A DNA stretch of 64,000 bases, from assembly GCF_031882575.1 (NCBI RefSeq), contig NZ_CP134772.1, positions 4,235,001-4,299,000 on the forward strand. Reading direction: 5' to 3'. The position numbers and the translations under genes are program-made. The number at the start of each line of letters is the position of its first letter. The stretch's first letter is position 1. The notes under the pieces were generated by a model. The model had not been told where the DNA came from and did no database searches. It was given only the letters and a program-made list of their open reading frames with translations. Source of the stretch: Pseudomonas sp. VD-NE ins (GTDB lineage: Bacteria > Pseudomonadota > Gammaproteobacteria > Pseudomonadales > Pseudomonadaceae). Positions 1 to 64,000 of the stretch are shown here, one piece after another.

Positions 1-357
1 GTGGTGCAAGCCATCGGCGAGCGCGCGGCGCGGCGTTATGCGCTGACCGCCGAACGTTTCGGCGGCCAACGCGCACGGGAAATCGGTTTGTTGTCCGAAA
101 GCTATCCCGCCGCTGAACTCGATCAGCAAGTCGAACAGTGGATCGACAACCTGCTGCTCAACAGCCCCGCCGCGATGCGCGCCAGCAAGGATTTGCTGCG
201 TGAAGTCGGTAACGGCGCGCTGACCCCCGCGCTGCGCCGCTACACCGAAAATGCCATCGCCCGCATCCGCGTCAGCCCTGAAGGTCAGGAAGGCTTGCGC
301 GCCTTTCTGCAAAAACGTCCGCCGAACTGGCAAGCCGCAACCAAGGAGCCGCGTTGA
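1..357 (+). CDS. liuC: Methylglutaconyl-CoA hydratase, C-terminal fragment
   Basis: The window opens inside this gene; 118 codons remain. The fragment is the helical C-terminal part of a crotonase-fold enoyl-CoA hydratase, with the usual stretch around LLLNSPAAMRASKDLLREV followed by the trimerisation helices. The call to LiuC (hydration of 3-methylglutaconyl-CoA in leucine and isovalerate breakdown) rests mainly on context: its stop codon overlaps by one base the start of a methylcrotonyl-CoA carboxylase alpha subunit, the liuC-liuD order of Pseudomonas. The active-site region lies outside the window, so the substrate cannot be checked. A geranoyl-pathway homologue (gamma-carboxygeranoyl-CoA hydratase) is the main alternative. 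Confidence 0.8.
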   Translation: MVQAIGERAARRYALTAERFGGQRAREIGLLSESYPAAELDQQVEQWIDNLLLNSPAAMRASKDLLREVGNGALTPALRRYTENAIARIRVSPEGQEGLRAFLQKRPPNWQAATKEPR

Positions 358-2306
358 TGAGCGCACCTGTTCTCACCACCCTGCTGGTGGCCAACCGTGG
401 CGAAATCGCCTGCCGCGTGATGCGCACCGCCAAAGCGCTGGGCCTGACCACGGTCGCCGTGCACAGCGCCACCGACCGTGAGGCGCGGCACAGCCGTGAA
501 GCAGACATTCGCGTCGACCTCGGTGGCAGCAAAGCGGCCGACAGTTATCTGCAAATCGACAAATTGATCGCAGCGGCCAAGGCCAGTGGCGCTCAGGCGA
601 TTCATCCGGGTTACGGGTTTCTCTCGGAAAACGCCGGATTCGCTCGCGCCATCGAAGCGGCCGGGCTGATTTTCCTCGGCCCGCCCGCCTCGGCCATCGA
701 CGCCATGGGCAGCAAATCCGCTGCCAAAGAGCTGATGGAAACCGCCGGTGTGCCACTGGTGCCGGGTTATCACGGTGAAGCACAAGACCTTGACACCTTC
801 CGCGACGCCTGCGAACGCATCGGTTATCCAGTGCTGCTCAAAGCCACCGCCGGCGGTGGCGGCAAAGGTATGAAAGTGGTCGAGGACGTCAGCCAACTGG
901 CCGAAGCTCTCGCCTCCGCTCAGCGTGAAGCGCAGTCGTCGTTCGGCGATTCGCGGATGCTGGTGGAGAAATACCTGCTCAAGCCACGTCATGTGGAAAT
1001 CCAGGTGTTCGCCGATCAACATGGCAACTGCCTGTACCTCAATGAGCGTGATTGCTCGATCCAGCGTCGCCACCAAAAAGTCGTCGAAGAAGCGCCGGCA
1101 CCGGGCTTGTCCCCGGAACTGCGTCGGGCGATGGGCGAAGCGGCTGTGCGTTCGGCGCAGGCGATCGGCTATGTCGGCGCGGGTACGGTAGAGTTTTTGC
1201 TGGATGCGCGTGGCGAATTCTTCTTTATGGAGATGAACACGCGGTTGCAAGTCGAACACCCGGTGACCGAGGCGATCACCGGTCTCGATCTGGTGGCGTG
1301 GCAGATCCGTGTGGCGCGTGGTGAGGCACTGCCGATCACTCAGGAGCAAGTGCCGTTGAACGGCCATGCGATTGAAGTGCGCTTGTACGCCGAGGATCCT
1401 GCGAATGACTTCCTGCCGGCGACCGGGCGACTTGCGTTGTACCGCGAATCGGCCGAAGGGCCAGGGCGCCGGGTGGATAGCGGAGTCGAAGAAGGCGATG
1501 AAATTTCACCGTTCTACGACCCAATGGTCGGCAAGTTGATTGCCTGGGGCGAGGATCGTGAACAGGCGCGGTTGCGCTTGTTGAGCATGCTCGACGAGTT
1601 TGCGATTGGTGGATTGAAAACCAACATCAACTTCTTGCGGCGGATCATCGCGCACCCGGCGTTTGCGGCAGCGGAACTGGATACCGGGTTTATTCCGCGT
1701 TATCAGGAGCAATTGCTGCCTGCTCCGGGCACGTTGAGCGATGCGTTCTGGAATGCGGCGGCTCAGGCGGTGGCGCAGAGTCTGCCGCAATTGGCGCGTC
1801 AGGATGATCCTGCTTCGCCATGGTCTGTCAACACCGGACTGCGTGCGGGTCTGCCACGGGAAATCACCCTGCATTTGAGCTGCGAGGGACAGGATCGCGC
1901 CTTGACGCTGAATGCCGATGATCACGCCAGACTGTCCGGCGAAGCACTCATCGTCGAGCACGACGGCGTCCGTCATACGTTGCGTGCCATCCGCCAAGGG
2001 GATTCGCTGTACCTGCAATGGGACGGTGAGTTGCGGCGCATCGAAACGTACGACCCGATCAGCGCCGTCGAAGCCAGTCACAGTCATCAGGGTGGCCTGA
2101 CTGCGCCGATGAACGGCAGCATTGTCCGTGTGCTGGTCGAGGCCGGACAATCGGTCGAGGCCGGTGCGCAACTGGTGGTGCTGGAAGCGATGAAGATGGA
2201 ACACAGCATCCGTGCGCCGCATGCCGGGGTGATCAAAGCGCTGTATTGCCAGGAAGGTGAAATGGTTGGCGAAGGCAGCGCTTTGGTTGAATTGGAAGAA
2301 GTGTGA
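357..2306 (+). CDS. liuD: 3-methylcrotonyl-CoA carboxylase, biotin-containing alpha subunit
   Basis: The biotin-dependent subunit of 649 residues carboxylates biotin with ATP and bicarbonate, and the partner LiuB transfers the CO2 to 3-methylcrotonyl-CoA in leucine catabolism. Domains run in order: biotin carboxylase N-domain (LLVANRGEIACRVMRTAKA near residue 10), ATP-grasp with glycine loop KATAGGGGKGMKVV near 165, the MEMNTRLQVEHPVTE signature near 290, biotin carboxylase C-domain, and a C-terminal biotinyl domain with the biotinylated lysine in EAMKMEH at about residue 613. The ATG at 357 overlaps the liuC stop (TGATG) and follows AAGGAG; an in-frame TTG at 354 is less likely. No liuE (HMG-CoA lyase) follows, so that gene must lie elsewhere. 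Confidence 0.9.
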   Translation: MSAPVLTTLLVANRGEIACRVMRTAKALGLTTVAVHSATDREARHSREADIRVDLGGSKAADSYLQIDKLIAAAKASGAQAIHPGYGFLSENAGFARAIEAAGLIFLGPPASAIDAMGSKSAAKELMETAGVPLVPGYHGEAQDLDTFRDACERIGYPVLLKATAGGGGKGMKVVEDVSQLAEALASAQREAQSSFGDSRMLVEKYLLKPRHVEIQVFADQHGNCLYLNERDCSIQRRHQKVVEEAPAPGLSPELRRAMGEAAVRSAQAIGYVGAGTVEFLLDARGEFFFMEMNTRLQVEHPVTEAITGLDLVAWQIRVARGEALPITQEQVPLNGHAIEVRLYAEDPANDFLPATGRLALYRESAEGPGRRVDSGVEEGDEISPFYDPMVGKLIAWGEDREQARLRLLSMLDEFAIGGLKTNINFLRRIIAHPAFAAAELDTGFIPRYQEQLLPAPGTLSDAFWNAAAQAVAQSLPQLARQDDPASPWSVNTGLRAGLPREITLHLSCEGQDRALTLNADDHARLSGEALIVEHDGVRHTLRAIRQGDSLYLQWDGELRRIETYDPISAVEASHSHQGGLTAPMNGSIVRVLVEAGQSVEAGAQLVVLEAMKMEHSIRAPHAGVIKALYCQEGEMVGEGSALVELEEV

Positions 2307-2346
2307 ACGGGAGGATCGATCCTACGCCTGGCGAGGATCGATCTGA

Positions 2347-3006
2347 CTAGTAACGCGCCGTTGCCTGAACCACAACGCCGATGATTCGACACTCATCGGT
2401 CAGCAGGGCTTTCGGCCAGGTCGGATTGAGCGGCACCAGGTAACGCTGGCCGCCCTCTTCGTCGAGTTTGCGGAAGATCGCTTCAGGGCTGTCGGGCCAC
2501 TGGGCAATCACCAGTTTGCCGGGCACCGCCTCCGCTGCCGGGTCGACCAGAATCAGCATGCCTTCGGCGATGCTCTGGCCACTGGGGGCGGTCATCGAAT
2601 CCCCCGTCACCGTCAGCCAGAACGCCGCGCCACGTGCGTGGTAATCCGTCAGTTCGAAACGCTGCTTGCCTGATGCCTTGGCGTAGGACGCCGGATCGCT
2701 CTCGCGCACCTCGCAGGTCGTCTGCCAATCGCTGACCGGGTAACGGAAGTAAGGGTTGTACTTCTGCGCCAGCGGCATGTCGTCGTCAGGTGTTACTTGC
2801 GGTTCCCGGATCACCAGCACCACTTCGAGAAAATCCATGCCCAATGCTTGCAGCACGCGGTTCATCTCGGTGATGCCGGGTTCGCGACGCTTGTTCAGCC
2901 AATGACCGATCCCGCCCTGGGACATGCCGACGCGCTCTCCGAGCTCTGTTTGAGTGATTTTGAGTTCACTCATCTTGGCCTTGACCAACTCAATCCATTT
3001 ATCCAT
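2347..3006 (-). CDS. XRE-family repressor with S24 (LexA-like) peptidase domain
   Basis: The 219-residue protein has an N-terminal lambda-repressor type helix-turn-helix (residues 10-60, TQTELGERVGMSQGGIGHWL) and a C-terminal S24 domain. The probable catalytic serine is S137 in TGDSMTAP and the general-base lysine is K180 in EAIFRKL. Such proteins (PrtR, CI, LexA relatives) repress prophage, bacteriocin or stress genes until RecA-stimulated self-cleavage. I see no obvious Ala-Gly cleavage dipeptide at the usual distance before the serine, so autocleavage is uncertain. The ATG at 3006 has AAGGTG upstream; the longer reading frame to 3075 is probably not translated. No phage or pyocin genes are adjacent, so the target is unknown. 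It diverges from the gene at 3137. Confidence 0.85.
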   Translation of the reverse strand: MDKWIELVKAKMSELKITQTELGERVGMSQGGIGHWLNKRREPGITEMNRVLQALGMDFLEVVLVIREPQVTPDDDMPLAQKYNPYFRYPVSDWQTTCEVRESDPASYAKASGKQRFELTDYHARGAAFWLTVTGDSMTAPSGQSIAEGMLILVDPAAEAVPGKLVIAQWPDSPEAIFRKLDEEGGQRYLVPLNPTWPKALLTDECRIIGVVVQATARY

Positions 3007-3136
3007 GTGCAGCACCTTACGTCGACGCCTTCGGCCAGCAAAACACATATTGTAGTATTTAAATTCTTGGCACAACTACACAGGGTACTATTCTGGGGGC
3101 ACGGATTTTCAATCGACCAAGGAGTGCCTCTTCATC

Positions 3137-3475
3137 ATGAATATCAGCAGCAAAGACTTGCCCGATCTGCAAATGGACACCACCTTCACCTCGCCCCAAG
3201 GCAATGCGGCGGCGCAGCGAGCGCTGGACTATTACTTGAAACCAGCTGTGTCAGAACCCGATGTCGACGAACGTTTTTTCGATGTCAGAAGCCATCTCAG
3301 TGGCGAAGAAGCCCTGGTCCACGCCTCAGACCTGTTGCGCTGCGCGGCAGCCACAGCGTTCAAGGCAGCCGAAAGCCTGCAGGGTGCGAGTCGCGACCTG
3401 GCATTTTCAGTGGTGCACATGGTGGATATGGCGCGGGCGATGGTCGACCATTCGCTCGATGGCGATGAAGCCTGA
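3137..3475 (+). CDS. Small conserved Pseudomonas protein (DUF6124/DUF3077-like)
   Basis: This 112-residue soluble protein has no signal peptide or membrane segment. The N-terminal part contains AAQRALDYYLKP, and the middle has the GEEALVHASDLLRCAAATA stretch seen in a family of short Pseudomonas proteins of unknown function, usually present in many paralogues per genome. The C-terminal half is predicted helical (RDLAFSVVHMVDMARAMVDH). An AGGAG motif precedes the ATG. It is read away from the S24 repressor gene, with about 130 bp between them, so co-regulation is possible but not shown. I do not assign a function. Confidence 0.75.
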   Translation: MNISSKDLPDLQMDTTFTSPQGNAAAQRALDYYLKPAVSEPDVDERFFDVRSHLSGEEALVHASDLLRCAAATAFKAAESLQGASRDLAFSVVHMVDMARAMVDHSLDGDEA

Positions 3476-3530
3476 GGAAGGGAATCCGGACGCACAGGAA
3501 AGAATTTTCCTATCGTGCAGGTAAAAACAT

Positions 3531-3563
3531 TTGACTTGCAAATGATAATGATTATTATTGCAT
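3531..3563 (+). promoter_or_regulatory. Fur-box promoter of prrF
   Basis: A -35-like TTGACT (3531-3536) and a -10-like TATTAT (3553-3558) are separated by 16 bp. The spacer and -10 are covered by an AT-rich stack of ATAAT-type units (3541-3560) that matches the Fur operator pattern GATAATGATAATCATTATC well. Binding of Fe-Fur here would block RNA polymerase, giving expression only under iron starvation. Confidence 0.85.
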
Positions 3564-3565
3564 GC

Positions 3566-3678
3566 AGCTGGTCGCGAGATCAGTCGATGGACCAGAGACC
3601 TTAGGTCGGTCTTCTGGACTATCTCCTCATCAGGCTAATCACGGTTTTTGACCCGGCTTTTTGCCGGGTCTTTTTTTT
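3566..3678 (+). ncRNA. prrF: PrrF iron-responsive small regulatory RNA
   Basis: The stretch after the Fur box carries the conserved PrrF core, including CTATCTCCTCATCAGGCTAA and the following TCACGGTTTTTGACCCGG, and ends in a strong intrinsic terminator. PrrF RNAs base-pair with mRNAs of iron-containing proteins (sodB, TCA cycle and heme enzymes and others) through the core, with Hfq, and so spare iron when Fur is inactive. The 5' end is estimated from the promoter spacing and could be off by a few bases. Only one copy is present here; P. aeruginosa has two in tandem, while other pseudomonads carry them at separate loci. Confidence 0.9.
3650..3678 (+). terminator. Rho-independent terminator of prrF
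   Basis: GACCCGGC and GCCGGGTC form a GC-rich stem around a T-rich loop and are followed by eight T residues. Confidence 0.9.
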
Positions 3679-3954
3679 GCCCGTTTTTCGGGCTTGTGGC
3701 TTCAGGCTAATGAAGTCTTTAGGTGCTGCAAATTCGATGGCGCGGATAATATCAAAAGAATATCGCTTGGCAAGCGAAGCCCGGCCAGATTGGGGCAAAC
3801 TAATGACATTTAGCACTTGAGAATCAATCGCACACTCTCTAAGCTGCTTGCGCGTCATGGAGGACGCCCCCCGCCACACCCCGCAATTCCCCTCGGTTTC
3901 AGCCCTGCCTGCGTGTACAGTAACGGCCATAAAAATCATATTCAGGAATCGATT

Positions 3955-5106
3955 ATGACCGTGGCCAAATCTTCGTTCGACATCAGCGCCAACTTCGACA
4001 GCGGCAACATCCAAGTCATCGACATCAGCAACCCGCTCAATCCGGTTCTGGCCATTCGACCGGACACCCGCAGCGCCCATTTTCAGTGGTTCCACTTCAA
4101 GGCCAGCGGCCTGCATGTTCATCAGGAACACTGGTTTCGCTTGGTCAACGCCAGCCAGTCCTCCTATAACAAAGCCTGGACCGGCTATCAGGCAGTCGCC
4201 TCCTACGACCACGTCAACTGGTTCCGCATTCCAACCAGTTTTGAAGGTGACAGCCTGCGCTTTTGCCTTGAAGCCGAGCAAACCCACGCCTGGTTCGCCT
4301 ACTTCGAACCCTACAGCCGTGGCCGTCACGACTGGCTGATCGAACAGGCGCTGAGCAAGGCCGGTACCGAATTGCTGGCCACCGGCAAGAGCGTCGAAGG
4401 TCGCGATATTCAACTGCTGCGCAAAGGCACCGGCGCCGAAGGTCAGCGCAAAATCTGGATCATTGCTCAACAGCATCCGGGCGAGCACATGGCTGAATGG
4501 TTTATGGAAGGCGTGATCGAACGCCTGGAAAGACACGACGATCCCGTGCTGAACAAACTGCTGGCCAGCGCTGATCTGTACTTGGTGCCGAACATGAATC
4601 CGGACGGTGCCTTCCACGGTCACTTGCGCACCAACGCGATGGGCCAGGACTTGAATCGCGCCTGGCAGAACGCCAGTCAGGACGTCAGCCCCGAGGTACT
4701 TTTCGTACAACAGCAAATGGAAAAGTACGGCGTCGATCTGTTCCTCGACGTACATGGCGACGAAGAAATCCCCCACGTATTTACCGCCGGTTGCGAAGGC
4801 AATCCGGGCTACACGCCGCGCATCGAAAAGCTCGAAGAGCACTTCCGCAATCACCTGAAACACACCACCAAAGACTTCCAGACCAAGTACGGCTACACCC
4901 GCGACGAACCGGGCCAGGCCAACATGACGTTGGCGTGCAACAGCGTCGGCCAGAAATACGACTGCCTGTCGTTGACCCTGGAAATGCCGTTCAAGGATCA
5001 CGACGACCATCCCGACAAGGAAACCGGCTGGTCGGGCAAACGCTCCAAACAACTGGGCAAAGACGTGCTGACCACCATCGCTGACATGGTTGATACCCTG
5101 CGCTGA
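3955..5106 (+). CDS. M14-type cytosolic metallocarboxypeptidase (CCP/Nna1-like)
   Basis: This 383-residue zinc carboxypeptidase lacks a signal peptide. An N-terminal beta-sandwich (about residues 1-120, typical of cytosolic carboxypeptidases) precedes the catalytic domain. Zinc ligands are H174 and E177 in QQHPGEHMAE and H267 in DVHGDEE; NPDG (215-218) and DLNRAW (232-237) supply substrate-binding residues, and the catalytic glutamate is in LTLEMPFKD near residue 360. A P. aeruginosa relative has a solved structure and is the bacterial prototype of the CCP family; the physiological substrate is unknown. The ATG at 3955 follows an AGGAA motif; an upstream in-frame start at 3817 lacks support. 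It stands alone, with a hairpin terminator downstream. Confidence 0.88.
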   Translation: MTVAKSSFDISANFDSGNIQVIDISNPLNPVLAIRPDTRSAHFQWFHFKASGLHVHQEHWFRLVNASQSSYNKAWTGYQAVASYDHVNWFRIPTSFEGDSLRFCLEAEQTHAWFAYFEPYSRGRHDWLIEQALSKAGTELLATGKSVEGRDIQLLRKGTGAEGQRKIWIIAQQHPGEHMAEWFMEGVIERLERHDDPVLNKLLASADLYLVPNMNPDGAFHGHLRTNAMGQDLNRAWQNASQDVSPEVLFVQQQMEKYGVDLFLDVHGDEEIPHVFTAGCEGNPGYTPRIEKLEEHFRNHLKHTTKDFQTKYGYTRDEPGQANMTLACNSVGQKYDCLSLTLEMPFKDHDDHPDKETGWSGKRSKQLGKDVLTTIADMVDTLR

Positions 5107-5122
5107 TCCCCTCCTCCGTCCC

Positions 5123-5155
5123 GCAAAAGATCGCAGCTTGTCTGCGATCTTTTGC
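5123..5155 (+). terminator. Hairpin terminator after carboxypeptidase gene
   Basis: GCAAAAGATCGCAG and its perfect complement CTGCGATCTTTTGC enclose a short loop. The 14-bp stem lies 17 bp after the stop codon. The arm ends in a T-rich run in either direction. Confidence 0.75.
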
Positions 5156-5189
5156 TTTCTGCCATTCGTACTTTCGCGCAAGCAGGTTG

Positions 5190-5233
5190 CAAAATAAAAC
5201 CACAATCAATACCTTGATCAAGGTTTTATTTTG
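5190..5233. promoter_or_regulatory. Nested palindromic operator upstream of MFS gene
   Basis: A perfect 12-bp inverted repeat (CAAAATAAAACC at 5190-5201 and GGTTTTATTTTG at 5222-5233) encloses 20 bp, and a second perfect palindrome CCTTGATCAAGG sits at 5212-5223. It ends 21 bp before the transporter start, where a repressor would block transcription. No regulator gene is adjacent, so the binder is unknown. Confidence 0.6.
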
Positions 5234-5254
5234 AAACCTAAAAGGATGCGGGAT

Positions 5255-6448
5255 ATGAAACCTCTCAAAAGCAGCGCCGTTTTGCTGTTCTCTGTGGCCT
5301 GCGGTCTGGCCGTGGGCAATGTGTATTACGCCCAGCCATTGCTGGACGCCATGGCCGAGGCGTTTGCAATGTCGCCGGCAACCATCGGCATCGTCATCAC
5401 CCTGACGCAAATCGGTTACGGCATCGGCCTGGTGTTACTGGTGCCCCTCGGCGATCTGCTCAATAGACGCAAATTGATCGTCACTCAAACCCTGCTGTCC
5501 GCAGCGGCGTTATTGATGATTGCATTAGCGCCCAACAGTGCGTGGCTGTTGCTTGGCATGACATTGACAGGACTGCTCGCCGTAGTGACGCAGGTATTGG
5601 TGGCTTACGCCGCCACACTGGCGATCCCGGCCCAACGCGGGCGCGTGGTCGGTGTGGTGACCAGCGGCATCGTCGTCGGCATCTTGCTGGCGCGCACGGT
5701 CGCCGGCGGCATGGCCGATCTGGCTGGGTGGCGAGCGATCTACTTCCTGTCAGCCGGGCTGACACTGTTGATGGCGTTGCTGCTGTTTCGCATTCTGCCC
5801 AAGCATGAATCACCACAGCCAGCGACGAGTTACCTCGCACTGATCACCTCAGTATTCAGTCTGTTCAAAGAAGAACCGGTGCTGCGTCAACGTGCATTCC
5901 TCGCCCTGCTGACCTTCGCCAGCGCGATGGTGCTGTGGACGCCGATGGTGTTGCCACTGGCCGCGCCGCCACTGTCCCTGTCGCACAGTGAAATCGGTCT
6001 GTTCGGACTGGCCGGCGCAGCGGGTGCGCTCGCCGCCGCACGGGCCGGACACTTGGCTGATCGCGGCCTCGGGCAATGGGTCAGCGGTCTTTCGCTGTTG
6101 CTGATGCTTGCCTCCTGGTTGCCGATCGCCCTCACCCAATCCTCGCTGTGGGCCTTGTTGCTCGGCGTGATCACCCTCGATCTGGGTCTGCAAGCCGTGC
6201 ACGTCACCAGCCAGAGCATGATCTACGGCGTGCGCCCCGAAGCGCAAAGCCGCCTCACCGCCGGTTACATGCTGTTCTACTCGATCGGCAGCGCGCTCGG
6301 TTCCATCGGGTCGACCGCGATGTACGCGTGGGCCGGCTGGATCGGCGTGTGCCTGCTCGGCGCCGGCATCAACGCTGTGGCGCTGGCTTACTGGTGGTTG
6401 ACCCTGAAAAGCGGCGCACCGCTACGATGCGCCACTCAAACGGGTTAG
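5255..6448 (+). CDS. MFS efflux transporter (DHA1-like)
   Basis: The 397-residue inner-membrane protein has about 12 hydrophobic helices. The MFS signature between helices 2 and 3 reads LVPLGDLLNRRKLI, and the GxxxGxxxAR-like motif of drug:H+ antiporters lies in TSGIVVGILLARTVAG (helix 5). These features place it with proton-driven exporters of small molecules; the substrate cannot be told. Of three possible starts (TTG 5231, ATG 5246, ATG 5255) the last has AAGGA at the right distance. It overlaps the convergent cytochrome b561 gene by 4 bp. The nested palindrome just upstream suggests repressor control. Confidence 0.82.
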   Translation: MKPLKSSAVLLFSVACGLAVGNVYYAQPLLDAMAEAFAMSPATIGIVITLTQIGYGIGLVLLVPLGDLLNRRKLIVTQTLLSAAALLMIALAPNSAWLLLGMTLTGLLAVVTQVLVAYAATLAIPAQRGRVVGVVTSGIVVGILLARTVAGGMADLAGWRAIYFLSAGLTLLMALLLFRILPKHESPQPATSYLALITSVFSLFKEEPVLRQRAFLALLTFASAMVLWTPMVLPLAAPPLSLSHSEIGLFGLAGAAGALAAARAGHLADRGLGQWVSGLSLLLMLASWLPIALTQSSLWALLLGVITLDLGLQAVHVTSQSMIYGVRPEAQSRLTAGYMLFYSIGSALGSIGSTAMYAWAGWIGVCLLGAGINAVALAYWWLTLKSGAPLRCATQTG

Positions 6449-6990
6449 TCGCGATCGCGACCGCGCAACATGCTGTCGAGCACCTCGTCGCGGCGGATCC
6501 AGCCATGGAACAATGCCGCCGCCAGATGCAGCAGCACCGTCAGGAACAACAGATAGGCCAGATAGCCATGAGCCTTGCGCAACAACGCAAACAACTGCGC
6601 ATCGGCCGGAACGATCGCTGGCAACTGCAACGTTGTGCTGAGCATCACCGGTTCGCCTGAAGCGCTGATCATCGCCCAACCAAGCAACGGCAACACCAGC
6701 ATCAACGCATACAGCAGCAAATGCGAAGCCTTGGCCGCCAGCACTTGCCAACCCGGCAGATCCGCTGGCAGCGGTGGCTGGCGCGTGGTGAGTCGCACCA
6801 GCAAACGCACAATCACCAGCGCCAGAATCGCAATGCCCAGCGGTTTGTGCAGATGGATCAGCCATTCATGCCGCTCGGAAACCGAGGTGACCATGCCGGC
6901 ACCAATAAACAGCATGGCGAGGATCATGACCGCCATCAGCCAGTGCAGCAGCCGCGCCAACAAGGCGAAATGCGTCGGTTGAGTGCTCAT
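6445..6990 (-). CDS. Cytochrome b561 family protein
   Basis: The 181-residue membrane di-heme cytochrome b has four hydrophobic helices. Candidate heme-ligand histidines are in LLARLLHWLM (helix 1), HLHKPLG, RKAHGYLAYL and LLHLAAALFHG. Proteins of this family pass electrons between the quinone pool and periplasmic partners. Its ATG overlaps the stop codon of the catalase-like gene upstream (ATGA), so the two are co-translated. This suggests it supplies electrons to that exported peroxidase; the pairing is seen, the electron transfer is inferred. Confidence 0.88.
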   Translation of the reverse strand: MSTQPTHFALLARLLHWLMAVMILAMLFIGAGMVTSVSERHEWLIHLHKPLGIAILALVIVRLLVRLTTRQPPLPADLPGWQVLAAKASHLLLYALMLVLPLLGWAMISASGEPVMLSTTLQLPAIVPADAQLFALLRKAHGYLAYLLFLTVLLHLAAALFHGWIRRDEVLDSMLRGRDRD

Positions 6991-8093
6991 GGACGAGCCT
7001 CCTGTTTGGCAGCGGGCAACTGGCTGACTTCGCTGGTGCGACGCAAGTAGGAATCGGCGTAACCGGCGGAACGGGCCGCGAGCAACGGGTCGTCGGAACC
7101 TTGAATCCCGGCCGGCAGCACCAGCGGGTCATAGTTGATGTCGCGGCATTCGCCGCTCAGTTGTGGCTGGGTCTTTTCCAGCACCAGCGTGCCGGCGTTC
7201 AACACCTTGCGCCCCTCGGGCCAGGTCTTGCTGGCGTCGTTCACCGGATCTTCGGGATTGGCCAGAGTGATATTCAACTGAAAACGCAGCGGAGCAGACG
7301 CCAAACGTTGCACCAGATCCTTCTCGAGAAAATCGCTGCCCTCGGGTGCAGTGGCACCCGCAGCATCCCGCGCCAACGGCGTCATGCTCCAGCGTACGGC
7401 CTGCTTCTTACCGCTGGCGTCGACCAGATAGAACGCGTTGACACTGTTGTAGGTTTCGGTGGCATAGCTGGCCGAAGGTTTGGCCGTCTTCACCCAAGTC
7501 AGAAACGGCACGGTTTCCGGGTGCGAGGCGAAGAATGCCGGCACCTTGCTCGGATCCGGTTTACCGGTGGCCGGATCCGGCGACTGCGCCTGCTGCAATT
7601 GATAGAACGCCTCAGGCGTACCGACCGGGAACACCGGCATGCTGTTCATCCCGGTGCGCCACTGCTGTCCATTGGCCTGGGTGAAACGCAGTGCCAGACT
7701 GCGAATCGGCACGCTGCTGTCCGGTGCATACGGATTACCCGCCGGCAACGCAAAGCGCCCGACCACCGGGGTCTGCGGTTCGTTGAACACCTGCGCAGAG
7801 GAGAACACCCGCGCCTCGCCACTGCTCTCGAAATGCCCGATCACGCACACGCCTTTGGCGTGGTTACGGCGAAACCCGGGGTGCACGCCGTTGTTCTTCT
7901 CCAGCACATCGACCAGCGCTTTCGGCGTCAGGCGTTGTGGGTCAAAGTTACCGTGAACGTAGGCAAACGCCCCAGCCACCGCAGCGACGACCACGGCAAT
8001 GCCGCCCAGACGCAGGATCAGGTTCGCGGCACTCAGTGGCGGGCGCTGCGGCCCGTCGGGCGGTGAAGCGTTGGGTGAGGTGCGATCAACCAT
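6987..8093 (-). CDS. Catalase-related heme peroxidase (SrpA-like), exported or membrane-anchored
   Basis: The 368-residue protein is shorter than a full catalase (about 480 or more). A hydrophobic N-terminal segment (LGGIAVVVAAVAGAFAYVHG, roughly residues 25-45) should anchor or export it. The distal heme histidine lies in FRRNHAKGVCVIG, and the proximal part of the catalase core follows to the C-terminus. Catalase-related peroxidases of this short class act on peroxides, usually in the periplasm. The ATG at 8093 is preceded by GGAG; an upstream in-frame start at 8120 would overlap the promoter region. It is first in an operon with cytochrome b561, transcribed from an ECF-type promoter that mirrors the one of the divergent sigma factor gene. 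Confidence 0.87.
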   Translation of the reverse strand: MVDRTSPNASPPDGPQRPPLSAANLILRLGGIAVVVAAVAGAFAYVHGNFDPQRLTPKALVDVLEKNNGVHPGFRRNHAKGVCVIGHFESSGEARVFSSAQVFNEPQTPVVGRFALPAGNPYAPDSSVPIRSLALRFTQANGQQWRTGMNSMPVFPVGTPEAFYQLQQAQSPDPATGKPDPSKVPAFFASHPETVPFLTWVKTAKPSASYATETYNSVNAFYLVDASGKKQAVRWSMTPLARDAAGATAPEGSDFLEKDLVQRLASAPLRFQLNITLANPEDPVNDASKTWPEGRKVLNAGTLVLEKTQPQLSGECRDINYDPLVLPAGIQGSDDPLLAARSAGYADSYLRRTSEVSQLPAAKQEARP

Positions 8094-8136
8094 GAAAAAC
8101 TCCAGGGCCATCGGCCACAAGTAGGAAGAATCAGCA

Positions 8137-8162
8137 AGACGCGCCTCGTCCGGGTTTATTCC
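8137..8162 (-). promoter_or_regulatory. ECF-type promoter of peroxidase-cytochrome operon
   Basis: Read on the minus strand, GGAATAA (8162-8156) and CGTCT (8141-8137) are separated by exactly 14 bp, about 45 bp before the start codon. The elements and spacing equal those of the promoter at 8191-8216 facing the sigma factor. Confidence 0.75.
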
Positions 8163-8190
8163 ACACGACGGTATTTATTTTTCCGAACGT

Positions 8191-8216
8191 GGAATAACCT
8201 CCAACGGCGGGCGTCT
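8191..8216 (+). promoter_or_regulatory. ECF-type promoter of sigma factor operon (autoregulation)
   Basis: GGAATAA (8191-8197) and CGTCT (8212-8216) are separated by 14 bp, ending 34 bp before the ECF sigma start codon. It shares the extended GTGGAATAA element with the divergent promoter, as expected if the sigma factor transcribes both its own operon and the peroxidase operon. Confidence 0.75.
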
Positions 8217-8250
8217 CCCTAGTCCACAGCGTAGTGACTAGCAGAAATTC

Positions 8251-8757
8251 ATGAGCGAATTCGACGAACAGTTGAGAGAAATCATTCCCAGATTGCGCCG
8301 CTTTGCCGTGTCACTGACACGCAACAGCAGCAGCGCCGACGATCTGGTGCAGGCCAGCCTGGAGCGGGCGCTGTCGAGTTGGGGCGACAAACGCGCCGAC
8401 GGCGACTTGCGTGCCTGGCTTTTTGCGATCCTGTATCGGCAGTTTCTCGACGCCCATCGTCGCTCCCGACGCTATGCGCGCATGCTCGAATTCTTCACCG
8501 GTCGCGACGATGCCGAACCCTCGGCGGAGCGCACGGTGATCGCCCAGTCGACCCTGCAAGCCTTCGATCGCCTACCCACCGAACAGCGTGCCCTGCTGCT
8601 GATGGTCTCGGTGGAAGGCCTTTCCTATAAAGAGGTCGCCGAGATTCTCGGCGCCCCGATCGGCACCGTGATGTCGCGCCTGTCCCGCGCCCGCCAGGCC
8701 TTGCGCCAACTCAGCGACGGCGAAATCAGCAGCCCTTCTTTGCGGATACTCAAATGA
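8251..8757 (+). CDS. ECF sigma factor (RpoE-type)
   Basis: This 168-residue protein has sigma region 2 at about residues 10-75 (DDLVQASLERALSSWG, then DLRAWLFAILYRQFLDAHR) and region 4 at 105-155 (LPTEQRALLLMVSVEGLSY, EVAEILGAPIGTVMSRLSRA), with no other domains. It directs RNA polymerase to GGAATAA/CGTCT-type promoters, judging by the matched pair in front of it and of the divergent peroxidase operon. Its stop overlaps the start of the anti-sigma gene (ATGA), so the two are translated in step. The inducing signal is probably oxidative (peroxide or singlet oxygen), inferred from the regulated genes. Confidence 0.9.
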   Translation: MSEFDEQLREIIPRLRRFAVSLTRNSSSADDLVQASLERALSSWGDKRADGDLRAWLFAILYRQFLDAHRRSRRYARMLEFFTGRDDAEPSAERTVIAQSTLQAFDRLPTEQRALLLMVSVEGLSYKEVAEILGAPIGTVMSRLSRARQALRQLSDGEISSPSLRILK

Positions 8758-9509
8758 TCAGCCTGCCTCCCAACGAGCGTGATTTGCACGCCTATGTCGA
8801 CCACCAACTCAGCGACGCCGACCGGCGTGTGCTGGAGACCTGGCTGGCCAATCACCCGGACGAAGCGGCGCAGGTGCGTGCTTGGCAACAGGATGCCCAG
8901 CAACTGCGCGCGGCACTCAGCGGCGCGTTGCAGCAACCGGCCAATCCAGCGCTCGATCCAGCCATGATTCGCCAGAGCCGCCAACGCCAGACACGGCGTC
9001 ATCTGGCCAGTGCCGCGGTGTTATTGATCGCGGTCAGCGTCGGCGGCTTCAGTGGCTGGCAGGCCCGGGAAATGACCCTAGTGCGCTCGACCATGCTGCC
9101 GATGACCGACGCTTTACAGGCTTATCGCTTGATTGCCCAGCAAGGCATGCTGCCAGCCGATTACAAGGTCGACAGTGACGGTGACATGCAGCGCTGGCTC
9201 GACCGCTACTTCACCCGGGCAAGTCGCTTGCCCAATCTGAAGGCCGCCGGTTTCGAACCGGTCAGCGGACGCCTGCTCAGCACCGACGAAGGTCCGGCAG
9301 CGATGGTCATGTACGAGGATGGCAGCGGACACAAGGTGAGTTTCTACGTGCGCCCGCCGGGACCGAAGAACACCTTTTTGCCAAGGGGAAGCCGCAGTGA
9401 TGGCGACTTGCAGGCCGAATACTGGTCGGGTGGCGGCTACAACTATGCGATGGTCAGCCCGGTCGATACGCCAGCGGCGCAACAGCTCAAGCAATCGCTG
9501 CAATTCTGA
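8754..9509 (+). CDS. Membrane-bound anti-sigma factor
   Basis: The 251-residue protein has an N-terminal cytoplasmic domain (about 1-75, with LHAYVDHQLSDADRRVLETW as in anti-sigma domains), a single membrane helix (about 84-101, HLASAAVLLIAVSVGGFSG) and a periplasmic C-terminal domain of about 150 residues. It should bind and hold the ECF sigma factor encoded just upstream until an envelope signal releases it. The classical zinc-binding HxxxCxxC motif is absent, so this is not a redox zinc-type (ZAS) anti-sigma factor. Start and stop overlap of the two genes supports one functional unit. Confidence 0.87.
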   Translation: MISLPPNERDLHAYVDHQLSDADRRVLETWLANHPDEAAQVRAWQQDAQQLRAALSGALQQPANPALDPAMIRQSRQRQTRRHLASAAVLLIAVSVGGFSGWQAREMTLVRSTMLPMTDALQAYRLIAQQGMLPADYKVDSDGDMQRWLDRYFTRASRLPNLKAAGFEPVSGRLLSTDEGPAAMVMYEDGSGHKVSFYVRPPGPKNTFLPRGSRSDGDLQAEYWSGGGYNYAMVSPVDTPAAQQLKQSLQF

Positions 9510-9526
9510 AAACACCGCTGTTCTAT

Positions 9527-9617
9527 GTAGGAGCTGCGGCACGCTGCGATCTTTTGATCTTGTTCTTAAGGGCAAGATCAAAAGATCGCAACCTCGTTTC
9601 ACTCGACAGCTCCTACA
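9527..9617. repeat. Inverted repeat element with TGTAGGAGCTGC ends
   Basis: The arms TGTAGGAGCTG and CAGCTCCTACA flank an inner inverted repeat (GATCTTTTGATCTTG and CAAGATCAAAAGATC). A close relative is at 21469-21552. It lies between two convergent genes and could act as a bidirectional terminator. Confidence 0.75.
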
Positions 9618-9632
9618 AAGGATCGTGTCAGC

Positions 9633-10604
9633 TCAGAAACCTACGTCCAAAACTACATTGTCCAGATAAGTGCCCGCCGGCGGCGTGGTCTGGTCGGTGT
9701 AGATCTTCGCGTTGTAGTTGAAGATCTGACTGCCTGTGCCCAAGCCGTTACCCGGATTGACCTCGGCATCGGTACTCGCCCGCCGCGCCGTGCCGACACT
9801 GCCCCAGCGCGTGGTGCCGGCGCTTTTGAAAATGTCGTAAGCCAGATAATTGCTCCCGGAAATCATCCGTCGCCGCCCGCCGACACTCACCGCGTTCTGC
9901 CCGTCACTCAACCCCACGGTGTAGGCACTGCCCTTGGTGCAGGCCAAATTGATGGTTTGCCCGGTCACCGGCGTGAACGCACTGACCACCGGCGCGCTGC
10001 CGAACGCGATGTTCGGCGCAGTAATCGTGCAGTCATTGGACACCGTCATGTTCACCGTCAACGAGGTCGTGCCGCTGGCGATATCGCGCCCGAGGCAGAT
10101 GGCGCCGATGCCGATCCCGGAACAGTAATTCCAGTTCCAGAAAATGCTCAGGGTTTCGGTGTACACCCCGGCGGCGACGTTGCTGCCGATGGTTGTGCCG
10201 AGATACAGCGGCACGGTTTTCGGCGTTGTACCGTTGAGCAGGCCCAAGGCATCGATGATGCCGTTGCGCGCAAAGTCGTAGGCCGTGCCACGAGTCAGCG
10301 GGTAGCTGGTGCTGTTGTTGGCGTAGACCGTGTAGTTGATGACATCGCCGGTCGGTCCGACCAGACCACTTTGAGTCGAAGAAACGGTGCCCCAGAAGTG
10401 GTCGTTGCTGGTCAGCAGGGACAGCAGCGAACCGGTGCAACTCAAACCCGCATTCAGTGTGGAACTGGGTTGCGACGTCGTGCGCACCGCGATCGAACTA
10501 AGCATACCGAACGCCGCCGGCGTGGTGCTGACCACCGAGCACGCAGCCTGCGCCGCCCCCGGCAGCATCAGCGCCAGCAACAGAAGCAAGCGTGCGCCGA
10601 TCAT
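9633..10604 (-). CDS. Tip adhesin-like two-domain spore coat U protein (CsuE/CupE6-like)
   Basis: The 323-residue secreted protein begins with signal peptide MIGARLLLLLALMLPGAAQA. Two spore-coat-U (SCPU) type domains follow: one starting CSVVSTTPAAFGMLSS, the second near residue 185 with NDCTITAPNIAFGSAP. It ends in the beta-strand LDNVVLDVGF typical of archaic pilus subunits. The two-domain architecture at the end of the operon is that of the tip adhesin CsuE in Acinetobacter, which binds surfaces. The ATG at 10604 overlaps the usher stop (ATGA); a longer reading frame to 10748 lies within the usher gene and is not used. Confidence 0.85.
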   Translation of the reverse strand: MIGARLLLLLALMLPGAAQAACSVVSTTPAAFGMLSSIAVRTTSQPSSTLNAGLSCTGSLLSLLTSNDHFWGTVSSTQSGLVGPTGDVINYTVYANNSTSYPLTRGTAYDFARNGIIDALGLLNGTTPKTVPLYLGTTIGSNVAAGVYTETLSIFWNWNYCSGIGIGAICLGRDIASGTTSLTVNMTVSNDCTITAPNIAFGSAPVVSAFTPVTGQTINLACTKGSAYTVGLSDGQNAVSVGGRRRMISGSNYLAYDIFKSAGTTRWGSVGTARRASTDAEVNPGNGLGTGSQIFNYNAKIYTDQTTPPAGTYLDNVVLDVGF

Positions 10605-12958
10605 TGACACACCAACGGGCCAATCAGCGGCACCTGGTCCTGATTCAGATCGACGCTGAACTGTGCCCGACAGGTCTTGCCGTCGGCCAGCGTGACCTGC
10701 AGCGAGTTCTGCGCCTGCAGGTTTTCCAGATACACCAGCCCATCCCAACCGACCACCGTCCGTGTGCCGCTCTGCTCATGCAGCACGCCCACGCCCAGCG
10801 GCAGTTCTCGCTGCTGCGCGTCGACCAGCACGATGCTCGCGGCAATCACCCGAGACAGCGGAAACTCCAGCAAATAGCCGCTGCCACGCCGCACAGCGAT
10901 GCGCTGTTCGACGTTGGGGCTGCGCACGTTGGCCGGCAGATTCAGTGGATCGATTTCATACTTGCCCCGGTAATAGGCGCTGCTCCACGGCACCAGCAGA
11001 TGACCGTTCTTGTCGGTCTGGCCGACCTGCTGGTTTTCGTAGCGCACCGGAATGTCGGCGAAACCATCGGTGCTGACCACTACGAACGCATCATCGATAC
11101 GGTTGGCGGCGAACACCTGACGGTCCATCCACACCAGCGAACCACTGGCATCGGCCCAACGGGTTTCGGCATCGGAAGTACCGTAGACACCGGCCTGCAA
11201 TTGCACCGATTGCAAACGCCAGGTGACGTCGGCCTGACGATAATCCGCCCCATCACCCTTGGCATAGCCCAGATTGAAACCCACGCCGCCCTCGGTCGGC
11301 ACCGCCCGACTGTAGTTGACCCGCTGCTGGCTCTGCCCGGTTTTACTGCGATCGCTGCTGATCGCCAGACTGCCGCGCAGATCGAACGGGACCACCAGTT
11401 GCGCCTGCACCGCCCAGTTGCTGTCGCCGATCTCGCGGTTGGCCGACAGGTAGAAACTGCTGTTGCGCCATAGCGGTTTGCTCCAACTGAGGTTGAGCAG
11501 CCGCGTGCGTGAATCGTCCGCCGCACGCACATCGAAATAGCCGGCACCGAGGCTGCCCCAGCGGTCGAGGTTGAGGCTCAGGGTCGCCTGTTCGCTGCGC
11601 CGGCTAAGGCTGATATAGGGGCTGTCGACCACGCTCAGGTCAGCGTATTGATCGTGGCGTTGCAGGCGTTGGTAGGAAAAGCTCAAACGCTGGTTGCTGT
11701 ACTGATAGCCAAGGCTGACCTGGTGACCGCCCTCGCCGTCGAAACGGCTTTGGCTCAACGCACTGTTGAGCACACCAAAGTTGCCGAGTTGCCAATTACC
11801 GCCAAGGCCGCCCAATGTCAGCGAATCGGCCGCTTCGGCATGGCTTTCCAGGGTGAAGCTGTCGCTGACGCCATACCGCAGGCTGCCGGAGGTGACACCC
11901 GGCCCATAGTTGAAATCCTTCAAACCGTAGTCGCGGCGCAGCGTACCGGCGGCCACGGAAAAGTCGCTCAAGCCTTTTTGCAGCAAGGTGCTGGTGACAT
12001 AAAACGGCACCGTGGTCGACACCTGCCGACCGAGCGCATCAGTGGTCACCACCACCGCTTCGCCCGCACCGTTGATGAACGGAATATTGGTCAGCGTATA
12101 AGGCCCTGGCTGCAAATCTGCGCTGCTGGATTTGTAGCCATTGATGAACAGATCCACCGAGGACGGCACCGCCGCTTCACCGGCAAATTGCGGCAATGGA
12201 TAGGTCACCAGATCCGGGCGTACCGCAAAGTCCCGAGAAAACTGCACGCCGCCCAGACGCACCGAACTGCTCCACGGCAACGCACCGCTGATCACGTCAC
12301 CGGCCTCGTAGGTGAGCATTCGCTCGTCATCGGAGTATCGCCACGTGGTGTCGTAGCGTAGATAACCGTTGTCCAGCGTGTTGAGCGAATCACCGGACAA
12401 GGTGCGCCGGTATTGCCCAGTGTTGGACAGCGTGCCCCAGCTGTCGAACAGCCGCACTTCGTTCCACGCCGCCAGATAAGTGCCGGCATCGTCGGTGTCG
12501 TTGAGGTACAGGTCATAGTTGAACAGCGCGCCGAAGCTGCTCAGCGCCGGCGTTCGCGGATAGCTCTGGCGATTGCCGATGAACTGTTCTGGCAGCCAGT
12601 CCGGCGGCACGTCCAGCAGCAAGCGTTGACCAACACTGTCGTAATCACTGTGCAGCCCCGCCAGGCTGTCGAGATCGACCTCGGCGCCGAGGCTGTCGGG
12701 CAACTTCATGCCGGTTTCGCGCAACGCGGTCGTCGGGACAAACAAGCGCCCGTCGCGCTGCTGCACCGCCACCACGCGTCCGGTATTCATCTGGTTGACC
12801 ACCAGTTCCAGAAACAACTGTGCATCACTGACGGCCTCCATGCCGCTGGGAGGCGGCGGCAGATCGCCGGCCCCGGATGGTTGAATGAACATCAGGCAAC
12901 ACGCGCCGGTGATGAGCCACAACGGACGCTGAATACGGCGAACCCGTCCTGGGTTCAT
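10601..12958 (-). CDS. Archaic (Csu/CupE-type) outer-membrane usher
   Basis: The 785-residue outer-membrane pore secretes and assembles the pilus. It has a signal peptide (RPLWLITGACCLMFIQPSGA), an N-terminal periplasmic domain (SDAQLFLELVVNQMNTGRVV), a central beta-barrel with plug (residues about 150-640), and C-terminal domains ending in FSVDLNQDQVPLIGPLVC. It corresponds to CsuD/CupE5. The ATG at 12958 has no ribosome site nearby, whereas a perfect AGGAGG (12994-12989) stands 9 nt before an in-frame ATT at 12979, seven codons upstream; translation may begin there. The adhesin gene follows with overlapping stop and start. Confidence 0.9.
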   Translation of the reverse strand: MNPGRVRRIQRPLWLITGACCLMFIQPSGAGDLPPPPSGMEAVSDAQLFLELVVNQMNTGRVVAVQQRDGRLFVPTTALRETGMKLPDSLGAEVDLDSLAGLHSDYDSVGQRLLLDVPPDWLPEQFIGNRQSYPRTPALSSFGALFNYDLYLNDTDDAGTYLAAWNEVRLFDSWGTLSNTGQYRRTLSGDSLNTLDNGYLRYDTTWRYSDDERMLTYEAGDVISGALPWSSSVRLGGVQFSRDFAVRPDLVTYPLPQFAGEAAVPSSVDLFINGYKSSSADLQPGPYTLTNIPFINGAGEAVVVTTDALGRQVSTTVPFYVTSTLLQKGLSDFSVAAGTLRRDYGLKDFNYGPGVTSGSLRYGVSDSFTLESHAEAADSLTLGGLGGNWQLGNFGVLNSALSQSRFDGEGGHQVSLGYQYSNQRLSFSYQRLQRHDQYADLSVVDSPYISLSRRSEQATLSLNLDRWGSLGAGYFDVRAADDSRTRLLNLSWSKPLWRNSSFYLSANREIGDSNWAVQAQLVVPFDLRGSLAISSDRSKTGQSQQRVNYSRAVPTEGGVGFNLGYAKGDGADYRQADVTWRLQSVQLQAGVYGTSDAETRWADASGSLVWMDRQVFAANRIDDAFVVVSTDGFADIPVRYENQQVGQTDKNGHLLVPWSSAYYRGKYEIDPLNLPANVRSPNVEQRIAVRRGSGYLLEFPLSRVIAASIVLVDAQQRELPLGVGVLHEQSGTRTVVGWDGLVYLENLQAQNSLQVTLADGKTCRAQFSVDLNQDQVPLIGPLVCQ

Positions 12959-12976
12959 ACGCGTTTTACGCCCGTC

Positions 12977-12994
12977 AATGGACTCAATCCTCCT
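12977..12994 (-). promoter_or_regulatory. Strong ribosome-binding site with ATT as candidate start codon
   Basis: AGGAGG (12994-12989) is followed after 9 nt by ATT (12979-12977), in frame with the usher. The nearest ATG is 21 bp further on and has no ribosome site at normal distance. Confidence 0.5.
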
Positions 12995-13037
12995 GATACC
13001 GCTTGCGTCGACGCCAGATGCCCGCGCTACGACTCAT

Positions 13038-13826
13038 TCACTTGGCAGGTGTAATGCTCTGCACCTGCGGCGCGCCGTTCACTCGCACCTGCAACGCCGA
13101 ATCACCGGCCAACGGCCCCGGTGCCGGCCAGCGCATTACCGCGCCCGGCAGCACGTACCCAAGCAACCCTTCGGCCAGCGGTCTGCTCTGCCCGGCCTGT
13201 TTGATTGCCACGTCAGTCAGTCGCGCATGCACCGCACCCTGATTGCGCACTTCGACATAGGGCTTGCCGTCCACCGCCACCGTGCGCCAGCTCAACTGCG
13301 GCAGACCGACACCTTTGGGATCGCGCGCGCGGGTGCTGTCTTCTTTGCTCCACAGTCCGGCGCCATAGGCAAACAGCGGCACCGAGTAACGCATCTGGAA
13401 GCGGATCGCTGCGGCGGTTTTACCGCCGTCAGCGGTCGCGGGTTGCGCGGAGGGAATTTCGTCGATGATGATCCGGTAGGCCAGTTCCTGCCCCGGCGGC
13501 ACTTCCTTGGTCCGGGTCAGACGCACCAGTTGTTTCTGCCCCGGCTCGATTTTCGCCACCGGCGGGCTGCCGATCACGTCGCGTTGGTTCTGGTATTGCT
13601 CGGCGAAACCACTCTGGCTCCAGCCGAACACGCGGATTTGCAGATTGGCGGTTTCGCTGCCACGGTTTTCCAGCCACAGCGCACTGGCCTGTTGATCCGC
13701 CTCCAGCACCGGATCGATCGGCCAGATCAGCACCGAACTGGCGGCGTGAACGTGGCTTGCCCCAAGCATGACCAACGCCCACATCGCGCAACGCACAAGC
13801 GAGTGCCGTGACGTAACTGACCCCAT
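13038..13826 (-). CDS. Periplasmic pilus chaperone (CsuC/CupE4-like)
   Basis: The 262-residue protein has a signal peptide (VRCAMWALVMLGASHVHA) and two immunoglobulin-like domains of the PapD/FimC kind. The first contains SSVLIWPIDPVLEADQQASA and, towards its end, the RIIDEIP motif found before the F1-G1 region. It donates a beta-strand to pilin subunits in the periplasm and delivers them to the usher encoded next. A strong AAGGAG precedes the ATG. It follows four pilin genes, as in csu and cupE operons. Confidence 0.9.
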   Translation of the reverse strand: MGSVTSRHSLVRCAMWALVMLGASHVHAASSVLIWPIDPVLEADQQASALWLENRGSETANLQIRVFGWSQSGFAEQYQNQRDVIGSPPVAKIEPGQKQLVRLTRTKEVPPGQELAYRIIIDEIPSAQPATADGGKTAAAIRFQMRYSVPLFAYGAGLWSKEDSTRARDPKGVGLPQLSWRTVAVDGKPYVEVRNQGAVHARLTDVAIKQAGQSRPLAEGLLGYVLPGAVMRWPAPGPLAGDSALQVRVNGAPQVQSITPAK

Positions 13827-13859
13827 AAACCTGCTCCTTGTCGGCCATTCAACTTCGCC

Positions 13860-14360
13860 TTACCACGACAGTTGCACCTGCAACACGTCGCTGTACGTCC
13901 CCCCAGGCTGATTGCCCGGCAATTGCACCTGACCGTAAATCGGCAGGCTGATGTTGTTTGCATCGCTATACGCCACCGCCACACTCTGGCCGATGCCCAG
14001 GCTCTGGCTGTACGCCGCATCCCGAAACAGCGCATACGCCACCCGCGCGCTGCCGCTGTTGACCTGCATGTGCCGGCCGCTGCTGTTGTACTGGCCGCCA
14101 TCGACGCTCATGTTCAGCGTCACCCCCGGCGTGCATTGCAATTGCACTCCACCGGTCAGCGCGACCTGCACGGTGCCGGTGGCCAATGCCGAACGCGAAC
14201 CGAAATTCAGCCCGCCATAGTTCGACACCCCGCCCACCACCAGACACCCGGCAGTCACCGTGGCGCTGACCTGAAAGCTCTGGCTCGTCGCTGCTGTCAG
14301 CGGCAGCGGTGCACTGCCGGCACAGAGCAGGAGCAGCGCGGCACAGCCATGGCGGCGCAT
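13860..14360 (-). CDS. Pilin subunit, spore coat U domain (fourth in operon)
   Basis: The 166-residue exported protein has signal peptide MRRHGCAALLLLCAGSAPL and an SCPU domain: ATVTAGCLVVGGVSNYG at the N-terminal part, GLNFGSRSALATGTVQVAL in the middle and the closing strand GGTYSDVLQVQLSW. Such subunits polymerise by donor-strand exchange in archaic chaperone-usher pili. Its place directly before the chaperone suggests the minor subunit CsuB/CupE3. Only four bases separate it from the previous pilin gene. Confidence 0.85.
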   Translation of the reverse strand: MRRHGCAALLLLCAGSAPLPLTAATSQSFQVSATVTAGCLVVGGVSNYGGLNFGSRSALATGTVQVALTGGVQLQCTPGVTLNMSVDGGQYNSSGRHMQVNSGSARVAYALFRDAAYSQSLGIGQSVAVAYSDANNISLPIYGQVQLPGNQPGGTYSDVLQVQLSW

Positions 14361-14364
14361 GACA

Positions 14365-14901
14365 TCAGAACGTCAGTTCAACAGCGACGGTGTCGGTGTA
14401 CGTCCCCGCCGGCAGACCGGCCTTGCCCACCGCCTGACCGTAGATGTTCACCGTCTGCGCGACACCGGTGCTGGCGGCGAGATTGATCGTCCCGTCGATC
14501 GCCAGCAGTTGCGAGTGCCCGGCATCGGTGTACAAGTCGTACGGCACGTAATTGGCGACTCCGTCGTACAACGCTCGCGTGCCGCCCGGCGACATGCCGT
14601 CATGGGAGCCCGCGCGCACCTTGACCGTCGGCGTGGTGCCGCTGGAACAGAGAATCGACAACGCCCCGCCGCCACCGCCCAACACTTGACCGGTAGCGGT
14701 GGTGAACAGGCTGTTGGCGGTGCCGAAGTTCAACGCACCGAAGTTCAGCCCGGTGGAACCGCCAGCGCCGTTGACCTGACAACTGCTGATCAGAATCAGG
14801 CTGGAGGTGATCTGGCCGGTGACCGTGGTGGCAGCGTTGGCACTGGAAACCAGCGCCAGGCCAAGCAGCGACAAACCTATCCTTGATGCAAACGTACGCA
14901 T
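14365..14901 (-). CDS. Pilin subunit, spore coat U domain (third in operon)
   Basis: The 178-residue exported protein has a signal peptide (RIGLSLLGLALVSSANA) and an SCPU domain with ATTVTGQITSSLILISSCQV, the LNFGALNFGTANSL core, and a closing strand AGTYTDTVAVELTF. The TVTGQI start and SLILISSCQV strand resemble the major subunit encoded just upstream, so it may be a second copy of the shaft pilin that has diverged. It is 20 bp downstream of that gene. Confidence 0.85.
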   Translation of the reverse strand: MRTFASRIGLSLLGLALVSSANAATTVTGQITSSLILISSCQVNGAGGSTGLNFGALNFGTANSLFTTATGQVLGGGGGALSILCSSGTTPTVKVRAGSHDGMSPGGTRALYDGVANYVPYDLYTDAGHSQLLAIDGTINLAASTGVAQTVNIYGQAVGKAGLPAGTYTDTVAVELTF

Positions 14902-14921
14902 GGTGTCCGTCCTCTACGGGT

Positions 14922-15503
14922 TTACCAGTCGAGCGTCACCGTCAGGGTGTCGGTATAGACCCCTGCCGGCACCGCGCGGGTATTCGCCACCACCGAGCCA
15001 AATACCGGAATGGGTATCTGCGCAGCGCTGGTGACAGCGAAATTGTGTTGCTGGCCGATGCTGTAGCTCCGGACGCCGGAGGGATCGACGAACAGCTGAT
15101 AGGGAAGGGTCTGGCGGCCGTTGCTCAGGCGCCGGGTGTTGCCGTCACCGTGGGTGCCGCCGTCAATGGTGACGGTGAAACCGGTGACCGAAGGGTTGCA
15201 GGCGACATTGAGTTTACCGCTGCTGTCGCCATCCAGACTGGCCTTGATCGGCGCGTTCCAGGTGGGTCCCTGAAGGCCGAAATCGAGGGTACCGAAGGCG
15301 CTGACCGGGCTGTCGGGAGTGCTGGTGTTGGTGACTTCGCAGCCGGCAATCAGGATCAGCCGCGCATTGATCTGCCCGCTGACCGCCGCTTGCGCCTCGT
15401 CTGCGAGCAATGCCAGCGTACCTGCCGCCACCACCATCCAGTGTTTGCCTGTCATTGCGCCCGTCCCTGCTCCCTTCCCTGACTCATTCACCGCGTTCAT
15501 CAT
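14922..15503 (-). CDS. Probable major pilin, spore coat U domain (CsuA/B/CupE1-like)
   Basis: This 193-residue exported subunit reads, after the signal peptide, AVSGQINARLILIAGCEV, then FGTLDFGLQGPTWNAPIKAS and a closing strand AGVYTDTLTVTLDW. These match the layout of Acinetobacter CsuA/B (conserved FGTLNFG...TWN segment) better than the other three pilins do, so it is the best candidate for the shaft subunit. The ATG at 15503 has AAGGAAGG six bases upstream; this gives a rather long n-region to the signal peptide, and a start at 15455 is the alternative. It is second in the operon, whereas csuA/B is first in csu. Confidence 0.83.
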   Translation of the reverse strand: MMNAVNESGKGAGTGAMTGKHWMVVAAGTLALLADEAQAAVSGQINARLILIAGCEVTNTSTPDSPVSAFGTLDFGLQGPTWNAPIKASLDGDSSGKLNVACNPSVTGFTVTIDGGTHGDGNTRRLSNGRQTLPYQLFVDPSGVRSYSIGQQHNFAVTSAAQIPIPVFGSVVANTRAVPAGVYTDTLTVTLDW

Positions 15504-15553
15504 GGAACGCCTTCCTTGCACACCCGCGTCCACCGGGTGCTTTGAAACCGTGA

Positions 15554-16075
15554 TCACCAGGTGACCGTCACCTTGACCAGATCCGAGTAACGACTGACTT
15601 GTGGCACTTCGGCCAGCGGCTCGATCCGCGCGTACAACGGTAATTCCACGGTGCCGCTGTCCGGCACCCGCCCGCTGACCGGCACATCCACCACCAGCGG
15701 CACCCGTCGCGCCGCGTCCTGATACAAGCGGTACGGAATCGGTTTGCTACCGACCGAACCGGCCATGTAACGGACTTCGCCGACACCGCCATGCAAACCG
15801 CCATCGACACGCATCTGGTATGGCGTGTCCGGGTTGCACTCCAGCCGTGGCAGGCGTTGATTGGTCAACGCGGCCGCCAGTGGCCCGGCAGGGTCGTCAA
15901 GCCGTGCGGTGCTGCCAAAGTCGAGCACACCCAGTTGCTCGATGCCGGCATTACGCTGCTGGCCGACCAACTGGCAGCCGCGTTGCACATTGACGCGCAC
16001 TTCAACCTGAAGATCCGCCGCATAAACAGGTGCAGCGAGTACCCCCAGCAGGCCCATGACCACCCGTATATTCAC
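15554..16075 (-). CDS. Pilin subunit, spore coat U domain (first in operon)
   Basis: The 173-residue exported protein has signal peptide MNIRVVMGLLGVLAAPVYA and an SCPU domain with VEVRVNVQRGCQLVGQQ, the LGVLDFGSTARLDDPAG core and final strand RYSDLVKVTVTW. It is more divergent than the next two subunits and may be a minor or initiating pilin, despite leading the operon. The operon promoter must lie in the 16076-16360 interval shared with the divergent ATPase gene. In P. aeruginosa the related cupE genes are switched on by PprB; no such regulator is encoded nearby. Confidence 0.83.
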   Translation of the reverse strand: MNIRVVMGLLGVLAAPVYAADLQVEVRVNVQRGCQLVGQQRNAGIEQLGVLDFGSTARLDDPAGPLAAALTNQRLPRLECNPDTPYQMRVDGGLHGGVGEVRYMAGSVGSKPIPYRLYQDAARRVPLVVDVPVSGRVPDSGTVELPLYARIEPLAEVPQVSRYSDLVKVTVTW

Positions 16076-16362
16076 TGCGCCGTTCCTTGTCAGTGATCGC
16101 TGGCGACGTCGTTTCTGTGATTGAGGTTAGCAACGGTCGACGATTCCGCCAGTCGATTGGATCCAGGGTTCGCCCGGGATATGTTTCGAAAGGTTGGCAG
16201 CAGGTCGAGCCATGTCGCTAAAAATAGCTGTACGTGCGGCACATATTTGTTCAATAACCGCCCACTCTCGATGCATTGCGGTGGCTGGCCAAGTCGGCGT
16301 CTGGTTACACTACCTCGCCGCGCTCCCGGGAGCCGGTCCTGACGAACACGGAGACGCCCACA

Positions 16363-17493
16363 GTGCCTGCCCACCCGCCGAAACGATCGCGACTGATCCA
16401 GCGCTGGCCGGCGTTGCGCCGCTGGTTCGGCAAGGGCCTGCAGGCCAGCGCCGGGCATGACGCCAGTGGCCAGTCGATCCGCGACTTCTTTCGGCGCAAG
16501 GCCAGCGGTCAGGGTTACACCCTCAGCCACAGCCAGCTGCGCGTCATCGAATGCATGGCGCAGCAGGCCAGTCTGTTGTTTGGCGCGAGCAGTCGAACCG
16601 CGCCGAGTCTCTATCTGTTCGGCGCTGTCGGGCGAGGCAAAAGCTGGCTGCTCGACGGTTTCTTTCAGGCCCTGCCGATCACCCAGAAACGGCGCCTGCA
16701 TTTCCATCAGTTCTTCGCACAATTGCATCAGGGCATGTTCAGCCATCGCGAGCAGGACGATGCCCTCGAAGTGACCCTCGACGAACTGCTGGAGGATTGT
16801 CGGGTGCTGTGTTTCGACGAGTTTCATGTGCACGACATCGGCGATGCCATGCTCATCACCCGGCTGTTCAAGGCGCTGTTCAAACGGCGGATTCTGCTGC
16901 TGGTCACCTCCAACTACGCACCTGAAGGGCTGCTGCCCAATCCGCTCTATCACGCCCGCTTCAAACCGGTGATCGAACTGATGAATACCCACATGCAGGT
17001 GATGGAAGTCGGTGGCCCGCACGATTACCGCAGCCACACGCGCCACTCTGCACATCAGATATTTACCCAGGGGCATTACGTGTGGCCGGCCACGCCCGCG
17101 CAACGCACCGCTCTGGATTTGCCCTCTGCAGATGCACCTGCCATTGCGCTAACGGTCGGCACCCGGCAGTTTCAGGCTCGATTGTGTGAAGAGCGGCGTG
17201 TCGGTTTTACCTTCAGCGATCTGTGTGAGCAGCCGACGGCGGTCATGGATTATCTGGAACTGTGTCGACGGTTCGACCGCTGGATCATTGATGATCTGCC
17301 GGAACTGGGAGAATGCCCGATCGCCGCACAACAGCGCTTCATCAATCTGATCGACGTGCTGTACGACCAGGACAAACATCTGACGCTGCTCGGCCAGCTG
17401 CCCTTGCATGAAAGCCTGGACGGCCACGCCATTGACCTGGCGCGCACACGCAGCCGCTTGGGGCAATTACAGGAAGTGCACGAACCCGCCTGA
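16363..17493 (+). CDS. zapE: AFG1-family ATPase (ZapE-like)
   Basis: The P-loop ATPase of 376 residues has Walker A LFGAVGRGKSWLLDGF, Walker B RVLCFDEFHVHDIGDAM and a sensor region LLLVTSNYAPEGLLPNPLYH, which is the AFG1/ZapE signature. E. coli ZapE associates with the division ring; mitochondrial Afg1 helps membrane protein turnover. Pseudomonas usually has more than one member, so the division role is uncertain here. The GTG at 16363 with GGAG nine bases upstream is preferred; the longer frame would start at a TTG without a ribosome site. Transcribed away from the pilus operon. Confidence 0.82.
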   Translation: MPAHPPKRSRLIQRWPALRRWFGKGLQASAGHDASGQSIRDFFRRKASGQGYTLSHSQLRVIECMAQQASLLFGASSRTAPSLYLFGAVGRGKSWLLDGFFQALPITQKRRLHFHQFFAQLHQGMFSHREQDDALEVTLDELLEDCRVLCFDEFHVHDIGDAMLITRLFKALFKRRILLLVTSNYAPEGLLPNPLYHARFKPVIELMNTHMQVMEVGGPHDYRSHTRHSAHQIFTQGHYVWPATPAQRTALDLPSADAPAIALTVGTRQFQARLCEERRVGFTFSDLCEQPTAVMDYLELCRRFDRWIIDDLPELGECPIAAQQRFINLIDVLYDQDKHLTLLGQLPLHESLDGHAIDLARTRSRLGQLQEVHEPA

Positions 17494-17506
17494 CCACACG
17501 GTTTCA

Positions 17507-17593
17507 GTGGGAGCGAGCCTGCTCGCGAAAGCGCCCTATCAGTCAAAACATCAGCGGCTGACACTCCGCCTTCGCGAGCAGGCTCGCTCCCAC
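17507..17593. repeat. REPIN (GTGGGAGCGAGC type)
   Basis: Two inverted REP units (GTGGGAGCGAGCCTGCTCGC and GCGAGCAGGCTCGCTCCCAC) stand about 45 bp apart, between two genes in the same direction. Confidence 0.88.
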
Positions 17594-17709
17594 CATGGGC
17601 ATCTGAAGTTTCGCCACCTAGCCAATTTCAAATCAGGGTATTGCCGTTATCATGTCGGCCATTCCCGGCGCCCCTGCGGCGCGCCCCTGATCAATAGCGA
17701 ACACCAAAC

Positions 17710-19023
17710 ATGCACACCCTTGCTCAATTGCGCGCCGGCGAGTTGTCGGGCATTACGCGACTGGATCTGTCCTGCGGCCTGACCGAGTTCCCGGTCGAGA
17801 TTTTCGACCTGGCCGACACCCTGGAAATCCTCAACCTCAGCGGCAATGCCCTGAGCAGCCTGCCGGATGACTTGCACCGTCTGACACGCCTGCGCGTGCT
17901 GTTCTGTTCCGACAACCCGTTCACCGAACTGCCGGCCTGTCTCGGTCAGTGCGCGGCCCTGACGATGGTCGGCTTCAGAGCCAATCGCATCGTCAACGTT
18001 CCCGCTCAAGCCCTGCCGCCACAACTGCGCTGGCTGATCCTGACCGACAACTGCATCGAAAGCCTGCCGAGCGAACTCGGTGAGCGCCCTGCCCTGCAAA
18101 AGCTCATGCTGTCCGGCAACCGCCTGCAAGCGCTGCCACCCTCGCTGAGCAACTGCCATCGTCTGGAGCTGTTGCGCATCTCCGCCAACCACCTGACCGA
18201 GCTGCCGCAGTGGCTGCTCGCGCTGCCGAGCCTGACCTGGCTGGCCTACGCCGGTAACCCGCTGGAAACCGAGGCAGACGCCGCCGCGCTGGAGGCGACG
18301 CCGCAGATTGCCTGGTCGGCGCTGCGTCTGCAGCAACGGTTGGGTGAAGGCGCCTCGGGGGTGATTTCCCGGGCGAACTGGCAACGCGACGATGGCTCAG
18401 TAACGCCGGTCGCAGTGAAACTGTACAAAGGTGAAATGACCAGCGACGGCTCGCCGCTGCACGAAATGAATGCCTGTATCACCGCCGGCCTGCATCCCAA
18501 TCTGATCCGGGTCGAGGGGCGCATCAGTGGCCATCCCGACGGACAGCAAGGCTTGGTGATGCAATTGATCGATCCGTCGTTCGGCAACCTCGCCGATCTG
18601 CCCAGCCTGGCGTCCTGCTCGCGGGATGTGTACGCCGATGATTGCCGGTTCAGTGCCGAGGTGGCGCTGAACATTGCCAAAGGTATCGCTTCGGCAGCCG
18701 AGCATCTGCATCAGCAAGGCATCACCCACGGCGATCTCTACGGGCACAACATTCTGTTGAACAAGCACGGCGATTGCCTGCTCGGGGATTTTGGCGGGGC
18801 GTCGTTCCACGCGGTCGCCGACACTGCGGAAACTCGCGCGCTGCAACGCATCGAAGTGCGCGCGTTCGGGATTTTGCTGGGGGAATTGCTGGCGCGCATC
18901 GACTCGGGGTTGAGTGATGAGTTGCGTGCGGTGCTTGAAGAGCTGGAGCGGCGTTGCTGTCAGGCGGATGTGCTGGCGCGGCCGGGGTTTGCTGAAGTTA
19001 TTGCGGTTTTGCAGGAAAGCTGA
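17710..19023 (+). CDS. Leucine-rich repeat protein with C-terminal Ser/Thr kinase domain
   Basis: This 437-residue protein joins two modules. Residues 1-190 are leucine-rich repeats of the LxxLxLSGNxLxxLPxxL type (for example LEILNLSGNALSSLPDDL). Residues about 205-437 are a compact eukaryotic-like protein kinase: glycine loop GEGASG near 214, lysine K237 in VAVKLYKG, catalytic D342 in THGDLYGHNILLNK and metal-binding D360 in GDFGG. All three key kinase residues are present, so it should be active, although the usual HRDLKPEN reads HGDLYGHN. There is no signal peptide or membrane helix, so it is cytoplasmic or a secreted effector without visible signal. Partners and targets are unknown; a repeat precedes it and no phosphatase gene is adjacent. 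Confidence 0.85.
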   Translation: MHTLAQLRAGELSGITRLDLSCGLTEFPVEIFDLADTLEILNLSGNALSSLPDDLHRLTRLRVLFCSDNPFTELPACLGQCAALTMVGFRANRIVNVPAQALPPQLRWLILTDNCIESLPSELGERPALQKLMLSGNRLQALPPSLSNCHRLELLRISANHLTELPQWLLALPSLTWLAYAGNPLETEADAAALEATPQIAWSALRLQQRLGEGASGVISRANWQRDDGSVTPVAVKLYKGEMTSDGSPLHEMNACITAGLHPNLIRVEGRISGHPDGQQGLVMQLIDPSFGNLADLPSLASCSRDVYADDCRFSAEVALNIAKGIASAAEHLHQQGITHGDLYGHNILLNKHGDCLLGDFGGASFHAVADTAETRALQRIEVRAFGILLGELLARIDSGLSDELRAVLEELERRCCQADVLARPGFAEVIAVLQES

Positions 19024-19036
19024 CTGCTGCGCAGTC

Positions 19037-19130
19037 AATCGCGGGCAAGCCCGCTCCCACAGTGTCCGGGTCGTTCACAAAATCTGTGGACACCTCTGAA
19101 CCTGTGGGAGCTAGCCTGCTGGCGATGAGG
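19037..19130. repeat. REPIN-like inverted pair, divergent arms
   Basis: GCGGGCAAGCCCGCTCCCAC and GTGGGAGCTAGCCTGCTGGC face each other. The two arms belong to different REP subtypes, and the second is an imperfect member. It separates the convergent kinase and YebC-family genes. Confidence 0.75.
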
Positions 19131-19147
19131 CCATCACTGACGCTCGA

Positions 19148-19852
19148 TCAGCCCGCCAGGCCAACAAACATGTCCTGCACATCATCATGGTTGTCGAGGC
19201 CTTCGAGGAACGCTTCAACCTCAGCCATCTGCTCGTCGCTCAAACCGCTGACCGGGTTCTTCGGCTGGAAGCCCAGTTTGGCCGACAGCACGGTGAAGCC
19301 TTGCTCTGGCAGCGCTTTCTGCACCGCATCCAGATCGGTAGGGTCGGTCAGGAACAGCGTTGCGCCGTCTTCGCCCGGCTCGAAATCCTGCGCGCCCGCT
19401 TCGATCGCAGCCATTTCCGGATCGGCGTCCGGGGTGTCCGGCGAAGCCTCGATCATGCCGACATGGTTGAAGTCCCAGGCCACGGAGCCGGAAGCCCCCA
19501 GTTGGCCCTTACGGAATGCCACGCGGATTTCCGCAACGGTACGGTTGATGTTGTCGGTCACGCACTCGACGATCAGCGGCACCTGGTGCGGAGCGAACCC
19601 TTCATAGGTCACGCGATGGTATTGCACCGCTTCACCCAACAGACCGGCGCCTTTCTTGATCGCGCGATCGAGGGTTTCTTTCGGCATCGAGGCTTTCTTG
19701 GCCTGTTCAACCACCAGACGCAAGTGTGCGTTGGTGGCGGTATCGGCACCGTTGCGCGCAGCAATGGTGATTTCTTTCACCAGTTTGCCGAAGATTTTGC
19801 CCCTGGCGTTGGCTGCCGCTTCTTTGTGTTTAACCTTCCACTGTGCGCCCAT
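19148..19852 (-). CDS. YebC/PmpR-family DNA-binding regulator (YeeN-like)
   Basis: The 234-residue protein starts [19 protein letters not shown], followed by [19 protein letters not shown] and [18 protein letters not shown], which define the YebC family. The [15 protein letters not shown] version (rather than the WANIQHRK of YebC proper) points to the YeeN subgroup. Family members act as transcriptional regulators, for example PmpR on quinolone signalling, and recent work links the family to translation at proline stretches. The gene is monocistronic and convergent with the kinase gene. Confidence 0.9.
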
Positions 19853-20073
19853 TACTCACTCTCTTGATCTGTGGCGCCGAGACATCTATTGGCCGACGCG
19901 TGGCGCCAAGTTTATACGGCCTAAAGTCGGCAATCGACCAAAAAAACACAATGCAGAATCGACATCTTCACCAGAGCTTGTAGGGGGATTCTGAAAAACG
20001 CCTTTGACATGACCATTCAGCGCTGTGGTTTCGTACCCTCTCAAGCCCGTATTGCCTGACAGAGCCTGTTCGA

Positions 20074-21462
20074 ATGCTCAATGACAAGGAAAGTCCTTTT
20101 ACCCTGACCCTGACCGACAGCGGCCTGTGCCTGCCGGTGGTGCGTTTTCATGGCGAGGAAGCACTCAACCAGCCCTACCGTTTCGACATCGAACTGATCG
20201 GCCTGGCCCCCCCCGTGGCGCCGGGTACCTTCCTGCATCAACCGGCATTTCTGCGCCTGGACGACCATCATGGGATTCACGGCGTGATCGACAGTGCCAG
20301 TTGCGAACATCGCGGTACGCACCGGATCGGCTATCGCGTGACGGTCGTGCCGCACTTGCAGCGGCTGGCCCAGCCAAGTCAACGGCGGGTGTTCGTGCAC
20401 CTGAGCGTGCCGCAGATTCTCCAGCGATTGCTCACGGAAAATGCCCTGCCCGTTGAGGGCTACCGGATTGAAATGACCGTTGGCCAGTACCCGATCCGTG
20501 CGTTTTGCATTCAGTACGAAGAAAGTGATCTGGCGCTGCTGAACAGGCTTTGCGAGGAGGAAGGCATTCACTATCACTTCGAACACCGGGTGGACGGGCA
20601 CATTGTCGTGTTTGCCGATGACAGCCTGAGCCTGCCGCAGGCGCCAACGCTGGTTCCGTTCAAGGCTTGCGAGCAAACACCCTCACCGTGCGTCAGTGCG
20701 TTGTACCAGCATCATCACGCCGCGCCCATTGCCACGCTGCATGCCGTGCGGAATCGAGGGCAGCAGGCGATCAGCGACGATGCCGCCAACCATATCCCTG
20801 CACCGGCGCCGCCGATACCTTCCCTCGAACAACGTCACCACGAACAACGCAGTCGTCGCCATCTGGAACGACAACGTTGCCAGCACCGCACGATCAACGG
20901 CCGCAGCGACCGGATCGGTTTATTCAGTGGACATCTGCTGCAGGTATCGGCGCATCCGATCAACCAGTTCAACGAACAATGGCGGCTCACTGCCATACGC
21001 CATCACGGGCAACATCCGTCGATTCTTGACCCGGCCCCTGCCCTGCACCGCTATTACAACGATTTCACCGCCCAGCCCTGGTCAACCGATTTTCGGCCGC
21101 CACTCAAACAACCGCGTCCAGGTATTGCCGGTTATCACCTGGCGCAAGTGCTCGGGCCTGCCGGGCAATCGGCGCAGGTCGATGAGCAGGGCCGAGTCGC
21201 CATCAGGCTGTGGCCCTCGGAGCAGAACTCAGCGCCTGACAGTGACGCGGTCTGGCTGCCCATCGCCATGACTCGAGCCAATGCTCGAATCACCCAGGAC
21301 GAACTGCCCTGCGCCGGCAGCGAAGTATGGGTGAGTTTCCTCGACAGCGACCCGGACCGGCCGATTCTGTGCCTGGGCAACTCACGCAAGCCCACACCTC
21401 GCGAACCACCCGCACGTGACAGCCTATTGCTCGACTGGCTACTCGACAGCGGCGCACGCTGA
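20074..21462 (+). CDS. Short orphan VgrG-like type VI secretion protein
   Basis: The 462-residue protein has the VgrG gp27-like N-terminal region (FTLTLTDSGLCLPVVRFHGE, RVTVVPHLQRLAQPSQRRVF, YEESDLALLNRLCEEEGIHY) and, from about residue 340, the gp5-like OB-fold (AQVDEQGRVAIRLWPSEQN, MTRANARITQDELPCAGSEV, SDPDRPILCLGNS). It stops soon after the OB fold at DWLLDSGAR, so the long beta-helix needle of normal VgrG (650 or more residues) is missing. No Hcp, PAAR or effector gene adjoins. It is either a truncated orphan or a minimal spike protein. The ORF is intact, with no sign of a frameshift at its end. Confidence 0.8.
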   Translation: MLNDKESPFTLTLTDSGLCLPVVRFHGEEALNQPYRFDIELIGLAPPVAPGTFLHQPAFLRLDDHHGIHGVIDSASCEHRGTHRIGYRVTVVPHLQRLAQPSQRRVFVHLSVPQILQRLLTENALPVEGYRIEMTVGQYPIRAFCIQYEESDLALLNRLCEEEGIHYHFEHRVDGHIVVFADDSLSLPQAPTLVPFKACEQTPSPCVSALYQHHHAAPIATLHAVRNRGQQAISDDAANHIPAPAPPIPSLEQRHHEQRSRRHLERQRCQHRTINGRSDRIGLFSGHLLQVSAHPINQFNEQWRLTAIRHHGQHPSILDPAPALHRYYNDFTAQPWSTDFRPPLKQPRPGIAGYHLAQVLGPAGQSAQVDEQGRVAIRLWPSEQNSAPDSDAVWLPIAMTRANARITQDELPCAGSEVWVSFLDSDPDRPILCLGNSRKPTPREPPARDSLLLDWLLDSGAR

Positions 21463-21468
21463 TCCCTT

Positions 21469-21552
21469 TGTAGGAGCTGCCGCAGGCTGCGATCTTTTGA
21501 TTTTGATCTTGAAAACAAGATCGAAAGATCGCAGCCTGCGGCAGCTCCTACA
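21469..21552. repeat. Inverted repeat element with TGTAGGAGCTGC ends
   Basis: A near-perfect 84-bp palindrome: TGTAGGAGCTGCCGCAGGCT and its complement at the other end enclose GATCTTTTGAT and ATCGAAAGATC arms. It is the same family as the element at 9527-9617 and lies between two convergent genes, where it can serve as a two-way terminator. Confidence 0.8.
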
Positions 21553-21567
21553 TCAACACGCCGTGCT

Positions 21568-22959
21568 TCAACCTTTGTCAGCCTTGCCCGCTGCGGCGGC
21601 GAATTTCGCCAGACGCACGTCCAGGTGCCGAGGCCGCCGCCCATGATCCTCGGCGTGCTCCTTGCGGCGGATGGCATTGCGCACCATCAACGAGCCGAGG
21701 TAGCGGATCGGCTCCGGCGGGAAATAACCCAGCGGCCCGTTGACCAGCGGCGAACGCGTCCACGGGTTATCCAGCCCCTGCACCAGCGAAGCGAGAATCT
21801 GCCCGCCCATATGGCAAGGGCCGACGCCGCTGCCCGAATAGCCGAAACCGTAAAACACATTGCCGGCGCTGCTCATCTGGCCGAAGAACGGCAAGCCGGT
21901 GACCGAGCGATCAGACGGACCGTTCCAGGTGGCATCGACTTTGACATCGGCAAAGGCCGGGAAGAAGTCGGCGAGGCTGTTTTTCAGCAGGCCGGCATAC
22001 GGCGATGGCTGATCGAACACCGGCAGCATGCGCCCGCCGAACGCGAAAGTGTTGCCACCCTTGCCGAGCATGATTCGGCCGTCGGGGGTGTTGTGGTAGT
22101 AGTGCACGAAAATCCGCGAATCGAGCACCGTCACGCCGCTGGTCAAACCGATTTCCTGCAACAGCTCCGGGCGCGGTTCGGTGATCAGCATGTCGCTGGA
22201 GACAATCGCCACGCTGCGTTCGAACTGCGGAAAGGCACGGGCCATCCAGGCATTCATCGCCAGCACCACGCGATCGGCGATCACCGTGCCATTCGGCGTC
22301 TGCAAGCGTGCCGGGCGTCCTTCTTCCAGCCCGGTCATTGCCGTGTTTTCGTGAATTTTCACACCCAGTTGCAACGCCACCCGACGCAAACCCCGCACCA
22401 GTTTGCCCGGCTGCACACTGGCGGCTGCCGGCGAAAACCAGCCTTCCAGATGCTTGCTCGAACCGGCCATGCGCTGCACATCGGCGAGCGGGCGCTGAGT
22501 GAACGAGTTGATGCCATTACGCTCCAGTGCGGCGATCACCGCGTCGGTCGAACCGACTTGCGCGCGGTTGGTCGCGGTGTACAGCGTGCCGTCGAGACGG
22601 TAATCGGCATCGACGCCGTACTGCTCACAGAACTCGCCGATCGCATGGATGCTGCGCTCCGATTCCTTGACCAGACGTACCGCTTCCTCGACGCCAAACA
22701 GGCGCTCGAGGGTGAAATACTTCGCCGACCACGACAGCGCACAACCACCGTTGCGCCCGCTGGCGCCGGCACCGCAGATGTCCGCTTCGATCAGCAACAC
22801 GTCGAGTTCGGGGTTCTGTTGCTTGAGCATGATCGCCGTCCACAACCCGGTATAGCCGCCGCCGACAATGCACACATCAGTGCGGACTTCGCCGTGCAGC
22901 GGCGGGCAGGTTTGCGAGGTATCGGCCTGCAAGGCCTGCTCAAGCCAAAACGGTCTCAT
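21568..22959 (-). CDS. FAD-dependent oxidoreductase, putative aminophosphonate oxidase
   Basis: The 463-residue protein has a D-amino-acid/glycine oxidase fold with dinucleotide motif DVCIVGGGYTGLWTA (residues 28-42), GAGASGRNGG near 62 and a C-terminal FAD loop NVFYGFGYSGSGVGPCHMGG. It resembles the clade of oxidases found beside phosphonate catabolism genes (putative aminophosphonate oxidoreductase family). The expected reaction is oxidative deamination of 2-aminoethylphosphonate or an N-methyl derivative to phosphonoacetaldehyde, which PhnX at 27873 would cleave. This is inference from context; gamma-glutamylputrescine oxidase-like function is the alternative. The ATG at 22959 has GGAG upstream. 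It follows the transporter gene by 72 bp and is probably in the same operon. Confidence 0.8.
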   Translation of the reverse strand: MRPFWLEQALQADTSQTCPPLHGEVRTDVCIVGGGYTGLWTAIMLKQQNPELDVLLIEADICGAGASGRNGGCALSWSAKYFTLERLFGVEEAVRLVKESERSIHAIGEFCEQYGVDADYRLDGTLYTATNRAQVGSTDAVIAALERNGINSFTQRPLADVQRMAGSSKHLEGWFSPAAASVQPGKLVRGLRRVALQLGVKIHENTAMTGLEEGRPARLQTPNGTVIADRVVLAMNAWMARAFPQFERSVAIVSSDMLITEPRPELLQEIGLTSGVTVLDSRIFVHYYHNTPDGRIMLGKGGNTFAFGGRMLPVFDQPSPYAGLLKNSLADFFPAFADVKVDATWNGPSDRSVTGLPFFGQMSSAGNVFYGFGYSGSGVGPCHMGGQILASLVQGLDNPWTRSPLVNGPLGYFPPEPIRYLGSLMVRNAIRRKEHAEDHGRRPRHLDVRLAKFAAAAGKADKG

Positions 22960-23031
22960 GGGGTTTCTCCAGTCAGATGGCCACGACCCAGCCTGCCGCG
23001 AGCACCGCAGCAGGCCGCGAGGCAAAGGGTT

Positions 23032-24357
23032 TCAGGAACGCAGGGGTTTGATCGTCAGCGGGCAATTGGGGATCGCGGCGCGCGGTTCCATCACCCCGAC
23101 CGGGCGGCTGTTCCAGTGCGGAATCAGCACCAGCGCCGAGAACAGCGCACAACCGGCGAAGACGATGAACACCGTCACCGAGTCGAAGTAACCCGGCAGC
23201 AAACCGCCGAGCACTGCGCCGACCGAGCCGCAGCCGTTGACGAAACCGGCCGCCGTGGCGCCAGCCTTGGCTTTGCCGAAGTCGATCGCGGCGGCACCGC
23301 TGATCATTGAATCCGGGCCGTACAGGGTCAGGCCCATGACGAACAGCAACGCGACCACCAGCAAGACACTGCCGGTGTGCAGCGCGCCCATGAACAGCGC
23401 CAGCGTCACGGTCAGCGCCAACAGGCTCAACACGCAGGCCGGCATGCGCCGGGCACCGAACAGTTTGTCCGAGGCCAGGCCGATCAGGATCGGCCCGAGC
23501 AACCCGGCCAGTTCGAACGAGGTGGGAATGATCGCCGCGCCGACCTTGCCGACACTGGGCATTTGTTCAAAGACAATCACCGGGCCCCACAACAGAATCG
23601 CGTAACGCGCCGGTTTCAACATGAAATACGCCAGGCCCAGCACCAGCACCGTGCGGTTACGCAGGATTTCCTTCAACGGCTCCCAGACACTGAGCTTGCT
23701 GTTGGCTTCGGTTTCTGCCGCCGTCAGTTCAGGTTCCGGCTCGACCGCCGGCAAGCCGACGTCTTCCGGTTTGTTGCGCTGGAAGATAAAGAACAACACC
23801 GCGACCACGGCAACCACCACCGCGCTGGAAATGAACGCCGCGTGCCAGGTGCCCATCAAGGTATACGCCCACCAGCCGGCGAACGGCGACGCCACCAGAC
23901 CACCGAACGCGTAGCAGGAACTCCATAGGCCGAGCACCCGTCCGCGCTGCTGGGAGGGGAAAAAACTGCCGAGGTTTTTGCACAATCCCGACCATCCGGT
24001 GGACTGCGCCAAACCCTGAATCAACATACAAGTGGCGAAGATCGGCAACGTGGCGTAACTGCCCATCACCAGCGCCGCTGCGGCGGAAATCAGCAAGCCG
24101 CCGAGCACCACGACCCGTGGGCCAAAGCGGTCGGCGAGCATGCCCCAGGTGAACTGGCCGATCGCGTAAGCCGCCAGATAGATCGCATCGAGGTTGGCCA
24201 TGGCCATCTTGTCGAGCATGAAGGTCGGGTCTTCGGCGATGCCGAGTTTGGCCACCGAAAACGCTTTGCGGGTGAAGTAGAAAGCGGCGTACGCCAGCCA
24301 GGTAATCGCGAAAATCTGCACGCGCCAACGCGCAATGGTGCCGATGTGCTTGTTCAT
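23032..24357 (-). CDS. OPA-family MFS transporter, probable phosphonate uptake
   Basis: The 441-residue permease has 12 membrane helices. The N-terminal helix WLAYAAFYFTRKAFSVAK carries the conserved arginine region of the organophosphate:phosphate antiporter family (GlpT, UhpT, UhpC), and helix 2-3 has GMLADRFGPRVVVLGG. OPA members move phosphate esters in exchange for phosphate. Given the downstream oxidase and the nearby phnW-phnX pair, 2-aminoethylphosphonate or a relative is the likely cargo; this is inferred. The ATG at 24357 is chosen because the longer frame adds a hydrophilic tail not typical of the family. It diverges from a LysR gene. Confidence 0.83.
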   Translation of the reverse strand: MNKHIGTIARWRVQIFAITWLAYAAFYFTRKAFSVAKLGIAEDPTFMLDKMAMANLDAIYLAAYAIGQFTWGMLADRFGPRVVVLGGLLISAAAALVMGSYATLPIFATCMLIQGLAQSTGWSGLCKNLGSFFPSQQRGRVLGLWSSCYAFGGLVASPFAGWWAYTLMGTWHAAFISSAVVVAVVAVLFFIFQRNKPEDVGLPAVEPEPELTAAETEANSKLSVWEPLKEILRNRTVLVLGLAYFMLKPARYAILLWGPVIVFEQMPSVGKVGAAIIPTSFELAGLLGPILIGLASDKLFGARRMPACVLSLLALTVTLALFMGALHTGSVLLVVALLFVMGLTLYGPDSMISGAAAIDFGKAKAGATAAGFVNGCGSVGAVLGGLLPGYFDSVTVFIVFAGCALFSALVLIPHWNSRPVGVMEPRAAIPNCPLTIKPLRS

Positions 24358-24573
24358 GGTGGTTCTGACCTCAGGGTGTGAGTGTGCCGGCAGAATCGTT
24401 AAGAAAAACGCCTGTGTTTTTATTGTTGAGCACTGCGATATCACCCCGTCCCTACGGCGATATCGGTCAGATGAGTCCTGCTGTTGCACGCACAGGCTCA
24501 TGGCCAACGTGCTGCCCGAGCGGGCAGTCAGCGATGGCGTGAGCCGATCAAAGCAATTACTGTTTAATAAATA

Positions 24574-24583
24574 AAATCGATTT
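24574..24583. promoter_or_regulatory. Palindrome in transporter/LysR intergenic region
   Basis: AAATCGATTT is a perfect palindrome within a longer AT-rich imperfect one (ATAAAATCGATTTATCGTAT), 56 bp before the LysR start and some 220 bp before the divergent transporter. It may be the autoregulatory LysR site. Confidence 0.4.
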
Positions 24584-24638
24584 ATCGTATTTCACACATA
24601 AGCTCAGCTTGTTACTGACTTAACGATCAGGTGACTTC

Positions 24639-25511
24639 ATGTCGGTGTCTCACGCCCAACTCAAAGCCTTCCACGCCGTGGCCGTGCATGGAAGCTTCAC
24701 CAAAGCCGCCGAGCGCCTTTTTCTCACGCAACCGGCGATATCCGACCAAGTGCGCAAACTCGAAGAACGTTTCGGCGTTTTGCTGTTTCACCGCAATAAA
24801 CGTTCCGTACGCCTGACCGACCTGGGCGAGCGCTTGCTGGCGATCACCCAGCGCCTGTTCGTGATTGAAGCCGAAGCGCAGGAGTTGCTGCAGGAATCTC
24901 AGGCGTTGCAGACCGGCAGCCTGATTCTCGCAGTGGATGCGCCAGTGCACGTGTTGCCGCAGATCGCGCGGTTCTGTGAGCGTTATCCGGGGATCAGCGT
25001 GAAGATCGAGACCGGCAACACCGATGAATCACTGTTTCGCCTGTTCAACTACCAAGCCGACCTGGCGTTGCTCGGGCGCGATGTCAGTGATGAACGCCTG
25101 CTCTGTGTGCCGCTGCGCAATGATCCGATGGTGGCGTTCGTTTCGCGCAATCATCCGTGGGCCGAGCATGAATCGATCTGCCTGGAAGATCTGGATGACA
25201 CGCCGCTGGTATTGCGTGAGCACGGTTCGGTGACGCGGCAGACGCTGGAAGAGGAAATGGCCCGGGCCGGATTTCGCATTCGCCCGGCGATTCAGGTGGA
25301 AGGCCGGGAAGCGGCGCGTGAGGCGGTGGTGGTCGGGATTGGTGTCGGCGTGGTCTCGGCGGCGGAGTTTGGTGCGGATTCGCGGGTGTGTGCGTTGCCG
25401 ATAATCGACTGCACACGACGGCTGACGGAGACGCTGGTGTGTTTGCGTGAGCAAAGCAATCGACGGGTGGTGTCGACCTTCCTCGATATGGTTCGCCAAA
25501 GTCTTGTGTAA
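24639..25511 (+). CDS. LysR-family regulator, aminoethylphosphonate type
   Basis: The 290-residue regulator has an N-terminal winged helix (HAQLKAFHAVAVHGSFTKAA, LTQPAISDQVRKLEERFGV) and a C-terminal periplasmic-binding-like inducer domain (QTGSLILAVDAPVHVLPQI). Its effector domain, with LREHGSVTRQTLEEEMARAG and EGREAAREAVVVGIGVGVVS, is clearly related to the second LysR at 25634-26494, and both fit the LysR subgroup associated with aminoethylphosphonate catabolism. It is divergent from the OPA transporter and oxidase genes and probably controls them. AGGTGA precedes the ATG. Confidence 0.87.
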   Translation: MSVSHAQLKAFHAVAVHGSFTKAAERLFLTQPAISDQVRKLEERFGVLLFHRNKRSVRLTDLGERLLAITQRLFVIEAEAQELLQESQALQTGSLILAVDAPVHVLPQIARFCERYPGISVKIETGNTDESLFRLFNYQADLALLGRDVSDERLLCVPLRNDPMVAFVSRNHPWAEHESICLEDLDDTPLVLREHGSVTRQTLEEEMARAGFRIRPAIQVEGREAAREAVVVGIGVGVVSAAEFGADSRVCALPIIDCTRRLTETLVCLREQSNRRVVSTFLDMVRQSLV

Positions 25512-25521
25512 GGAATACCGG

Positions 25522-25621
25522 CCCCATCGCTGGCAAGCCAGCTCCCACAGGTTTCCTGGCTGTACCCAGCACCTTTGAACGACCGAGATCACTGTGGGAG
25601 CTGGCTTGCCAGCGATTGGGG
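25522..25621. repeat. REPIN (GTGGGAGCTGGCTTGCCAGC type)
   Basis: The inverted units ATCGCTGGCAAGCCAGCTCC and GGAGCTGGCTTGCCAGCGAT lie between the two convergent LysR genes. Confidence 0.88.
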
Positions 25622-25633
25622 CGACTCGGTGTA

Positions 25634-26494
25634 TCAGACCGGCGCCAAGCCAAAGAACGCCTGAATCAGGCGCAACTCCCGCCGCCGCTCCATGCAACCG
25701 ATCATGTGCCGATTGACCAATCCGGCCCCGGCAATCGGAATCGCCACCACGCGCGGGTCATGGCTGACCTCAACCGATGACACCACACCAACGCCCAACT
25801 CGGCCGCCACCGCCTCGGTCACTGCCTCGCGGCTGTCCAGTTCCAGCAACACCCGCGGATGAATCGACGCCTGCTCACACGCCTGATCAAACGTGCGCCG
25901 GGTGATCGAGCTCGGCTCACGCAGCACCATGATCACTTGATCCAGCTCCTTGAGTTTCACTTCTCCGGTGCGCATCGCCCACGCATGCCCTGCCGGTACC
26001 AACGCGCAAATCCGTGATTCGCTCAACGCTTGCAGATGCAGGCCTTTGCGCGGTTCGACCTCGGTCAACACTGCCACATCGGCATGTTCCGACAACAACG
26101 CCGCCAGGGTTTCCTGGGCATTGCCCAGGCGCAGATTCACCGTGATCCCCGGATATCGCGCGCGCAGGCTGGCCAACATCGGCATGACCATGTGCGGCCC
26201 GTCCGCCGCCACTTCCAGCCGCCCGGTGAGTAATTGCCGGTTGGCCTCGAGCATCGTCTGCGCCTCTTCCGCCAGGCCAAACATCGCGCGAGTGATCGCC
26301 GCCAGTTTGGTGCCCTCCTCGGTCAGTTCCACCCGTCGCGCGGTGCGCCGCAACAGGGTGATCTGGTAGTGCTCTTCCAGCGCCTTGATGTGCCCGGTAA
26401 CCGCCGGCTGACTGATGAACAAGCGCGCGGCGGCGCGGGTGAAGCTGCCTTCACGGGCCACGGCATCGAAGGCGCGGAGCTGGAACAGGTTCAT
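25634..26494 (-). CDS. LysR-family regulator, likely controlling phnW-phnX
   Basis: The 286-residue protein has a LysR winged helix (LFQLRAFDAVAREGSFTRAA, FISQPAVTGHIKALEEHYQI) and an effector domain with LREPSSITRRTFDQACEQAS and DSREAVTEAVAAELGVGVVS. The same blocks occur in the convergent LysR at 24639, so the two are paralogues. It diverges from phnW with a 112-bp spacer holding two ATTGATGCAAC/AATTGCAACG half-sites, the usual layout of a LysR activator and its target. The ligand may be AEP, phosphonoacetaldehyde or a related compound. Confidence 0.87.
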   Translation of the reverse strand: MNLFQLRAFDAVAREGSFTRAAARLFISQPAVTGHIKALEEHYQITLLRRTARRVELTEEGTKLAAITRAMFGLAEEAQTMLEANRQLLTGRLEVAADGPHMVMPMLASLRARYPGITVNLRLGNAQETLAALLSEHADVAVLTEVEPRKGLHLQALSESRICALVPAGHAWAMRTGEVKLKELDQVIMVLREPSSITRRTFDQACEQASIHPRVLLELDSREAVTEAVAAELGVGVVSSVEVSHDPRVVAIPIAGAGLVNRHMIGCMERRRELRLIQAFFGLAPV

Positions 26495-26606
26495 GAATAA
26501 CTCTCGCTGATGGTTGGCATAACAACAAACAATTTGATTGATGCAACGGCGAATTGCAACGTATGCCCCGTAGCTTCATCCCACAGCGCTATCCGAGGAC
26601 ACACGA

Positions 26607-27716
26607 ATGAGTATCGCCGAACCCATCCTGCTCACTCCCGGCCCGTTGACCACTTCGGCCCGCACCCGCCAGGCGATGATGGTCGACTGGGGGTCATGGG
26701 ATGACCGCTTCAATCAACTGACCGCCAGCCTTTGCGAACAATTGCTGGCGATCCTCAACGGCGCCGCGACTCACCACTGCGTGCCATTACAGGGCAGCGG
26801 CACCTTCGCCGTCGAAGCGGCCATCGGCACCTTGGTGCCGCGTGACGGCAAAGTGCTGGTGCTGATCAACGGCGCCTACGGCAAGCGTCTGGCGAAAATC
26901 TGCGAAGTGCTCGGCCGCTCGTTCAGCACTTTTGAAACGGCTGAAGACGAACCGACCACCGCCGCTGACGTCGACCGTCTGTTGCGCGCTGACAACGCCA
27001 TCACCCACGTTGCGCTGATTCATTGCGAAACCAGCACCGGCATTCTCAATCCGCTGGCGGAGATTGCCCAGGTCGTCGAGCAACACGGCAAACGCCTGAT
27101 CATCGATGCCATGAGTTCCTTCGGCGCATTGCCGGTGGATGCGCAGAAAGTGCCGTTCGACGCACTGATCGCCGCGTCCGGCAAATGCCTGGAAGGCGTG
27201 CCGGGGATGGGCTTCGTGTTTGCTCGCAAAGAGTCATTGGCCGCTGCCGCCGGTAATTCGCATTCGTTGGCAATGGACCTGTACGACCAGCACGCCTACA
27301 TGATGAAAACCGGCCAATGGCGCTTCACCCCGCCGACCCACGTGGTCGCGGCGCTGCACGAAGCGCTGCTGCAATACAACGAAGAAGGTGGCTTGCCGGC
27401 GCGGCATGCGCGTTACGCCGCCAACTGCCAGGCACTGATGGAAGAGATGGGCAAACTCGGTTTGCGCAGTTTCCTGCCGGCAGCGATTCAGGCGCCGATC
27501 ATTGCCACGTTCCATGCGCCGCAAGATCCGCGCTATCAGTTCAAGGATTTCTACGAACGGGTCAAGGCCAAGGGTTACATCCTCTATCCCGGCAAATTGA
27601 CTCAGGTCGAAACCTTCCGTGTCGGCTGCATCGGCCACGTCAGCCCGGACGAAATGCGCCAGGCCGTCGCGGCGGTCGGTGAAGTGCTGCGCGAAATGGA
27701 AGTCCTCGAAATCTAA
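26607..27716 (+). CDS. phnW: 2-aminoethylphosphonate:pyruvate transaminase PhnW
   Basis: The 369-residue PLP enzyme converts 2-aminoethylphosphonate and pyruvate to phosphonoacetaldehyde and alanine. The N-terminus [20 protein letters not shown], the PLP-ring aspartate D168 in [11 protein letters not shown], and the Schiff-base lysine K193 in [19 protein letters not shown] are typical of PhnW; overall length equals the family. It is the first gene of the AEP degradation pair, followed by phnX after 156 bp that hold a REPIN. A LysR gene diverges upstream. Confidence 0.94.
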
Positions 27717-27734
27717 GAACACCACCAATCCCTT

Positions 27735-27836
27735 GTGGGAGCGAGCCTGCTCGCGAAAGCGGTCGCACATACAACATAGATGTCGACTGACACGACGCCT
27801 TCGTCGGATCGCCGCCCGGAGCAGGCTCGCTCCCAC
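27735..27836. repeat. REPIN between phnW and phnX
   Basis: GTGGGAGCGAGCCTGCTCGC faces a slightly degraded partner (GGAGCAGGCTCGCTCCCAC). It stands inside the likely operon and could set different mRNA stability for the two genes. Confidence 0.85.
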
Positions 27837-27872
27837 ATTTGAACTGCATTTCAACTCAGGAATTTGATTGCC

Positions 27873-28700
27873 ATGAACTACGTCAATCCAAACAAGCTGC
27901 AAGCCGCGATCCTCGACTGGGCCGGCACCGTGGTCGACTTCGGCTCGTTCGCCCCGACGCAAATCTTCGTCGAAGCCTTCGCCGAGTTCGACGTGCAGGT
28001 CTCCATCGAAGAAGCGCGTGGCCCGATGGGCATGGGCAAGTGGGACCACATCCGCACCCTCTGCGATCAGCCGCAAGTGGCCGAGCGTTATCGCAAGGCA
28101 TTCGGCCGCACGCCGACCGACGACGACGTCACCGCCATCTACAACCGCTTCATGCCGCTGCAGATCGAGAAGATCGCCGAGCACTCGGCGCTGATTCCCG
28201 GCGCGCTGGAGACCATCGCCAACCTGCGCCAGCAAGGGATCAAGATCGGTTCCTGCTCCGGCTACCCGAAGCAAGTGATGGACAAGGTCGTCGAACTGGC
28301 CGCTATCAACGGCTACGTCGCTGACCATGTGGTTGCCACCGACGAAGTGCCGAATGGCCGCCCGTGGCCGGCTCAGGCACTGGCCAACGTGATCGCGCTG
28401 GGCATCGACGATGTCGCGGCGTGCGTGAAGATCGATGACACCGTGCCGGGCATCCTCGAAGGCCGCCGCGCCGGGATGTGGACGGTCGCGCTGATCTGCT
28501 CGGGCAATGCGCTGGGTCTGGATTACACCGGTTTCCGCGCCCTGGGCAGCGATGAACTGGCCAGCGAACGCAAGCGCATTCACGCGCTGTTCGAGGGCTC
28601 GCGTCCACACTACATGATCGACACCATCACTGATCTGCCGGAAGTCATCGCCGACATCAACAAGCGCCTGGCAAACGGTGAGATGCCGCAATCGAGCTGA
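27873..28700 (+). CDS. phnX: Phosphonoacetaldehyde hydrolase (phosphonatase) PhnX
   Basis: The 275-residue HAD-superfamily enzyme splits the C-P bond of phosphonoacetaldehyde to acetaldehyde and phosphate. The nucleophile is D15 in [15 protein letters not shown]; the Schiff-base lysine is K56 in [27 protein letters not shown] holds the Mg-binding acidic residues. Together with PhnW it frees phosphate, nitrogen and carbon from AEP. The ATG at 27873 gives the family N-terminus; an in-frame TTG nine bases earlier is unlikely. A terminator follows. Confidence 0.94.
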
Positions 28701-28721
28701 GTTCTGCCGCTTGCTGCCAAC

Positions 28722-28757
28722 AAAAACGCCAGCGTCTGCACGACGCTGGCGTTTTTT
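28722..28757 (+). terminator. Terminator after phnX
   Basis: AAAAACGCCAGCGTC and GACGCTGGCGTTTTTT form a 13-bp or longer stem with a T run. Confidence 0.9.
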
Positions 28758-28889
28758 ATTGGCAAAGCCCTGATTCAGAGCATTGAAAGTCCGATCAGCC
28801 TCAGGCAAATCCGCCAAAGCGGATTACAGTTAAAGCATGCCGTCGCACAAGAACGGCCGTTTTGACCCTGATCTGTGAGGAAACACCGT

Positions 28890-29438
28890 ATGCCGTGGAC
28901 AAGTTCCGAATCCCGTTACAGCACCGTGTCGGTCCTGTTGCACTGGCTGATGCTGGTCCTGTTGGTGCTGGTGTACGCCAGCATGGAGTTGCGCGGGCTG
29001 TTTCCAAAAGGCAGCGGCGGGCGCACGCTGATCCGCGAAGTGCACTACATGCTCGGCCTGACTGTATTTGTGCTGGTGTGGTTTCGCCTGCTCGCCCGCA
29101 GCATCGGCCCGGCGCCGAAAATCTTCCCCGCCTCACCGCAATGGCAAACCGTAATGGCGCGGCTGATGCACTGGGCGTTGTACCTGTTCATGATCAGCAT
29201 GCCGATCCTTGGCTGGCTGATTACCAGCGCCGAAGGGCATCAGGTGATGTTCTATGGTTTTGATCTGCCGCTGCTGGTCGCGGAGAACAAGGATTTCGCC
29301 AAGCAGGTCGAGCACTGGCATGTGCTGATTGCCACGATCGGCTACTGGCTGATCGGGCTGCATGCGCTGGCGGGGATCTATCACCACTATGTGGTAGGTG
29401 ATAACACGCTGCTGCGGATGATGCCCAAGCGCGGTTGA
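28890..29438 (+). CDS. Cytochrome b561
   Basis: The 182-residue four-helix membrane di-heme cytochrome has candidate heme histidines in VSVLLHWLML (helix 1), REVHYMLGL (helix 2), MHWALYLF and GLHALAGIYHHYV (helix 4). It is related to CybB, which oxidises ubiquinol. The ATG at 28890 follows GAGG; a GTG at 28875 is an alternative. It is a single gene, unrelated in arrangement to the peroxidase-linked b561 at 6445, and convergent with the PLP enzyme gene 3 bp away. Confidence 0.87.
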   Translation: MPWTSSESRYSTVSVLLHWLMLVLLVLVYASMELRGLFPKGSGGRTLIREVHYMLGLTVFVLVWFRLLARSIGPAPKIFPASPQWQTVMARLMHWALYLFMISMPILGWLITSAEGHQVMFYGFDLPLLVAENKDFAKQVEHWHVLIATIGYWLIGLHALAGIYHHYVVGDNTLLRMMPKRG

Positions 29439-29441
29439 CCG

Positions 29442-30368
29442 TCAGGGGCTGGCGATAAAACCGCGTCGCCCCTGCAAGCCACCGGTATGAATGAAGATCA
29501 GCCGCATGCCGGTTGTGAACTTGCCTGCCTCGACCTTCTGCTTGAGCGCCAGCAATGCTTTGCCGGTGTACAGCGGCTCCAGAGGCACGCCGCTGGCCTG
29601 TTCGGTTTGTTCGATGAACTCAAGCAACGCCGGATCAACCCTGGCAAAGCCGCCACGGCTGGCGTCGATCAGCTCATAGCCGGCAGTGGCCATTCCGGCT
29701 GACTGCATAATCGACTCAACCTGCGGCGCCACGCCGTGATCTTCAGGGACAGCTAGCGCGCCATACACCGGGTGCGCACCCGCCTCGGCGAGCACCAGCC
29801 CGGCGAGTGTCGTCCCGGTCCCGCAAGCCAACCACCAAGCGTGATAGTCGCTCCAGCCCAGGGTGTGCAATTGCGCCTGCGCCTGTTCCTTGATGGCCGC
29901 GCAACCGAGCGCCCCCATTAAACCGCCGCCGCCCTCGGGCACTGCATGTAGCTGCGGATACTGCTCATGCCAAGGCGCCCAGAATCCTGGCTCATTGCGC
30001 GCGCGATATCCGCCATAACCCAACCAGTGCAACTGCATGCCGAACGCCTGCAGATCCAGCACCGTCGGTGTTTCCTGCGCATGCCCGCGCAACAGTCCCA
30101 CGGTTTTGAACCCCAGCCGTTTCCCCGCTGCCGCCAACGCGTGCAGATGATTGGAATGCGCACCACCGAGGCTGATGATGCCTTCGGCCCCCACACGATC
30201 GGCGGCTTTGAGGTGTTCGACGAGTTTGAACCATTTGTTGCCGCTGATCAGCGGGTCGATCTGGTCGAGGCGCAGGATGGCGACTTCAATGCCGGCGGCC
30301 GCGAGCCAGTCCAGATGAAGGCGTTCGAGGGGGGCTTGGGGTAGCCAATCGGAGGGAGGCAAAAGCAT
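29442..30368 (-). CDS. PLP enzyme: D-cysteine desulfhydrase / ACC deaminase family
   Basis: The 308-residue member of the tryptophan-synthase-beta fold has its PLP lysine in LISGNKWFKLVEHL (around residue 45), followed by EGIISLGGAHSNHLHALAAA, the family serine-asparagine signature, and ACGTGTTLAGLVLAEAG binding the cofactor phosphate. Members degrade D-cysteine to pyruvate, H2S and ammonia or, less often, 1-aminocyclopropane-1-carboxylate. Its length is somewhat below that of true AcdS (about 338), which favours D-cysteine desulfhydrase or an uncharacterised relative. The gene is single. Confidence 0.82.
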   Translation of the reverse strand: MLLPPSDWLPQAPLERLHLDWLAAAGIEVAILRLDQIDPLISGNKWFKLVEHLKAADRVGAEGIISLGGAHSNHLHALAAAGKRLGFKTVGLLRGHAQETPTVLDLQAFGMQLHWLGYGGYRARNEPGFWAPWHEQYPQLHAVPEGGGGLMGALGCAAIKEQAQAQLHTLGWSDYHAWWLACGTGTTLAGLVLAEAGAHPVYGALAVPEDHGVAPQVESIMQSAGMATAGYELIDASRGGFARVDPALLEFIEQTEQASGVPLEPLYTGKALLALKQKVEAGKFTTGMRLIFIHTGGLQGRRGFIASP

Positions 30369-30463
30369 GGGCGGCGATTCGATCTGGACAGAGCCCGCAT
30401 TCTAGTCGCTCATCAGCAGCCATCGCGAGCAGGCTCACAAGGTTCGCAGTGTGCACAAATCCT

Positions 30464-30551
30464 GTGGGAGCGAGCCTGCTCGCGAAGGCGTCGTATCAGT
30501 CGACATGTGTATTGGCTGACACTCCGCTTTCGCGAGCAGGCTCGCTCCCAC
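30464..30551. repeat. REPIN (GTGGGAGCGAGC type)
   Basis: Two inverted REP units stand between the PLP enzyme and fadH genes; a partial third unit (CGCGAGCAGGCTCAC) is at about 30424-30438. Confidence 0.86.
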
Positions 30552-30568
30552 AGGTTAAGCGGCGTTTT

Positions 30569-32629
<2,061 letters not shown>

Positions 32630-32816
32630 TCACGGAAAAGTTGCGGGCGCTCTGCGGCTCCCGTCAGTCATGTTCGACAGACTAAGAGTCGCATCGCTGT
32701 CACTCAATGACCGTAACTGACAACTTATTGATCCAAATGCGCAGCGCCCCTTGGCAACCCGGTCCATGGGCCCTACCCTAGTCGCCATACCCTGTACCCG
32801 GTAGTTGTTGGTTTTC

Positions 32817-33947
32817 ATGCGCAAACTTTTGTACCTGTTCTTTTCCATGGCCCTCGTCGCCGCCCTGACCACCTACGCCATGTGGGCGGCAGACCGGCCG
32901 GCGGGGCATTACCTGTCGGACTTACGCATTAAAGTGGCAGTCGACCAAGGCACTCCCGCCGATCGCGGCAATCTGCTGGGCATCCAGCCCGAGCTGTTTC
33001 CGACTGACTATCAAAACCCCGAGCGCTTGCACCGCAAACTCGCGGCCTATCTGCAGCAAGCGCAGGATCAAGGCCTGCTGAACGACAAAACCGTCGTGGT
33101 TCTGCCGGAGAACGTCGGCACCTGGCTGCTGCTCAGCGGCGAGAAAGACGAGTTGTATCAGGCCCCGTCCCTCGCCGAGGCGATGAACTGGCTGGCGGCG
33201 AGCAACCCCTTGTTGTTCGCCCGCGCCTGGCTCAGCGCCAACGGCAGCGACCGCCTCAATGACGCCTACCTGCGGATGAAATCCAAGGCGATGGCCAAGG
33301 ATTACCAGGCGTTGTTCGGTGGCCTGGCCAAAGAGTTTCACGTGACCTTGGTGGCCGGCTCGATCGTGTTACCGGAACCAAGCGTTCGCGATGGCCAACT
33401 CAAACCGGGTAGCGGTGCCCTGTTCAACAGCAGCGTGGTGTTCGGCCGCGATGGCGTGCCGCTTGGCCAGCCGCAACGGCAGATGCACCCGGTGTTCGAT
33501 CAGCGCGAAGTGCTCGATAGCGCAGACAAACACGCGCTCAACGTGGTCGACACCCCAGCCGGACGCCTTGGCGTATTGATTGGCAGCGACAGTTGGTATC
33601 CGGACAACTACCGCAAACTCGACGAGCAAAACGCACAACTGGTCGCGGTACCGGCGCAGGTGTTCGGCCAGGGTGCCTGGAACCAACCGTGGCGCGGCTA
33701 CAAAGGTTCAAGCACGCCGGGCTCGGTGAGCCTCAAACCCGGTGAGGTCACCGAGGGGCAGGCCTGGCATCGCCTGACACTGACCGCACAACCGCCGAGC
33801 AGTCGAGCGATTGCCGGGATCAGTGTATTCCTGCGCGGGCAGTTCTGGGACAAGGCGAGCTCCGGTCAGAGTTTCCTCAGCAGCAACGGCCAGCAGTTCG
33901 CCGATGGCGAGGCCCGTGGCGCGCGTTTGCTGAACATCTGGTTGTAA
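32817..33947 (+). CDS. Nitrilase-fold membrane-anchored protein lacking catalytic Lys and Cys
   Basis: This 376-residue protein has a hydrophobic N-terminal segment (LLYLFFSMALVAALTTYAMW) that should anchor or export it. The rest matches the carbon-nitrogen hydrolase fold: catalytic Glu E98 in VVVLPENVG, then SSVVFGRDGVPLGQPQRQMH and RLGVLIGSDSWYPDN. In active nitrilases the second block reads RKMH and the third ICYD; here they are RQMH (Q222) and IGSD (G256), so both the lysine and the nucleophilic cysteine are replaced. It is probably a non-catalytic sensor or binding protein. An AraC regulator starts 3 bp after its stop. Confidence 0.78.
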   Translation: MRKLLYLFFSMALVAALTTYAMWAADRPAGHYLSDLRIKVAVDQGTPADRGNLLGIQPELFPTDYQNPERLHRKLAAYLQQAQDQGLLNDKTVVVLPENVGTWLLLSGEKDELYQAPSLAEAMNWLAASNPLLFARAWLSANGSDRLNDAYLRMKSKAMAKDYQALFGGLAKEFHVTLVAGSIVLPEPSVRDGQLKPGSGALFNSSVVFGRDGVPLGQPQRQMHPVFDQREVLDSADKHALNVVDTPAGRLGVLIGSDSWYPDNYRKLDEQNAQLVAVPAQVFGQGAWNQPWRGYKGSSTPGSVSLKPGEVTEGQAWHRLTLTAQPPSSRAIAGISVFLRGQFWDKASSGQSFLSSNGQQFADGEARGARLLNIWL

Positions 33948-33950
33948 GCG

Positions 33951-34991
33951 ATGAAGCCGCTGCCGATGCGCCTCGGGGATCTGTCGGTGGGCTTTGTGCA
34001 CAGCCTCGCCGATGCCGTGCGCAGTCATGCCACCGATCCGCAGCCGCTGCTGGAGCAATATGGTCTGGACGCCGCGCGACTGGCTGAGGCCGGGGCGCGC
34101 TTGTCAATTCCGCGCTATATGCGCTTGGGCCACGCAGCAATTCAGTTGACCGGCGATTCGGCGCTGGGCTTGCGCATGGGCCAGCTCAGCCGCCTGAGTC
34201 AGGCCGGGCTGGCCGGCGTCACCGCTGCACAAGCACCGACCGTGCGTGAAGCCGCGCGCTGCCTGATCCGTTTCGAAGCGTTGTACGGTTCCAACTATCG
34301 CGGCCAGTCCAGTTTCCACGAAGACGCCAATGGCGCGTGGCTGCGTTTCTATTCGATCAGCCCGTACAACGCCTATAACCGTTTTGTCGTGGACTCGATC
34401 ATCGCCGGGTGGCTGCATCAGCTCTCCAGTGTCAGCCGCGAACCGCTGCAGGCCGAACGCATCGACATTGAATTCGAAGCGCCGGATTACCGCGAGGCTT
34501 ACAGCGTGCTGGGGGATTGCCCGATCCAGTTCGGTGCCGAGCGTAATCAACTGCGCCTGAGCCTGAGCAGCCTCGCACAGCGTAATCCCGAGCATTGCCC
34601 AAGTACCTGGCGGCACCTGCTGCAACTGTGTGAACGCGAACTGGAACAATTGACCCGCACCCGCAGCCTGCGCGAACGCATCACGCAATTGCTCGGGCCG
34701 TTGCTCAATGGTGGCCGGGAGCCCGACCTGGAAGAAGTGGCGGCACGCCTGAAGCTGCCGACCTGGACCTTGCGGCGCAAACTGGCCGAGGAAGGCACGC
34801 AGTTTCGCGCGATCCTCAACGACACACGCCGGGATCTGGCGATGACCTACATCCGCGACACCGAACTGGCCTTCGGCGAAATCGCCTACCTTCTGGGTTT
34901 CGCCTCAGCCGAAGCGTTCCAGCGAGCCTTCAAACGCTGGAGCGGTCAGACGCCCGGCGAATTCCGTCGCAGTCACCGTAAAACGGCTTAA
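33951..34991 (+). CDS. AraC-family regulator (OruR/arabinose-binding-like N-domain)
   Basis: The 346-residue regulator has an N-terminal ligand-binding domain of the type found in OruR and related Pseudomonas activators (RYMRLGHAAIQLTGDSALGL) and a C-terminal AraC double helix-turn-helix: EVAARLKLPTWTLRRKLAEE then ELAFGEIAYLLGFASAEAFQ and RAFKRWSGQTPGEFRRSH. It follows the nitrilase-fold gene by only 3 bp, so they are co-transcribed and the two proteins may act together. The target genes are not evident. Confidence 0.88.
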   Translation: MKPLPMRLGDLSVGFVHSLADAVRSHATDPQPLLEQYGLDAARLAEAGARLSIPRYMRLGHAAIQLTGDSALGLRMGQLSRLSQAGLAGVTAAQAPTVREAARCLIRFEALYGSNYRGQSSFHEDANGAWLRFYSISPYNAYNRFVVDSIIAGWLHQLSSVSREPLQAERIDIEFEAPDYREAYSVLGDCPIQFGAERNQLRLSLSSLAQRNPEHCPSTWRHLLQLCERELEQLTRTRSLRERITQLLGPLLNGGREPDLEEVAARLKLPTWTLRRKLAEEGTQFRAILNDTRRDLAMTYIRDTELAFGEIAYLLGFASAEAFQRAFKRWSGQTPGEFRRSHRKTA

Positions 34992-35025
34992 AAGCAGCTG
35001 CGAGCTTCAAGCTTCAAGCTGCAAG

Positions 35026-35112
35026 TCAAAGCTCGGTGGCGTCTTCAGCGGGCTCGGGTTGATCCAGTTCAAAGGCCTGGTATTCGAGCAGCTCTTCTTG
35101 ATATTCATCCAT
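35026..35112 (-). CDS. 28-residue acidic small protein
   Basis: A short reading frame encodes an acidic peptide beginning MDEYQEELLEYQAFELDQPE and ending EDATEL. An AGGGGG ribosome site stands eight bases before the ATG. Eleven of 28 residues are Asp or Glu. The frame sits in a 400-bp gap between AraC and the DUF2242 lipoprotein genes. Ribosome site and composition suggest it is real, but without comparison to other genomes it remains tentative. Confidence 0.5.
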   Translation of the reverse strand: MDEYQEELLEYQAFELDQPEPAEDATEL

Positions 35113-35300
35113 CGTGTAATCCCCCTGCTGCTCTCTTGAATGGGCCTGAGCAGATGCCCAGTGCCTCGAGCTTAACGTGCTCGTATGAAGGAAAAGTGAA
35201 ACCCGTCCTTCATGAATAAAACGTAGCAGGCGGTCAGGAATTTATCGCGGGATTTTTGTCGGGGGAATGTAACGAAATTTAAGGCAACCCAAAAACCACT

Positions 35301-35387
35301 GTGGGAGCGAGCTTGCTCGCGAAGGCGTCGGCCCCTTCAGCACATAGGTGACTGAAAGTCCGTCTTCGCGAGCAGGCTCGCTCCCAC
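35301..35387. repeat. REPIN (GTGGGAGCGAGC type)
   Basis: GTGGGAGCGAGCTTGCTCGC and GCGAGCAGGCTCGCTCCCAC are inverted with about 47 bp between them. Confidence 0.88.
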
Positions 35388-35409
35388 AGGGGAGTGCGGT
35401 GAGGCTTGA

Positions 35410-36258
35410 TTATTGGCCGGACGCTGGCATCGCCGGAATCGGTTCGGATGGCGGCGGAATATCCGGATTGGCCGGTGGCGTGATCGTTTCGGTCGCCGGT
35501 GCCGGTGCCGGTTCTGCGCTCGGCGTCGGAGTGATCGGCGCTGCCTCTGCCGGTGGCGTAACCGGCTCGGACGTCACTGGCGCGGTCTCGGCAGGTGCCG
35601 GCGCTGGCGTCGCAGCAGGCTCAGCTGCCGGCGTCGGAGTCGGTGTTGGCGCCAGCGCTGCCGGAGCCGCCTTCGCTTCTGGCACACCCAGGTCAGCCTT
35701 AGGCTTCTCTTCGATATGCGCAGCCTTCTTCGCATCCGCCGGCAGGAACTGCTCGACCAGCGTAAAGAAACGCTCGTAGAACTTTTGCGCCGTCACCGTC
35801 TCGCTGGCGACCTTGACCATCGAATCGTCGGATGAACCGATCGGCATCGACACCGAACCCAACACACCCACACCCAGGCTGGCCGAGTTGTTGGTTTTCT
35901 TCAGCGCGTAGCGATCCTGCAAGGCGTTGGCGAACATCGTCGCATGGTGCCCGGCACTGCCGTCATCGGCGCAGACCACGTTGAAGCTGATCTCCATGTG
36001 GGTGTCGCCGGTTTGCTGGAAACTCTTGTGGCCACTGACCAGTTTCGGGTCACTGCTGGTGATGATGTAACCCTGACTGAGCAACGCACGCCGGGCCGCT
36101 TCACAACTGACCGAATCGGTCACCGGGTAATTACGCGAAAACGTGCCGGAGTCATCGAAGTTCTCATGCTCATACATCGGCTTGTCTTTCGAACAGCCGG
36201 CAACAGCGGTCAACAACAGCGCCAACCCGACAACACGCATGGGAGTGGAAATCAACAT
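35410..36258 (-). CDS. DUF2242 lipoprotein with Pro/Ala-rich tail
   Basis: The 282-residue lipoprotein has a lipobox in LLLTAVAGCSKD (Cys 22). Residues 25-175 form the conserved domain (FDDSGTFSRNYPVTDSVSCE, AARRALLSQGYIITSSDPKL, QKFYERFFTLVEQFLP) assigned by recall to DUF2242. The last 90 residues are low-complexity Pro, Ala, Thr and Glu (for example ALAPTPTPTPAAEPAATPAP), a flexible spacer likely to reach across the periplasm. AGGA lies before the ATG at 36258. Function is unknown. Confidence 0.85.
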   Translation of the reverse strand: MLISTPMRVVGLALLLTAVAGCSKDKPMYEHENFDDSGTFSRNYPVTDSVSCEAARRALLSQGYIITSSDPKLVSGHKSFQQTGDTHMEISFNVVCADDGSAGHHATMFANALQDRYALKKTNNSASLGVGVLGSVSMPIGSSDDSMVKVASETVTAQKFYERFFTLVEQFLPADAKKAAHIEEKPKADLGVPEAKAAPAALAPTPTPTPAAEPAATPAPAPAETAPVTSEPVTPPAEAAPITPTPSAEPAPAPATETITPPANPDIPPPSEPIPAMPASGQ

Positions 36259-36350
36259 TGAACATCCTGAGAGAAAACAGTCCGGGGCGTATTGTGCAAC
36301 AGATCACGACCCCGCGGCGCATGGATTAGTGTCTTAAAGCAGTTACAACT

Positions 36351-37250
36351 CTATCGACCGTCAGTTGCGGGAAAAAGTCGCAACGCCAAGTGATCAATGA
36401 ACACGCGCAATTTTGCCGTGGCGTGGCGACTGGATGGCCATAGGACCCAGAACTGCCCGGTGTGTTCAAGATGCGCATCGAGCACACGACGCAAGCGCCC
36501 TTGTGCCTCAGCCTCGCGGGTCATGAAGTCCGGCAGACAGGCAATGCCCATACCGGCCAGCGCCGCGTGGCTTACCGCCTCAATCGACGTACTGACCAAC
36601 CGCGTCGGTAACGTCGGCTCTGCGGCACCCTCCGCGCGAATCAGCGGCCAGGTTTCCAGTTTGCCGGTGGCATGAAACGTATGCCGAAGGCACGCGTGCG
36701 CTGCCAGATCGCCCGGCGTTTGTGGCACACCGCGTTGCGCCAGATACGTCGGGCTGGCCACCAGCACCATGTGAAACTCGCCCAACGGTCGCGCCATCAG
36801 TCGCGAATCCCGCGGTTTGCCGGTGCGGATCACGGCATCGAAGCCTTCTTCAACCACATCGACCATGCGATCGGTCAAATCCAGATCCAGTTCAATCTGC
36901 GGGTACAACGCCATGAACTCGTTCATCACCGGCATCACCAGGCCATGTACCTGCGGCAGGCTGATACGCAACCTGCCATGGGGTTTGGCTGCGGCATCAC
37001 ACAGTTCGAACTCCGCCGCCTCGACTTCCGCGAGGATCTTGCGACAGCGTTCAAGAAACAACGCACCTTCACTGGTCAGCGTGACACTGCGGGTGGTGCG
37101 TTGAAACAGCCGCACGCCCAGTCGCGCTTCCAGCCGCGCAATACTTTTGCCCACCCCCGAAGATGACACCCCTTGCAGCCGCCCCGCCTCGGTGAAACTG
37201 CGCGTCTCGGCAACCTGAACAAACACCGAAATACTGCCCAGGCTATCCAT
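36351..37250 (-). CDS. LysR-family regulator of divergent MFS gene
   Basis: The 299-residue LysR protein has its winged helix at residues 5-65 (ISVFVQVAETRSFTEAGRLQ, SSSGVGKSIARLEARLGVRL) and effector domain (AAKPHGRLRISLPQVHGLVM). It belongs to the CrgA/DhcR-like group by its KSIARLEARLGVRLFQRTTR segment. It is divergently transcribed from an MFS exporter with about 118 bp between the coding regions, the usual arrangement for local control of that exporter. Confidence 0.88.
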   Translation of the reverse strand: MDSLGSISVFVQVAETRSFTEAGRLQGVSSSGVGKSIARLEARLGVRLFQRTTRSVTLTSEGALFLERCRKILAEVEAAEFELCDAAAKPHGRLRISLPQVHGLVMPVMNEFMALYPQIELDLDLTDRMVDVVEEGFDAVIRTGKPRDSRLMARPLGEFHMVLVASPTYLAQRGVPQTPGDLAAHACLRHTFHATGKLETWPLIRAEGAAEPTLPTRLVSTSIEAVSHAALAGMGIACLPDFMTREAEAQGRLRRVLDAHLEHTGQFWVLWPSSRHATAKLRVFIDHLALRLFPATDGR

Positions 37251-37368
37251 ACCAACCTCCCATTGCTGACATCCATGTCCGATATGTTCGGAACCTTAAC
37301 CCGTTTTTCGCCGATGTGCAGCGCCCTACCCTGTGCTTCTCGTCAACTCTGCACATGGATGCCGGCTC

Positions 37369-38574
37369 ATGAACGATGCACAACTCGATTGCCCTTTACT
37401 TGAACAACCTGCCGAACGCCGCGAGCGATTACCCCTTGCTGCGCTGCTGGCACTGGCTACCGCCGGATTCATTACGGTCATGACCGAAGCCATGCCCGCC
37501 GGTCTGTTGCCGCAGATGAGCAGCGGCCTGAATGTCTCCCAGGCGCTCATCGGGCAATTGGTCACGCTGTACGCAATCGGCTCGATACTGGCAGCGATTC
37601 CACTGACGATCGCCACCCGCGGCTGGCGGCGCAGACCGCTGCTGCTGTCCGCCATCGGCGGCTTTGCCATCGCCAACAGCATTACCGCGCTGTCAGAGCT
37701 GTACTGGCTGACTTTGATTGCACGTTTTATTGCCGGCGTATTTGCCGGTTTACTCTGGGCACTGCTGGCTGGATACGCGAGCCGTATGGTCGCCCCGCAC
37801 TTGCAAGGCCGCGCCATCACCGTGGCCATGCTCGGCGCACCGCTTGCGCTGTCGCTGGGAATACCCGCCGGCACCCTGCTCGGCACCCTGGTCGGTTGGC
37901 GCCTGAGCTTTGCCATCATGACCGCGCTGACCGTTGTGCTGGTGATCTGGGTACGCTGGCAAGTACCGGACTTCGCCGGAGAACGCGTAGGAAAGCGCAT
38001 GCCGCTGCGTCAGGTGTTTACCTTGCCGGGCGTGCGATCGGTATTGTTTGTCACCCTCACCTACGTCGTCGCACACAACTTGCTGTACACCTACATCGCG
38101 CCCTTCCTCCTGCCGTCCGGGCTTGCTGCAAATGTCGATCGCGTGTTGCTGGTCTTCGGCCTCGCCTCGGTGCTGAGCCTGTGGATCGTCGGCAGTCTGA
38201 TTGATCGTTGGTTGCGCGAACTGGTGGTGATCAGTGCCGGGTTGTTCATGGTGTCCGCGATAGCGCTGGGCCTGTGCCGCGATTCGCCGAGCGTGGTGTA
38301 CATCGCCACCGCTGTGTGGGGACTGGCGTTTGGTGCAATGCCGTCGCTGCTGCAAACCGCCTCGGCGAAAACTGCGAAAGAGGCCGCCGATACCGCGCAA
38401 TCGATGCTGGTTACGCTTTGGAATGTCGGGATTGCTGGAGGGGGGTTGGTGGGTGGTTTGTTGCTGGGCAATCCCGGGGTTGGGGCGTTTCCGTGGATTG
38501 TTGCAGGATTGTTGGTGTTGACCCTGTCAGTAACTATCAAAGCTCGGGAACATGGTTTTCCAAGAGCCGAATGA
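37369..38574 (+). CDS. MFS exporter of the SotB/YdhP (DHA1) type
   Basis: The 401-residue permease has 12 helices. The N-terminal TAGFITVMTEAMPAGLLPQM, the loop TRGWRRRPLLLSAIGGF and helix 5 LGAPLALSLGIPAGTLLGTL are typical of sugar-efflux-like DHA1 exporters (SotB, YdhP, AraJ). The substrate is unknown. The ATG at 37369 is the best start in register with the family. It is controlled in all likelihood by the divergent LysR gene. Confidence 0.83.
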   Translation: MNDAQLDCPLLEQPAERRERLPLAALLALATAGFITVMTEAMPAGLLPQMSSGLNVSQALIGQLVTLYAIGSILAAIPLTIATRGWRRRPLLLSAIGGFAIANSITALSELYWLTLIARFIAGVFAGLLWALLAGYASRMVAPHLQGRAITVAMLGAPLALSLGIPAGTLLGTLVGWRLSFAIMTALTVVLVIWVRWQVPDFAGERVGKRMPLRQVFTLPGVRSVLFVTLTYVVAHNLLYTYIAPFLLPSGLAANVDRVLLVFGLASVLSLWIVGSLIDRWLRELVVISAGLFMVSAIALGLCRDSPSVVYIATAVWGLAFGAMPSLLQTASAKTAKEAADTAQSMLVTLWNVGIAGGGLVGGLLLGNPGVGAFPWIVAGLLVLTLSVTIKAREHGFPRAE

Positions 38575-38635
38575 GACCGAATGCGCTGTTGAGGCGAAGC
38601 CATACGGCTGGAAAACGGTCGGCTGGAAGGCCGTC

Positions 38636-38658
38636 TTCGCGAGCAGGCTCGCTCCCAC
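38636..38658. repeat. Single REP unit
   Basis: A lone GCGAGCAGGCTCGCTCCCAC-type unit is present without an inverted partner nearby. The rest of the 38.6-38.8 kb gap shows nothing I can name. Confidence 0.8.
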
Positions 38659-38823
38659 AGTCAATTTGTGTACCGCCCACGCGGCAAAGCCGCCCACTCA
38701 ACAGGATGAGCGTTAGCTCGGCTGCAGCTCTTGATCTTGATCTGAAGGCCCGTCGGGATATTCATAAAAAACACCCGCAGCATGGTCGGCCCAAAGGCCG
38801 CCAGGACCCGCCACCCAGCGCCC

Positions 38824-38853
38824 AAAAAAAACCCCGACCTATTCAGGCCGGGG
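38824..38853 (-). terminator. Terminator of ppiD
   Basis: On the minus strand CCCCGGCCT and AGGTCGGGG form a stem that is followed by eight T residues. Confidence 0.88.
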
Positions 38854-38879
38854 CTCTCACATCACATCTCAGTCAATCA

Positions 38880-40751
38880 TCAAAACCGCTTGATCTCAGC
38901 CTGAGCTTCCAACTGCTTGCGATACGCCGCAAAGTCCTGCTGCCCCTCACGCGAAGCAAGGAAACGACGGTACTGAACCTTCTCTTCATCCGTCGGCGCA
39001 GCCGCTTCGTTAACGCCATTCAGACGCACGATCATCAGACTGCCATCCGGCAACGTCACGCTGGTGAACGTCGGCTTGTCCTTCGCAGCCGGCTTCGGCA
39101 TACGGAACAAAGCTTGCAGCACCGCCGGATCAACACCTTCCTGACCACGGGTGGCCGCTTCGGTAGCTTTCCAGTTCTGACCTTCAACCGCTTTGTCCAG
39201 CGGAGCCTTGCCATCGCGCAGATCAGCAATCAGCTTCTCGGCCTTGGTCTTGGCAGCCGCGCTGGCGTGCTCTTTGGTCAACTGAGTGCGGATAGCCGCA
39301 TTCACGCTTTCCAGCGGCAGTTGCGCAGGCTTCAGGTGCTCCTTGGAACGCAGCACGATCACGGTTTCCGGATCCAGCTCGATGGCGGTGCTATTGGCAC
39401 CTTCGTCGATCACTTCGGTGCTGAACGCTGCGGTGACCACAGCACGGTTCGCCGCAACACCTTCGCCACCTTCACGGCCGAATGGCTTGGAGGTGTGCAC
39501 GGTCAGCTTCAGATCCGCCGCTGGCTGAGCCAGGTCAGACGCTTCGAACGCGGAGTCTTCCAGTTGCTTGGTCGCCTCGACAAAACGCTGCTCGACTTGC
39601 GCGGCTTTCAGCTCGCGGGTCAGCTTGTCTTTCAGGCTGGCCAGGGTCGGCACTTCAGGCGCTTCCACCCCCAACAGCTTGATCAAGTGGTAACCGAAGT
39701 CGGTACGAATCGGCTCGGACACCTGGTCTTTCGACAGCGAGTACAAAGCTTTTTCGAACGCCGGGTCGTAAACACCAGGCCCTGCATAACCGAGGTCACC
39801 GCCGTTATTGGCCGAACCCGGATCCTGCGAGAACTCCTTGGCCAGTGCTTCGAATTTCTCGCCCTTGGCCAGACGCGCCTGGACGTCTTCAATCTTCGCC
39901 TTGGCCTGAGCTTCGGTGGTCTTGTCGTTCACTTCGATCAGAATATGCGCGGCACGACGCTGTTCCGACAGGTTGGCGATCTCTTTCTGATACGCCGCCT
40001 GCAGGTCTTCGTCTTTCACGGCAACCTGATCGAAGAACGAAGACTTCTTCAGCTCAACGTAATCGATGATCACTTGGTCCGGAGTCATGAACTCCTTGGC
40101 GTGTTCGTCGTAGTAAGCCTTGACTTCGTCGTCGGTCAATTTGACCGCCGCCGGGTCAGCCTTGACGTTCAGGGTCGCGAAATCGCGGGTCTGTTTTTCC
40201 AGACGGGCGAATGCCAGCACTTCAGCGTCGGTGACGAAACCGCTGCCTGCCACACCGGCGCGCAGTTGGCCGATCAGCATTTCCTGAGCCAGCATCTGGC
40301 GGAACTGCATACGGCTGTAACCCAGTTGACGGATCACCTGGTCGAAACGCTCGGAGCTGAACTTGCCGTCCACCTGGAATTCAGGTGTCTGCAGGATCAC
40401 TTGGTCCAGTGCGCCTTCGGAGAAAGCGAATTTCGCTTGTTCGGCGCCTTGCAGCAGCAGCTTGCGATCGATCAGACCCTTGAGGGCCGATTCGCGCAGC
40501 ATTTTTTCGTCGAGCAAGGAAGCATCGAAGTCCTTGCCCAGCTGTTGCATCAGCTGGCGGCGTTGCATATCAACGGCCTGGCTCAGCTCGTTCTGGCTGA
40601 TTTCATCACCGTTGACCTTGGCCGCCTCATTCTTGTGAGTCGTGGCCTGGAAAATGGCGTCGAAACCGGTCAGAGCCATCAGTGCAACGATGACCCCGAT
40701 AATGGTCTTGGCAATCCAGCCTTGTGAATTGTCCCTGATATTCTGCAGCAT
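38880..40751 (-). CDS. ppiD: Periplasmic folding chaperone PpiD (SurA-like, parvulin domain)
   Basis: The 623-residue inner-membrane-anchored protein has a single N-terminal helix (TIIGVIVALMALTGFDAIFQ), a SurA-like N-domain, one parvulin-type domain (RRAAHILIEVNDKTTEAQAK through DFGYHLIKLLG, about 265-360), and a long C-terminal region. It stands at SecYEG exit sites and assists folding of exported proteins. The order lon-hupB-ppiD is standard in gamma-proteobacteria. A tRNA-like RNA lies between it and hupB. Confidence 0.94.
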   Translation of the reverse strand: MLQNIRDNSQGWIAKTIIGVIVALMALTGFDAIFQATTHKNEAAKVNGDEISQNELSQAVDMQRRQLMQQLGKDFDASLLDEKMLRESALKGLIDRKLLLQGAEQAKFAFSEGALDQVILQTPEFQVDGKFSSERFDQVIRQLGYSRMQFRQMLAQEMLIGQLRAGVAGSGFVTDAEVLAFARLEKQTRDFATLNVKADPAAVKLTDDEVKAYYDEHAKEFMTPDQVIIDYVELKKSSFFDQVAVKDEDLQAAYQKEIANLSEQRRAAHILIEVNDKTTEAQAKAKIEDVQARLAKGEKFEALAKEFSQDPGSANNGGDLGYAGPGVYDPAFEKALYSLSKDQVSEPIRTDFGYHLIKLLGVEAPEVPTLASLKDKLTRELKAAQVEQRFVEATKQLEDSAFEASDLAQPAADLKLTVHTSKPFGREGGEGVAANRAVVTAAFSTEVIDEGANSTAIELDPETVIVLRSKEHLKPAQLPLESVNAAIRTQLTKEHASAAAKTKAEKLIADLRDGKAPLDKAVEGQNWKATEAATRGQEGVDPAVLQALFRMPKPAAKDKPTFTSVTLPDGSLMIVRLNGVNEAAAPTDEEKVQYRRFLASREGQQDFAAYRKQLEAQAEIKRF

Positions 40752-40820
40752 GCGTCCCCCAGAAACGGTTGAACTTCAAAATTAGGCAACCGTGGAGCGT
40801 GGGTAGAATCCGGATAGAAG

Positions 40821-40846
40821 AAAGGCGCATCCGAGGATGCGCCTTC
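40821..40846 (-). terminator. Hairpin downstream of hupB/tRNA-like RNA
   Basis: AAGGCGCATCC and GGATGCGCCTT pair around a two-base loop. On the minus strand TTTCTTC follows, a moderate terminator separating hupB and the tRNA-like RNA from ppiD. Confidence 0.75.
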
Positions 40847-40853
40847 TCGTAAC

Positions 40854-40929
40854 TGGCGGAGCGGACAGGGCTCGAACCCTCGATCCCGGCGTTACAGGCA
40901 ACTGTTTCAGCTACCTGCTCTACCGCTCC
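40854..40929 (-). tRNA. tRNA-like RNA or degenerate tRNA (not a normal cloverleaf)
   Basis: A 76-nt segment has tRNA ends: a perfect 7-bp acceptor stem (GGAGCGG with CCGCTCC), T8-A9, the GGGTTCGAGCCC T-loop core at the standard position, and an encoded G73-CCA end. The D and anticodon arms do not form: the expected anticodon stem has at most three pairs and the loop reads CTGTAAC one base out of register. The same bases instead make a 10-bp hairpin (CAGGTAGCTG, loop AAA, CAGTTGCCTG with two G-T pairs). It is either a decayed tRNA or a structured tRNA mimic. It lies between co-directional hupB and ppiD and is followed by a terminator hairpin. Confidence 0.5.
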
Positions 40930-40979
40930 GCTGCCAAGTCAGGCATGACCCCGACCCGGATGGGTAAAAACCTGAAAAC

Positions 40980-41252
40980 TTAGTTAACAGCTTCTTTCAG
41001 TGCTTTACCGGCTTTGAAACCTGGCTTCTTGGCAGCCGGGATTTCCAGAGTCTTGCCGGTTTGAGGGTTACGACCGGTACGAGCCGGACGGTCCGTCACG
41101 GAGAAAGTACCGAAACCAACCAGAACAACGGAGTCGCCAGCCTTCAGAGCGCCAGTGACGGATTCGATTACAGCGTCCAGCGCACGGCCAGCAGCAGCTT
41201 TCGGGATATCAGCGGATGCAGCGATAGCATCAATCAGTTCCGACTTGTTCAC
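40980..41252 (-). CDS. hupB: DNA-binding protein HU-beta
   Basis: The 90-residue nucleoid protein begins [20 protein letters not shown] and has the DNA-clasping arm [19 protein letters not shown] and C-terminal [15 protein letters not shown] of HU. HU dimers bend and compact DNA. It is downstream of lon with a 148-bp gap that should hold its own promoter. Confidence 0.96.
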
Positions 41253-41400
41253 TCTAAGTCCCCTTATATCTATTTTGAGATGATTCTAAGTTTTTTGGTG
41301 AAAGCAAAAACGAGTGCTGAATGGCCTACAGACACTTAAGAGCCGCTTTATAACAAGGGCTCTAAAAAACTGTCAAGGAAGCCCCTCAGGCAAAAGCGTA

Positions 41401-43797
41401 TTAATGCGTGCTAATTCTTTCCTTAGAGTCAGACTCACGTTTTTCGTCCTTGGCAACTATCTCCGGAGCCACATCCGGCAAGGGCTCCGGCGCGTATTGC
41501 AGCGCAATTTGCAGGACCTCGTCAATCCATTTAACCGGTTTAATCTGCAGATCCTGCTTGATATTGTCAGGAATCTCCTTCAGATCACGCACGTTCTCTT
41601 CCGGAATAATCACGATCTTGATTCCGCCGCGGTGAGCCGCCAGCAGTTTTTCCTTCAGACCGCCAATCGCCAGCACCTGACCGCGCAAAGTAATTTCACC
41701 GGTCATGGCGACATCGGCGCGCACCGGAATCCCGGTCAATGCCGACACCAGCGCCGTACACATGCCTACGCCAGCGCTAGGGCCGTCTTTCGGCGTCGCC
41801 CCTTCCGGCATGTGGATGTGCGTGTCACGCTTCTCATGGAAGTCCAGAGGAATGCCCAGACTCTTGGCGCGGCTGCGCACTACAGTCAGCGCGGCAGTGA
41901 TCGATTCGACCATCACGTCGCCCAGCGAACCGGTCTTGATCAGCTGACCTTTACCCGGCACAACTGCGGCTTCGATAGTCAGCAATTCGCCGCCCACCTG
42001 AGTCCAGGCAAGGCCGGTGACCTGACCAATCTGATCCTGTTGCTCAGCCAGACCGTAGCGGAATTTGCGCACACCGAGGAAGTGCTCAAGCAGATCAGCT
42101 GTCACTTTCACCGAGAAGCGTTTTTCCAGCGCGTGCTCTTTAACGGCCTTGCGGCAGACCTTGGCGATCTGACGTTCGAGGCCACGCACACCGGCTTCAC
42201 GAGTGTAGTAACGGATGATGTCGCGGATCGCTTCCGCGTCGAATTCCAGCTCGCCTTTCTTCAGACCATTGGCGGCGATCTGCTTTGGCGAGAGGTATTT
42301 GACGGCGATGTTGATCTTCTCGTCTTCGGTGTAGCCAGGCAGACGGATCACTTCCATCCGGTCGAGCAGCGCCGGCGGAATGTTCATCGAGTTAGAGGTG
42401 CACAGGAACATCACATCCGAGAGGTCGTAATCGACTTCCAGATAATGGTCGTTGAAGTTGTGGTTCTGCTCTGGATCGAGCACTTCCAGCAGCGCCGACG
42501 CCGGATCGCCACGCATGTCGCTGCCCATTTTGTCGATTTCATCGAGCAGGAACAGCGGGTTGCGGACGCCCACCTTTGTCATCTTTTGAATCAATCTTCC
42601 CGGCATCGAACCGATGTATGTCCGACGGTGACCGCGAATTTCCGCTTCATCGCGCACGCCACCCAAGGCCATACGTACGAATTTGCGGTTGGTGGCGTGG
42701 GCAATCGACTCTGCCAGCGAGGTTTTACCCACGCCCGGAGGACCGACCAGGCACAACACCGGGCCACGGATTTTCTTCACGCGTTTTTGCACGGCGAGGT
42801 ATTCAAGGATACGTTCCTTGACCTCTTCGAGACCGTAGTGATCGGCATCGAGAATGTCTTCTGCGCGCGCCAGGTCCAGGCGAACCTTGCTTTGTGCCTT
42901 CCACGGCACTTGCACCAGCCAGTCGATGTACGAGCGCACCACGGTGGCCTCAGCGGACATCGGCGACATTTGCTTGAGCTTGTTCAGCTCGGCAGTGGCT
43001 TTGGCCAACGCGTCTTTCGGCAGACCGGCAGCGTCGATACGCTTTTTCAGGTCTTCGATTTCGTTGTGGCCTTCGTCGCTGTCACCGAGCTCTTTCTGAA
43101 TGGCCTTCATCTGCTCATTCAGGTAGTACTCGCGCTGACTGCGCTCCATTTGCTTTTTGACGCGACCACGAATGCGTTTTTCGACTTGCAGCAGATCGAT
43201 CTCGGCATCCAGCAACGCCAGAACGTGCTCGACCCGGGCCGACAAATCGATAATTTCGAGGATTTCCTGCTTCTGCTCGATTTTCAGCGCCATGTGCGCC
43301 GCCATGGTGTCGACCAGACGACCCGGCTCATCGATGCTGTTGAGCGACGACAGGACTTCAGCCGGGACTTTCTTGCCCAACTGAACATATTGTTCGAACT
43401 GCGACAGCAAGGTGCGCACGAACACTTCGGATTCGCGCTCGGCGGCGTCGACTTCTTCGATCAACGAGACTTCGGCACGGCAGTGGCCGTCGACTTCGCT
43501 GAAGCGTTCGACGGCGCCACGCTGCTCACCCTCAACCAGAACCTTTACGGTGCCGTCAGGCAGCTTCAGAAGCTGTAGAACAGTGGCGATGGTACCTACG
43601 CGATAGAGAGCGTCTTCACCGGGATCGTCGTCAGCCGGGTTTCTCTGGGCCAGCAGCAGGATCTGCTTATCGCCCGTCATCGCGGCCTCGAGGGCTTCGA
43701 TGGATTTCTCGCGCCCCACGAACAGCGGGATAACCATGTGCGGATAAACCACGACATCACGCAATGGCAGGAGAGGCAATTCGATGGTTGTCTTCAT
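41401..43797 (-). CDS. lon: ATP-dependent protease Lon
   Basis: The 798-residue AAA+ serine protease degrades misfolded and regulatory proteins. It has an N-terminal LAN domain (ELPLLPLRDVVVYPHMVIPL), Walker A in CLVGPPGVGKTSLAESIA, Walker B in PLFLLDEIDKMGSD and the C-terminal protease domain with catalytic Ser in PKDGPSAGVGMCTALVSAL and Lys in AIGGLKEKLLAAHRGG. A sigma-32 promoter lies just upstream (43856-43884). Order clpP-clpX-lon-hupB is conserved. Confidence 0.97.
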   Translation of the reverse strand: MKTTIELPLLPLRDVVVYPHMVIPLFVGREKSIEALEAAMTGDKQILLLAQRNPADDDPGEDALYRVGTIATVLQLLKLPDGTVKVLVEGEQRGAVERFSEVDGHCRAEVSLIEEVDAAERESEVFVRTLLSQFEQYVQLGKKVPAEVLSSLNSIDEPGRLVDTMAAHMALKIEQKQEILEIIDLSARVEHVLALLDAEIDLLQVEKRIRGRVKKQMERSQREYYLNEQMKAIQKELGDSDEGHNEIEDLKKRIDAAGLPKDALAKATAELNKLKQMSPMSAEATVVRSYIDWLVQVPWKAQSKVRLDLARAEDILDADHYGLEEVKERILEYLAVQKRVKKIRGPVLCLVGPPGVGKTSLAESIAHATNRKFVRMALGGVRDEAEIRGHRRTYIGSMPGRLIQKMTKVGVRNPLFLLDEIDKMGSDMRGDPASALLEVLDPEQNHNFNDHYLEVDYDLSDVMFLCTSNSMNIPPALLDRMEVIRLPGYTEDEKINIAVKYLSPKQIAANGLKKGELEFDAEAIRDIIRYYTREAGVRGLERQIAKVCRKAVKEHALEKRFSVKVTADLLEHFLGVRKFRYGLAEQQDQIGQVTGLAWTQVGGELLTIEAAVVPGKGQLIKTGSLGDVMVESITAALTVVRSRAKSLGIPLDFHEKRDTHIHMPEGATPKDGPSAGVGMCTALVSALTGIPVRADVAMTGEITLRGQVLAIGGLKEKLLAAHRGGIKIVIIPEENVRDLKEIPDNIKQDLQIKPVKWIDEVLQIALQYAPEPLPDVAPEIVAKDEKRESDSKERISTH

Positions 43798-43855
43798 GAT
43801 TTCGCCTCTACGGCGGCCATATGGCCGTAATCAGATGGAATTGAGCTTGAAACCA

Positions 43856-43884
43856 AGATGGGGGCTGCCTTGAAAAAAAACAAG
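43856..43884 (-). promoter_or_regulatory. Sigma-32 heat-shock promoter of lon
   Basis: On the minus strand CTTGTTT (43884-43878) and CCCCATCT (43863-43856) are 14 bp apart. This is a close match to the sigma-32 consensus CTTGAAA/CCCCATNT and sits about 60 bp before the lon start. Confidence 0.8.
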
Positions 43885-43909
43885 CGCAAAGCGGATGTAA
43901 AAAACGACA

Positions 43910-43936
43910 TAAAAAAAAAGAGGCCCGAAGGCCCCT
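43910..43936 (-). terminator. Terminator of clpX
   Basis: On the minus strand GGGGCCTTCGGGCCTC forms a tight stem with a TTCG loop followed by nine T residues. Confidence 0.9.
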
Positions 43937-43960
43937 TCTTTATTCCAGCAGACTGGACGC

Positions 43961-45244
43961 TTACGCGTCCGGCGCTGCCTTGGCCGTCGGCTCACTGTTT
44001 TCGTAAATATACAGTGGCTTGGACTTGCCTTCGATCACGCTTTCATCGATCACGACTTTGCTCACCTCAGACTGCGAGGGGATTTCATACATCGTGTCGA
44101 GCAGTACACCTTCGAGAATCGAACGCAGACCACGGGCACCGGTTTTACGTTCCAGGGCACGCTTGGCGACCGATTTCAGCGCGTCTGTGCGGAACTCCAG
44201 ATCCACGCCCTCCATCTCGAACAGCTTGGCATACTGTTTGGTCAGAGCATTTTTCGGCTCGGTGAGGATCTGCATCAACGCAGCCTCGTCGAGTTCGTCC
44301 AGCGTCGCGAGGACCGGCAGACGACCGACGAATTCCGGGATCAGACCGAACTTGACCAGATCGTCAGGCTCGACTTCACGCAGGGATTCACCGACTTTCT
44401 TGCCTTCTTCCTTGCTACGCACTTCTGCGTTGAAGCCGATGCCGCCCTTGGTGGAACGGTTTTGAATAACCTTTTCCAGACCGGAGAACGCACCACCGCA
44501 GATGAACAGGATGTTACGGGTGTCGACCTGCAGGAATTCCTGCTGCGGGTGCTTGCGACCACCTTGCGGCGGTACGGAAGCGACCGTGCCTTCGATCAAC
44601 TTCAGCAAGGCCTGTTGCACGCCTTCACCGGAAACGTCCCGGGTGATCGACGGGTTGTCGGACTTGCGCGAAATCTTGTCGATTTCATCGATGTAGACAA
44701 TACCCATCTGGGCCTTCTCTACGTCGTAATCGCACTTCTGCAGCAGCTTCTGAATGATATTCTCGACATCTTCACCCACATAACCCGCCTCGGTGAGGGT
44801 GGTTGCGTCGGCAATGGTGAACGGAACGTTCAGCAAGCGGGCCAGTGTTTCGGCCAGCAGGGTTTTACCGGAGCCTGTCGGGCCGATCAGCAGGATGTTG
44901 CTCTTGCCGAGTTCGACGTCGTCAGCCTTTTTGTCACGCTGGTTCAGGCGCTTGTAGTGGTTGTACACCGCTACGGCCAAAACCTTTTTCGCACGCTCCT
45001 GACCAATGACGTACTGGTCAAGGATGCCGCTGATTTCTTTAGGCGAAGGCAATTTATGCGCGCTGCTTTCGGCCTGGGCTTCCTGCACCTCCTCACGGAT
45101 GATGTCATTGCACAGGTCGACGCACTCGTCGCAGATAAAGACCGAGGGGCCGGCAATCAATTTGCGCACTTCATGCTGGCTTTTGCCACAGAAGGAGCAA
45201 TAGAGCAGCTTGCCGTTGTCCTCGCCGTTGCGGGTGTCAGTCAT
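43961..45244 (-). CDS. clpX: ClpX, ATPase subunit of ClpXP protease
   Basis: The 427-residue AAA+ unfoldase has an N-terminal zinc-binding domain ([27 protein letters not shown]; four cysteines), Walker A in [18 protein letters not shown] and Walker B in [17 protein letters not shown]. The IGF loop for docking ClpP is represented by [10 protein letters not shown]. It unfolds tagged proteins and feeds them to ClpP, encoded upstream 112 bp away. The ATG at 45244 gives the standard [11 protein letters not shown]-terminus. Confidence 0.97.
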
Positions 45245-45356
45245 TCGTTCGATCCAAATCCGATAGGCTTGCAACACAAGATGAAGGCTATTGCGGGCTT
45301 TTTCAAGCCCGCCGCTGATCAGACAAGCCGACCAAGCCTACTTTGAGCCGCTTATT

Positions 45357-45992
45357 TTAAGCTGGGCGCTGGTTGATCACTTCGTCGATCAGGCCATATT
45401 CCTTCGCAGCTTCTGCACTCATGAAGTTGTCGCGATTGGTATCGCGCTCGATTTCTTCCAGAGTACGCCCGCTGTGCTTGGCCATCAGCGTGTTCAGGCG
45501 CTCGCGAATGAAGAGGATTTCCTTGGCGTGGATTTCGATGTCCGACGCCTGGCCCTGGAAACCGCCCAGTGGCTGGTGAATCATCACGCGCGAGTTCGGC
45601 AGGCAGAAACGCTTGCCCGGGGCACCTGCGGTCAGCAGGAATGCACCCATGCTGCAGGCCTGGCCGATGCAGGTGGTCGACACGTTCGGTTTGATGAACT
45701 GCATGGTGTCGTAGATCGACATGCCTGCAGTCACCGAACCGCCCGGGGAGTTGATGTAAAGATGGATGTCCTTGTCCGGGTTTTCCGCTTCAAGGAACAG
45801 CAGTTGCGCGCAGATCAGGTTGGCCATGTAGTCCTCTACCGGACCAACCAGAAAGATCACTCGCTCCTTGAGCAGGCGCGAATAGATGTCATAGGCGCGT
45901 TCGCCACGAGCAGATTGCTCGACAACCATCGGGACCAGGCCGCCGGCGGCCTGGATATCAGAGTTCTGCTGAATATAAGAATTACGGAACAT
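45357..45992 (-). CDS. clpP: ClpP, proteolytic subunit of Clp protease
   Basis: The 211-residue serine protease forms the double-heptamer chamber. The catalytic triad is Ser in [13 protein letters not shown], His in [13 protein letters not shown] and Asp in [10 protein letters not shown]. The start at 45992 gives [18 protein letters not shown] as in other Pseudomonas; the reading frame extends to 46034 through a hairpin and is not expected to be translated from there. It lies between tig and clpX. Confidence 0.96.
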
Positions 45993-46032
45993 GCTCTGCA
46001 GTCGCTCCCAAATAGTTATGTCTTGAATACGC

Positions 46033-46058
46033 ATAAGCCAGCTCGAGAGCTGGCTTAT
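46033..46058. promoter_or_regulatory. Perfect 12-bp hairpin between tig and clpP
   Basis: ATAAGCCAGCTC and GAGCTGGCTTAT flank GA. No T run follows in the direction of transcription, so it is not a classical terminator; it may be an RNA processing or attenuation element before clpP. Confidence 0.6.
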
Positions 46059-46085
46059 GGTGTGTACTTCTTAACGCAAAATCAA

Positions 46086-47396
46086 TCAGTCGGCTGCTGG
46101 AGCTTCTACCGGCTTGACTGCTTCTTCGTAAGAGACCGCTTTATCGGTCACACTAGCTTTCTGCAGAACAGTATCCACAACTTGTTCTTCCAGCACAACC
46201 GAACGCACTTCGTTCAGCTGCTGCTCGTTTTTGTAGTACCACGACACAACCTGCTCAGGCTCCTGGTAAGCCGAAGCCATTTCCTGAATCATTTCGCGAA
46301 CGCGAGCTTCGTCAGGCTTCAGGTCGAACTGCTTGACCACTTCAGCCACGATCAGACCCAGCACAACGCGGCGCTTGGCTTGCTCTTCGAACAGCTCGGC
46401 CGGCAGTTGATCAGGCTTGATGTTGCCGCCGAATTGCTGAACAGCCTGCACGCGCAGACGGTCAACTTCGTTGGACAGCAGAGCCTTAGGCACTTCGATC
46501 GGGTTGGTGGCCAGCAGACCGTCCATTACCTGATTCTTGACCTTGGATTTGATCGCCTGACGCAGTTCGCGCTCCATGTTCTTGCGAACTTCGGTGCGGA
46601 AACCGTCGATGCCGCTTTCCTTGATGCCGAATTGAGCGAAGAACTCTTCGTTCAGCTCTGGCAGCTTAGGCTCGGATACAGTGTTGACAGTCACGGTGAA
46701 CTCGGCGGTTTTGCCAGCCAGGTCCAGGTTCTGATAGTCCTCTGGGAAGGTCAGGTTCAGAACGCGTTCTTCGCCAGCCTTAGCACCTACCAGACCTTCT
46801 TCGAAGCCCGGGATCATGCGACCGGAACCCAGCACCAGCTGAGTACCCTTGGCGGAGCCGCCAGCGAATACTTCGCCGTCAACCTTGCCAACGAAATCGA
46901 TGTTCAACTGGTCTTCGTTCTGGGCAGCACGGTCGGCCACTTCAAAACGGGTGTTCTGCTTGCGCAGGATGTCGAGCATTTTGTCCAGGTCAGCGTCAGC
47001 CACGTCAGCGCTCAGGCGCTCAACGGTGATGCCGTCGAAACCGGCAACGGTGAACTCAGGGAACACTTCGAACACAGCAACGTATTCCAGATCCTTGCCA
47101 GCTTCGAGCGACTTAGGCTCGATCGAAGGCGAACCAGCCGGGTTCAGCTTCTGCTCAACCACGGCTTCGTAGAAGGAGGACTGGATAACATCACCAACAG
47201 CTTCCTGACGAGCGTCAGCACCGAAACGGCGCTTGATTTCGCTCATTGGCACTTTGCCTGGACGGAAGCCAGCAATCTTGGCCTTTTGGGCAGTCTGCTG
47301 CAGACGCTTGTTGACCTGGCTCTCAATGCGCTCAGCCGGCACGGTGACGCTCATGCGGCGCTCAAGAGCAGTAGTATTTTCAACAGAAACTTGCAT
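46086..47396 (-). CDS. tig: Trigger factor (ribosome-associated chaperone)
   Basis: The 436-residue chaperone binds at the ribosome exit tunnel and folds nascent chains. It has an N-terminal ribosome-binding domain with signature [18 protein letters not shown], an FKBP-type prolyl isomerase domain (about 160-240, [37 protein letters not shown]) and a helical C-domain. The ATG at 47396 begins [15 protein letters not shown] and follows GAGGAA. It is the upstream neighbour of clpP, the universal order. Confidence 0.97.
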
Positions 47397-47751
47397 GGAT
47401 ATTCCTCGTTGCACAGACGTTAGCCGGCCGTTTCCGACCCCAGAATCAAGGGCATGCATTCTAGTGGGTCAAACTCAAGAAGTCACCCTACTGAAAACGG
47501 GTAAAAAAACAGCAGGCATTTTATCGGGACCACTACACCAATGCAGCGCGCCCCACAGGCGAATACAACCAATCTCGCCAGGGCTCTGCGCCAACCGCTT
47601 CTATATATAGAAGAGACTGCCGATCACTCCCTGACGGCCGTTCTTGCAAGCAAGCCCGGCGAGCAGCGCAGCATCATCGAGCAACATAAATACGACGAAG
47701 CGCCCCGCCCCTGCGCCCCGAAACCGACAATCGCCGGTTTTCAGAACCGCT
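47397..47751. other. Gap between tig and the tRNA cluster
   Basis: About 350 bp contain the tig promoter region. I see no convincing gene. A CTTCTATATATAGAAG palindrome at about 47598-47614 is notable but unassigned. Confidence 0.5.
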
Positions 47752-47790
47752 AAAACAAAAAAGGCGCCAGACTGTTAAATCTGGCGCCTT
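47752..47790 (-). terminator. Terminator of tRNA operon
   Basis: On the minus strand AAGGCGCCAGA and TCTGGCGCCTT form an 11-bp stem that is followed by TTTTGTTTT. Confidence 0.9.
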
Positions 47791-47798
47791 TCGAAATA

Positions 47799-47875
47799 TG
47801 GGGTGGACGATGGGGATCGAACCCACGACAACGGGAGTCACAATCCCGTGCTCTACCAACTGAGCTACGCCCACC
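47799..47875 (-). tRNA. tRNA-His (GTG), distal copy
   Basis: The cloverleaf has acceptor GTGGGCG with CGTCCAC, the histidine-specific extra G at -1 (position 47875) opposite C73, anticodon GTG in ATTGTGACT and an encoded CCA. It is identical to the copy at 48093-48169. Confidence 0.96.
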
Positions 47876-47951
47876 ATATTGCGTAACAAAAAAGCCAAAC
47901 AACTTCTTTGTTGAAACCTCACCAGCCCGAAGACATGAATGAAGCTTTAAT

Positions 47952-48036
47952 TGGTGCGGATGAAGAGACTCGAACTCTTACGCCTCGCGGCGCTGGAACC
48001 TAAATCCAGTGTGTCTACCAATTCCACCACATCCGC
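47952..48036 (-). tRNA. tRNA-Leu (TAG)
   Basis: An 85-nt class II tRNA has acceptor GCGGATG, anticodon TAG in GATTTAGGT, a long variable arm (CGCCGCGAGGCG) and an encoded CCA. It is located between two tRNA-His genes. Confidence 0.95.
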
Positions 48037-48052
48037 GGGTGAAGCTTTAAAG

Positions 48053-48087
48053 CAAAGGCGCCAGACTGTTACATCTGGCGCCTTTCG
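48053..48087 (-). repeat. Internal copy of the tRNA-operon hairpin
   Basis: The same GGCGCCAGA/TCTGGCGCC hairpin and flank as at 47761-47790 follow the first tRNA-His, but without the long T run. Hairpin and tRNA-His were duplicated together. Confidence 0.85.
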
Positions 48088-48092
48088 AAATA

Positions 48093-48169
48093 TGGGGTGG
48101 ACGATGGGGATCGAACCCACGACAACGGGAGTCACAATCCCGTGCTCTACCAACTGAGCTACGCCCACC
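48093..48169 (-). tRNA. tRNA-His (GTG), proximal copy
   Basis: The sequence equals the tRNA at 47799-47875, including the extra 5' G and the CCA. It lies second in the operon after tRNA-Arg. Confidence 0.96.
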
Positions 48170-48200
48170 ATATCGCGTTACTTGTGCCAAAGCTGCCTAA

Positions 48201-48277
48201 TGGCGCACCCGGCAGGACTCGAACCTGCGACCATCCGCTTAGAAGGCGGATGCTCTATCCAGCTGAGCTACGGGCGC
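48201..48277 (-). tRNA. tRNA-Arg (TCT)
   Basis: A 77-nt tRNA has acceptor GCGCCCG paired with CGGGTGC, anticodon TCT in CCTTCTAAG and an encoded CCA. It is the first tRNA in the operon. Confidence 0.95.
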
Positions 48278-48392
48278 CTTATTAATCTGTACTCTTAAAG
48301 GACTACAAACTAAGTGCTTTCCAGTGTCGCAGAACCTTGATTCCGCTTCACCTTCTTAACCAGTGCTAGGCTGTGCCCGACAAGTGCGACGA

Positions 48393-48421
48393 ATAGTATA
48401 GAGCGCTCTGAAGGTCGTCAA
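48393..48421 (-). promoter_or_regulatory. Sigma-70 promoter of tRNA operon
   Basis: On the minus strand TTGACG (48421-48416) and TACTAT (48398-48393) are 17 bp apart, about 115 bp before tRNA-Arg. Confidence 0.75.
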
Positions 48422-48552
48422 ATCCTTTTTGAAAAAAATTCATTTAATTAAAGGAGTTAGAGGAATTTGCTGACCAAGCGCCTTTGCCCTCACCGCTCGA
48501 CATGCGAGAATGCGTTCTCATTTTTTCCCCTCTCGATGGTTAATCACGCGCA

Positions 48553-49407
48553 ATGACTGCACAACTAATCGACGGCAAATCGATCGCCGCCAGCCTGCGC
48601 CAGCAGATCGCCCAACGAGTTGCCGAGCGTCGCCAGCAAGGCCTGCGCACTCCCGGCCTCGCGGTGATCCTGGTCGGCAGCGATCCTGCCTCTCAGGTTT
48701 ATGTCTCGCACAAGCGTAAAGACTGTGAAGAGGTTGGCTTCCTCTCTCAAGCCTACGACCTGCCCTCCGACACCACGCAAGACGCTTTGACCGATCTGAT
48801 CGATCGCCTCAACGACGACCCTGCAATCGACGGCATCCTGCTTCAGTTGCCGCTGCCCGAGCACCTGGACGCCTCCAAATTGCTGGAGCGCATTCGTCCG
48901 GACAAAGACGTCGACGGTTTCCACCCTTATAACGTCGGCCGTCTGGCCCAGCGTATTCCACTGCTGCGTCCGTGCACCCCCAAAGGCATCATGACGCTGC
49001 TGGAAAGCACCGGCGCTGACCTTTATGGCATGGACGCAGTGGTCGTCGGCGCTTCCAACATCGTCGGTCGCCCGATGGCGATGGAACTGCTGCTGGCAGG
49101 CTGCACCGTGACCGTGACTCACCGCTTCACCAAAGACCTGGCGGGCCACGTTGGCCGTGCCGATCTGGTGGTGGTGGCCGCCGGCAAGCCGGGCCTGGTC
49201 AAAGGTGAGTGGATCAAGGAAGGCGCAATCGTGATCGACGTCGGCATCAACCGTCAGGACGACGGCAAACTGGTCGGCGACGTTGTCTACGAAACCGCCC
49301 TGCCCCGCGCTGGCTGGATCACGCCGGTACCAGGTGGCGTCGGTCCGATGACCCGCGCCTGCCTGCTGGAAAACACCCTCTATGCGGCAGAAACCCTGCA
49401 CGTTTGA
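48553..49407 (+). CDS. folD: FolD, methylenetetrahydrofolate dehydrogenase/cyclohydrolase
   Basis: The 284-residue bifunctional enzyme interconverts 5,10-methylene-, methenyl- and 10-formyl-tetrahydrofolate, supplying one-carbon units for purines and formyl-Met. The catalytic lysine lies in [27 protein letters not shown] and the NADP site [17 protein letters not shown] follow, and [18 protein letters not shown] closes the protein. It is divergent from the tRNA operon and followed by a terminator. Confidence 0.96.
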
Positions 49408-49427
49408 GTGGTACTTTCAGCAATAAG

Positions 49428-49453
49428 AAAAACCCGCCTCGTGCGGGTTTTTT
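49428..49453 (+). terminator. Terminator of folD
   Basis: AAAAACCCGC and GCGGGTTTTTT flank a short loop, right after the stop codon. Confidence 0.9.
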
Positions 49454-49637
49454 CATGCCTGAGAAAAAACTGTAACCGTTCGCCGGAAACCCCTCTTTTT
49501 ACAGGCCTTTTCACGAGTTTTTCAGGTCGTTCAAACAACCATCGACAGATCTTCAGCCATACTCCTAGAATGCGACGCTTTTAAGAAATAACCCGTTACA
49601 AACTAACGGAATATCCAACCTTTATGAGTTCGCCCGC

Positions 49638-50576
49638 GTGAAAATTCGTCTTTCGATTCTGAGCCTGTTTTTTGCTTTTACAGGCACATTCATCACGCCA
49701 ACGATCAACGCTGCGGAAACCACCGCTGCCCCGCGTGATGCTTCGACCCTGAAGATCGCCTCCGGCAGTGCCCTGCTCATGGATATGCAGACCAACAAAG
49801 TCATCTATTCCAGCAACCCTGACGTGATCGTGCCGATCGCCTCTGTCAGCAAGTTGATGACCGGTTTGGTAGTGGTTGAAGCCCGGCAAAACATGGACGA
49901 ATGGATCAATGTCGATATCAGCAACACGCCGGAAATGAAGGGCGTGTTCTCCCGAGTCAAGCTCAAGAGTGAACTGCCACGCCGCGAGATGCTGCTGATT
50001 GCTCTGATGTCCTCGGAAAACCGCGCGGCCGCCAGCCTCGCGCACCACTACCCGGGCGGTTATGCAGCCTTTATCGCGGCGATGAACGCCAAGGCCAAGG
50101 CACTGGGCATGACCAACACCCACTACGTTGAGCCGACGGGCTTGTCCGAGCGCAACGTCTCCACCGCCCGTGACCTGAGCAAATTGTTGGTGGCGGCAAG
50201 CAAGTACCCGATCCTCAGCGAACTCACGACCACCAAGGAAAAGACTGTGTCTTTCCGCAAACCCAACTACACCCTGGGTTTCCGCAATACCGATCACTTG
50301 GTCAACAAAGCCGACTGGGACATCAAGATCACCAAAACCGGCTTCACCAATCCCGCCGGTCATTGCCTGGTGTTGGTGACCAGGATGGGTAACCGTCCCG
50401 TCGCGCTGGTCATTCTCGACGCGTTCGGCAAGTACACCCACTTTGCCGATGCCAGCCGTATTCGCAGTTGGGTAGAAACCGGGCGCAGCGCCAGCGTTCC
50501 GGCGGTGGCTCAGCAGTACAAGGCCGAGAAAAACCTCAAGAATCGCCAGAGCGGCGTAGTCGAAGCGTCCAAGTAA
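49638..50576 (+). CDS. pbpG: D-alanyl-D-alanine endopeptidase PbpG (PBP7)
   Basis: The 312-residue periplasmic low-molecular-weight penicillin-binding protein has signal peptide [20 protein letters not shown], then the catalytic motifs SxxK in [10 protein letters not shown], SxN in [12 protein letters not shown] and KTG in [11 protein letters not shown]. It cuts D-Ala-meso-DAP cross-links in peptidoglycan. The start is a GTG at 49638 with no clear ribosome site; a five-codon frame (ATG at 49624) ends on it (GTGA), so its translation may be coupled to that mini-ORF. Confidence 0.92.
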
Positions 50577-50589
50577 GCCACCGCACCAG

Positions 50590-50619
50590 AAAAAGCCCCG
50601 AATCCTCGGGGCTTTTTTT
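50590..50619 (+). terminator. Terminator of pbpG
   Basis: AAAAAGCCCCGA and TCGGGGCTTTTTTT flank a short loop. Confidence 0.9.
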
Positions 50620-50632
50620 CATCTGCTGCCTC

Positions 50633-50839
50633 TCAGTCATTGGGCAACGGCATCTGATCATCATCAGGAATGCCATCCCCCGCACTTGGATCCCGCGCGG
50701 GCTCGGGGGTCAGCACATCCGGCCGGGCCATCGGGTCGCGCAGCGGGCTGTCCGGGTCCAGCACCGGATCAATCTCCGGCTCTGGCGTCGTCGGCACACT
50801 GTCAGGTTTTTGGTCATCGAAGCTTGAATCGGTACTCAT
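50633..50839 (-). CDS. Small acidic Pro/Asp-rich protein
   Basis: The 68-residue protein is rich in Pro, Asp and Glu (EPEIDPVLDPDSPLRDPMAR) and probably intrinsically disordered. GAGGTG stands just before the ATG at 50839. It follows a similar small gene by 12 bp. No function is known to me. Confidence 0.65.
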   Translation of the reverse strand: MSTDSSFDDQKPDSVPTTPEPEIDPVLDPDSPLRDPMARPDVLTPEPARDPSAGDGIPDDDQMPLPND

Positions 50840-50851
50840 ACGCACCTCGCA

Positions 50852-51058
50852 TCAAGGTTTCAGATTGGCTAACGGGTCATAAGGCTTGGCCGGCTTCTTG
50901 GCATCCTCGCCGGGCTCGACGTCGAGAGGCGCCTTGGCGGGGCCGACAGGATCGACCTGCGGATCATCAAGATCGGGCGAGTCCGGATCGAACCCCAAAT
51001 CATCGCCCGAGGAATGCTCGGAGGAATGCGGGCCTTTCGCTGCTGGGGAATCTTTCAT
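50852..51058 (-). CDS. Small acidic disordered protein
   Basis: The 68-residue protein begins MKDSPAAKGPHSSEHSSGDD and is rich in Asp, Pro and Lys (KKPAKPYDPLANLKP at the end). A perfect AGGAGG ribosome site precedes the ATG, so it should be well translated. With the next gene it forms a pair of disordered acidic proteins, perhaps stress-related; this is a guess from composition only. Confidence 0.7.
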   Translation of the reverse strand: MKDSPAAKGPHSSEHSSGDDLGFDPDSPDLDDPQVDPVGPAKAPLDVEPGEDAKKPAKPYDPLANLKP

Positions 51059-51148
51059 ATCGCCTCCTGATTCACCCGCAAAACACGGGATGTATAAATA
51101 GGAGGCTTGCCGGGCGCCGTCGTGCCCGGCAGATGACGAACGGAAAAC

Positions 51149-51820
51149 TCAGTGTGCGGCCAATGCCTTGCGCGCCTGCGCCGCTTCGTTTTCCTGACCG
51201 GCCTGAGCCAGTTCATCGGCCGCTTTGAGCCAGCGCTGACGGTCGACAGCTGCCGGGATCTGCGACGGTTTCTGAATCAGCACGGCCCAGCCACCGGACT
51301 TTTCCAGCGCCGACTCAAAGGAACTGAAACCCATCAATTCGCGGCGGTTCATGCCAGCGCGCAGCAGCACTTTCTGTTTGTTGCGATCGTAGCCGGACAG
51401 GATCGCGTAACGCGGCTCGGCCCAAAATGCCGAACCTTCGCTGAAACGCACCATCACCGGATAACCCGCCGCCACTTGGGTCAAGAGCGCTGGAAGGTTG
51501 CTGTCCAGCGGATAAACCACCATGCCGTACTCGCGGGCGAGGTTTTGCAGGTTCTGCTGCAATTTGTCTTCCGCACCCGGCAGGTGCAATGGTTTCTCGA
51601 GCAGCCCCGGGGTGATCACGATGCCCTGCTGCGACAACAGGCTGGCCAGCACTTGCGGGCCGCTCTGATTGGCTTCGCCGCGATAGAACGTGCCGCTGAG
51701 TTCGACCCGCTCCGGCAGACGCTTGACCTCAGGCGCGACACTGCCTGCACACCCGGCCAACATGGCCGCGCAACCCGCCACCAGCAGCGCCACACGAATT
51801 CGAGAAAATACCTGCACCAT
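51149..51820 (-). CDS. Lipoprotein with degenerate C39-type peptidase domain
   Basis: The 223-residue lipoprotein has a lipobox in AAMLAGCAGS (Cys 24). The central part has the layout of C39-like papain-fold domains (ANQSGPQVLASLLSQQGI then EPRYAILSGYDRN), but the catalytic cysteine position is Ser 53 (usual QCGPAAL) and the catalytic histidine position is Arg 137 (usual HYVVVxGYD). The C-terminal 40 residues, LKAADELAQAGQENEAAQA, are TPR-like helices. It therefore is probably a non-catalytic envelope protein. Confidence 0.75.
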   Translation of the reverse strand: MVQVFSRIRVALLVAGCAAMLAGCAGSVAPEVKRLPERVELSGTFYRGEANQSGPQVLASLLSQQGIVITPGLLEKPLHLPGAEDKLQQNLQNLAREYGMVVYPLDSNLPALLTQVAAGYPVMVRFSEGSAFWAEPRYAILSGYDRNKQKVLLRAGMNRRELMGFSSFESALEKSGGWAVLIQKPSQIPAAVDRQRWLKAADELAQAGQENEAAQARKALAAH

Positions 51821-52054
51821 CGTCACTCTCTGTTCAGACGCCGGTCATCGTGTTCCGGCAACGCCTGCGATCATAGGGCCGCGCCAGGCTGCGGTATAGC
51901 CTTAAGCGGCAGACACGTCGATTACATAGAGCAAACTGATTGGTCACCACCGACCTTTGGTCAATAGCCTGAAACACCCCATTGTCTAGACTGTCACTGA
52001 AACAGAGCGAATTGAAAAAGTGGGCGCCCGATGCAGGGCGAAGAGGAGGCACTG

Positions 52055-52225
52055 ATGAGCCTGACCATGACGATTGTGATGTTGATTGCGAGCTGGCTGG
52101 CGGTGGCCGCTGCCATGTTGTGGGGGGTGCTGCGGGTTTCGCGGCGCCATCATCACCATTCGGTTCAGCCTGCTGTACTCGAAAAAACACCGAAACAAAG
52201 TCCTCGCCATGCCACTGCGCACTGA
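52055..52225 (+). CDS. Small single-pass membrane protein
   Basis: The 56-residue protein has one helix (MTIVMLIASWLAVAAAMLWG), then a basic, His-rich tail RVSRRHHHHSVQPAVLEK. A GAGGAGG ribosome site precedes the ATG at 52055. No function is known to me; the His cluster could bind metal, and a TerC gene is nearby but convergent. Confidence 0.65.
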   Translation: MSLTMTIVMLIASWLAVAAAMLWGVLRVSRRHHHHSVQPAVLEKTPKQSPRHATAH

Positions 52226-52248
52226 GGCTTAACGTCAAAAGCTAAAAG

Positions 52249-52410
52249 CCCCTCATCGGAACGCCGCCCGCCTAGCCCTCTCCCGGAGGGAGAGGGGACT
52301 GATCGAGTTGTTTTCTCGAGTTACGCCGACCTGCAATAACGAGCCGAACTCAGGTTTGAAAACTACACAGATCGGCTCCCTCTCCCTCGGGAGAGGGCTG
52401 GGGTGAGGGG
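52249..52410. repeat. Dispersed element about 160 bp (copy 1)
   Basis: Ends CCCCTCATCGGAACGCC and GGGCTGGGGTGAGGGG, with inner GC-rich inverted arms (CCCTCTCCCGGAGGGAGAGG). The core shares GGGGACTGATCG and TACGCCGACCTG with the reverse complement of the element at 57343-57519. Confidence 0.8.
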
Positions 52411-52442
52411 CTGGGCTTATCGGAGAATAGAAAACCCGAAAT

Positions 52443-52483
52443 GAAAAAAGGCCGCCTGAACTCAGTTCAAGCGGCCTTTTTGG
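52443..52483 (-). terminator. Terminator of terC-like gene
   Basis: On the minus strand AAAAAGGCCGCTTGAACT and AGTTCAGGCGGCCTTTTTT form a long stem with a T run. Confidence 0.88.
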
Positions 52484-52494
52484 CTTCTTGGCGA

Positions 52495-53244
52495 TTAAGC
52501 CTGCTCAGCCAGCTTCTTTTGCTTCGCCCGACGCGACATCATGTTCAGCACTTCAATCGAAGCCGAGAACGCCATCGCCGCATACACATAACCTTTCGGT
52601 ACATGGGCGCCGAAGCCTTCAGCGATCAAAGTCATACCGATCATGATCAGGAAGCCCAGGGCCAGCATCACCACCGTCGGGTTGTCGTTGATGAACTTGG
52701 CCAGCGGCTCAGCGGCAAACAGCATCACCAGCACCGACACCACCACCGCGATGATCATGATCGGCAAGTGTTCAGTCATGCCGACGGCGGTAATGATGCT
52801 GTCGATCGAGAACACCATGTCGAGCATCAGGATCTGGCCAATAGCGGCAGCGAAACCAAGCGTAACCGTCGAGGTCGCCGACTTCGGATCTTCCGGCGCC
52901 GGGTCCATGCTGTGGTGGATCTCGGTCGTGGCTTTCCAGACCAGGAACAGACCACCGGCAATCAGGATCATGTCCTTCCACGAGAAAGCCTGACCCAGAA
53001 TCTCGATCACCGGTGCAGTCAACTGCACGATGAACGCGATGGTGCTCAACAGCGCCAGACGCAGGATCAACGCCATGCCGATACCGATGCGGCGCGCCTT
53101 CTGCTGGTACTGCTTGGGCAATTTGTTGGTCAGGATCGAGATAAAGATCAGGTTATCGATGCCGAGCACGATTTCCATCACCACCAATGTGGCCAAAGCA
53201 ACCCAAGCGGTGGGGCTGGCGGCGAGCTGTAACAGATATTCCAT
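52495..53244 (-). CDS. TerC-family integral membrane protein
   Basis: The 249-residue protein has seven or so membrane helices. [18 protein letters not shown] and [18 protein letters not shown] are the paired TerC motifs whose acidic residues sit inside the membrane. TerC proteins are linked to manganese export and metal delivery to exported enzymes. A manganese riboswitch often precedes such genes; none is evident here, since a small lipoprotein gene ends only 29 bp upstream, so the two are probably one transcript. Confidence 0.9.
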
Positions 53245-53273
53245 GGGTCAGTCCTGACTCTGTGTAAGACGAA

Positions 53274-53516
53274 TTAGATGGTCTTGGAGGAAGATTCGGA
53301 GTTTTCCGCGTCTTTTTCCGGTGTTTCTTTCTTCTCGATCAAGCCGCCGGTGGCATCACTCAGGGCTTGTTCGGCGGCTTTATGCGTGTCGTCAATCGCT
53401 TGCTTGGCGCTTTCGGCAGCCTTGCCCATCAGTTGCTGGGCGCTTTTTTCGGCCTGATCGCAACCGGCCAGAAGCAGTAAAGACGTAAACATCAAAGCTG
53501 GGATTGTGTATTTCAT
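53274..53516 (-). CDS. Small lipoprotein with helical repeat
   Basis: The 80-residue lipoprotein has signal and lipobox MFTSLLLLAGCDQ and a long amphipathic helix (SAQQLMGKAAESAKQAIDDT, HKAAEQALSDATGG). It resembles short late-embryogenesis or Lpp-like helical lipoproteins. AAGGAA stands before the ATG at 53516. It precedes the TerC gene by 29 bp. Function unknown. Confidence 0.75.
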   Translation of the reverse strand: MKYTIPALMFTSLLLLAGCDQAEKSAQQLMGKAAESAKQAIDDTHKAAEQALSDATGGLIEKKETPEKDAENSESSSKTI

Positions 53517-53649
53517 AAGGTTTCCTTCGAATGAACAGACAGGGTCACAGACCGGTCGTCGATGGCTGGGCATTCTAGGGAGACAAACACTTCAGGAAAA
53601 TTCGTATTTTTAGCGGCTATACTTCGGTTTTCACGAAGTGTAGACCGTC

Positions 53650-54545
53650 ATGCTCAATTACCGACAACTGCATTACTTCTGGGTCGTAGCCAAGACCGGC
53701 AGCATCGTGCGCGCCTGCGAGCAACTGAACCTGACCCCACAATCAGCGGGCAGATTTCCCTGCTCGAACAGACGTATGGCATCGAGTTATTCAGACGCGT
53801 GGGCCGGCAACTGGAATTGACCGAGGCCGGAAGACAAGCCCTGCCCTACGCCGAGCAAATGTTCCAGCTCGGCGGCGAACTGGAACTGATGCTGCGCGCA
53901 CAACCCAATGAACAACAGATCCTGTTCCGCGTCGGCGTCGCCGACGTAGTGCCGAAATCCATCGTCTATCGCCTGATCGCGCCGACCATGGAGCTGAACG
54001 AACCGCTGCGCATCACTTGCCGCGAAGACAAACTCGAACGGTTGCTCGCCGATCTGGCGATCCAGCGCCTCGATCTGGTGATCTCCGACAGCCCGATGCC
54101 CTCGCACCTCGACATCAAAGGCTACAGCCAGAAGCTCGGCGAATGCGGGATCAGCTTCTTCGCCACTGCTGAACTGGCGGCCAGATACGGTCAGGATTTC
54201 CCACGCAGCCTGCACGGTGCTCCGCTGTTGATTCCCGGCGCGGAAACCGTGGTGCGCAGCCGCTTGCAGCGCTGGTTTGCCGAGCAGCAGATCCAGCCGC
54301 AAATCGTCGGCGAGTTTGATGACAGTGCCTTGATGCAGGCGTTCGGCCAATCCGGCAGCGGGATATTTATCGGCCCGAGCGTGATTGCCGATGAAGTGAA
54401 GCGCCAGTACGGCGTCGAACTGATTGGCCAGACCGACGCGGTGACCGAGTCGTTCTACGCCATTTCGGTGGAGCGCAAGGTCAAGCACCCCGGCATCGTT
54501 GCGATTACCGAAGGTGCCCGACGCGAGCTGTTTACCGCGTTATGA
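53650..54545 (+). pseudogene. nhaR: NhaR-type LysR regulator, frameshifted
   Basis: The first 31 codons (MLNYRQLHYFWVVAKTGSIV, RACEQLNLTPQ) are the LysR helix-turn-helix of NhaR, the Na+-responsive activator. After CAA at 53740-53742 the frame is lost; the rest of the protein (TISGQISLLEQTYGIELFRR to the end) continues in another frame to 54545. Comparing with the expected QTISGQ, four bases (ACCA) are missing between CAA and TCAGC. Restored, the protein would be about 299 residues, normal for NhaR. It is either a real inactivating deletion or a sequencing error. It overlaps the convergent MFS gene by 6 bp. Confidence 0.82.
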
Positions 54546-55703
54546 CGCCTCGGCGCAGATTTCGCGCGGTTTGAGCGTCATCAGCACCATGGCGAGGAAC
54601 ACCGAGAGCAAAATGAACCCGGCGGCGGCAAAGCCGAGGAAGCCCAGGCCCGCACTGTCGATGACCCGACCACCGACCATGGCGCCCAGACCGATGCCGA
54701 GATTGGCCCCGGCGATGTTCAACGAAGCGGCAAAGGCCGGCGCTTCTGGCGCGGCTTTCATCAGGCGTACATGGCTGACCAGGAACAACGCTGCCTGGGT
54801 AATGCCCCAGATCCCCATCGCCACTGCCAGCCCCAGCGGCGAATGAATGTTCGGCACCAGCGAGACCATGCCGGCAATCATGAATGCGCAAAACAACACC
54901 GACGCCCCGAGTGGATGACGGTCCACTGCACGACCACCCAGCGAGTTGCCGATCAGCCCGACCGCGCCGAAGGCCATCAGGCACCAACCGACCACGGTGC
55001 CGTTGAACCCGGCGAGCCGCTCCAGAATGTCGGCCAGATACGTGTAAGCGGTAAACATGCCGCTGAACACCAGAATCGACAGCACGATATGCCCGATCAT
55101 CAACGGGCTGCGCAGGATCTTGAACTGCGAGCGGAAGCTGACCTGATGCTGGTGCAGGCTGGTTTTTGGCAAGTAGACAAACAGCAGCAACGCCTTGGCA
55201 AAGGCGATCACCGCCAAGATGCCAAAGGCACTGCGCCAGCCGAATGCGTCGGAAATCAGTGTGCCGACCGGGATGCCGAACACTGTTGCGCAGACAATAC
55301 CGAAGCCAATCTTGGCGATCGCACGCCCGGCGAAATCCGGGCCGACAATGTCCACGGCCGTCTCACTGGCCAAGGCCCAGAACACCGGCAGACCGAGCGC
55401 CGGGATCAACCGGGCAATCGCCATCACCCAGATGTTCGGCGCCAGCGCGGCCACGGTATTGGCCAGACCAAACATGATCAGGATGCTGATAAACAGCTTG
55501 CGCCGCTCGAAGCGGGCGAAATACGCGGTCAGGAAAGGCCCGAACATGGCCACGGTAAAAGCGAATAAAGTCACCAGCAACCCGGCCTGCGGGATGGTGA
55601 CTTCGAGGTCTCGGGCAATCGCCGGCAACAGGCCGACAATGACGAATTCCGTGGTCAGCACCGTGAAACCGGCGGCGGACAACAGAAGAATGGGCAACAG
55701 CAT
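54540..55703 (-). CDS. MFS transporter (DHA1 family)
   Basis: The 387-residue permease has 12 helices, starting LLLSAAGFTVLTTEFVIVGL, with TAYFARFERRKLFISILI at loop 2-3 and KIGFGIVCATVFGIPVGTLI in helix 5. It belongs to the AraJ/PbuE-like DHA1 exporters; the substrate is unknown. The ATG at 55703 has GGAG upstream; the frame continues to 55814 but this extension is hydrophilic and unlike the family. Confidence 0.82.
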   Translation of the reverse strand: MLLPILLLSAAGFTVLTTEFVIVGLLPAIARDLEVTIPQAGLLVTLFAFTVAMFGPFLTAYFARFERRKLFISILIMFGLANTVAALAPNIWVMAIARLIPALGLPVFWALASETAVDIVGPDFAGRAIAKIGFGIVCATVFGIPVGTLISDAFGWRSAFGILAVIAFAKALLLFVYLPKTSLHQHQVSFRSQFKILRSPLMIGHIVLSILVFSGMFTAYTYLADILERLAGFNGTVVGWCLMAFGAVGLIGNSLGGRAVDRHPLGASVLFCAFMIAGMVSLVPNIHSPLGLAVAMGIWGITQAALFLVSHVRLMKAAPEAPAFAASLNIAGANLGIGLGAMVGGRVIDSAGLGFLGFAAAGFILLSVFLAMVLMTLKPREICAEAS

Positions 55704-56039
55704 GCGCAACTCCAGCAAAACGACGACACCAGCGTTGACCCGGAGGCCCGCTGGCGAAATTTGAAAATAAGGATGCGCAATCTTAACAGAGTGTGTCCGG
55801 GCTGACTTGCACAAACCTGTCTATCTGGTTGACTGATCCGGTGGCAGATCGTCACATGCCTGAAGGATAAGGCCTACGCTGTGATAAAGTCCGCGCCCTG
55901 AAAAACGTACAACCTGTTCAACGACCAGTTTACTGGCGTTGATGTCGCGTCAACACTTTCGGTTCGTGGCGGTGGTCTGCCCCCTGTTTTGCCATCGCTT
56001 TACGCAACCTTGCACCTATAAAAAATCAGAGATGCCGCT
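55704..56039. other. Intergenic region between MFS gene and sstT
   Basis: A 336-bp divergent promoter interval. I see no gene, repeat or clear binding site beyond general AT-rich stretches. Confidence 0.5.
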
Positions 56040-57272
56040 ATGACCGCTTCATCCCCTTCTCTATTGCAGCACTTGAAAAACCTGAGCCTGGTCGCGCAGA
56101 TCCTCATCGGCCTGATCGCCGGTATTGCCTTGGCGATGTTTGCCCCGCAAGTGGCAAAAGACACCGCGTTCATCGGCAAAGTGTTCGTGTCGGCGTTGAA
56201 AGCCGTCGCACCGATTCTGGTGTTCGTCCTCGTGATGGCCTCGATTGCCAACCACAAGCACGGCCAGGAAACCCACATCCGCCCGATTCTGTTCCTCTAT
56301 CTGCTGGGCACCTTCGCCGCAGCAGTGGTGGCCGTGATCGCCAGCATGGCGTTCCCGTCCCATCTGGTGCTGTCCACCGAAAACGTCGCGGTAACCGCGC
56401 CGGGCGGCATCGCCGAAGTTTTGCAGAGCCTGTTGCTGAGCGTCGTGGACAACCCGGTGAATGCGCTGATCAATGCCAACTTCATCGGTATTCTGGCTTG
56501 GGCAATCGGCATGGGCGTCGCGATTCGCCATGCCGGCGACACCACCCGCGAAGTGCTGGGTGATCTATCCAATGGCGTGACCTTGATCGTGCGTGTCGTG
56601 ATTCGCTTCGCCCCGCTGGGTATTTTCGGTCTGGTCGCTTCGACTCTCGCCACCTCCGGCTTCGGTGCGCTGATCGGTTATGCGCACCTGCTGGCGGTGC
56701 TGCTCGGCTGCATGCTGTTCGTGGCGCTGGTGATGAACCCGCTGATCGTGTTCTGGAAATTGCGTCGCAACCCGTACCCGCTGACCCTCAAGTGCCTGCG
56801 TGAAAGCGGTATCACTGCATTTTTCACCCGCAGCTCGGCGGCGAACATTCCGGTCAATCTGGAATTGAGCAAACGTCTGGGGCTGCATGAAGACACCTAT
56901 TCGGTGTCGATTCCGCTGGGCGCGACCATCAACATGGCCGGTGCGGCGATCACCATTACTGTGTTGACTCTGGCTGCGGTGCACACGCTGGGCATCGCCG
57001 TGGACATTCCGACTGCGATTCTGCTGAGTGTGGTGGCGGCGATCTGTGCCTGTGGTGCTTCGGGTGTGGCGGGCGGCTCGCTGTTGTTGATTCCGTTGGC
57101 GTGCAGTCTGTTTGGCATTCCGAGTGAAATCGCCATGCAGGTGGTGGCGGTCGGTTTCATCATTGGGGTGTTGCAGGATTCGGCAGAGACCGCGCTGAAC
57201 TCGTCGACTGACGTGTTGTTTACCGCAGCGGCGTGTTTGGGTGAAGAAGTGAAAGCCCAGCGCACTGCGTAA
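56040..57272 (+). CDS. sstT: Serine/threonine:Na+ symporter SstT
   Basis: The 410-residue dicarboxylate/amino acid:cation symporter (DAACS family) imports serine and threonine with sodium. Typical segments are [35 protein letters not shown], the serine-rich loop [17 protein letters not shown] and [20 protein letters not shown], then [20 protein letters not shown]. Length equals E. coli SstT. A terminator follows. Confidence 0.94.
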
Positions 57273-57286
57273 TCATCGCTGCAATG

Positions 57287-57324
57287 AAAAGCCCGCCATG
57301 GTGTGAACCTTGGCGGGCTTTTTT
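57287..57324 (+). terminator. Terminator of sstT
   Basis: AAAAGCCCGCCA and TGGCGGGCTTTTTT form the stem. Confidence 0.88.
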
Positions 57325-57342
57325 GTGGCTGAGATCTTTTCC

Positions 57343-57519
57343 CCCCTCACCCCAACCCTCTCCCCCCAAGGGGGGCGAGGGGGAAAGGGGGCCGATCTTC
57401 GTCGCCTTCAAGTCTTGAGTTCGACTCGATAAATCAGGTCGGCGTATCCCGAACAAACAACGCGATCAGTCCCCTCTCCCTTTGGGAGAGGGCTAGGCGG
57501 GCGGCGTTCCGATGAGGGG
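57343..57519. repeat. Dispersed element about 175 bp (copy 2, inverted)
   Basis: It has the same ends and core as 52249-52410 in reverse orientation (starts CCCCTCACCCCAACCC, ends GGCGTTCCGATGAGGGG), with somewhat different GC-rich arms. Confidence 0.8.
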
Positions 57520-57529
57520 CTCTTAAAAC

Positions 57530-58039
57530 TCAGAACGCGCCCATGTAATCACGCTTGCCCACTTCAACCCCGTTATGACGCAGCAGCGCATAAGTGGTGG
57601 TGACGTGGAAGAAGAACTGCGGCAGACCGTAGGTCAGCAGGTAAGCCTGACCGCTGAAGCGCTTCTCTTTCGGCGTGCCCGGACGGGTGACGATTTCGAT
57701 GCCTTCCTTGCCATCGATCTGCTCCGGCTTGATCTCGCCGATGTAGGCCAGCACCTTGGCAATCAGGGCTTGCAACTCGGCGAAGGTGGTTTCGGTATCG
57801 TCGTACTTCGGCACTTCGACCTCAGCCAGACGCGAGGAAACGCCTTTGGCGAAGTCGACGGCGATCTGCACCTGACGGGTCAGCGGGAACATGTCCGGGT
57901 ACAGACGGGCCTGCAGGAATGCGTTCGGGTCGATGTTTTTCTCGGTGGCGTGGGCTTCAGCCTTTTTCAGCACATCGCTCAAAGCGTTGAGCATTTGTTG
58001 AAAAACCGGGACGGATGCGGCGTACAGGGAAATGGTCAT
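57530..58039 (-). CDS. DUF1993 family protein
   Basis: The 169-residue soluble protein begins TISLYAASVPVFQQMLNALS and includes ARLYPDMFPLTRQVQIAVDF and FFFHVTTTYALLRHNGVEVG, which together match DUF1993 (DinB-like four-helix bundle). The conserved histidine in FFHVTTTYA and others could bind metal as in DinB relatives. The gene is monocistronic; its function is unknown. Confidence 0.88.
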   Translation of the reverse strand: MTISLYAASVPVFQQMLNALSDVLKKAEAHATEKNIDPNAFLQARLYPDMFPLTRQVQIAVDFAKGVSSRLAEVEVPKYDDTETTFAELQALIAKVLAYIGEIKPEQIDGKEGIEIVTRPGTPKEKRFSGQAYLLTYGLPQFFFHVTTTYALLRHNGVEVGKRDYMGAF

Positions 58040-58164
58040 GGCAGTCTCGTGTGGTGGCTGGGTAGAACAAGGAGGCGATTATAGCCATGCTTGATGACCA
58101 CACGGCTTGCCTTTTGTTTGGCAAGGATTAGGCTAGGCGCCTTCGACTGCAGAGGGAACGCGCG

Positions 58165-58812
58165 ATGACCACAGAACCAGAATCCACCTTCGACGAGCCA
58201 CGGCTCAACGCCACGGAAATCCGCATCCTCGGCTCGTTGATCGAGAAACAGGCGACCAGCCCGGAAACCTATCCGCTGACGCTCAATGCGTTGGTCACGG
58301 CATGCAATCAGAAAACCAGCCGCGAACCGGTGATGAACCTGACCCAGGGTCAGGTCGGCCAGAGTTTGCGGGCGCTGGAAGGTCGCGGTTTCGCCAAACT
58401 GGTGATGGGCAGTCGCGCCGACCGCTGGGAGCACAAGGTCGACAAGGCGCTGGAACTGGTACCGGCGCAAGTGATTCTCAGCGGATTGATGTTTCTGCGC
58501 GGCCCGCAAACCGTCAATGAACTGCTGACCCGCAGCGGGCGCATGCATGAATTTGAAGACACCGAGCAGGTGGTGCATCAGCTTGAGCGCTTGATTGCGC
58601 GGGGTTTGGCCGTGTTGATACCACGTCAGGCCGGGCAGCGTGAAGATCGTTACACCCATGCGCTGGGGGATCCGGCGGATATCGAGGTGATCATGGCGGC
58701 GCGGCAGAATCCGTCGGATCGCGGTGCCAGCAGTGGCGTTTCGGTTGAGCGTATCGAAGAGCTCGAAGCGCGGATTGCCGCGTTGGAAGAACGCCTGGCC
58801 CGCCTCGAATAA
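58165..58812 (+). CDS. YceH family protein (DUF480)
   Basis: The 215-residue protein begins with [20 protein letters not shown], followed by [20 protein letters not shown], the YceH/DUF480 signature, and contains a tandem winged-helix arrangement. The last 30 residues form a coiled coil ([20 protein letters not shown]). It is an uncharacterised widespread protein, perhaps nucleic-acid binding. Confidence 0.9.
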
Positions 58813-58828
58813 TCACCCCCGTTTTATT

Positions 58829-58914
58829 GTGGGAGCGAGCCTGCTCGCGAAGAGGTTGTGTCAGCCAGATCATTTTTGAATGACACACCGCATTCGCGAG
58901 CAGGCTCGCTCCCA
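58829..58914. repeat. REPIN (GTGGGAGCGAGC type)
   Basis: Inverted units GTGGGAGCGAGCCTGCTCGC and GCGAGCAGGCTCGCTCCCAC stand between convergent yceH and cupin genes. Confidence 0.88.
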
Positions 58915-58947
58915 CAAGGGTTATTTATCAGGTTTCAGATCCTGGTG

Positions 58948-59466
58948 TTACTCGCCATCCCAGTAATCCACACCATCCGCCTGCCGTGCCACAGCCACAA
59001 AACCTGAGGCATTGCCCTCGGCATCCACCTGAAAATCATCCATCACCGCATATTTGTTCGAATCCGGGTACTCACAAATTTCCGGCTGCTGTTGAGTACT
59101 CACGGCCAGATATCGCAATTCGCCCGAGCTGGTATTGATGATCTGATGCGCCTTCTCCGGCCCACCCGGCGGGCAAGCGATCACGTCACCTTCGCGGATC
59201 GGAAAGCGCTCGGCGCCAAGACGCACCTCGCCCTCCCCGGCCACCACGTAGAACATCTCCTCATTGACCCGATGGCTGTGAAACGGGCTGCCGCGCATGC
59301 CCGGCGGCAAGGCGTACAGGCGATAGCCGAGTTTCTGCGCGCCGAGTTGCTGACCGACACGGGCCATGCGCTGCTGATAGCGCCCGGCGGTTTCGCCTTC
59401 CGGGGCCAGGGCTTCGGGCAGGGATTCGAGTTCGACCTGATGCAGGTTGAGGATGGGCGGGTGCAT
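58948..59466 (-). CDS. Cupin-domain protein
   Basis: The 172-residue single-cupin protein has its metal site in PFHSHRVNEEMFYVVAGEGE (two His and a Glu) and a second motif with a His in PGGPEKAHQIINTSSGELRY. This matches the canonical G(X)5HXH(X)3,4E and GDxxxxPxGxxHxxxN motifs. It binds a metal and could be a small-molecule isomerase, dioxygenase or sensor. The ATG at 59466 is preceded by GAGG; the longer frame reads into a REPIN and is not used. Confidence 0.86.
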   Translation of the reverse strand: MHPPILNLHQVELESLPEALAPEGETAGRYQQRMARVGQQLGAQKLGYRLYALPPGMRGSPFHSHRVNEEMFYVVAGEGEVRLGAERFPIREGDVIACPPGGPEKAHQIINTSSGELRYLAVSTQQQPEICEYPDSNKYAVMDDFQVDAEGNASGFVAVARQADGVDYWDGE

Positions 59467-59552
59467 GGTGGCCTCGGTCACGGTTTTTATTGGGAGCAAG
59501 TCTGTGCTTGCTGGGGAGGCAGTATAGGCAGCAGGATAAACCGAGGTGAATT

Positions 59553-59646
59553 CATCGCTGGCAAGCCAGCTCCCACAGGGCCTGGGGCTGCTCACATATT
59601 TGTGCTCCGCCGCAATACCTGTGGGAGCTGGCTTGCCAGCGATGGG
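59553..59646. repeat. REPIN (GTGGGAGCTGGCTTGCCAGC type)
   Basis: Inverted units ATCGCTGGCAAGCCAGCTCC and GGAGCTGGCTTGCCAGCGAT lie between co-directional genes. Confidence 0.88.
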
Positions 59647-59676
59647 GCCGGCTCATTTACCACACAAACCTGAGCA

Positions 59677-60495
59677 TCAGCTTCGGGCAAACGCCACCGC
59701 CGCCGCAAACTGCTCTTCAGTCGGGCGCACGCCGGTGTACAGGACAAACTGCTCCAGCGCCTGAATCGCAATTACCTCAAGCCCGGTAATGACCTTTTTA
59801 CCCTCGGCCCGGCCGCGCACGATCAGCGGCGTCTCCGACGGAATCGCGACCACATCAAATACCGTCTCAGCCGCAGCAATAACTTGAGGCTCAAACGCCA
59901 ACTGCCCCGCCTCCGGCCCGCCGTCCATGCCCACTGGCGTTACATTGATCAGCATCTGCGGGCGCTCATCCTCCAGTTCCGCCTGCCAGCGATAACCCAG
60001 TGAATCCGCCAATGCACGCCCGGCGCGCTCGTTGCGGGCGACAATCAAACCGTTTTTGTAACCGCCATCACGCAAGGCACTGGCCACCGCTTTGGCCATC
60101 CCGCCGCTGCCACGCAGAGCGAAGGTCGAATCCTTGGGCACCGCGTGGGTTTTCAGCAACTGCTCGATGGCAATGTAATCGGTGTTGTAAGCCTTGAGAT
60201 GGCCGTTGGTGTTGACGATGGTGTTAATCGACTGGATCGCTGCCGCCGACGCATCCAGCTCATCGACCAGCGCAATGCACGCTTCCTTGAACGGCATCGA
60301 CACGCCGCAACCACGGATACCCAAGGCGCGAATGCCGCCGACTGCGCCGGTCAGGTCCTGGCTGCTGAACGCCTTGTAGTAGAAGTTCAGGCCCAACTGC
60401 TCATACAAATGGTTATGAAAACGCAGACCGAAATTCCCCGGGCGGCCCGACAGGGACATGCACAATTGGGTGTCTTTGTTCGGGTTCATCTGCAT
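59677..60495 (-). CDS. Shikimate dehydrogenase-like protein (SdhL / HI0607 type)
   Basis: The 272-residue protein starts with NKDTQLCMSLSGRPGNFGLR, then GIRGCGVSMPFKEACIALVD and ALRGSGGMAKAVASALRDGG (NAD(P) loop). It follows closely the Haemophilus HI0607 (SdhL) lineage, in which shikimate oxidation is very slow and the natural substrate is unknown. It differs from AroE in having SGRPGNFG and VSMPFKE where AroE has SxSPxxHN and NVTxPxK. AAGGAG precedes the ATG. It is not the main AroE of the chorismate pathway. Confidence 0.87.
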   Translation of the reverse strand: MQMNPNKDTQLCMSLSGRPGNFGLRFHNHLYEQLGLNFYYKAFSSQDLTGAVGGIRALGIRGCGVSMPFKEACIALVDELDASAAAIQSINTIVNTNGHLKAYNTDYIAIEQLLKTHAVPKDSTFALRGSGGMAKAVASALRDGGYKNGLIVARNERAGRALADSLGYRWQAELEDERPQMLINVTPVGMDGGPEAGQLAFEPQVIAAAETVFDVVAIPSETPLIVRGRAEGKKVITGLEVIAIQALEQFVLYTGVRPTEEQFAAAVAFARS

Positions 60496-60751
60496 GAAAC
60501 TTCTCCTTCAAACGCACTTTCGGATAAACGGGATTAGCCAGCCCATCGGCTTCTGAACGATCATAGAGGCCTGTTTTAAACGTATTCCGCGGCCATTACC
60601 CGGCCCGGTAAAGAAGCCGGTACAGACCTTACACAAAATTTACCCAGCGGCTGTGCTGATTTTCAGAATTTCGCTGTCTTAGAAGTATCCCCGCGACAAC
60701 TGTGGGCCTGGTGCAGGCCCTGCCGCCGGGTCGAAGAACCGAGGAATTATC
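60496..60751. other. Divergent promoter region, aroE-like gene and Pro/Tyr-rich protein
   Basis: The 256-bp interval has no gene-like frame and no clear repeat. Confidence 0.5.
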
Positions 60752-61111
60752 ATGATTCGTAAACTCCCTATCGTGGCCCTGCTGATTGGTGCATTTGCTG
60801 TCGCAGGGCAAGCAGAAGCCCATGGCGGCAACTACTGGCAAGGCCCAGCGGTGTTTGGCGCGATCGTCGGCTCGGCCATCATCGGCTCGGCGCTTATCAA
60901 TCAGGATCGCCCGGTGTATGTGCAACAAGCGCCGGTGTATGCCGCCCCGCCGCCACCGGTTTACGTGCAGCAGCCACCGCCACCGGTCTACTACCAGCCA
61001 GCGCCGGTGTATGTGCAGCAACCGGTCTACGTGCAACCGGCTCCGGTGTATTACGGTCCGCCGCGTGGCTACTACGGTCGCCCGCACTACTACGGCGGTC
61101 CACGCTGGTAA
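60752..61111 (+). CDS. Exported Pro/Tyr/Gln-rich repeat protein
   Basis: The 119-residue protein has signal peptide PIVALLIGAFAVAGQAEA, a short glycine-rich hydrophobic part (FGAIVGSAIIGSALI) and a repetitive tail with four to six PVYVQQ/PVYY units and a final Tyr/Gly-rich segment GYYGRPHYYGGP. It is probably a disordered, surface or cell-wall associated protein. A good terminator follows. The gene is monocistronic. Confidence 0.8.
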   Translation: MIRKLPIVALLIGAFAVAGQAEAHGGNYWQGPAVFGAIVGSAIIGSALINQDRPVYVQQAPVYAAPPPPVYVQQPPPPVYYQPAPVYVQQPVYVQPAPVYYGPPRGYYGRPHYYGGPRW

Positions 61112-61118
61112 CCGAAAC

Positions 61119-61150
61119 AAAAAGCCCCGCTTTTATAGCGGGGCTTTTTT
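61119..61150 (+). terminator. Terminator of Pro/Tyr-rich protein gene
   Basis: AAAAGCCCCGC and GCGGGGCTTTTTT form the stem. Confidence 0.9.
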
Positions 61151-61341
61151 ATGACCGTTGGTCGGCCAGCGTCTGAAAAAATCTCGCCAAGGTCGCTGTG
61201 AGGACAGTTTCACCAGCTAAAGTCGGCATGATTGATTGACCGTTATGTACTTTTCCATAAAACGGTCATTTATTTGTCATGACGGAACCGCAATCTGAAT
61301 CCGTCCGTAAACAACAGGTTGATAACAACAAGGACGACTGT

Positions 61342-61536
61342 ATGCCAACACAAAACCCGCACCGCATCGTCGGCCTGTGCACCTCCAGCAAGGTGTACAG
61401 CGCGCTGACCGAACTCAAGCACCTGGAAGGCCATCGCTGCGCCAAGTTTCTTTCGCTGCTGGCGGAAAACCTCGTGCATAAAGGTTTGCTCAACGAGCGC
61501 GAAGTCATGCACATGCTTGATCAAGTGGTCGACTGA
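61342..61536 (+). CDS. Small conserved Pseudomonas protein, unknown function
   Basis: The 64-residue soluble protein (MPTQNPHRIVGLCTSSKVYS and so on to HMLDQVVD) is predicted to be mainly helical and contains two cysteines. AAGGA precedes the ATG at 61342; a frame beginning at 61279 adds a hydrophilic leader that lacks a ribosome site. I know of no characterised member. Confidence 0.7.
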   Translation: MPTQNPHRIVGLCTSSKVYSALTELKHLEGHRCAKFLSLLAENLVHKGLLNEREVMHMLDQVVD

Positions 61537-61634
61537 AGCCTCAACGGCATCAATGACCACTATCGAAAGCGTTGATTGTCCGTCGAAGCGCCGAATCTCT
61601 AAGGTAGCTCCATTGATAGATGGAGGTACTCGTC

Positions 61635-61817
61635 ATGGCTCAGGTTCAAATCATGTCCGTTATCGGCAGCGCCGTTCCCGCCTCGCTCAGAGCATCGGGC
61701 CTGCTCGCCTGCTGGTATCTGATGCGCGACGGCGAAGCGATCAGCGGCCCGCTCACTTCGCTGCCTGCGGCGCAGGCACTGTCGCAGAAGATCGTCAGCG
61801 CGCCGTTTCACGCTTAA
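61635..61817 (+). CDS. Small hypothetical protein
   Basis: The 60-residue protein begins MAQVQIMSVIGSAVPASLRA and contains WYLMRDGEAISGPLTSLPAA, a WYxxxxG.xxGPxS-like motif that recalls GYF_2 domains. GGAGG stands eight bases before the ATG. It overlaps the end of the convergent permease gene by 4 bp. Confidence 0.62.
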   Translation: MAQVQIMSVIGSAVPASLRASGLLACWYLMRDGEAISGPLTSLPAAQALSQKIVSAPFHA

Positions 61818-62875
61818 GGCAGTTGCACCTTGGGCTTGGTCTCGGCGAAAAGCGCCCAGCTCGACATGAACAACGCCGCGATCAGCGGCCCGATCACGAA
61901 GCCGTTGAGACCAAACACCGCCAGACCACCCAGGGTCGAGATCAGAATCATGTAATCGGGCATTTTGGTGTCCTTGCCCACCAGAATCGGCCGCAGCACG
62001 TTGTCCACCAACCCGATCACGAACACCCCGAACAAGCCCAGCACCACACCCTGCCAGATCATCCCGCTGAGCAGGAAATACACCGCCACCGGCGCCCAGA
62101 CAATTCCCGCGCCGACCGCTGGCAGCAATGACAGAAACGCCATCAACACCGCCCACAGCAAAGCGCTGGGGATGTCGAGAAACCAGAAAATCGCCCCGCC
62201 CAGTGCGCCTTGAGTCACCGCGACCACCAGATTGCCCTTCACCGTCGCCCGCACCACCCGATTGAATTTCAGTTGCAGACGACGCTTGTGAGTTTCTTCC
62301 AGTGGCACAGCGGTGCGTACCTTGCGCGCCAGTTCGGCGCCGTCACGTAGAAAGAAAAACAGCAGATACAGCATGATGAAAAAACTCACCACGAACTCGA
62401 ACGTGCCCTGGCCAAAACTGAACGCCTGGCTGGCCAGCACCTGGCTGCCCTGCATCGCCGATTTGACGATTTTCTCGCGCAGGCCATTCAGTTCGCCCAT
62501 GCCGAAGCGGTCGAGCAGGTGCTGAAAGTATGGCGGCAAGCTGTGCTTGAACTGCGCCAGATACGCGGCGATGTCCAGTTCGCCGCTTTCGATGTTCTTG
62601 TAGACCGCTGCGCCTTCCTGCACCAGCAACACACTGAGAATGATCACCGGCAGAATCGCGATCACCAGGCAGACCGACAAGGTACACAGGGACGTCAGGT
62701 TGCGCTGCCAGCCGAATTTCGCCTGCAGCCGGCGTTGCATCGGCGCAAACACAATGCCGAGAATCACCGCCCAGAACACCGCACCGTAGAACGGCAAGAG
62801 GATCCAGATAAACGCCACCGTGACCAGCAACAGCAGCACGGTGAGAGATTTGAATTGAAGGCTTTTTTCGTTCAT
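61814..62875 (-). CDS. AI-2E family (PerM-like) membrane protein
   Basis: The 353-residue protein has eight membrane helices. Typical segments are FIWILLPFYGAVFWAVILGI at the N-terminus, LLFFFLRDGAELARKVRTAV in the middle and LGGLAVFGLNGFVIGPLIAA near the end, as in AI-2 exporter/PerM superfamily permeases. The family also includes sodium/proton antiporters, so the cargo is uncertain. The gene is monocistronic. Confidence 0.88.
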   Translation of the reverse strand: MNEKSLQFKSLTVLLLLVTVAFIWILLPFYGAVFWAVILGIVFAPMQRRLQAKFGWQRNLTSLCTLSVCLVIAILPVIILSVLLVQEGAAVYKNIESGELDIAAYLAQFKHSLPPYFQHLLDRFGMGELNGLREKIVKSAMQGSQVLASQAFSFGQGTFEFVVSFFIMLYLLFFFLRDGAELARKVRTAVPLEETHKRRLQLKFNRVVRATVKGNLVVAVTQGALGGAIFWFLDIPSALLWAVLMAFLSLLPAVGAGIVWAPVAVYFLLSGMIWQGVVLGLFGVFVIGLVDNVLRPILVGKDTKMPDYMILISTLGGLAVFGLNGFVIGPLIAALFMSSWALFAETKPKVQLP

Positions 62876-62986
62876 GTCCGATCCATGTCAGTCAGGCGTC
62901 ATGCACGCCCCGATGCTTAGTCAACCGGGGCCTGCACGAGTGCCATCTTTATTCATGGAGCATAGTTGCGGATCAGCGCGAGCCGG

Positions 62987-63673
62987 TCAGCGAACCGGTA
63001 ACTTGATGATTTCATCAGTGGTCAGCACATCGCCGAAGGTGTCCTCGACTTCCGCCAGTGCGGCTTTGTGCAAGGCATCCTTGTCGATGGATGTGCCATT
63101 GGCGCGGGTGATCGCACGGGTCGCCGAGGCATCCGAAGCGACGATCATGCTGTAACCGAGTGGCGCGGCATCGCGCGCAGCCCCAGCGACACAGGCGTGG
63201 GTCATCAGGCCGGCAACAATCACCGTTTCGATGCCCGACTGCTTCAGCCGTTGGTTCAGATCGGTGCTGCCGAACACGCTGACCGTGTTTTTTTGCAGCA
63301 CCACATCCTTGGCGCGTGGCTGCATGTCCGGGTGAAATTTCACGGTTTCGCCATCAATGGCAAACACCGGCGAGCCGGCCGGGGCCACGTGCTGAACGTG
63401 GTACACGGGGATCTTGTGGGAGTCGGCGAAGGTGATCAACTCACGGGTTTTTGCCAGTGCGACAGCACCGTCCGGGATTGGCATCTTGCCGGTGAAGTAT
63501 TCGTTCTGGAAATCGATCACCAGCAACGCGGATTTGCCGGCCAGCAACTGGCTGACTGGCGTGACGCCTGACATTGCACGGAGGGTCGGGTGGTTGTCAG
63601 CCAATGCGCCGGTACTGGCCAACACACCGGAAAATGCACAGGCGCTGAGGAAGCGCCGGGTGAAACGCTGCAT
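62987..63673 (-). CDS. Exported isochorismatase-family cysteine hydrolase
   Basis: The 228-residue hydrolase has an N-terminal Tat-like signal (FTRRFLSACAFSGVLASTGA) with twin arginine. The catalytic triad is Asp 54 in LLVIDFQNEYFTG, Lys in KDVVLQKNTVSVFGST and Cys in VIVAGLMTHACVAGAARDA. Members hydrolyse amides or enol ethers (isochorismate, nicotinamide, cyanuric-type compounds). Export is unusual for the superfamily. The substrate is unknown. Confidence 0.83.
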   Translation of the reverse strand: MQRFTRRFLSACAFSGVLASTGALADNHPTLRAMSGVTPVSQLLAGKSALLVIDFQNEYFTGKMPIPDGAVALAKTRELITFADSHKIPVYHVQHVAPAGSPVFAIDGETVKFHPDMQPRAKDVVLQKNTVSVFGSTDLNQRLKQSGIETVIVAGLMTHACVAGAARDAAPLGYSMIVASDASATRAITRANGTSIDKDALHKAALAEVEDTFGDVLTTDEIIKLPVR

Positions 63674-63860
63674 GGAAATACCTCTGTTCAGTTGAGTGAT
63701 GAACAGAGCTTAAGCAGGCGCCTGTGTGTCGAACACAGTGAAACCGGCACATGATCTGTGCCGTTTCTGCACAAACAGAAACAGCCGAAACGTGGATCCA
63801 GATCAATGCACTCCGCTCGCATCCGCTCTACCCTGCCGCGCTTTTGCGACCGACCCCGCC

Positions 63861-64000
63861 ATGACGCCTACCCTCACCGCCCCCGAACTGCTCGCCCCCG
63901 CCGGCACCCTGAAAAACATGCGCTACGCCTTCGCCTACGGTGCCGATGCGGTCTACGCCGGTCAGCCGCGATACAGCCTGCGAGTGCGCAACAACGAGTT
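63861..64000 (+). CDS. trhP: tRNA hydroxylation protein TrhP (YegQ, peptidase U32 family), N-terminal fragment
   Basis: Only the first 46 codons lie in the window. After a short leader the sequence ELLAPAGTLKNMRYAFAYGA followed by DAVYAGQPRYSLRVRNNE is nearly identical to the start of E. coli YegQ/TrhP, which takes part in prephenate-dependent hydroxylation of uridine 34 in several tRNAs. The gene continues beyond 64000. Confidence 0.88.
   Translation, partial: MTPTLTAPELLAPAGTLKNMRYAFAYGADAVYAGQPRYSLRVRNNE

Follow-up and report, generated by a model that had tools for sequence, protein, structure and literature searches.

A remodelled relic of a tRNA-Asp gene behind hupB in Pseudomonas, probably kept as a structured end of the hupB mRNA

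Pseudo-tRNAs are often dismissed as products of decay or as integration scars. The window (the whole stretch of DNA analysed here, 64,000 nt long) raises the question of whether that dismissal suits a 76-nt element between hupB and ppiD, which carries the ends of a tRNA around a middle that does not fold like one. On the minus strand, positions 40929-40854 read GGAGCGG ... CCGCTCC G CCA; the 7-bp acceptor stem (GGAGCGG/CCGCTCC, perfectly paired) and the CCA of a canonical tRNA are both present, and pairing of C-1 with G73 and of G-2 with C74 lengthens the stem to 9 bp (P1). The length of 76 nt, the perfect acceptor stem, G73, the encoded CCA and the lack of a cloverleaf all agree with a preliminary description of this DNA, as do the flanking genes: in the 64-kb window, hupB, the element and ppiD lie on the same strand and point in one direction (Table 1). 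We take the upstream gene to be hupB on the strength of that description and of recognition of its sequence, rather than of a family search.

Table 1. Features of the hupB-ppiD region (positions in the window)
Feature	Position	Strand	Remarks
tRNA-Asp-derived element	40854..40929	-	76 nt; acceptor-like closing stem, two inner hairpins, encoded GCCA
P1 5' arm GCGGAGCGG	40923..40931	-	seven acceptor bases plus G-2 and C-1
P1 3' arm CCGCTCCGC	40856..40864	-	includes G73 and C74
P2, the central hairpin of the preliminary description	40894..40918	-	11 bp, AAA loop, variable middle
P3, hairpin in place of the T arm	40865..40890	-	GGGATCGA GGGT TCGAGCCC
Encoded G73-C-C-A	40854..40857	-	
H1, 10-bp hairpin	40934..40959	-	between the hupB stop codon and the element
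Terminator-like hairpin	40821..40846	-	11 bp, loop CTCG
hupB (HU protein)	40980..41252	-	GTG start; upstream of the element
ppiD	38880..40751	-	downstream of the element; anchor for orthologous loci; name taken from the preliminary description

The hairpin at 40821-40846, described earlier as the element's own terminator, is present; it has the look of a terminator for hupB transcription and is not necessarily the element's alone. Its T tract is weak (CTTTCTTC), and a terminator pattern scan did not list it. A near copy of this hairpin (91%) occurs elsewhere in the same genome (L002, G000:C1:5133273-5133306). The window also holds a PrrF small RNA at 3531-3678 (Rfam, 158 bits) and, at 47799-48277, four tRNA genes (Arg, His, Leu, His) in an unremarkable cluster.

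As a single strand, the element has a predicted fold of -38.2 kcal/mol (z -3.62), and 1 of 200 shuffled sequences folded as well. The fold consists of the closing stem P1, P2 (11 bp, AAA loop) and the second hairpin, P3; when the flanks are included, H1 (10 bp) precedes the element and a long hairpin comes after it. The central hairpin with its AAA loop was therefore described correctly except for its length, which had been given as 10 bp and is 11 bp in the computed fold. The standard T arm that had also been described is missing from the predicted fold, where its bases (GGGATCGAGGGTTCGAGCCC) form P3, which takes in the TTCGA motif. The D and anticodon arms of a canonical tRNA are likewise absent, P1 and the two hairpins standing in their place, and by inspection two pairs of the former anticodon stem are left. 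ARAGORN did not call the element as a tRNA in a scan of the window. Scoring with the Rfam tRNA model, a check that the preliminary description had proposed, gave 18.5 bits, below the gathering score of 29, and indicates that the element is not a canonical tRNA. No Rfam family reached its threshold on the element; NsiR9, at 14.1 bits on the plus strand, lies far under its threshold of 90 and was rejected as an identity. A model of the window's type of element, run against its own genome for paralogues at E values up to 0.001, recovered only the element and four tRNA-Asp genes.

We searched the hupB-ppiD stretch against 149 Pseudomonas genomes and read the intergenic region in all of them. The stretch was matched in 149 of 149 genomes; a single match ran from hupB into ppiD in 140, and the ppiD start was seen by reading in the other nine. 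In 10 of the 149 (L019-L021, L053, L088, L093, L094, L096, L098 and L102), the slot before ppiD holds an intact tRNA-Asp(GTC), which shares the element's acceptor stem and has similar flanks and the terminator hairpin. ARAGORN called all 10 intact copies and, as Tyr, Asp or Asn, 5 of the 139 non-intact loci (L006, L007, L041, L060 and L062); such calls on these five relics may amount to false annotations there. Outside the genus, an intact tRNA-Asp precedes ppiD in 3 of 25 loci of the same family (L248, L251 and L262) and in 7 of 26 loci from other families of the order, where the seven fall in four families (L272, L273, L278; L275, L279; L280; L285). These 26 loci are the best-scoring of 95 genomes searched, and one of them, L276, has almost no upstream DNA. 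In another family of the order, two loci (L281 and L284) have upstream of ppiD what resembles the remains of a stem, GGAGCGG...GCTC, which may be a relic that arose independently.

Because an intact tRNA-Asp holds the orthologous slot in the genus, in the family and in other families, the tRNA gene is ancestral and the element is the relic. By sequence comparison, the window element is a remodelled descendant of an ancestral tRNA-Asp(GTC) gene in the 3' region of hupB, and with same-locus descent from a tRNA gene and loss of tRNA features it counts as a pseudo-tRNA. The proposal that the element derives from a tRNA is upheld by these relatives; absence from related genomes, which had been named as evidence against it, was not found, as the hupB-ppiD stretch is matched in every one of the 149 genomes. 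An integration scar was rejected, as hupB-ppiD adjacency is kept across the 149 genomes and the relic is full length.

Beside tRNA-Val, the window genome carries a further four tRNA-Asp genes, whose acceptor stem differs (GCAGCGG/CCGCTGC); the element is therefore redundant for decoding. A near-perfect tRNA-Asp match was found in all 149 genomes (best E at most 2.3e-30), and the ten genomes with an intact copy at the hupB locus have two to five tRNA-Asp matches each. Had the relic of the window genome been repaired with those four genes as template, it should share their acceptor stem; it keeps GGAGCGG/CCGCTCC instead, and we rejected such repair for this genome. The 15 intact rows of a 99-locus tree, built by quick search from lon, hupB and ppiD DNA (with a constant offset giving the ppiD start in nine rows), are spread over the tree and imply 8 changes under Fitch parsimony or 20 losses if loss is irreversible. 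The intact copies L019 and L020 are nested in a relic clade, which a return by recombination could explain. The redundancy seen in all 149 genomes and the many losses on the tree are what would be seen if the element were a simple pseudogene, that is, a redundant tRNA-Asp copy in neutral decay whose stems are kept by recency or by chance. How the paired and unpaired parts of the relics have changed bears on this explanation.

Predicted structure is of limited use here. When folded without modifications or tertiary contacts, the intact tRNA-Asp is also predicted to form P1 and two hairpins (-34.0 kcal/mol) in preference to the cloverleaf (-30.2 kcal/mol), and the working tRNA-Asp of the same genome folds alike (-33.8 kcal/mol for the two-hairpin form and -30.0 kcal/mol for the cloverleaf); since a working tRNA-Asp receives the same fold, prediction alone cannot show that a cloverleaf has been lost. 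Among the distinct non-intact elements 65-95 nt long, 94 in number, two hairpin loops within P1 were predicted for 86, and the mean z is -2.08. Because prediction favours this fold for the intact tRNA-Asp and 86 of the 94 adopt it, the relics seem to have slid, lineage by lineage, into an alternative fold that the intact sequence already offered. Excess structure is slight in the 21 shorter elements (mean z -0.91), and in shorter lineages the stem alone is left (e.g., L087, L099, L104 and L143). As presence counts made without a shuffle control, a helix of at least 6 bp ending near the terminator was found in 31 of the 34 most divergent loci (L118-L151), and an H1-like helix of at least 6 bp in 98 of 105 non-intact loci and in all 34 of that divergent set. 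When helices were compared with those of shuffled sequences (L106 entering without an anchor), an equally good one arose in 2 of 40 shuffles for the window and in 32 of 40 for L092. Because shuffles of this G+C-rich sequence often give an equally good helix, single sequences do not prove P1.

For compensatory change across loci, we took the arms of P1 from an alignment not fitted to the structure, which holds 142 sequences, 129 of them non-intact; it takes in 25 further loci (L244-L267 and L270) and leaves out 32 (L120-L151). All nine P1 pairs are present in 92 of the 129 non-intact loci and at least eight in 106 of 129; within the genus, the corresponding counts are 90 and 100 of 108. P1 is paired at only three to six of its nine positions in 17 of the 129 loci, 12 of which are among the 21 loci from other genera. 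Among 35 distinct arm pairs, 89.8% of cells are paired and 8 of the 9 pairs have changed on both sides; 22 cells carry double changes, against a mean of 7.0 in shuffled controls (0 of 500 as high), although these counts do not remove shared ancestry. Covariation, in which shared ancestry is likewise included, is 0.386 for the same arm pairs and at most 0.137 when the partners are slid. Compensatory changes in the acceptor stem, which the preliminary description had put forward as a check, are thus present genus-wide.

Most relics at which rates could be compared belong to the window's type or to a second type, of which P. mandelii has an example. Every cell of P1 is paired (100%) in the 21 distinct sequences of the former and the 36 of the latter. 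In the window's type, P2 is 90.9% paired, and a standard pair is missing at its central position in 8 of the 21 distinct sequences. Whole-structure controls for this type gave modest results: 10 of 500 equalled it in paired cells, 6 in score and 17 in one further of the five measures, and no excess appeared in pairs with double changes (201 of 500) or in pair types (114 of 500). The second type fares better, being 92.6% paired with 15 double-change cells against 7.3 in controls (0 of 500); its pair-type count is null (263 of 500).

Substitution rates were estimated on 80 loci (L158-L237): the window's type accounts for 28 and the second type for 45, and the rest are 6 intact genes and 1 other. 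In the 28 species of the window's type, each arm of P1 had 0.00 parsimony changes per site, as did the leader CAGTTACGAG, and the terminator hairpin had 0 changes over 24 columns (3 in the 45 species of the second type). The P3 half had 0.12 changes per site, or 0.04 in the 27 species whose element is exactly 76 nt long (L179, at 77 nt, being left out); H1 had 0.54. P2 with its joints had 2.06 changes per site, and all of P2 had 2.2 in the 27. Third codon positions in the 28 species had 1.36 changes per site in hupB and 3.01 in ppiD, and second positions of hupB had 0.055; in the 27, the 0 changes of P1 compare with 1.37 and 3.3 per fourfold site in hupB and ppiD. Between the terminator and ppiD the rate in the 28 is low too, at 0.17 changes per site, and a wider constraint may therefore play a part. 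In the 45 species of the second type, the 5' arm of P1 had 0.00 and the 3' arm 0.67 changes per site (0 and 6 changes), the P2 part 1.88 and the P3 part 1.82, against fourfold rates of 2.19 in hupB and 5.74 in ppiD. Judged against these rates, P1 is strongly constrained in both types; P3 is strongly constrained in the window's type, and the interior of the second type is moderately so.

The middle of P2 behaves differently. Its six middle positions, which were picked for being variable, average 5.3 changes against 3.3 at ppiD fourfold sites, and one of them has 9 inferred changes; 65 of 204 ppiD fourfold sites also reach 5. The rate in the middle of P2 is therefore close to that of free sites or a little above it. 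The central hairpin had been singled out as the part whose conservation would argue for function, and we rejected it as a conserved functional core, since its middle holds the most variable sites of the element. Among the paired positions, whose free drift had been named beforehand as refuting evidence, those in the middle of P2 are variable and those of P1 are conserved. Both helix ends of P2 are nearly fixed while its middle pairs change fast, a pattern for which we have no good explanation.

These rates speak to two of the alternatives. For a simple pseudogene, P1 and P3 of the window's type change far too slowly beside fourfold sites, even the interior of the second type stays under the fourfold rate, and P1 covaries across the genus; we consider neutral decay improbable. 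The earlier suggestion of a decaying tRNA was thus right about the origin, and plain decay is contradicted because P1 and the 3' half show near-zero change in the window's type and P1 shows compensatory changes. Pairing could also be kept without selection if template switching at inverted repeats copied one arm of a stem onto the other. The variable middle of P2 is what a short-hairpin hot spot of this kind might give, albeit at sites chosen for their variability; however, P2 is not kept perfectly paired, and, quite unlike a hot spot, the arms of P1, which are ~58 nt apart, are wholly unchanged in the window's type. Such mutational repair is highly improbable as the cause of the conserved stem.

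The reading that we favour, with a probability of roughly 0.6, is that the element is a tRNA-Asp relic kept as a structured 3' UTR of hupB, capping the mRNA and separating it from its terminator. Transcription of hupB would run through H1, the stem-closed module and the terminator hairpin. P1 would be what is left of the acceptor stem, and the sequence of the old D, anticodon and T arms would have refolded into two hairpins, the alternative predicted for the unmodified intact sequence. We infer that the folded block may keep exonucleases away from the 3' side of the hupB mRNA and may also stop upstream sequence from disturbing the terminator. A block that served as cap and spacer would therefore place selection most strongly on P1 and more weakly on what P1 encloses. 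The tRNA shape has been lost in most of the Pseudomonas species examined, the outer stem is usually still paired, and the relic is probably now a structured tail of the neighbouring mRNA.

A related explanation gives P1 a different task: the relic would be kept because RNase P cuts its 5' end and thereby makes the 3' end of the hupB mRNA, terminated by H1, tRNA identity being lost and the cleavage signal kept. An acceptor-like stem with a 3' RCCA, one trait of RNase P substrates, is present in the window element, and such a stem with RCCA occurs in 98 of the 129 aligned non-intact loci. Passages of PMC12710915 report that bacterial RNase P RNA cuts model hairpins, including small RCCA-bearing substrates, that the RCCA motif matters and that some mRNAs are processed as well. 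The tRNA T stem-loop, another such trait, is absent from the element's fold, where P3 replaces it, and several forms with P1 no longer have a T loop (e.g., L077, L087 and L089). In addition, the possible pair of C-1 with G73 may displace the cut or make it less efficient, and RCCA is absent from 31 of the 129 loci and overlaps the extended stem and the conserved leader where it occurs. With the acceptor stem and RCCA kept, cleavage by RNase P is possible on sequence grounds; that it is the reason for the relic's retention seems doubtful to us. We hold as tentatively a joint version, in which the genus would have made a tRNA gene into the module that ends the HU mRNA. Many lineages would have given up tRNA identity yet kept the acceptor stem with RCCA as an RNase P-type processing and stability signal, and the enclosed arms would have refolded repeatedly to one three-way shape, which prediction already favours for the naked tRNA sequence.

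We consider it unlikely that the element is set free as a small RNA with partners in trans, for instance CCA-dependent enzymes, EF-Tu, a chaperone or target RNAs. The preliminary description had suggested a tRNA mimic recognised by RNase P, CCA-dependent enzymes or EF-Tu; we found no direct support for it, and none at all for a charged or EF-Tu-bound form. Its tRNA-like ends and the strongly conserved 3' half in the window's group are compatible with such a role, and there is a precedent in the Bacillus cereus pseudo-tRNA tRNA-Other, which, according to passages of PMC3399842, lies outside translation and has effects when deleted. A weak lead comes from P. aeruginosa PA14, in which short RNAs from the hupB locus (the gene plus 50 bases on each side) were the third most abundant in membrane vesicles, at 16,968 counts; the relevant passages of PMC4905634 do not give their place within the locus. 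However, the interior differs strongly between clades, so no seed or binding motif is shared besides P1, and the predicted P3 takes away the geometry of a T arm. A promoter scan found 0 promoters where 0.5 were expected by chance; it says little, as the chance expectation is itself close to none. Apart from the hupB-locus lead, we found no paper on the element or its transcript in the portions of the open-licence PMC literature available to us: the main text of PMC5870498 names neither hupB nor PA1804, the likely pseudo-tRNA of SBW25 named in passages of PMC7661048 is a Cys one and not this element, and passages of PMC4720416 and PMC5541441 mention HupB as a protein only.

The locus offers in one genus a full series from intact gene through remodelled full-length relic and shortened stem to plain hairpin, and rates and compensatory changes reveal which part is kept. 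At the hupB locus, the idea that a tRNA can turn into an mRNA element is open to testing, and there is a warning that conserved tRNA ends do not imply tRNA function.

The closest known counterpart of the element is the hupB-linked tRNA-Asp(GTC) of the Pseudomonadales (e.g., L019, L102, L248 and L272), which occupies the same position. Its orthologues within the genus share the acceptor stem, G73, the encoded CCA, the flanks and the terminator hairpin with the element, whereas the element lacks the D, anticodon and standard T arms in its fold, is not called by ARAGORN, falls below the Rfam threshold and, by inspection, has GUA rather than GUC at the former anticodon. According to passages of PMC3399842, B. 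cereus tRNA-Other is likewise a tRNA relic thought to serve outside translation, there within longer transcripts; however, it adjoins a genomic island, whereas the element belongs to the 3' region of a core gene across the genus and has been remodelled to a different fold. The tRNA gene fragments left by integration, as described in passages of PMC9897764, are also low-scoring tRNA-like sequences that prediction programs can misjudge; unlike these fragments, the element is full length, hupB and ppiD are still adjacent, and there is no sign of integration. RNAs derived from 3' UTRs in P. aeruginosa, reported in PMC8545117 (the main text of which does not include hupB), are likewise structured RNAs at mRNA 3' ends, whereas the element is known here from sequence alone. 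Among these systems, the element is a pseudo-tRNA probably put to another use, a conserved stem-closed RNA behind hupB.
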